Position numbers and translations under genes: made by a program. From IMG/VR virus record IMGVR_UViG_3300018416_000155, positions 1 through 20,128 of that record: 20,128 bases of DNA; one strand, written 5' to 3'. Shown one piece after another: positions 1 through 20,128 of the stretch. The notes beneath the pieces were generated by a model. That model made no database searches. It was not told where the DNA came from and worked only from the letters and a program-made list of their open reading frames with translations. Source of the DNA: a virus. Positions within the stretch are counted from its first letter, which is position 1, and each line of letters begins with the position of its first letter.

Positions 1-57
1 ATTTGTTGTTCTGATGATGATAGCACCGTTCTTATCGTAAATTGTATACCACTTCAT
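1..57 (-). CDS. Partial hypothetical protein, N-terminus only
   Basis: The minus strand opens an ATG at 57 whose first bases overlap the stop of the next gene upstream in an ATGA arrangement (TGA at 56-54). Such an overlap is typical of translationally coupled phage genes. Nineteen codons are visible, starting MKWYTIYDKNG, before the window ends. The short beta-like start has no recognisable family. It is the last visible member of the leftward operon of envelope proteins, so its product may belong to the same complex. Only the overlap and the open frame support it. Confidence 0.5.
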   Translation of the reverse strand, partial: MKWYTIYDKNGAIIIRTTN

Positions 58-515
58 AGTATACTCACAAAGCCAGCAATTAATACACCACAGAATATAA
101 AGAAACCCGCAATAGCAGCTACATCAATATAAAATGCTTTTTTACGGGCTGCCTTTTCTGCAGCTATAATTCTTTGCTGACGAATAAGTCTGCGCTCTTT
201 CATCATATCTTCATAAAACTGTTGTTGACCAGTATAAAGAAGAAATTCGTAAAGTTCTTTTTCTAGTTGTTTTATTTTATGACGAGCAGCGGTAACTTGT
301 AGCGCTTGTGCTTCTACACTGTTACCACCGAATAATTTGCCCACCATTGATGGGTTTGTTGCATGTTGATTGGCTTCTGCTAGTGTTTCTTTCGCATCAA
401 AGAATTTTGCAAAAACATCATACATATCTTGGACTTCTTGTCCTTTCTCAATCGCTCCTTTAATCATATTAAAAGCAGAACCAGCCATCGACAACGCGGC
501 TGCTATTTCTACCAT
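54..515 (-). CDS. Hypothetical protein with coiled coil and C-terminal membrane helix
   Basis: A 153-residue protein. Residues 1-60 are helical and moderately hydrophobic, residues 75-125 are rich in Lys, Glu, Gln and Arg and look like a helical or coiled-coil rod, and residues 128-152 form one strong membrane helix ending at the C-terminus (FYIDVAAIAGFFIFCGVLIA). There is no signal peptide, so the likely topology is a cytoplasmic body held in the inner membrane by a tail anchor. It lies 5 bp after the preceding signal-peptide gene and overlaps the next gene by ATGA. It is the only integral membrane candidate without a signal peptide in this operon. I infer it could be the inner-membrane part of an envelope complex. 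A holin-like role is less likely, because there is one long rod and only one membrane segment. Confidence 0.75.
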   Translation of the reverse strand: MVEIAAALSMAGSAFNMIKGAIEKGQEVQDMYDVFAKFFDAKETLAEANQHATNPSMVGKLFGGNSVEAQALQVTAARHKIKQLEKELYEFLLYTGQQQFYEDMMKERRLIRQQRIIAAEKAARKKAFYIDVAAIAGFFIFCGVLIAGFVSIL

Positions 516-520
516 TATGA

Positions 521-982
521 TTATTCCTTATCTGTATTACCTGCCATTACACTTGGTGCCGTCGGAGCTTCAAACTGTAAGTTCCGAAGGTTTTGTATCT
601 CGCGCTGTAACTTCAGTACTTCGAGTCGTTTCTTTTCTAACTCGAGTTTATATAATACATTACAATTGAGTCTTTCTTTTGGCGCGCCGATAGGAATCGT
701 AATTCTACCGTATACACCTATATCTCTCATAAAATCATCTTGTTGGAAATTGTACATCGGATCCAAATTATTATAATACGGATCGTTTTGGTTCAGTATG
801 CCAACAACACCAAACTCTACATTCGTAGATGAACCAATTGCTGCTGAACATTCTAGATCACCAGCTCGTATTCTGTCTGACTGAAAACTCTGTGGAGAAT
901 TCGGTATAGCTAAGTTGATACCATTCGACTGAGCATATGCAAAGCATGGAAATAGTATCAGCAATGTCAATAATCTTTTCAT
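521..982 (-). CDS. Secreted protein with two cysteines and C-terminal coiled coil
   Basis: A 153-residue protein with a clear Sec signal peptide (basic MKR, hydrophobic LLTLLILFPCF, cleavage near AYA|QS at residue 17). The mature part has a Gly/Ile/Asn-rich domain (residues 20-105) containing RIRAGDLECSAAIGSS and GVYGRITIPIG, then a charged amphipathic helix at about 110-137 that should form a coiled coil. The only cysteines in the mature protein, C45 and C107, could pair in the periplasm. My impression is that proteins of this type recur in marine phages, but I know no function for them. The start overlaps the previous stop (ATGA at 982-979), so it is probably translated together with its neighbour. 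A periplasmic or outer-membrane location is inferred from the signal peptide. Confidence 0.8.
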   Translation of the reverse strand: MKRLLTLLILFPCFAYAQSNGINLAIPNSPQSFQSDRIRAGDLECSAAIGSSTNVEFGVVGILNQNDPYYNNLDPMYNFQQDDFMRDIGVYGRITIPIGAPKERLNCNVLYKLELEKKRLEVLKLQREIQNLRNLQFEAPTAPSVMAGNTDKE

Positions 983-1350
983 TTTATTTTAGAACATATC
1001 CTAGAAGAAACCAAACTCGCCGTCTCATTAGACTTTACGTGTAAAGATCGAGAACAAATATATCTTACACGAGGCAAATCACCCTGTCTTATGTATATAT
1101 TTATCTTCTTCCTTTCTAAATATTTGACTGGTGTATTTCTTTCTTGTGCTGCCCATGGGACATGAGCCCATTCGTCATCAAATACTTCGAAGGTATAGTA
1201 GTTAACATCGGCACGAGAATTCCATAGCTCCATTTCAGCTACGTAAATTCCGTCGACAAATGAGGGTTCGAGATCTGGGTAGGTTGGAGTCCATGAATGG
1301 GCCACAACGGGCCCACTCAGGACTAACAATAAGCACATAATATAGCGCAT
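979..1350 (-). CDS. Small secreted Ig-like protein, possible pilus-chaperone-like fold
   Basis: A 123-residue protein with a signal peptide (hydrophobic MCLLLVLSGPVV, cleavage near VAHS at residue 17-18). The mature part is beta-rich: AEMELWNSRADVNYYTFEVFDD followed by YLERKKINIYI and VRYICS. This strand pattern resembles the N-terminal domain of PapD-type periplasmic chaperones, although the usual second domain is absent and I see no diagnostic chaperone signature. Cysteines C99 and C119 could form a disulphide near the C-terminus. It sits directly beside a pilin-like secreted protein, which is the main reason to consider a chaperone or assembly role. That role is inference. The secreted location is well supported and the fold is tentative. 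Confidence 0.75.
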   Translation of the reverse strand: MRYIMCLLLVLSGPVVAHSWTPTYPDLEPSFVDGIYVAEMELWNSRADVNYYTFEVFDDEWAHVPWAAQERNTPVKYLERKKINIYIRQGDLPRVRYICSRSLHVKSNETASLVSSRICSKIK

Positions 1351-1354
1351 GATT

Positions 1355-1852
1355 TTAGATCGCTATACAGTTAGCCTGTACAATCGCGGTGTATGTGCCA
1401 CCAGGAAGTGCTTTGCTAACGCCGTAATCGGCTTCTGAACTAACCTTAAACCAAGTGCTACCAGTAAATTCGAGATCTACTTCAGTAGTAGAATCATATT
1501 CGATTTTACTCGTGTCATATGCAGACATCTGAGCATCAGACACAGCTTCTACAGCAGTAGAACCGGTCCAAGCAACAGTATCTGAAAGCGCAGGACTTTG
1601 TGAGAATGAAGAAGGATGAGTGATAACAGCCTTATAAGCGTCAGCGATAACTACATCGTAACGAACAACAGGCTCAACACCGCCGTCAGCAGCATCAGTT
1701 GATAGGATACTAGCTGATGGGTTACCGTAAACACCCTGCTTATCGAGAGTTACTACACACTTAGATTCGACATTGCCCACGATAGGAGCATCGAGTGCTT
1801 GTACACTCATTGCTGATACCGCAATTGCTGCAGCCAAAATTTTCTTGAACAT
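1355..1852 (-). CDS. Secreted two-cysteine protein resembling a pilin or spore-coat-U subunit
   Basis: A 165-residue protein starting with a textbook signal peptide (MFKKILAAAIAVSAMSVQA, cleavage after residue 19). The mature protein is acidic, Ser/Thr/Ala-rich and beta-strand-rich, with no lysine-rich region. It has just two cysteines, C32 near the mature N-terminus (ESKCVVTLDKQGVYGNP) and C162 near the C-terminus (PGGTYTAIVQANC). An N-terminal Cys followed by a C-terminal GGTYTA strand is reminiscent of fimbrial and spore-coat-U type subunits, where one disulphide holds an Ig-like fold. Here the second Cys lies in the last strand, which is not the usual placement, so the match is only suggestive. 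Its start shares one base with the preceding stop (TAATG), which indicates coupling. It could alternatively be a soluble periplasmic protein. Confidence 0.8.
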   Translation of the reverse strand: MFKKILAAAIAVSAMSVQALDAPIVGNVESKCVVTLDKQGVYGNPSASILSTDAADGGVEPVVRYDVVIADAYKAVITHPSSFSQSPALSDTVAWTGSTAVEAVSDAQMSAYDTSKIEYDSTTEVDLEFTGSTWFKVSSEADYGVSKALPGGTYTAIVQANCIAI

Positions 1853-2733
1853 TAACGTTCTCCTTTATATTGTGATTTGACTAATTTATCATGAAGTAAG
1901 TCTTGTGCAAATTGCAATCTGCGTCCCCGATTATTTCTAGGCAACGCAGCATCTTTGAGTTGAATTGTTTCATTATAAACAGTGTCAGGTAATTGGTCAT
2001 AATATACATTCGTAAATGCATTCAATGCCATTACTTGATTATGTCTAGCAGTATCTTGAGCATTCTGTAACGATCTATTCGCTATACCTAAAACTGTCTC
2101 AAGATCAACCTCTTCCTCTGCATCTTCTTCTTTTGCAACTTCCTGTCGCTCGCGTTCATCTTCATCTTCATCACGCATAGTCATCTCTCTGTCGATCTCG
2201 TCTTGCACAAACGTATCGTCGAGTGGATCTACTACTTCAACTGATGGGATATCGGGTATTTCTACCTGATAACCAGGACACGATGGATCCGCTTGCGGAT
2301 CAAAGCATGTATCATACTGATAAGTGTAAATCACTGATGGGTCTGTAACTTTACCGTCACCTTCCCATGTTATTTCTCCATCTCCCCAATAATCGATAGG
2401 AATTCCACCAACACCGATTACTTTGAAGATAGAGTTACCAGGCAATCCTGTCCAGTCGTCGGTTTCTCGAAAGATATATCCACCGTCGACTGCGTTTTCG
2501 TTTTGTATTGTGACAAGTAAAGGATCTTCAGGATTCTTGACTGTCGTGTACCGATACAAAACTTGATTGACTTGCAATCCTGTTTGTTGAGGCAATAGGT
2601 TTTCCATAACCCATGAATAGCCATTCTGAGCTGCATTGGTCGTTTGACCAAATACTTGTTCAGAGTAAGAGTAAGAGTGCCAGCAGACCAGCGACACCGC
2701 CACCAGCCATTGCTGTATCCTTCGTATTCTCAT
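1852..2733 (-). CDS. Secreted acidic protein, beta domain plus charged helical region
   Basis: A 293-residue protein. Residues 1-24 form a signal peptide (basic RIRR, hydrophobic LVAVSLVCW, cleavage near SYS|E). Residues 55-145 are a beta-rich domain with GLPGNSIFKVIGVGGIPI and DYWGDGEITWEGDGKVTDP. Then C143 and C152 bracket a short loop, residues 175-212 are extremely acidic (about half Asp/Glu), and the C-terminus is a basic helix. The start at 2733 is supported by a good GAGGG ribosome site just upstream. It overlaps the last 74 bases of the previous gene in another frame. I recognise no family; by location it belongs to the same envelope-protein operon. Confidence 0.8.
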   Translation of the reverse strand: MRIRRIQQWLVAVSLVCWHSYSYSEQVFGQTTNAAQNGYSWVMENLLPQQTGLQVNQVLYRYTTVKNPEDPLLVTIQNENAVDGGYIFRETDDWTGLPGNSIFKVIGVGGIPIDYWGDGEITWEGDGKVTDPSVIYTYQYDTCFDPQADPSCPGYQVEIPDIPSVEVVDPLDDTFVQDEIDREMTMRDEDEDERERQEVAKEEDAEEEVDLETVLGIANRSLQNAQDTARHNQVMALNAFTNVYYDQLPDTVYNETIQLKDAALPRNNRGRRLQFAQDLLHDKLVKSQYKGER

Positions 2734-3265
2734 CTATTCCCTCATCTTTTTTTTCGCCAGGTTCTACTGTCTTGCCGTCGGCAAGCCACGCAGCTTTGGC
2801 TTCTGGACCAATCAGTCCGTCATAAGGGCATGGTGTACCAGCATTCATCATTGCATCGAATACTCTTTCGTCAGTACACATCAGTGACACAGCTGCCACT
2901 TTCATACCCATATCATATAGAGTTTTGGCATTCTTCAGTCGTTCACAGTTTTCATCAGTAAATTGAGTACCTGTAGAAATACCGAGAATTTGTGTTTGTA
3001 CTGCTCCAGCTACACCAAAAGTACAAAGATCAGAGTTCGATGTATTGATAGTTGGTGTAATCGCCGATGCAGGAGGCGACTTCAGTGTTGTAGTCGTGCT
3101 GCCATTTGTTGTAACTGTACTTGTAGTTGTCGACTCAGTTCTTATCAGATTGGGATCAACCGCTTCTTCCTCTTGTGCTACTGCTGAGGAACAAGCTAAT
3201 CCTAATAAAACAATCACTAGACCGACGCACACAATCCTTAATAAGCTTGCGTCTAGTTTGTCCAT
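2660..3265 (-). CDS. Secreted cysteine-rich protein with Thr/Ser linker and hydrophobic C-terminal tail
   Basis: A 201-residue protein, first in the leftward operon. Residues 8-30 form a signal sequence with a likely cleavage at AVA|QEEE. Residues 43-62 are an almost pure Ser/Thr linker. Residues 78-150 form a compact domain with four cysteines (C81, C107, C130, C146), including the segment GAVQTQILGISTGT and KTLYDMGMKVAAVS. The protein ends in a 17-residue hydrophobic stretch (AMAGGGVAGLLALLLLL) that could anchor it in a membrane. My impression is that this central domain recurs in marine myophages, and I know no function for it. The segment DGLIGPEAKAAW loosely recalls peptidoglycan-binding repeats, but this is too short to claim. 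A late promoter lies about 72 bp upstream. Confidence 0.8.
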   Translation of the reverse strand: MDKLDASLLRIVCVGLVIVLLGLACSSAVAQEEEAVDPNLIRTESTTTSTVTTNGSTTTTLKSPPASAITPTINTSNSDLCTFGVAGAVQTQILGISTGTQFTDENCERLKNAKTLYDMGMKVAAVSLMCTDERVFDAMMNAGTPCPYDGLIGPEAKAAWLADGKTVEPGEKKDEGIDENTKDTAMAGGGVAGLLALLLLL

Positions 3266-3290
3266 TGTTATTTTTACCTATAAAATTTTA

Positions 3291-3319
3291 TGTACATCAA
3301 TATAGGCATACTGTAGAAT
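3291..3319 (+). promoter_or_regulatory. Sigma70-like early/middle promoter P1
   Basis: TGTACA at 3291-3296, a 17-bp spacer, then TAGAAT at 3314-3319 with G before the -10. It matches the layout of three other promoters in the window. It has no gene directly downstream, so it may give a long leader for the gene at 3582 or a non-coding RNA. It also points against the late promoter at 3337-3344. Confidence 0.5.
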
Positions 3320-3336
3320 GGGCTCATCCACATGAG

Positions 3337-3344
3337 TATTTATA
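3337..3344 (-). promoter_or_regulatory. T4-type late promoter for the secreted-protein operon
   Basis: The minus strand reads TATAAATA, the consensus recognised by the T4 sigma factor gp55 with gp33. It continues as TATAAATAC and lies about 72 bp before the ATG at 3265. An intergenic position, correct orientation and exact consensus make this the best placed late promoter in the window. It implies that the envelope proteins are made late, together with virions. Confidence 0.65.
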
Positions 3345-3526
3345 CCCCATAATTCCTAGCCCTGTCCATTTATTGACAGGCCCCCTACATCTCACGGCTT
3401 ATACGCAAAAGTTCTAAAAAATGTAATTAATATGCAAAAATAGTCTAAAAACTGTCAAAAAAATGGCTAATGAAATCAATAACTTGCATGCGCCCAGAAA
3501 AGCTAACAAAATCATAGACTTAGAGG

Positions 3527-3555
3527 TGTACAATCCCGTCTCAGCAGGGTATAAT
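3527..3555 (+). promoter_or_regulatory. Sigma70-like early promoter P2
   Basis: TGTACA at 3527-3532, 17-bp spacer, perfect TATAAT at 3550-3555, followed by GGTTCTTGT. Transcription would start at about 3562, giving a leader of about 20 nt before the ATG at 3582. This rules out an upstream TTG start at 3561. The downstream CTTGT is shared with P3 and P4. Confidence 0.75.
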
Positions 3556-3581
3556 GGTTCTTGTCAAATGGAGATATACTT

Positions 3582-4088
3582 ATGAAAGCGATCATTCAGA
3601 CTCAACACATGGAAAACTACGGCGCCCACGATTGGGACGGTAAGGGCGAGTGCCCGCAGTACTGGAAGCCGAAGGGTGGAAACACCTATATTTTCAACTG
3701 CACCATCGAGGAGAACATGGACCCTCAGTGGTGGGCCCGTGTTGAGGCCGCTTGTACCAGCAAGTCTGAGTACTTCGAAGAGTACTCCGTTGGTGAGACT
3801 GTTGTCGATGATATCGACTTCCGTGTTTCTAATCACTGTGCTGATTGGGACGCACCTTATTATGGTACGATCAAGGAAGATCGTATCTCTTTTAACCGCA
3901 CGACTGAAAACCGGCCGATGTCTGGTATGCGTGCTGAAATCGCCAAGGAGTTCTCTGCGCATGACGTGTTGGACAATGGCGAGGAAGTACATCATGGCAT
4001 TTCTTTTGAAATGGTAAATGGTGATATTATTTTATTCTCCGAGCTTCGAGCTTGGTTGGACACCTACGCACCACAGGAGGCAGCGTAA
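3582..4088 (+). CDS. Hypothetical phage protein, early gene
   Basis: A 168-residue acidic protein starting MKAIIQTQHMENYGAHDWDG, with a Trp/Tyr/Gly-rich N-terminal part (GECPQYWKPKGG). To my recollection this N-terminal pattern recurs in hypothetical proteins of T4-like marine phages, and no function is known to me. There is no signal peptide or membrane segment, so it is probably a soluble cytoplasmic protein. The ATG at 3582 is chosen because GGAG lies about 9 bases upstream and the promoter P2 would start transcription at about 3562. The first part of the gene is clearly richer in G+C (36 of 60 bases at 3601-3660) than the structural genes. It heads an early operon with the next two genes. 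Confidence 0.8.
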   Translation: MKAIIQTQHMENYGAHDWDGKGECPQYWKPKGGNTYIFNCTIEENMDPQWWARVEAACTSKSEYFEEYSVGETVVDDIDFRVSNHCADWDAPYYGTIKEDRISFNRTTENRPMSGMRAEIAKEFSAHDVLDNGEEVHHGISFEMVNGDIILFSELRAWLDTYAPQEAA

Positions 4089-4090
4089 TT

Positions 4091-4456
4091 ATGGGTAGAA
4101 AAAGAAAGAACGATCCGTTTGCAGTTGAAGAAGTCGAAGCGTTTGATCCTGACTTCAAGCAACCACAAATGATCATTCAGCTTCGTAAGATCGTCGACTC
4201 GATCGGCAATCCGAAGCCACTTCATTGGGTTCGTACTGACAATGGTCGTAATGTATGGGTTGCTCACAAGCATGCCAAGACGATCGTCAATATCTACGAT
4301 AAGCTGACGAGTCAAGAGTCAACTTCGTTTGGTGCTGTTGACAATCGTATGGATCCTGCTATCAATGCTACGCGTAATCGTATCAAGCAGCGGTTCATGC
4401 AAAATCTTCAGACTACTGACGGTCTGAAAGACATTCTCGAGGGTTTGCGTGCATGA
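4091..4456 (+). CDS. Hypothetical protein, early gene
   Basis: A 121-residue protein. The ATG at 4091 follows a perfect AGGAGG at 4075-4080 that lies within the end of the preceding gene, and starts only 2 bp after that gene's stop. The N-terminus is basic (MGRKRKNDPFAVEEVEAFD). The middle has IIQLRKIVDSIGNPKPLHWVRTDNGRNVWV, and the C-terminal half looks helical (INATRNRIKQRFMQNLQ). It overlaps the next gene by ATGA. I recognise no family. It is likely soluble and early expressed; a nucleic-acid-binding role is possible from its basic, helical character but unproven. Confidence 0.75.
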   Translation: MGRKRKNDPFAVEEVEAFDPDFKQPQMIIQLRKIVDSIGNPKPLHWVRTDNGRNVWVAHKHAKTIVNIYDKLTSQESTSFGAVDNRMDPAINATRNRIKQRFMQNLQTTDGLKDILEGLRA

Positions 4457-4683
4457 GAATATTCAAAGAAATCACTGATTGGCCTGAGGTCGAGTATGAC
4501 GTCAAGAACCACACTTATGCTGTGAACGATGCAGGTAAGTGTGTTGGCTATTGCAAGTCAGGTACAACTGAGTGGATTTTCTTTAGTAAGCCTCGTTTCT
4601 TTGACAGAGCTCGACGTAAGTTCGTTCAGCTCAAGTCAGGAAATATTTTTAATTTATTTCACGAAAACTATGTACAATACTAA
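4453..4683 (+). CDS. Small hypothetical protein, early gene
   Basis: A 76-residue basic protein beginning MRIFKEITDWPEVEYDVKNH, with aromatic-rich strands (TEWIFFSKPRFFDRARRKF). It starts in an ATGA overlap with the previous gene, so its translation is probably coupled. The stop at 4683 lies within the promoter P3 region, whose -35 box (4671-4676) is inside the last codons of this gene. No family recognised, no membrane segment. The operon position suggests an accessory host-takeover or small regulatory protein, but nothing in the sequence says which. Confidence 0.65.
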   Translation: MRIFKEITDWPEVEYDVKNHTYAVNDAGKCVGYCKSGTTEWIFFSKPRFFDRARRKFVQLKSGNIFNLFHENYVQY

Positions 4684-4699
4684 TTCTTTTTGGTAGAAT
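4671..4699 (+). promoter_or_regulatory. Sigma70-like early promoter P3
   Basis: TGTACA at 4671-4676, 17-bp spacer, TAGAAT at 4694-4699, then GGTACTTGT. This resembles P2 both in its boxes and in the bases after the -10. It drives the DUF932 gene, whose ATG is 44 bp beyond the -10. Confidence 0.7.
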
Positions 4700-4742
4700 G
4701 GTACTTGTAAATTGAAAAACATCCTGTAGGAGGGATTATAAT

Positions 4743-5729
4743 ATGGCACATATGGTTGAAACAATGGCGTACGCAGGTGAAGTTCCTTGGCACGGTTTAG
4801 GTATCAAGGTAACAGACGATCTGACGCCTCAAGAGATGATGAAGGTTGCTGGTCTCGATTGGTCAGTAGATCGTCATCCTATTACTACGCTGGTAGATGG
4901 TGAAGAGATCACTATCGAAGGTAAAAAAGCTTTGGTTCGTTCGTCCGATAACAAAGTACTCGACGTTGTAGGAGATCAGTGGATCCCAGTCCAAAATGCT
5001 GATGCATTCGAGTTCTTTGACGAGTATGTTAAGGCTGGCGGCATGACGATGCACACTGCTGGATCGTTGAAAGATGGCCAGATTGTTTGGGGACTCGCTA
5101 AGATTAACGAATCTTTTTCTCTCTTTGGCGGTAAGGATCAGGTAGACTCCTACCTCTTGCTGTCAAATCCACATAATTATGGTCGCGGTGTCGATGTTCG
5201 ATTCACACCCATTCGGGTCGTTTGTAATAACACCCTGTCAATGTCTCTCGAAGGCAAAGCATCGCTCGGTATTTCTCTGAATCACAAGTCAGAGTTTGAC
5301 GCAGAGCGTGTCCGCCTTGCTCTCGATGAGGCATCTAAGAAGATGGAAACATACCATGAAATGGCTGATTTTCTGTCGAAGAAGTACTACAAGCAAACTG
5401 AACTGTTTGAGTACTTCAACCAAGTCTTCCCTGTTACCACCAATCGTGCTGGTACAATGGACTTTGACGAGCTTATGAAGTCATTCCAAGAAGGTAAGAA
5501 AGCTGGTTCGCGTAACGCTCGCACTGCAATGGACATCATTAACACTCAACCTGGTGCATCACTTGCCGAAGGTACATGGTGGAATGCTTACAACGCAGTG
5601 ACTTACATGACTAATCACACTCTCGGCAACAGTCAAGATACTCGACTGCAGTCAGCTTGGTTTGGTCATAATAAGAACACGAACATCAACGCTTTGGGTA
5701 TGGCAATTGAATACGCTCAAGCAGCGTAA
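4743..5729 (+). CDS. DUF932 / phage-plasmid-like protein (TIGR03299 type)
   Basis: A 328-residue protein whose N-terminus (MAHMVETMAYAGEVPWHGLG) is the hallmark of the DUF932 family (TIGR03299), known in phages and plasmids but without an established biochemical role. Further family features are IPVQNADAFEFFDEYV, the central FTPIRVVCNNTLSMSL and the C-terminal TWWNAYNAVTYMTNH. The length is close to the usual 300-350 residues, so it looks complete. It has its own promoter (P3), a strong AGGAGGG ribosome site at 4728-4734, and its own terminator, so it is a single-gene unit that may be strongly expressed early in infection. Family assignment is firm, function unknown. Confidence 0.9.
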   Translation: MAHMVETMAYAGEVPWHGLGIKVTDDLTPQEMMKVAGLDWSVDRHPITTLVDGEEITIEGKKALVRSSDNKVLDVVGDQWIPVQNADAFEFFDEYVKAGGMTMHTAGSLKDGQIVWGLAKINESFSLFGGKDQVDSYLLLSNPHNYGRGVDVRFTPIRVVCNNTLSMSLEGKASLGISLNHKSEFDAERVRLALDEASKKMETYHEMADFLSKKYYKQTELFEYFNQVFPVTTNRAGTMDFDELMKSFQEGKKAGSRNARTAMDIINTQPGASLAEGTWWNAYNAVTYMTNHTLGNSQDTRLQSAWFGHNKNTNINALGMAIEYAQAA

Positions 5730-5735
5730 GGGTTT

Positions 5736-5759
5736 GGCGGTCGAAAGGCCGCCTTTTTT
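5736..5759 (+). terminator. Rho-independent terminator after the DUF932 gene
   Basis: A 7-bp stem (GGCGGTC with GGCCGCC, one G-U pair) closes a GAAA tetraloop and is followed by six T residues. It begins 6 bp after the stop codon at 5729. It separates the DUF932 unit from the gp33 operon. Confidence 0.9.
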
Positions 5760-5764
5760 ACACA

Positions 5765-5772
5765 CATAAATA
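5765..5772 (+). promoter_or_regulatory. Possible late promoter (CATAAATA)
   Basis: One mismatch to the T4 late octamer TATAAATA, placed between a terminator and the ATG at 5800. The expected start point is near 5778, leaving room for the GGAGGA at 5787-5792. Weak on sequence, well placed. Confidence 0.35.
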
Positions 5773-5799
5773 GTATTCCATACTATGGAGGAATATATT

Positions 5800-6129
5800 A
5801 TGGAATTAATTATTGCAGCACTGGTAGCGGTAGCAATTGCCGCATTTGTTTTTTGGCCTCGAGTGAGTGAGAAAATCGATGATGTACAAGAAGACATCAC
5901 CGAAGCTCGTGAAAAGGTTGAAGACGCCATTGATGAAGTAATCGACGATGTCGAAGAAGCAGTTGAAGAAGCATTAGCAAAATTACCGACTAAGGCGCAA
6001 CTGATGAAACTCACGAAGGCAAAGATTGATGAACTTGCAGCCGACTTAGGTATCAAGCTTGATCGACGCCAGACGAAAGAGAAGATGGTTGCTGAACTTC
6101 AAAAGCAAGCTAAAAAAGCGAAACAGTAA
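5800..6129 (+). CDS. Membrane-anchored acidic coiled-coil protein with HeH/SAP-like C-terminus
   Basis: A 109-residue protein. The start at 5800 is preferred over the ATG at 5785 because a GGAGGA ribosome site (5787-5792) lies between them. Residues 2-19 form a membrane helix (ELIIAALVAVAIAAFVFW), residues 22-62 are a strongly acidic helix with heptad character (KIDDVQEDITEAREKVEDAI), and residues 68-100 (LTKAKIDELAADLGIKLDRR) match the helix-extended-loop-helix pattern of HeH/LEM and Rho-N/SAP-like domains, which often bind DNA or protein. An N-terminal anchor and a cytoplasmic HeH domain suggest tethering of something, perhaps DNA, at the inner membrane; that is inference. It is followed after 1 bp by gp33. 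Confidence 0.75.
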   Translation: MELIIAALVAVAIAAFVFWPRVSEKIDDVQEDITEAREKVEDAIDEVIDDVEEAVEEALAKLPTKAQLMKLTKAKIDELAADLGIKLDRRQTKEKMVAELQKQAKKAKQ

Positions 6130-6130
6130 T

Positions 6131-6379
6131 ATGTCTAAAGTAATCGATGATGCGCCGAAGGAATTCGGTGCACAATCTTTTTTATTCGAAATAGAGAAGT
6201 TACGTGAGAAAGATTCGATCGATTATATGGATGCCATTTTACATTATTGCGAAAGAAACGATATTGAGATCGAAGCTGTGGCGCAGTACATTCGAAAGAA
6301 TCTAGCGCTTAAAGCAAAGATCCAAGAAGAAGCCGAAGAACTCAACTTTTTACAGAAGACTGCACGTTTACCTATATGA
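6131..6379 (+). CDS. 33: Late transcription co-activator gp33
   Basis: An 82-residue protein recognised as a T4 gp33 homologue by its helical core (DSIDYMDAILHYCERNDIEI, then YIRKNLALKAKIQEEAEELN) and the C-terminal LNFLQKTARLPI, typical of marine gp33 versions. T4 gp33 binds the beta flap of host RNA polymerase and links it to the sliding clamp gp45, so that gp55-polymerase fires late promoters. At 82 residues it is shorter than T4 gp33 (112), as expected for this branch. The ATG at 6131 is 1 bp after the previous stop, with no good ribosome site, so coupled translation is likely. It overlaps gene 59 by ATGA. The order 33-59-(orf)-32 follows T4. Confidence 0.85.
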   Translation: MSKVIDDAPKEFGAQSFLFEIEKLREKDSIDYMDAILHYCERNDIEIEAVAQYIRKNLALKAKIQEEAEELNFLQKTARLPI

Positions 6380-6945
6380 TTGAACCTTTTGATGCATATC
6401 AGAAGTACCTTGCGATTAAACTGCATTTCTCTCAGCCATCATATGATTACTTTAAATATCATGGCAAGACGAATGCACGCAAGGATAAGTTTGACCTCAG
6501 GCAAGATCGTTTCTTTTTTCACAAACTCTCTAAGAAAGAGAATCTCGAGTTGTACCTTGCCTCCAATTTTCTGGAGAATCCAGACTTGTGGGCAGGTCAG
6601 CTCCTTGAACAAGAATGCATAGACAGATATAAAGAGACACTGAAACGCCATCAGTCGTTAGAATATCTGTTTAAGAATGATCTATCACAGTTCGATAGTC
6701 TCGATGAGGCATTTACTGTGAGATCTGGTGACTATCCTAAGATACTGAACATGTTTAACCGTAGAGAAATCATGGCTGAGACCATGGTGATCCTCAACGG
6801 TACTTGTAACATGTTCCATTATTGGGATAGTCAGATATCAGACACTATCTTGTGGCCGAAGATACGTGATAAGCTGATTAAATACGGCTCGTTTATCTCT
6901 TACGATAAAGAGAAATACAATGATGTGATTAAGAATCATATCTAA
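6376..6945 (+). CDS. 59: Replicative helicase loader gp59
   Basis: A 189-residue protein that aligns by eye with T4 gp59 (217 residues): FDAYQKYLAIKLHFSQPSYD matches the T4 start region (YKLYLMIKQHM), KDKFDLRQDRFFFHKLSKK matches the basic block before the YFFQKLS motif, and NFLENPDLWAGQL matches SNLVANQDAWIGDI. The T4 protein binds forked DNA and gp32, and loads helicase gp41 for recombination-dependent replication. All-helical composition and a basic N-terminal half fit this role. The gene starts inside the last codons of gene 33 (ATGA) and precedes gene 32 by one small gene, which supports the assignment through conserved order. Confidence 0.88.
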   Translation: MIEPFDAYQKYLAIKLHFSQPSYDYFKYHGKTNARKDKFDLRQDRFFFHKLSKKENLELYLASNFLENPDLWAGQLLEQECIDRYKETLKRHQSLEYLFKNDLSQFDSLDEAFTVRSGDYPKILNMFNRREIMAETMVILNGTCNMFHYWDSQISDTILWPKIRDKLIKYGSFISYDKEKYNDVIKNHI

Positions 6946-6969
6946 CACACACCACACAGGAGACATATT

Positions 6970-7242
6970 ATGTCCAATCCCTACGAACTACGTTTTAAAG
7001 TGCTAGAAATGGCACGCGACCTCGAAATGAATCGTTACGATCAAATGAATGGTGCCTTTTGGCATCTACATACAGAACTCGAAAATACAATTGCTAATAT
7101 TCGAGATACTGGTGATATCGTAGCAATGCAAAAGCTTGAAGAGCAACTAGATAATGTAAAGTCTTTCTTACCAAAGATACCACAACCTAGTGATATCAAG
7201 TCGAAAGCAAGTGAACTTTATGAGTTCGTCACTGAAAAGTGA
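6970..7242 (+). CDS. Small hypothetical protein between genes 59 and 32
   Basis: A 90-residue helical protein starting MSNPYELRFKVLEMARDLEM, with no membrane segment and no cysteine. To my recollection, small proteins with a similar MSNPYE-R start occur at this same place between genes 59 and 32 in several marine T4-like phages, so it is probably a conserved accessory of the replication module. The function is unknown. The start is fixed by AGGAGA at 6958-6963, 6 bases before the ATG. The stop is at 7242, where a late-promoter octamer begins, so gene 32 can be transcribed separately. Confidence 0.75.
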   Translation: MSNPYELRFKVLEMARDLEMNRYDQMNGAFWHLHTELENTIANIRDTGDIVAMQKLEEQLDNVKSFLPKIPQPSDIKSKASELYEFVTEK

Positions 7243-7250
7243 TATAAATA
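7243..7250 (+). promoter_or_regulatory. T4-type late promoter upstream of gene 32
   Basis: Exact TATAAATA, plus strand, immediately after the stop codon of the preceding gene and about 109 bp before the gene 32 start. In T4, gene 32 also has late as well as earlier promoters, so the placement is meaningful. Confidence 0.6.
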
Positions 7251-7263
7251 AGGGGGAGGGGGG

Positions 7264-7292
7264 TTTACAACTCCTCTCTTTTATAGTAGAAT
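7264..7292 (+). promoter_or_regulatory. Sigma70-like promoter P4 for gene 32
   Basis: TTTACA at 7264-7269, 17-bp spacer, TAGAAT at 7287-7292, followed by ATACTTGT. It has the same spacing and downstream CTTGT as P2 and P3. It leaves a leader of about 60 nt, which in T4 is where gp32 regulates its own translation; whether that occurs here is unknown. Confidence 0.6.
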
Positions 7293-7358
7293 ATACTTGT
7301 TATATTATGAATAATGTGGATAAACTGTTAATACATTCGCACATACAAGGAAACACAT

Positions 7359-8270
7359 ATGAACGATTTCGCATCGCTTAAATCCTCACGTAAGTCTTCA
7401 TTCGATAAGCTTACAGCTGCCGCAGAGAAAGTTGCTGGCAATCAAGTACAGTCAGGTCCTGACGAGCGCTTTTGGAAACCCACAGTCGACACAGCAGGTA
7501 ATGGTTCTGCCATTATCCGATTCTTGCCTGCACCCTCAGGTGAAGATGTCCCGTTTGTCCGATATTGGGATCATGGCTTCCAAGGCCCTGGTGGTTGGTA
7601 CATTGAGAAGTCACTGACTTCTATTGGTCTTGACGATCCTGTCGGAGAATACAACTCTAAGTTGTGGAACTCTGGTCTTGAATCAGATAAAGAGATTGCA
7701 CGTAAGCAGAAGCGTCGTCTTCACTACGTATCAAATATTCAAGTGATCTCTGATCCTGCCAATCCTCAGAACGAAGGCAAAGTCTTTCTCTATGAGTATG
7801 GCAAAAAGATCTTCGATAAGATCAATGACTTGATGCACCCAGCTTTTGAAGATGAGGATGCAGTAAACCCATTTGATTTATGGGAAGGTGCAAACTTCCG
7901 CCTTCGTATTCGTAAAGTCGAAGGTTATCGTAACTATGACAAGTCTGCATTCGATTCTCCGTCTGCACTGTCTAACGATGACTCAGATCTCGAAGCAATT
8001 TGGAAGCAAGAGCATGGATTGGCTGAGTTCCTCGATCAGAAGAACTTTAAGTCTTATGAAGAGCTTCAACAAAAATTGATGCGTGTGCTTGGTGGTCTAC
8101 AGCCTGATAGCGTAGCAGAAGATGTACCGAATGCATCGCCTGCAGCTGCTCCTGTTGAACCAGCTTGGACACCTCCAGCGGTCGAAGCAGAACCTGAGGT
8201 TGCCGCGACTACATCATTCGATGACGATGATGAGTCACTCGATTTCTTTAGGAAGCTAGCTAACGATTAA
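7359..8270 (+). CDS. 32: Single-stranded DNA-binding protein gp32
   Basis: A 303-residue T4 gp32 homologue. The N-terminal basic Ser-rich stretch LKSSRKSS (residues 7-14) corresponds to the T4 LAST motif needed for cooperative binding. The OB-fold core runs from about 40 to 230 with GSAIIRFLPAP, VPFVRYWDHGF, KVFLYEYGKKIFDKI and NPFDLWEGANFRLRIRKVEG. Residues 250-285 form an Ala/Pro linker. The C-terminus is the acidic tail (FDDDDESLDFF) that contacts other replication proteins such as gp59. The protein has no cysteine, so the zinc site of T4 gp32 is absent. AAGGA at 7347-7351 sets the start. The gene has its own promoters and terminator. Confidence 0.95.
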   Translation: MNDFASLKSSRKSSFDKLTAAAEKVAGNQVQSGPDERFWKPTVDTAGNGSAIIRFLPAPSGEDVPFVRYWDHGFQGPGGWYIEKSLTSIGLDDPVGEYNSKLWNSGLESDKEIARKQKRRLHYVSNIQVISDPANPQNEGKVFLYEYGKKIFDKINDLMHPAFEDEDAVNPFDLWEGANFRLRIRKVEGYRNYDKSAFDSPSALSNDDSDLEAIWKQEHGLAEFLDQKNFKSYEELQQKLMRVLGGLQPDSVAEDVPNASPAAAPVEPAWTPPAVEAEPEVAATTSFDDDDESLDFFRKLAND

Positions 8271-8296
8271 TAGCTTGGGAAGCTTAGGGTCGTAGA

Positions 8297-8314
8297 TCTT
8301 CAAAAGCGCGCGGG
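8297..8314 (+). repeat. Direct repeat copy 1 in the gene 32 terminator loop
   Basis: TCTTCAAAAGCGCGCGGG, identical to the copy at 8329-8346. Start-to-start spacing is 32 bp, and the 14-bp gap between copies is CATTGAAATAGATG. A loop with one copy would be an ordinary 18-base terminator loop, so a 32-bp duplication is a simple explanation. Confidence 0.9.
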
Positions 8315-8328
8315 CATTGAAATAGATG

Positions 8329-8346
8329 TCTTCAAAAGCGCGCGGG
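8329..8346 (+). repeat. Direct repeat copy 2 in the gene 32 terminator loop
   Basis: Identical 18-bp copy of 8297-8314, directly abutting the right arm of the terminator stem, as copy 1 abuts the left arm. Confidence 0.9.
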
Positions 8347-8360
8347 TCTACGACCCTTTT

Positions 8361-10697
8361 TTATGTCTGATTTTTGTTAGAAAGGAAAGGATCTACTGAT
8401 ACGTATGTAGGACCGGCTGGTTCGAGACGTGATTTCATCTGAGTACCACCAGGTATATCTCTTATTTTTGACTGTCCAACATTTTTAATGATAGGCAATA
8501 TGGTTGTTTTCATTATCTCGTCAACAGTCTCATCAACTACCGTATCTACCTTATCATTAATACCATCGATTGTTTTATTGATTGGTGTTTCTATTGTCTC
8601 AGCAATCACATCTTCAACCTCACCTCTCACCTCAGCTGGAACTTCTTCGAGTAGATCGCTGATAGGTACTACTTCACCTATCTGAGGCAATTCCATCTGT
8701 TGTGGAATACCATTTCTCATCAGTGTTTCGACGCTATTATCAATATTAGCTAATCTATTCAACATCTCTGAACCACTAATTCTGCCTGATCTGTAATCAT
8801 CGCGCAGTTGTTTTGTTTCCGCATTATAAAATTTCATTTCTTCTTCAGGTACTGCAATCTCTTCTTCTACCAATTCTCTGACTGGTGCTGTTACCTCTTC
8901 TAATACGATGTTTGTAGTTTCTGGAGTTGCATCTCTTTCTTTTACTTTTGCATCAGCAACATCATTAGCAGTAATCATATTCAAAATGTCATCAAGGCCT
9001 TCCATACCGACAGCAGAGAAGATAGCTTCTGATAAAGGCGTATCATGTTCTTCTTCATATCTCTCACCGAGATCCATGAATTCACGATAACGCATATCTT
9101 TAAATGCAGCTTTAATATCTGATTCTGATTCAGCAGTATCGAAGAAGCCTTCACCTAAAAGATCGCCCATCATTTCGACATCGTTCATACCGCTATATTT
9201 TTCGGCCATCTCCTCGTCTGATGTAGCTTCTACATCTTCAACGTTGACATCACCACCGCCGAAGATGGCTTCACCGATAGCTTCGTCTATTTCTGTATTA
9301 TCAGCTATTAATGTGCCGACTATAGCACCACCTGCGAGAGCACCTGTCGCTAATGCAATAGGAGCCAATACTGTGGCCGTCGCAGCTGCGGCCGCTGCCG
9401 TACCTGTAGCGCCTAAAGCGCCAGCCGCCATACTCACACCGGTCGCTGCCATTGCTCCCAGGCCCGCAACTTCAGCAGCTGTTGTAATATCACCAGTTAC
9501 ACCTTCTTCCATTGCTTCGATAGTCTGTACAATTAAACCAGCTTCTTCTTCGACATCGATGTCTGTTTCTTCTTGTGCATCACCATCTTCGGTAACACCG
9601 TCATTTTCAGGTGCATCGAGACCGAGCTCTCTCTTTTGATCAGGAGTTAGATACTCGCCTTCTTGCGCAGCATCATAATCCATATCAGAATCAGCTGCTC
9701 CTGTATATCCGTCGATCTCTGGTTCTGGTTCATCATCAGTCATCATGGCAGCAACATCATCTGCATACATTGCAATGGCGCCCATTGTTGCTATATTCAT
9801 TGCTCGAGCAAAGAACCCCATTGCCTTTGTAGTAACATAAGCAGCTGCTAATCCACCGACTGCAAGCGCAGCACCTTTTATTCTGCCGCCTTCGACATCT
9901 TGTTCATCACGACGTCTTTCATTAGCTCTATTAGTAGCAGCGTTTTGGTCTATAGCATCTTTCAATGCACCTTTAATAACGCCGAGAGAGCTGTTGGTGA
10001 TTACCAGTTGTTTGTTGAGATCACCGACTTGATTACGTAGACCATCTACAATTTGGAAGAGTTTACCTATTTCAGCAATACGAGTAGGTAACATTGTACC
10101 AGCTTCGATAAACGGATAACCACCTTCTTCATCAAGCATAATGTCTTCTGTTACAACAATACTTGCTTCAACAGCACCACTGATTTGCTCGTCTGTTTCG
10201 AGTTGTGGTATCGATACTGCCATGGCCATCGGCATCCATGACAAATCGATTGGCTTATATTCTAATATTTGTGCAGGAGTTGCACGTGCTTGATCGTCAG
10301 GCAAATATTCTGCACCGCCTGGAGCAAGAGCATCTGGCTCATCTCCACCACCACCAAACATCGAACTAATCAAGCCACCAATACCACCAGCTCCAAGCAT
10401 ACCGGCCATTTTGCCTTTGAATCCTTTTGTACCAGCGGCAATCTTTTGATTCTTTGCTATACGTTTTGTTTCGCGTTGTTTTCTCAGTTGTTTAGCGCGT
10501 GCAGTTCGAGCTTTGACTTCAGCTTTACTTCTCTCAGCTGGCTTTTTAGTGCGGGAAGATTTAACATCGGCGTCTTGTTGCTTCTTTGTTTCGACTTCTT
10601 TTTTCTTCTTACTTGCTTTACGCGCATCTTTGGCCTTCTTAGCAGATTTTTCAGCTGCTTTTTTGAGAAGTTTTTTTGCTACGCTAAAGAGTGCCAT
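8361..10697 (-). CDS. Probable tail tape-measure / large tail-hub protein
   Basis: A 778-residue protein. Residues 8-90 are very basic and lysine-rich. A Gly-rich stretch follows at 95-118, and residues 205-265 look coiled. Two long hydrophobic Ala/Gly stretches lie at about 273-300 and 408-466, acidic spacers fill 320-400 and 485-560, and the C-terminal 200 residues are helical. No family signature was recognised. It lies directly after the gp26 frameshift extension (shared TAATG), the position where tape-measure proteins follow frameshifted chaperones in many tailed phages. T4 gp29 lies in the 26-51-27-28-29 cluster. Hydrophobic stretches in a long helical protein also fit a tape measure. 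The assignment is by position and composition only. It is convergent with gene 32. Confidence 0.55.
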   Translation of the reverse strand: MALFSVAKKLLKKAAEKSAKKAKDARKASKKKKEVETKKQQDADVKSSRTKKPAERSKAEVKARTARAKQLRKQRETKRIAKNQKIAAGTKGFKGKMAGMLGAGGIGGLISSMFGGGGDEPDALAPGGAEYLPDDQARATPAQILEYKPIDLSWMPMAMAVSIPQLETDEQISGAVEASIVVTEDIMLDEEGGYPFIEAGTMLPTRIAEIGKLFQIVDGLRNQVGDLNKQLVITNSSLGVIKGALKDAIDQNAATNRANERRRDEQDVEGGRIKGAALAVGGLAAAYVTTKAMGFFARAMNIATMGAIAMYADDVAAMMTDDEPEPEIDGYTGAADSDMDYDAAQEGEYLTPDQKRELGLDAPENDGVTEDGDAQEETDIDVEEEAGLIVQTIEAMEEGVTGDITTAAEVAGLGAMAATGVSMAAGALGATGTAAAAAATATVLAPIALATGALAGGAIVGTLIADNTEIDEAIGEAIFGGGDVNVEDVEATSDEEMAEKYSGMNDVEMMGDLLGEGFFDTAESESDIKAAFKDMRYREFMDLGERYEEEHDTPLSEAIFSAVGMEGLDDILNMITANDVADAKVKERDATPETTNIVLEEVTAPVRELVEEEIAVPEEEMKFYNAETKQLRDDYRSGRISGSEMLNRLANIDNSVETLMRNGIPQQMELPQIGEVVPISDLLEEVPAEVRGEVEDVIAETIETPINKTIDGINDKVDTVVDETVDEIMKTTILPIIKNVGQSKIRDIPGGTQMKSRLEPAGPTYVSVDPFLSNKNQT

Positions 10698-10897
10698 TAA
10701 AATTGTTCGCCTATTTCTACTTTGTCTTTATTCTTTTTCTTTTCGATCTTCTCTTTGATCAGATCTATCCATACCTCTCTTTCGAAAGGTATCATATTCT
10801 CTATTTCAGGAATCGTGATTGGGTGATACTGAGTCAAATTAAACGTAAGTTTATAATGAGAATAAAGGTCGAGATAACTCAGCCCAACATAAAAAAA
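10697..10897 (-). CDS. -1 frame extension of gp26 (frameshift product, tail assembly chaperone-like)
   Basis: After a -1 slip at the T7 run, the ribosome would read 64 more residues beginning YVGLSYLDLYSHYKLTFN and containing PITIPEIENMIPFEREVWID and a basic tail, ending at the TAA at 10699-10697. This frame has no good ATG near its start, fills the space exactly between gp26 and the next gene, and its stop shares a base with the next ATG (TAATG). The fused protein would be 297 residues. The segment ENMIPFEREVW resembles the MxPWERE-type motif I recall from T-parts of tail assembly chaperones and small gp51-annotated proteins of marine T4-like phages. A role as assembly chaperone for the hub and tape measure is inferred from this position. 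Confidence 0.7.
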   Translation of the reverse strand, partial: FFYVGLSYLDLYSHYKLTFNLTQYHPITIPEIENMIPFEREVWIDLIKEKIEKKKNKDKVEIGEQF

Positions 10898-11589
10898 TCG
10901 TTTAGATTCCTAAAAACTGCCTTCTTCTTTTTACCGTTACTGTTTTCGTACTCTACGACATGCTCAATCTTTGGCATGTTTTGAAAGAACGAGCTAACCT
11001 TTTTGTAATGATCAACCGGTAGCATTTCTAAAAACTGATCTTGTTCTGTTACTGGCTCTTGATCCCATGGATATACATCATTCTCGTCCCATACAGCATC
11101 AATACACGACTTAATCAATTCATATGTAATCTCAGTGAGATCAGTCATATCCTTAATCTTATCTGAAACAGCAGGAGAAGGATACTTCATAATCAAACCA
11201 ATATTTTCATCGAGCTCAAGCTTATTTGAATAGTCTTCTGCTTTGATGACTTCGACTTCATTCAAATCTAATTCTAAATCGTACTCAATACCGTCATCAC
11301 TATCAGTTACTTTAAACTTGACAACGTTTCCAACCGATACTGCTCTGATCTTAATAAACAAATATTCTAAATCAAACGTAGCACACTTATCGATATCAAA
11401 TGAATCATGCATAATGCAGTTATTAATAACCTGCTTAATCGCTTTGTATACTTCGTTTGTTTCTCCTGTTTCTTTCGCTAAGAGAAGTATTTTTTCTTCT
11501 CGTACCAAAAACGGCCTATAATAAATTTTATCGCCTGTTGATGGTAAAGTAGTCTCAAATGTAGGACTACTAATCTTTGGTAAAGCCAT
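10879..11589 (-). CDS. 26: Baseplate hub subunit gp26
   Basis: A 236-residue T4 gp26-family protein (T4 baseplate protein family; T4 gp26 is 208 residues). The N-terminus MALPKISSPTFETTLPSTGD followed by KIYYRPFLVREEKILLLA is the family hallmark, and the rest is a helical domain with KAIKQVINNCI and DLEYLFIKIRAVSVGN. T4 gp26 is needed for assembly of the central hub of the baseplate. The start has a GGAG 8 bases upstream. The gene ends just after a T-TTT-TTT slippery heptamer at 10897-10891, so two products are likely: the 236-residue form and a 297-residue frameshifted form. It sits between a tail-tube-type gene and the tape-measure candidate. Confidence 0.88.
   Translation of the reverse strand: MALPKISSPTFETTLPSTGDKIYYRPFLVREEKILLLAKETGETNEVYKAIKQVINNCIMHDSFDIDKCATFDLEYLFIKIRAVSVGNVVKFKVTDSDDGIEYDLELDLNEVEVIKAEDYSNKLELDENIGLIMKYPSPAVSDKIKDMTDLTEITYELIKSCIDAVWDENDVYPWDQEPVTEQDQFLEMLPVDHYKKVSSFFQNMPKIEHVVEYENSNGKKKKAVFRNLNDFFMLG
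10891..10897 (-). promoter_or_regulatory. Slippery heptamer for -1 ribosomal frameshifting
   Basis: The minus strand reads seven T residues phased T TTT TTT in the gp26 frame (GAT-TTT-TTT-ATG), the ideal X-XXY-YYZ arrangement for a -1 slip. The zero-frame stop TGA (10881-10879) comes 9 bases later. The lengths agree: 11589 to 10697 is 893 bases, one short of a multiple of three. I see no convincing downstream pseudoknot. Confidence 0.7.
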
Positions 11590-11601
11590 GATGTAACTCC
11601 A

Positions 11602-12120
11602 TTAACTAACTTCGAATCGTGTAAATCTGTAATTTGCAGATATTTTTGCTATTTCATCGTGTTGACCCCAACCTAATTGAACAGGTTCAACTACCATCGG
11701 GAACGCTTCAATAAATTTAACTGTTTTTGCCGTAGCACCAGTTCGATTATAGACAATCAATGTCATATCGACCGCATAATCCATTAAAAACTTTGCACCA
11801 TACTTATCAGCACCATCTAAGTCAACAATCTGATTTGCCCATTCTCGATAAGCTGCGTATATGTTTGCATTCTCATCGACTGTATGCATCATCGTAACTT
11901 CTTGCGGATTATATCTATAAGGTACATTATAGATCAGGCCATTTCCGTATGGAGAAAAGTTATCGACAGACAGAAATCCAACACCAGGCATCGATGCAGT
12001 TTCAGTACGTATTAGAATTTCTTCTCCACCCCCGCCGGGAGGATTTACTATCAGCTCGTATTGACTTGCTGGTAGACTATCCTTAATCTGTGATTTCCAT
12101 GAGTCGACGTTGAAGCCCAT
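11602..12120 (-). CDS. Tail tube (gp19) family protein
   Basis: A 172-residue protein. The pattern fits the T4 gp19 tail-tube family (T4 gp19 is 163 residues): SQYELIVNPPGGGGEE near the start, then RTETASMPGVGFLSVDNF, VTMMHTVDENANIYAAYREW, and the C-terminal FIEAFPMVVEPVQLGWGQHDE, which parallels the T4 segment WPTNVGELQLDWDSNNEI. Such proteins stack as hexamer rings around the DNA channel. Because it lies among baseplate and completion genes, it could be the main tube protein, a paralogue, or the junction protein gp54. The ATG at 12120 is preferred over 12165, as it lies 1 bp past the previous stop and has AGAGA upstream. Confidence 0.7.
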   Translation of the reverse strand: MGFNVDSWKSQIKDSLPASQYELIVNPPGGGGEEILIRTETASMPGVGFLSVDNFSPYGNGLIYNVPYRYNPQEVTMMHTVDENANIYAAYREWANQIVDLDGADKYGAKFLMDYAVDMTLIVYNRTGATAKTVKFIEAFPMVVEPVQLGWGQHDEIAKISANYRFTRFEVS

Positions 12121-12121
12121 T

Positions 12122-12724
12122 TTAATTTCTCTGAATAAATTGTTTTGAATCTCGCCACACAACACTCTGTTGCTTCTTTCTAAATCTCTGTGTTGGTAGC
12201 ATGAGGGCGGTGTCCCATTCTTCGTAAGGTACCCACAAGAATCTCGAACGAACTTGATTAGTTAGATACCTTTTGACCGTAGGCCTAAAGTATTTATACT
12301 TGGCGGCAGAGTTGAGAAAACCATAACTTAATCGTAGTTTTTTCGACTCACGTAAATTATCCTGTCTCTCGATACTATATAACTTATCCATCAATCTTGC
12401 TCTAAAGATAGGAGGAAGATAGTGTAGATTCATACCGAGAAAACCATCTGAGTATCTTTCAAGTACAAAGATAAGAGGAAACATATCATAGTATGGCAAT
12501 TTTTCTTTATGTTTAGGATCGTACATAAACATATACATACGTCCTACATCCATATCAACAAGCTTATTATAAGTACGTGCTCTGTTTTTCAGCTCACGTC
12601 GAGTGTTTACGCTTTTGATTGATGATGCTTTATCACGATACCAATCTCGTGCATCTTCAGATCCAGCTTCTATACCTTCTGCTTTGCCTTCATCTGCAAT
12701 TTTTTGAAAGATATATGTTGCCAT
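12122..12724 (-). CDS. 2: DNA end protector gp2-like head completion protein
   Basis: A 200-residue basic protein. The central block MYMFMYDPKHKEKLPYYDMF, followed by PLIFVLERYSDGFLGMNLHY and LPPIFRARLMDKLYS, matches what I know of gp2 (DNA end protector) proteins from T4-like phages; the C-terminal part has VRSRFLWVPYEEWDTALMLP. T4 gp2 attaches to DNA ends in the filled head and protects them from host RecBCD after injection. Position next to gp4, as in T4 (3-2-4-53), supports it. The protein is shorter than T4 gp2 (274). Its start shares a base with the gp4 stop (TAATG), and a possible late promoter (12291-12298) for the next gene lies inside it. Confidence 0.68.
   Translation of the reverse strand: MATYIFQKIADEGKAEGIEAGSEDARDWYRDKASSIKSVNTRRELKNRARTYNKLVDMDVGRMYMFMYDPKHKEKLPYYDMFPLIFVLERYSDGFLGMNLHYLPPIFRARLMDKLYSIERQDNLRESKKLRLSYGFLNSAAKYKYFRPTVKRYLTNQVRSRFLWVPYEEWDTALMLPTQRFRKKQQSVVWRDSKQFIQRN
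12291..12298 (-). promoter_or_regulatory. Possible late promoter inside the gp2-like gene
   Basis: Minus strand TATAAATA (then C) lies 171 bp before the tail-tube-type ATG at 12120. High expression of a tube protein would make an internal late promoter useful, but an exact octamer may also occur by chance in this AT-rich sequence. Confidence 0.35.
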
Positions 12725-13170
12725 TAGAATTTTAATCCTAGTTCGTTTTCAGTAAGGATCACAAAATCCCATCCTCTCTCTTCACAATATTTATTAGCCG
12801 CTTTCCATTTCGAAGAATTTACACCCCATGTCTTCACTTCGTATAAATACCTTTTAGTAAGTTTCTTTTGCGCAGTGGGCTCTACGGTTTCTTTATGAGG
12901 TTTGATCTCAACTACCACCGTATCAGTTTTACCTTCGCGATTGATCTTCTTGACCCAAAAATCTGGGAAATAACGATGTACTCTGCCATCTATCGGTGAT
13001 CTGTACGGAATGATAAGTTCTTCGCTTGCCCATTCTAACACACCTTTTTCGTTATCGAGATAGCGCATGAAGAATAGTTCCCACCGACTTCTATAAATAA
13101 TGTTGGCGGAATCACCTCGATACTTTTTCGGATTTTTAGGTTTAAAGACACCTTTATAAGTCTTAGCCAT
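12724..13170 (-). CDS. 4: Head completion protein gp4 (PD-(D/E)XK nuclease fold)
   Basis: A 148-residue T4 gp4 (gp50) homologue. The N-terminus MAKTYKGVFKPKNPKKYRGD and NIIYRSRWELFFMRYLDN are characteristic. Nuclease-type active-site residues are visible: E31 in the first helix, D70 in RYFPDFWV, and E88-x-K90 in VVVEIKPHKE. T4 gp4 helps finish the packaged head and makes it competent for tail joining. The length is close to the T4 protein (150 residues), so it is complete. It is the first gene of the leftward late operon, divergent from gp48 with 22 bp between. No ribosome site precedes the ATG at 13170. Confidence 0.9.
   Translation of the reverse strand: MAKTYKGVFKPKNPKKYRGDSANIIYRSRWELFFMRYLDNEKGVLEWASEELIIPYRSPIDGRVHRYFPDFWVKKINREGKTDTVVVEIKPHKETVEPTAQKKLTKRYLYEVKTWGVNSSKWKAANKYCEERGWDFVILTENELGLKF
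13092..13099 (+). promoter_or_regulatory. Possible late promoter for the gp48 operon
   Basis: Exact plus-strand TATAAATA 94 bp before the gp48 ATG, inside the opposing gp4 gene. The divergent gap is only 22 bp, so the rightward late promoter must lie here or further in. A second plus-strand octamer at 12842-12849 is an alternative. Confidence 0.45.
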
Positions 13171-13175
13171 TTATC

Positions 13176-13183
13176 TATTTATA
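13176..13183 (-). promoter_or_regulatory. Possible late promoter for gp4, leaderless transcript
   Basis: Minus strand TATAAATA ends 6 bases before the gp4 ATG. With T4 late spacing, transcription would begin at or next to that ATG. The lack of a ribosome site before gp4 fits a leaderless message, but chance is not excluded. Confidence 0.35.
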
Positions 13184-13192
13184 GGAATTCTC

Positions 13193-14422
13193 ATGGCAGA
13201 AAAAACAACAGTCGACGGAGTTGGACCAGTTGCATCGCAGCTGAAAGAAAAGTATAGCTCCCTCGAACGTATTCAGCTAAGCGCTATCAAGAATCTTGGT
13301 GGTGCAGTTACTCAACGACCCGGTGCGGGTGGTGGAGATGTAAGTCAAACTGTCACGCGAATTAATCCTACGCAGAAATCTGCAATGGAAATTGGTGCTA
13401 ATATTGCTGCAAAGCTAGAAAGATCAGGCGCTGTGATCAGGACGGCTGAGAAAACACTGACAGGTGCAATCAATTCAACTGTATATGATAAGATACCTCT
13501 TGCGCAGAGACAACGTAAACAAATTCCTGATTTGAACGAAGCTAAAAATCGTGTACCAAATCCATATCCGAAAAGTGTAGAAGAAAAAATACAAGAGCGT
13601 AAAGATGTACTGTTAGGTGAAGAAGATTATCAGTATAACGGAATTGTATATCCACCTGATTTGACAACACAATCACCAGCATGGGTTGAATTAGAATTTT
13701 TAACTTATAGTCGTGGTGCACCATTTGGTCAAGGCAGTATCTCATCGACTTCTATCTTTAAACTCCCATTGCCTGAAAACTTAAACGTATATCATTCTGT
13801 TCGTTTCGAAGAAAGAGATACAGGTATGTTGGGTGAGTTAGCGCAAACAGGTTCTGCAGCTACTGCAATTAGTAATGCACAAAATGAGTTAAATAAGAAA
13901 ATTGCTGATATGGAAGTAAGTAACCTTGTCAGTGGAATCACATCTGATGGTTTAGCCGAAGATGCAGCGAGGGTTGCAAAGCATGCTGCGTTTACTACAT
14001 TAGTAGAAAGTGAACCAGTTTTAGGTGGTTTAGCAGGCGCAATTGCCGGTACTATTCCTAATCCACATCCGACTGTGTTCTTTAAAGGTGTTGATTTACG
14101 GCAGTTTGAATGGACTTGGCATTTTGTACCTCGATCAGAAATAGAAGCCGCAACACTTGGTGTAGTATTGAAACAGCTGAAGAAACATATATTGCCTAAG
14201 AATGGCGGCACATTTATGGATTATCCTGATTTATTACAACCGAGAGTGGCGCCAGATGATGAAGGTTGGGGTAAATTTAGACGTTGCGCTGTCAAAAACT
14301 TTAGCATTAACTTTACAGGCGAAGGTACTTCGGCTTTCTTTGTTAACGGTAAACCTGTTTCTGTTCGTTGTCAAATGTCATTTCAAGAAGTAGAAGCATT
14401 TATTAATCAGTCAGAAGGCTAA
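13193..14422 (+). CDS. 48: Baseplate tail-tube cap protein gp48
   Basis: A 409-residue protein. The C-terminal third contains the gp48/gp54 signature: PHPTVFFKGVDLRQFEWTWH, then FVPRSEIEAATLGVVLKQLK and FMDYPDLLQP. An earlier beta region has WVELEFLTYSRG and SSTSIFKLPLPENL. In T4, gp48 (364 residues) sits on the hub and, with gp54, starts tail-tube polymerisation. The longer N-terminal 130 residues are polar, Gln/Gly-rich and probably flexible. AGGA 8 bases upstream supports the ATG. It heads the rightward baseplate operon, 48-53-27-5. A gp54 identity is a less likely alternative given length and order. Confidence 0.8.
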   Translation: MAEKTTVDGVGPVASQLKEKYSSLERIQLSAIKNLGGAVTQRPGAGGGDVSQTVTRINPTQKSAMEIGANIAAKLERSGAVIRTAEKTLTGAINSTVYDKIPLAQRQRKQIPDLNEAKNRVPNPYPKSVEEKIQERKDVLLGEEDYQYNGIVYPPDLTTQSPAWVELEFLTYSRGAPFGQGSISSTSIFKLPLPENLNVYHSVRFEERDTGMLGELAQTGSAATAISNAQNELNKKIADMEVSNLVSGITSDGLAEDAARVAKHAAFTTLVESEPVLGGLAGAIAGTIPNPHPTVFFKGVDLRQFEWTWHFVPRSEIEAATLGVVLKQLKKHILPKNGGTFMDYPDLLQPRVAPDDEGWGKFRRCAVKNFSINFTGEGTSAFFVNGKPVSVRCQMSFQEVEAFINQSEG

Positions 14423-14426
14423 TCAG

Positions 14427-15293
14427 ATGTCAGAGAGAACACAGTATTTTCAAAAGTTTCCTATCACGATCTATAATGATGTGCCTGCTCTCAATATCTG
14501 TCGTCGTGTAGACTTTAACAATAAAATCAGAGACTTTTATACGGCATTCTATTCATTCAGCGCGCAATCAGGTGAAAGAATAGAAACACTAGCGCATGAC
14601 TATTATCGTGATGTAGATTTAGATTGGTTGATATATCATACAAATGATATTATCGATCCATATCATGATGTTGTTCTCGATTATGAAGACTTTGAGAACA
14701 CTATTAAAAAGAAATATGGATCTCTGCGTTTAGCTAAATTAAAAACAGCTGTTTATCGTAATAACTATAGAGGCGATGACACGTTGTTAAGTACAGACGG
14801 TTATGCTGTTCTCGATGGAGACCGCAAGAAGTATTGGTCTCCACAGTATGGTCCTCTCGGTCTTATCGGTTATACAAGAAATACAGACGAGATGTATGCT
14901 TCGACAAACAGAATCATGTCATTCTCATTTACGAGCACAGTATCTAATACCTTTACTAAGGGTGAAATTATAAAAGATACGAAAGACTTATATTCTGCTA
15001 CTGTCGCATCTGCAAATACTAGTTACGTAACGTTTCAGCATATCGAAGGTGGTTGGGATGCAAGTGCAAACTTTAGTGCAGTTGGTGATGAGTCAGGTGT
15101 AACTATTGAATTTGATTATACAACGCGTACAGTTTTAAAAGATGTCATACCAATCGACGAACAAATATATTTTTCTAAGTATTCTTATTACGATCTCGAA
15201 GATGATGCGAACGAAGCACGACGCGATATTTTCTTGATTGAAGATTCGTATGCTGAAACTGTTAACCTACAATTAGATGAGTTGATGAAATAA
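14427..15293 (+). CDS. 53: Baseplate wedge protein gp53
   Basis: A 288-residue protein recognised as gp53 from IETLAHDYYRDVDLDWLIYH followed by TNDIIDPYHDVVLDYEDFEN, which parallels T4 gp53 ELANAIYGNPQLYWVLLMCN and DNYDPYYGW. The C-terminal YDLEDDANEARRDIFLIEDS also fits longer marine forms. T4 gp53 (196 residues) joins neighbouring wedges around the hub. The extra length comes largely from a beta-rich insertion at about residues 165-240 (FTKGEIIKDTKDLYSATVAS and VTFQHIEGGWD). It starts 4 bp after gp48 and shares a base with the next start (TAATG), consistent with one late operon. Confidence 0.85.
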   Translation: MSERTQYFQKFPITIYNDVPALNICRRVDFNNKIRDFYTAFYSFSAQSGERIETLAHDYYRDVDLDWLIYHTNDIIDPYHDVVLDYEDFENTIKKKYGSLRLAKLKTAVYRNNYRGDDTLLSTDGYAVLDGDRKKYWSPQYGPLGLIGYTRNTDEMYASTNRIMSFSFTSTVSNTFTKGEIIKDTKDLYSATVASANTSYVTFQHIEGGWDASANFSAVGDESGVTIEFDYTTRTVLKDVIPIDEQIYFSKYSYYDLEDDANEARRDIFLIEDSYAETVNLQLDELMK

Positions 15294-16567
15294 TGCAGGC
15301 AAAAGATGCTGGTGAGGTTATCGTTGTAGGAGAAAAGATCTCTTTAAAAAAATTCAATGGTAGCGGTAATCTTAATATACATAATCAAGTTAGGCGAATG
15401 GAGATAGTCGAGTCTCTCGATAATCATACAATCACTGCTGACTTTTATCTTGCGGAAGGTATTGACCTACCTAACGAATATCCAATGGGTGGTGAAGAAC
15501 TCATTGAAGTAGGCATACAGACACCGGGAAAAGGGGTGTGCAACTATAAGTTCTTTATCGAAGGTGTAAAAGCGATGAGGACGAATGACGAATCTAATCT
15601 TCGTTCTTATATACTACGTTGCACGACGAAAGACTTTCTCAAAAACACATTTAAAGTATACACTAAAAGATACAAAGATAAAAAGTATCATGAAGCCCTC
15701 GCTGAAGTGATTCAAACAGATCTCGGTGCAGAAGAATCATTACAAACTATCGAATCTACAAAAGGTAAGTTTGATTACGTAGTCAATAATAAGAGGCCGT
15801 TTCAGGTCGTAGATCTGATTAAAGAGAGAGCAGTATCTGCTGAAGGTAATATATCATCTGTCTTTGTATTCTATCAGGATCATAAAGGATACCACTTCAC
15901 AACCGTAGAAAAGTTAATCGACGAGAGAAAAGGTGGTGCTGAAGGCAAAACGTTTGTTGCTGATACAGCTAATCGTATTGCTGATTATGAGAAAGTCATT
16001 AACGCAAGAAATATCCTTGCGTATGAGACGACAACACAAGGCAGTTCGATTGATAAAGTAATGAAAGGTGCAATGTATACTCAAATCAGAGAACTTGATT
16101 TACATCGCGGTACATATTACGATATGGAAGAGTATATTAATCCCGCGCATCATGGTTCATTTAAGAAGACAGATGCATCAAATGATTTCAACAGTGGTGA
16201 TTATAACAGCTTTACAACTGAAATGCCAGGTGTAACTCGAATGGCAATCAAAGATGGTACTCGACCTGAAATGGAACACAATAAGAATATTCATTGGGGT
16301 CGAGGATTTACACCAAGAATGTTTCAATATGGTGTGAGATTCAGAACATATGGTGACACTGATATGAGAGTAGGCGATGTAGTCAAACTCAAGTTGCCTG
16401 TCATATCAGGTACAACTGGATCTCGACCGCAAAATAAAGTATTCTCACAGAATTATATTGTGACTAATCTAAAACATGTGTGTCAAAAAACACAACAAGG
16501 TCGTTTTGAACACTATTTAATTATGGATGTGTCTAAGCCTAATCAATATGGCAGACCACTAGGATAA
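15293..16567 (+). CDS. 27: Baseplate hub protein, gp27-like
   Basis: A 424-residue protein. The N-terminal domain NIHNQVRRMEIVESLDNHTI, FYLAEGIDLPNEYPMGGEEL and FIEGVKAMRTNDESNLRSYI describes the tube-like beta domains of gp27/gpD-type hub proteins. RCTTKDFLKNTFKVYTKRY is followed by a segment (YVVNNKRPFQVVDLIKERAV) typical of these hubs. The C-terminal FRTYGDTDMRVGDVVKLKLP fits the last hub domain. T4 gp27 (391 residues) forms the trimeric ring that carries gp5 and matches the six-fold tube to the three-fold spike. The gene lies directly before gp5 and is transcribed with it, which supports the call. Sequence similarity to T4 itself is low. Confidence 0.72.
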   Translation: MQAKDAGEVIVVGEKISLKKFNGSGNLNIHNQVRRMEIVESLDNHTITADFYLAEGIDLPNEYPMGGEELIEVGIQTPGKGVCNYKFFIEGVKAMRTNDESNLRSYILRCTTKDFLKNTFKVYTKRYKDKKYHEALAEVIQTDLGAEESLQTIESTKGKFDYVVNNKRPFQVVDLIKERAVSAEGNISSVFVFYQDHKGYHFTTVEKLIDERKGGAEGKTFVADTANRIADYEKVINARNILAYETTTQGSSIDKVMKGAMYTQIRELDLHRGTYYDMEEYINPAHHGSFKKTDASNDFNSGDYNSFTTEMPGVTRMAIKDGTRPEMEHNKNIHWGRGFTPRMFQYGVRFRTYGDTDMRVGDVVKLKLPVISGTTGSRPQNKVFSQNYIVTNLKHVCQKTQQGRFEHYLIMDVSKPNQYGRPLG

Positions 16568-16570
16568 TAT

Positions 16571-18628
16571 ATGGCTTATTATAGTTTAGGTGATAACTTC
16601 AATTGGTTTATGGGTCGAGTCGTTGAGCTTGATCCCGTAGAAGAAGAGAAGTATAAGCGTTATCTTGGTCGTGTAAAGATTCGAGTCTTGCACGATCAAA
16701 CTGGTGATCTGGGTAAAGTCAAAAAATCATACGGTATTACTGATGATGATTTGTTGTGGGCGTGGCCGCTGTCTTCTATTCAATCTGCTTCGCTAAGTTA
16801 TCGTAAGATAGTCGAGTTAGAAGAATATCCTACACCATTTTGGATTGATGCAGTCGGTACATCACCGACAGGTATTGCAGTTGGTACTTACGTGTTTGGT
16901 TTTTACTTAGATGGACAAGAAGGCAATATTCCTGTCATCTTCTCTACCTATCATAAAGATTCTTTATATCCTGAACCACCGACAGACGATGCGACTGGCG
17001 AAATGCTACAAGTCAAACCGCCTGAAGGTCCTATGTTTGATTACATGGATGTATCTGCACTTGCGAAAGGTTGGCACGAAGATCAAGAACGAGATCTCAA
17101 CCATCCGAAAGGACAAGAATATCCACTCGCAACAGAGCCTGAACAAGGCGGACAAATGTTGCCGAAACATAAGTCAGCTGCAAATCCTGATGGATATAAG
17201 AAAGGATTGATGAACCTCGTTTGGGAACCTGCATCTGATTACAATACAAAATATCCTTTTAACACTGTACATACAACAAAATCAGGTCATGCGTTTGAGA
17301 TAGATGATACTGAAGGTCACGAGAGAGTACACTGGTGGCATCGATCAGGATCATACGAGGAAATATCTAACAACATACAAGGTGCTACACCGTGGAGAGA
17401 TGGTCTACCTGGTGAGTATCCTGAAACAATGCTAGGTTGGCAAGAGCCAATGAAGGATCATACGGTTGGCATACATCCACCGTATGAAGGCAGACGAGTA
17501 CGTAAAACATATTCTAACGAATATAATATTGCTTTAGAAAATAGAGAGCATTACGTAGGAGCATCTGAGAAGACTGAGATTGCAAACAATACTACGATTG
17601 GTATTGGCAATAATCATATAGAAACAGTTGCTAATACTGTTTATATTGCTGTTGGCTTTTATCCGAGAACAGCAAATAACGAATTAAGCGGTGAGTCAGC
17701 TCGTTATCAGATAGAAGATTCGTGGGACAAAGAAACAAAATTCAGAGAAAATGCAGATAAGAAAGTTAAGCGTTTACCTGAAACAAGAAAATATGACTTT
17801 ATTACAGACGTTGCTAATAACGTACAAATGTCTGTTGGCTGGACATGGAAGAAAGCCAGAGAAATGCCTGTCCATTCTGAGAAAAACCATTTTGTTGAGA
17901 TAGCTAATAACCAATTGACATCTCTCGGTTGGATTCCACTCGACAATGAAGATGGTGATAAAGAAGGTCGTGTCATACAAGAATCAAAAGACATCTACAA
18001 CTACTATCTCGATATTAAGTCGTCTTATTTCAATACAATCGGTTGGAAACCATTCGACGAGGCAAGACAATATACAGATCTCGACTCGACTAACTTTTAT
18101 ACAGACGTCAAGATGTCTGCATGGTTTAACGTTGGCTACGAACCGAAAGGTGAAGACGCTCGTCTGATTAATGCAGAAGATAATTGGACATATAATCTCG
18201 ATGTCAAAGGCACAACGAGACAGACGACAGGCGATTGTCTATATTTGGCCGTTGGTAAGAAACCAAAAGATGAAAGAAAAAGAACAAAAGAAGACGAAGG
18301 AAGTTATTTCATTGATGTAAATAAGAAGATGGCAACATTTGTTGGTAATGATTATGCTTTGAAAACTCAAGGCAATTACGGATTAGATGTTGTCGGTAAT
18401 ACATTGATGCACTTCAATCGGCTTGCTGTACTCGACGCAGAGAATGAATTAGTAATGAACTCAAAAATGGGTATTACTCTAAATGCTCCAAGTACAACAG
18501 TTCTTGGTCCATTATATACATCAGATGGTTTAGGTACAGAAAAAGCCGTATCAGGATCGTTCACTTGTTTGAACGGTACAACGGTAACAGTCACAAATGG
18601 TATCGTAACAGATATCACAAATAATTAA
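16571..18628 (+). CDS. 5: Baseplate central spike gp5 without the lysozyme domain
   Basis: A 685-residue gp5 homologue. Residues 8-125 are the OB-fold (NFNWFMGRVVELDP, RYLGRVKIRVLHDQTG, LLWAWPLSSIQSASLS, GTYVFGFYLDGQEGNIPVIF), parallel to T4 SNNLNWFVGVV and GRVRVRVVG. Residues 225-265 (YPFNTVHTTKSGHAFEIDDT then HERVHWWHRSGSYEEIS) match the T4 start of the C-terminal shaft. The lysozyme domain that T4 has between these two is missing: only about 95 linker residues lie there, without the catalytic E-D-T set. Residues 330-600 hold repeated units of the form [FY]xx(D/E)[VI]xxNxxxx[VI]G[WFY]xP. The tip is SFTCLNGTTVTVTNG. It should form the trimeric membrane-piercing spike. Confidence 0.88.
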   Translation: MAYYSLGDNFNWFMGRVVELDPVEEEKYKRYLGRVKIRVLHDQTGDLGKVKKSYGITDDDLLWAWPLSSIQSASLSYRKIVELEEYPTPFWIDAVGTSPTGIAVGTYVFGFYLDGQEGNIPVIFSTYHKDSLYPEPPTDDATGEMLQVKPPEGPMFDYMDVSALAKGWHEDQERDLNHPKGQEYPLATEPEQGGQMLPKHKSAANPDGYKKGLMNLVWEPASDYNTKYPFNTVHTTKSGHAFEIDDTEGHERVHWWHRSGSYEEISNNIQGATPWRDGLPGEYPETMLGWQEPMKDHTVGIHPPYEGRRVRKTYSNEYNIALENREHYVGASEKTEIANNTTIGIGNNHIETVANTVYIAVGFYPRTANNELSGESARYQIEDSWDKETKFRENADKKVKRLPETRKYDFITDVANNVQMSVGWTWKKAREMPVHSEKNHFVEIANNQLTSLGWIPLDNEDGDKEGRVIQESKDIYNYYLDIKSSYFNTIGWKPFDEARQYTDLDSTNFYTDVKMSAWFNVGYEPKGEDARLINAEDNWTYNLDVKGTTRQTTGDCLYLAVGKKPKDERKRTKEDEGSYFIDVNKKMATFVGNDYALKTQGNYGLDVVGNTLMHFNRLAVLDAENELVMNSKMGITLNAPSTTVLGPLYTSDGLGTEKAVSGSFTCLNGTTVTVTNGIVTDITNN

Positions 18629-18637
18629 GGTAATATC

Positions 18638-19330
18638 ATGTCAGTATCAACTACAGTAGCACGTCTCAAGGCGATGCAGCAAGAACTCGAAGCTGCTACC
18701 GGTGTTACAATGGTAGAACAGCCGGGACCCCCTGATGGCGTGATGACCTCCATTCCAGGTGAATTCAGTTGTGAGCGATTAGAGTTGCTTGTTGAGGAAC
18801 ACATGAAGGTTGTCACTGATATCATTAAAAGTAAGGTATCAGAGATTTCTTCATTGATGTCTAACTACGCACCTATCCTCTCTCTACCCTCTGATCCTCT
18901 TAAGATTTTGAAGTGGGCGAAAAAGGTAGTGCTGGGTATGGCGGAACCAGCTATCTCTGCGGCCATCGAACTAGCGATTGACATTGCACAGTTAGCAGGC
19001 GCTCTCGCTGGTTTAGTCGGCGCTGTTGCTGCAGCTGCGTCTCGATTAGCTACATGTATTACTAATCTAGTTCGTAATACTCTTCAGAATGTGATGGATG
19101 AGCTCATGGCTGGAGCAATCGAATTATATGATCAAGCAATTGGCATATACGAAGGTTTGAAAGATCAGGCGCTTGATCAACTTGGATTTAATGAAATAAA
19201 AGAATTGTCTGAAACGGTAGAAGGTCAGGTTGATAATCTACTGAATACTGTAGACGATATCGAAGGTTCAGTAGACAGCTTATCAAGTAGTGTTGATCTA
19301 CTTGCAGGCATCGACGTACCAGCAACATAG
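18638..19330 (+). CDS. Hypothetical late protein with hydrophobic Ala-rich core
   Basis: A 230-residue protein not recognised. Residues 1-60 are helical and polar with an isolated Pro-rich turn (VEQPGPPDG). Residues 110-150 are a hydrophobic Ala/Leu stretch (ISAAIELAIDIAQLAGALAG, then LVGAVAAAASRLATCI). Residues 155-225 are helical with acidic Ser-rich repeats (VEGQVDNLLNTVDDIEGSVD). The gene is 9 bp after gp5 in the same operon, so it is probably a late structural or assembly protein of the baseplate or its spike. The helical amphipathic pattern recalls tail-associated chaperones or tape-measure fragments, but no family can be named. Confidence 0.75.
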   Translation: MSVSTTVARLKAMQQELEAATGVTMVEQPGPPDGVMTSIPGEFSCERLELLVEEHMKVVTDIIKSKVSEISSLMSNYAPILSLPSDPLKILKWAKKVVLGMAEPAISAAIELAIDIAQLAGALAGLVGAVAAAASRLATCITNLVRNTLQNVMDELMAGAIELYDQAIGIYEGLKDQALDQLGFNEIKELSETVEGQVDNLLNTVDDIEGSVDSLSSSVDLLAGIDVPAT

Positions 19331-19339
19331 GAATAGATA

Positions 19340-20128
19340 ATGGCAGATTGCGCAAATTGCGGGGCACCTAATTCACCAGAATGTGAAAATTGTACACAAT
19401 GTGGTAAACCAGTTGGTGGTCGCAAAAGTACAATTGATAGAGAACAGACTGGCACAAAAACAATTGTTAGTGTAGGTCATGTTGGTTCATACGGACCCGC
19501 TGGAAACTGGGGTCTTGGTACTTCACCGCCAGGTACATTCACAGCATATTATCCTACTACTGTTTCTACAACTGGTGGTGGTTTTGTAAAAGGTGGTTCT
19601 CGACCAAAAGCCATAGGCCCGCAGACAAAACCACCTGCTGTTTACGTAATACCACAAATAGAAATACCTGTCGCGAACACTGCAGAATATGGTAATGAGA
19701 CATCATCTAATACGTCTCTTTATACACCAGCGACAGCAGCTGAGATTGGAAACGGTGCTGTAGACTATGTCAAGTTCGCAGAGAAAATGCAAGCTGATGC
19801 GAATCAACTCGCTGCAGACTTACAAGCATTAAAGAATGCGAAGGGCGTTTCAGGTGGTGGTGCCGGTGGTGGTGTACCTGATGGACCTGATTGTGAATAT
19901 GACGTAGACTATCCAGCAAACACATTTACAATCGAAGTCAAATCTAAATTTCAAGTTATACCATGTGAAGATCCAGTACCGAGCGAATTTACATGTTCAG
20001 CATTTACTGTCACTGGTGATGGCACCGAGCCAATTACTATTACAGACGGAACATCGACTGTAGAAATGAATGGCAGCGGCCAGATATCACTTACAAATGG
20101 TACGGTCACTGTTACAATAAATGGCGGC
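19340..20128 (+). CDS. Partial protein: zinc-ribbon N-terminus, beta-repeat C-terminal part
   Basis: An open frame of 263 codons runs to the window end without a stop, starting 9 bp after the previous stop. Residues 4-21 contain two CxxC knuckles, each followed by Gly (C4-x2-C7-G and C18-x2-C21-G, with an extra C15), as in short zinc ribbons. A Gly/Pro/Thr-rich linker follows (about 45-110). A helical segment with FAEKMQADANQLAADLQALK is at about 147-166, a Gly-rich stretch GVSGGGAGGGV at about 170-180, and then beta-like Thr-rich units: FTVTGDGTEPITITDGTSTV and GSGQISLTNGTVTVTING. The last unit resembles the tip of gp5 (TVTVTNG). It is probably a late virion protein; no family was recognised. 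Confidence 0.75.
   Translation, partial: MADCANCGAPNSPECENCTQCGKPVGGRKSTIDREQTGTKTIVSVGHVGSYGPAGNWGLGTSPPGTFTAYYPTTVSTTGGGFVKGGSRPKAIGPQTKPPAVYVIPQIEIPVANTAEYGNETSSNTSLYTPATAAEIGNGAVDYVKFAEKMQADANQLAADLQALKNAKGVSGGGAGGGVPDGPDCEYDVDYPANTFTIEVKSKFQVIPCEDPVPSEFTCSAFTVTGDGTEPITITDGTSTVEMNGSGQISLTNGTVTVTINGG

Follow-up and report, generated by a model that had tools for sequence, protein, structure and literature searches.

A late operon of exported proteins in a marine T4-like phage, and its possible role in opening the host envelope

Introduction

The stretch of DNA analysed here, which we call the window (20,128 nucleotides, IMG/VR record IMGVR_UViG_3300018416_000155), comes from a marine T4-like phage. 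Exported proteins are encoded here in a late operon, and the question that this locus raises is what such a phage does with them. An earlier note, made from the sequence alone, had offered lysis, superinfection exclusion or a surface structure, and lysis is the best supported of the three. A survey of 677 phages found 91 without a spanin, 20 of these infecting Prochlorococcus or Synechococcus, and did not settle how spanin-less phages open the outer membrane (PMC6139136). The conserved module described below is a concrete candidate for this step that could be tested in a lambda Rz/Rz1 assay, and it probably represents a so far undescribed component of the machinery with which these phages breach the host envelope; our literature search returned no prior description of it and no virion proteomics of phages that carry it. 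If its role is not lysis, it would still be a widespread phage system, as yet unnamed, whose target is the envelope of bacteria abundant in the ocean.

Layout and conservation of the operon

Five adjacent leftward genes, A to E, encode proteins with Sec signals and are followed by a sixth gene, F; all six open reading frames lie where the earlier note had placed them, on the minus strand. The junctions, which it had described as ATGA, TAATG or overlaps, read as follows in the sequence: A and B overlap by 74 nt, B and C meet at TAATG, a 4-nt gap separates C from D, D and E share ATGA, a 5-nt gap lies between E and F, and F is joined to the next open reading frame by ATGA. Each of the five proteins A to E has a strong N-terminal hydrophobic core and a non-negative n-region, and in a crude scan of hydrophobicity, charge and cleavage over the 26 genes of the window these five alone pair the two features, the sole other strong N-terminus (5785-6129) being an acidic-flanked membrane anchor.

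An exact T4-type late promoter box, TATAAATA, is located at 3337..3344 on the minus strand, 79 nt upstream of the start codon of A. The window holds six exact late boxes where 1.4 are expected, a number reached in none of 100 shuffles, and among relatives 36 of 79 distinct regions upstream of A contain TATAAATA too, compared with 2.9% of background 300-nt windows. The claim of a late, co-transcribed set of exported or membrane proteins is supported, as is the statement that the set contains no known T4 virion gene; searches of NCBIfam and PADLOC gave no match for A to F, and PDB sequence-profile searches with A to E gave chance matches only.

The arrangement is conserved as a cluster. In all 128 related loci that have the five genes, A to E are colinear on a single strand, and the A/B overlap is kept in 92 of 92 distinct relatives. 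Compared with six relatives, every operon gene has a dN/dS of 0.00-0.24, and by this measure all of them are evolving under purifying selection. The earlier note had named homologues that occur singly and unlinked as evidence against its reading, and in part such cases are found: the N4-like phage JWDelta has the A domain away from any A-B-G partners, and other phages carry A, B and G (the gene that follows on the left, see below) without C, D and E.

Genes A, B and G form the core

Gene A (2660..3265, minus strand; 201 aa) encodes a signal peptide with a signal-peptidase-I-type site, a Ser/Thr-rich linker, a conserved four-cysteine domain at about residues 79-160, and a C-terminal hydrophobic tail at residues 183-201 that is present in 50 of 54 relatives. 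This membrane tail had been overlooked at first reading. A matches phrog_20531 (E 1.1e-16) and has homologues in pelagi-, roseo- and N4-like phages; those in bacterial assemblies sit in MAG or single-cell contigs. Gene B (1852..2733, minus strand; 293 aa), whose signal peptide is encoded within the overlap with A, continues with a predicted beta jelly-roll domain (residues 53-140), an acidic segment and C-terminal helices that finish in a conserved H..V..QY. The C-terminus is shared with HTVC115P gp53 (a weak profile match, E 0.0019). The jelly-roll match should be taken as a hint only, the model of B being poor overall (pLDDT 66.5).

At the left edge of the window the earlier note had seen a coupled partial gene. 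The coupling to F by ATGA is real, and the gene itself is the start of a mini-ORF (1..57, minus strand) that reaches 32 aa in one relative (L084). The conserved next gene is G, which in relatives starts about 80 nt past the end of F and would thus lie just left of window position 1. Each of the 113 loci whose sequence extends far enough downstream has G 3' of E or F. The gene encodes an N-terminal membrane helix, a coiled coil and a C-terminal NPL, with flanks that favour a predicted N-in/C-out topology in 47 of 49 cases.

Reduced to A, an exported protein B and G, the module is found again in unrelated phages, among them pelagimyophages, pelagipodophages and roseophages. Among 75 HTVC115P-like loci, A is present in 75, B in 71 and G in 57, and all 80 loci of a roseophage set have A and G with a different exported protein replacing B; gp202-200 of phage Mosig also constitute the module. 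In all, carriers include hundreds of marine phage contigs together with cultured pelagi- and roseophages. Judged from gene content, the core of the module is A-B-G, and C to E are an addition by the window's clade, because A, B and G occur without them in other phages.

Genes C, D, E and F

Gene C (1355..1852, minus strand; 165 aa) encodes a signal peptide followed by what is predicted to be an Ig-like, pilin-type beta-sandwich with an N-terminal strand ending GxVxxxC, and has conserved cysteines near both its ends. Its AlphaFold2 model (pLDDT 89) finds CfaB, FimG/FimF and the PapG pilin domain as best PDB matches in Foldseek, with probabilities of 0.9-1.0 and E values at or above 5e-3, and C is therefore predicted to fold like a pilin. 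No fimbrial Pfam family matches C, and a BFVD search gave no informative relative; PF00419 (fimbrial) matched nothing in sampled marine gammaproteobacteria, which left no pilin profile with which to compare C. Gene D (979..1350, minus strand; 123 aa) encodes a signal peptide and a small conserved domain in which two cysteines close to the C-terminus are also conserved, and family searches including NCBIfam assigned it to no significant named family. A resemblance of D to PapD-like chaperones, suggested by eye, was rejected at an hhalign probability of 0.4% against PapD_N proteins. Gene E (521..982, minus strand; 153 aa) encodes a signal peptide, the conserved segment SSTNVEFGVVGIL..DVGVY..I.IP.GAP and a long helix-like C-terminal segment, and weakly matches phrog_37374 (E 2.2e-6). 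Gene F (54..515, minus strand; 153 aa) is helical and, as the earlier note had said, tail-anchored, with one C-terminal membrane helix at residues 126-144; it occurs in a subset of relatives only, and is also found after A-B-G in two loci (L208/L211).

Lysis genes near the module

Lysis-related genes accompany the module in several phage groups. A GTA_holin_3TM gene (PF11351, over the cut-off) lies upstream of A in Mosig, a PF00959 lysozyme directly upstream of A in G012, an Amidase_2 gene near A in HTVC033P (E 9e-20) and a Peptidase_M15_3 gene after A-B in HTVC023P (E 1e-14). MW202481 has the order A, B, holin-like, lysozyme, and lysozyme and 3TM holin-like genes are also nearby in the HTVC115P-like set; in window-type loci a PF00959 lysozyme is found about 1.2 kb downstream of E. 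After similar A proteins were collapsed, a lysozyme or holin-like family was within 6.5 kb in 31 of 60 window-type, 10 of 41 HTVC115P-type and 8 of 23 roseophage-type loci, counts that are frequencies and not an enrichment test, the families having been chosen from the same loci. About half of the loci have no recognised lysis gene nearby. Such adjacency is absent in the window's nearest relatives: the closest long relative (G001) has its lysozyme (PF00959) about 47 kb away from the cassette, and in six other long relatives the distance is about 17-68 kb. T4-like phages do not cluster their lysis genes (PMC6139136), so we regard this distance as neutral, rather than as evidence against lysis.

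In T7 the lysis genes sit between the tail fibre gene and terL. The module genes of the T7-like phage AP013540 lie between tail fibre and terL.

A proposed role in lysis

We propose, with about even confidence, that the operon encodes a complex that is made late, spans the envelope and carries out the outer-envelope step of lysis, spanin-like in its working but not a member of the spanins. We infer this function from features read in the DNA, namely the late promoter, the Sec signals, the membrane anchors, and the conservation of A-B-G with frequent holin-like or endolysin neighbours. The module would act at the end of infection on the Gram-negative envelope, beyond the holin and endolysin steps. 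Anchorage of the complex in the inner membrane would come from G, which has an N-terminal membrane helix and a coiled coil predicted to be periplasmic, together with the tails of A and F, while the disulfide domain of A and the jelly-roll domain of B would sit in the periplasm, where B may bind sugars of the cell wall or lipopolysaccharide. The pilin-like C may extend the complex, together with D and E, in the clade of the window. After removal of the sacculus by the endolysin, virions would be released as the complex brought down or fused the outer layers.

Comparison with known systems brings out both the parallels and the differences. G shares the plan of the i-spanin of two-component spanins (lambda Rz/Rz1, T4 PseT.3/PseT.2), with a predicted topology of a short cytoplasmic N-terminus, one membrane helix and a periplasmic coiled coil, and the operon is likewise late, with overlapping genes and, in several phages, holin/endolysin surroundings. 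However, there are three to seven proteins here and two there, and the o-spanin is a lipoprotein, whereas none is found within A to F; A to E have no conserved lipobox, and no component has a lipobox or known lysis domain. An LSGC lipoprotein (cluster c9) is encoded near some relatives only. The Rz family (PF03245) was above the cut-off in 0 of 20 records, a weak test given how diverse spanins are. A resembles the unimolecular spanin T1 gp11 in combining an export signal with a membrane segment at the C-terminus, and B does so in having a beta-rich periplasmic domain, but A has a signal-peptidase-I-type site in place of a conserved lipobox, and conserved cysteines where surveyed u-spanins have none (PMC6139136). 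The CsgGF of phage Melnitz, a proposed lysis pore, is likewise an exported phage set proposed for lysis regulation in streamlined marine hosts, although its protein families differ from those of the operon (PMC9004378). A bolder version, which we consider possible but doubtful, is that an undescribed multi-protein trans-envelope machine of T4-like, T7-like, HTVC023P-type and roseobacter phages replaces spanins in breaching the outer envelope of marine bacteria, and that its version in the window's clade has a subunit with a pilin fold, which could form polymers through donor-strand exchange with no need of an usher.

Alternative functions

Superinfection exclusion or envelope remodelling, in which other phages would be kept from injecting by exported proteins that coat or modify the periplasm or outer membrane, would suit Sec export, the membrane anchors and the carbohydrate-binding-like jelly roll of B. 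We nevertheless consider it unlikely, as a late promoter means late timing for exclusion, several phage groups have the core in the company of holin-like and endolysin genes, and a defence-model search matched nothing but coiled-coil noise in G.

A surface fibre is distinctly unlikely. Here C subunits would be linked through donor-strand exchange, as chaperone-usher pilins are, with the help of D and E, and the resulting fibre would clump cells together or catch siblings, a role that has been proposed for phage curli; pelagiphages provide a precedent for fibre genes (PMC7029224, PMC9599517). The predicted fold of C is that of CfaB and of type 1 and P pilins, including the N-terminal extension ending GxVxxxC. 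However, C has no sequence-level match to them, and the Foldseek E values are no better than 5e-3; its conserved cysteines near both ends are a further difference. The cassette has no usher-sized gene and no recognisable chaperone, D is not significantly PapD-like, and the A-B-G core occurs without C, D and E.

That the products are virion or virion-assembly proteins with merely hydrophobic N-termini would agree with the late promoter, the proximity to baseplate genes, and several podophage copies of the module near capsid or tail genes. It is very improbable given five successive canonical export signals whose cleavage-like sites are conserved, conserved cysteines as expected of periplasmic proteins, and the assembly of T4-like virions in the cytoplasm.

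The suggestion in the earlier note that a CsgG-like gene could lie to the left, which would assign the operon to a phage-encoded type VIII (curli) secretion system, has a parallel in the CsgG/CsgF genes near gp32 of marine phages (PMC7029224) and is hardly tenable, being largely refuted already: PF03783 (CsgG) is absent at E 0.01 from 39 of 40 records, including a 160-kb relative, the exception being the positive control HTVC008M (1.8e-54), and left of the window relatives have G and then unrelated genes. The HTVC008M operon (gp014-gp019) also consists of phage-encoded exported proteins, near gp32 in T4-like marine phages, but all proteins differ, its CsgF and curlin-repeat proteins having no counterpart among A to G. 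In HTVC008M the interval from gp32 to the tape-measure gene houses the curli genes, and nothing occupies it in the window. Profiles of A to G failed to find the HTVC008M CsgF and gave only a 7-8 bit low-complexity overlap with gp016; this weak match, which involves A, was rejected, since gp016 is a true curlin-repeat protein and the overlap consists of Ser/Thr-rich sequence.

Gene organization and late expression

The window is a complete IMG/VR virus record of 20,128 bp. Its gp32 gene (7359-8270) has matches in T4-like marine phages, those of Synechococcus among them. The operon is encoded on the minus strand at the left edge of the window, and all six open reading frames described in the earlier note were found where it had placed them. 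A (2660-3265), B (1852-2733), C (1355-1852), D (979-1350) and E (521-982) each carry an export signal; A also has a C-terminal hydrophobic tail, kept in 50 of 54 relatives, and F (54-515) has a C-terminal membrane helix. By a crude score rather than SignalP, A-E stand alone among the 26 genes of the window in having an N-terminus with a strongly hydrophobic core, an n-region that is not negatively charged and a credible cleavage site. Compared with six relatives, dN/dS is at most 0.24 for every gene, A-E are colinear and closely spaced in all 128 loci holding the five, and A and B overlap in 92 of 92 distinct loci; the clustering of A-E therefore far exceeds chance. No named family for A-F was found in Pfam, NCBIfam or PADLOC, and clear PHROGs matches are only to families of unknown function. 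In the divergent plus strand operon, 5785-6129 encodes 114 aa with an N-terminal membrane anchor, an acidic coiled coil and a C-terminal SAP/Rho-N-like end.

Expression from one late promoter, as the earlier note proposed, is backed by an exact T4 late-promoter box, TATAAATA, 79 nt upstream of A, by six such boxes in the window against 1.4 expected, and by the presence of the box in 36 of 79 distinct regions upstream of A, compared with 2.9% of background windows.

In relatives, a seventh gene, G (~158 aa), at a position that would fall just beyond the left end of the window, follows E or F in all 113 loci whose DNA extends far enough. The partial reading frame noted earlier at the left edge is a mini-ORF ahead of G. 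The G protein has a single N-terminal membrane helix, then a coiled coil; in 47 of 49 proteins the flanks of that helix favor placing the N-terminus in the cytoplasm (predicted topology), and the C-terminal NPL is invariant among T4-like, pelagipodophage and roseophage homologues.

A core shared with other phages

Homologues of the four-cysteine domain of A are found in pelagiphages (HTVC115P, HTVC023P, HTVC202P, HTVC033P, Baldr and Mosig), roseophages (CRP-207 and CRP-810) and N4-like Achromobacter phages, most of them in the order A, exported protein, G. Among 75 HTVC115P-like loci, A is present in 75, B in 71 and G in 57, although the B of HTVC115P has only its C-terminal end in common with that of the window (a weak profile match). 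All 80 CRP-207-like loci have A and G, together with an exported protein other than B, and Mosig gp202-gp200 repeat the layout, gp200 ending in NPLAG. Given this layout, and two loci (L208 and L211) ordered A-B-G-F without C, D and E, gene order points to A-B-G as the core and to C, D and E as extras of the window's clade. The latter were probably gained there rather than lost elsewhere; in that case the core predates the full operon.

Some public records are likely misannotated, with G homologues labelled lysozyme, a B-position protein tonB and A as OmpA family (L157 3292-3873; L158, which is CRP-810, 7219-7641; L156 6272-7378; L158 5833-6588). A basic protein ending KARHAKNI.KGKxSAAYW also lies near the module in otherwise unrelated marine phages (L146 5558-5884; L157 4177-4506; L217 4723-5001).

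Lysis genes near the module

In Mosig, a GTA_holin_3TM protein over the Pfam cut-off immediately precedes A, and in a group of window-type loci a 3TM holin-like protein and a PF00959 lysozyme come after G. A lysozyme lies directly upstream of A in another record (G012), an Amidase_2 endolysin close to A in HTVC033P, and Peptidase_M15_3 after A-B in HTVC023P, while MW202481 carries A, B, a holin-like gene and a lysozyme. T7-like AP013540 has A, B and a DUF2730-annotated gene between tail fibre and terminase large subunit, where T7 holds its holin and spanin genes. After similar A proteins were collapsed, a lysozyme or holin-like family lay within 6.5 kb in 31/60, 10/41 and 8/23 loci of the three groups, counts that are frequencies and not a significance test, the search seeds having been drawn from the same neighbourhoods. 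What counts is that endolysin genes of differing families recur next to A from one phage to another. About 47 kb separate the lysozyme from the module in the window's closest long relative, a distance that argues neither for nor against lysis, since lysis genes are not clustered in T4-like phages (PMC6139136).

Proposed function and alternatives

The late promoter box, export signals, membrane anchors, conserved core and recurring lysis neighbours suggest that the products may assemble into a periplasmic complex anchored in the inner membrane, which would help breach the outer layers after endolysin action; we give this proposal an even chance. Superinfection exclusion, also raised in the earlier note, is unlikely. 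A surface fibre, one form of the surface structure suggested there, is somewhat less likely again.

Of the predicted folds, that of C is modelled with confidence (pLDDT 89). Its best PDB matches are CfaB, the CFA/I pilin, and pilins of types 1 and P (probability 0.9-1.0, E at least 5e-3, TM ~0.4), and its mature N-terminus, APIVGNVESKC, is spaced, as we read it, like the donor strand and first strand of a pilin. D showed no significant likeness to PapD. The B model is poor overall (66.5); residues 53-140 resemble carbohydrate-binding jelly rolls, and in the records of HTVC033P and AP013540 the homologues of B are labelled carbohydrate-binding by their depositors.

That the products are virion parts is improbable, and curli are more improbable still: PF03783, sought for the CsgG-like gene that had been suggested to the left, was unmatched in 39 of 40 records (1.8e-54 in the curli-bearing HTVC008M). 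The curli genes of HTVC008M lie between gp32 and tape measure (L161 7562-13807); in the window, the slot between gp32 and a large minus-strand gene (8271-8360) is empty, without an operon of that type. HTVC008M CsgF was unmatched by any of A-G, and their sole weak match to its curli genes was rejected as low complexity.

For the proposed role in breaching the outer layers, any likeness to spanins is functional at most; the cassette lacks a lipoprotein partner, which places the module outside that class. No earlier description of the module turned up in the literature searches. Since a survey counted 91 phages, many of them marine, in which no spanin could be identified (PMC6139136), the module offers a direct candidate answer to the open question of how such phages breach the outer membrane.

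Two other arrangements were seen near the module. Close to G, unrelated phages share a membrane protein of two helices that carries an EF-hand-like DxDGDG motif and may represent a holin type not yet described (L123 3393-3722; L157 3870-4226). In CRP-810, just upstream of A, an 80-aa membrane/coiled-coil gene (5373-5615) precedes an unannotated 86-aa lipoprotein ORF (5615-5875) with an LSAC lipobox and half of the Cys domain of A (phrog_20531, E 0.007), a possible spanin-like pair.
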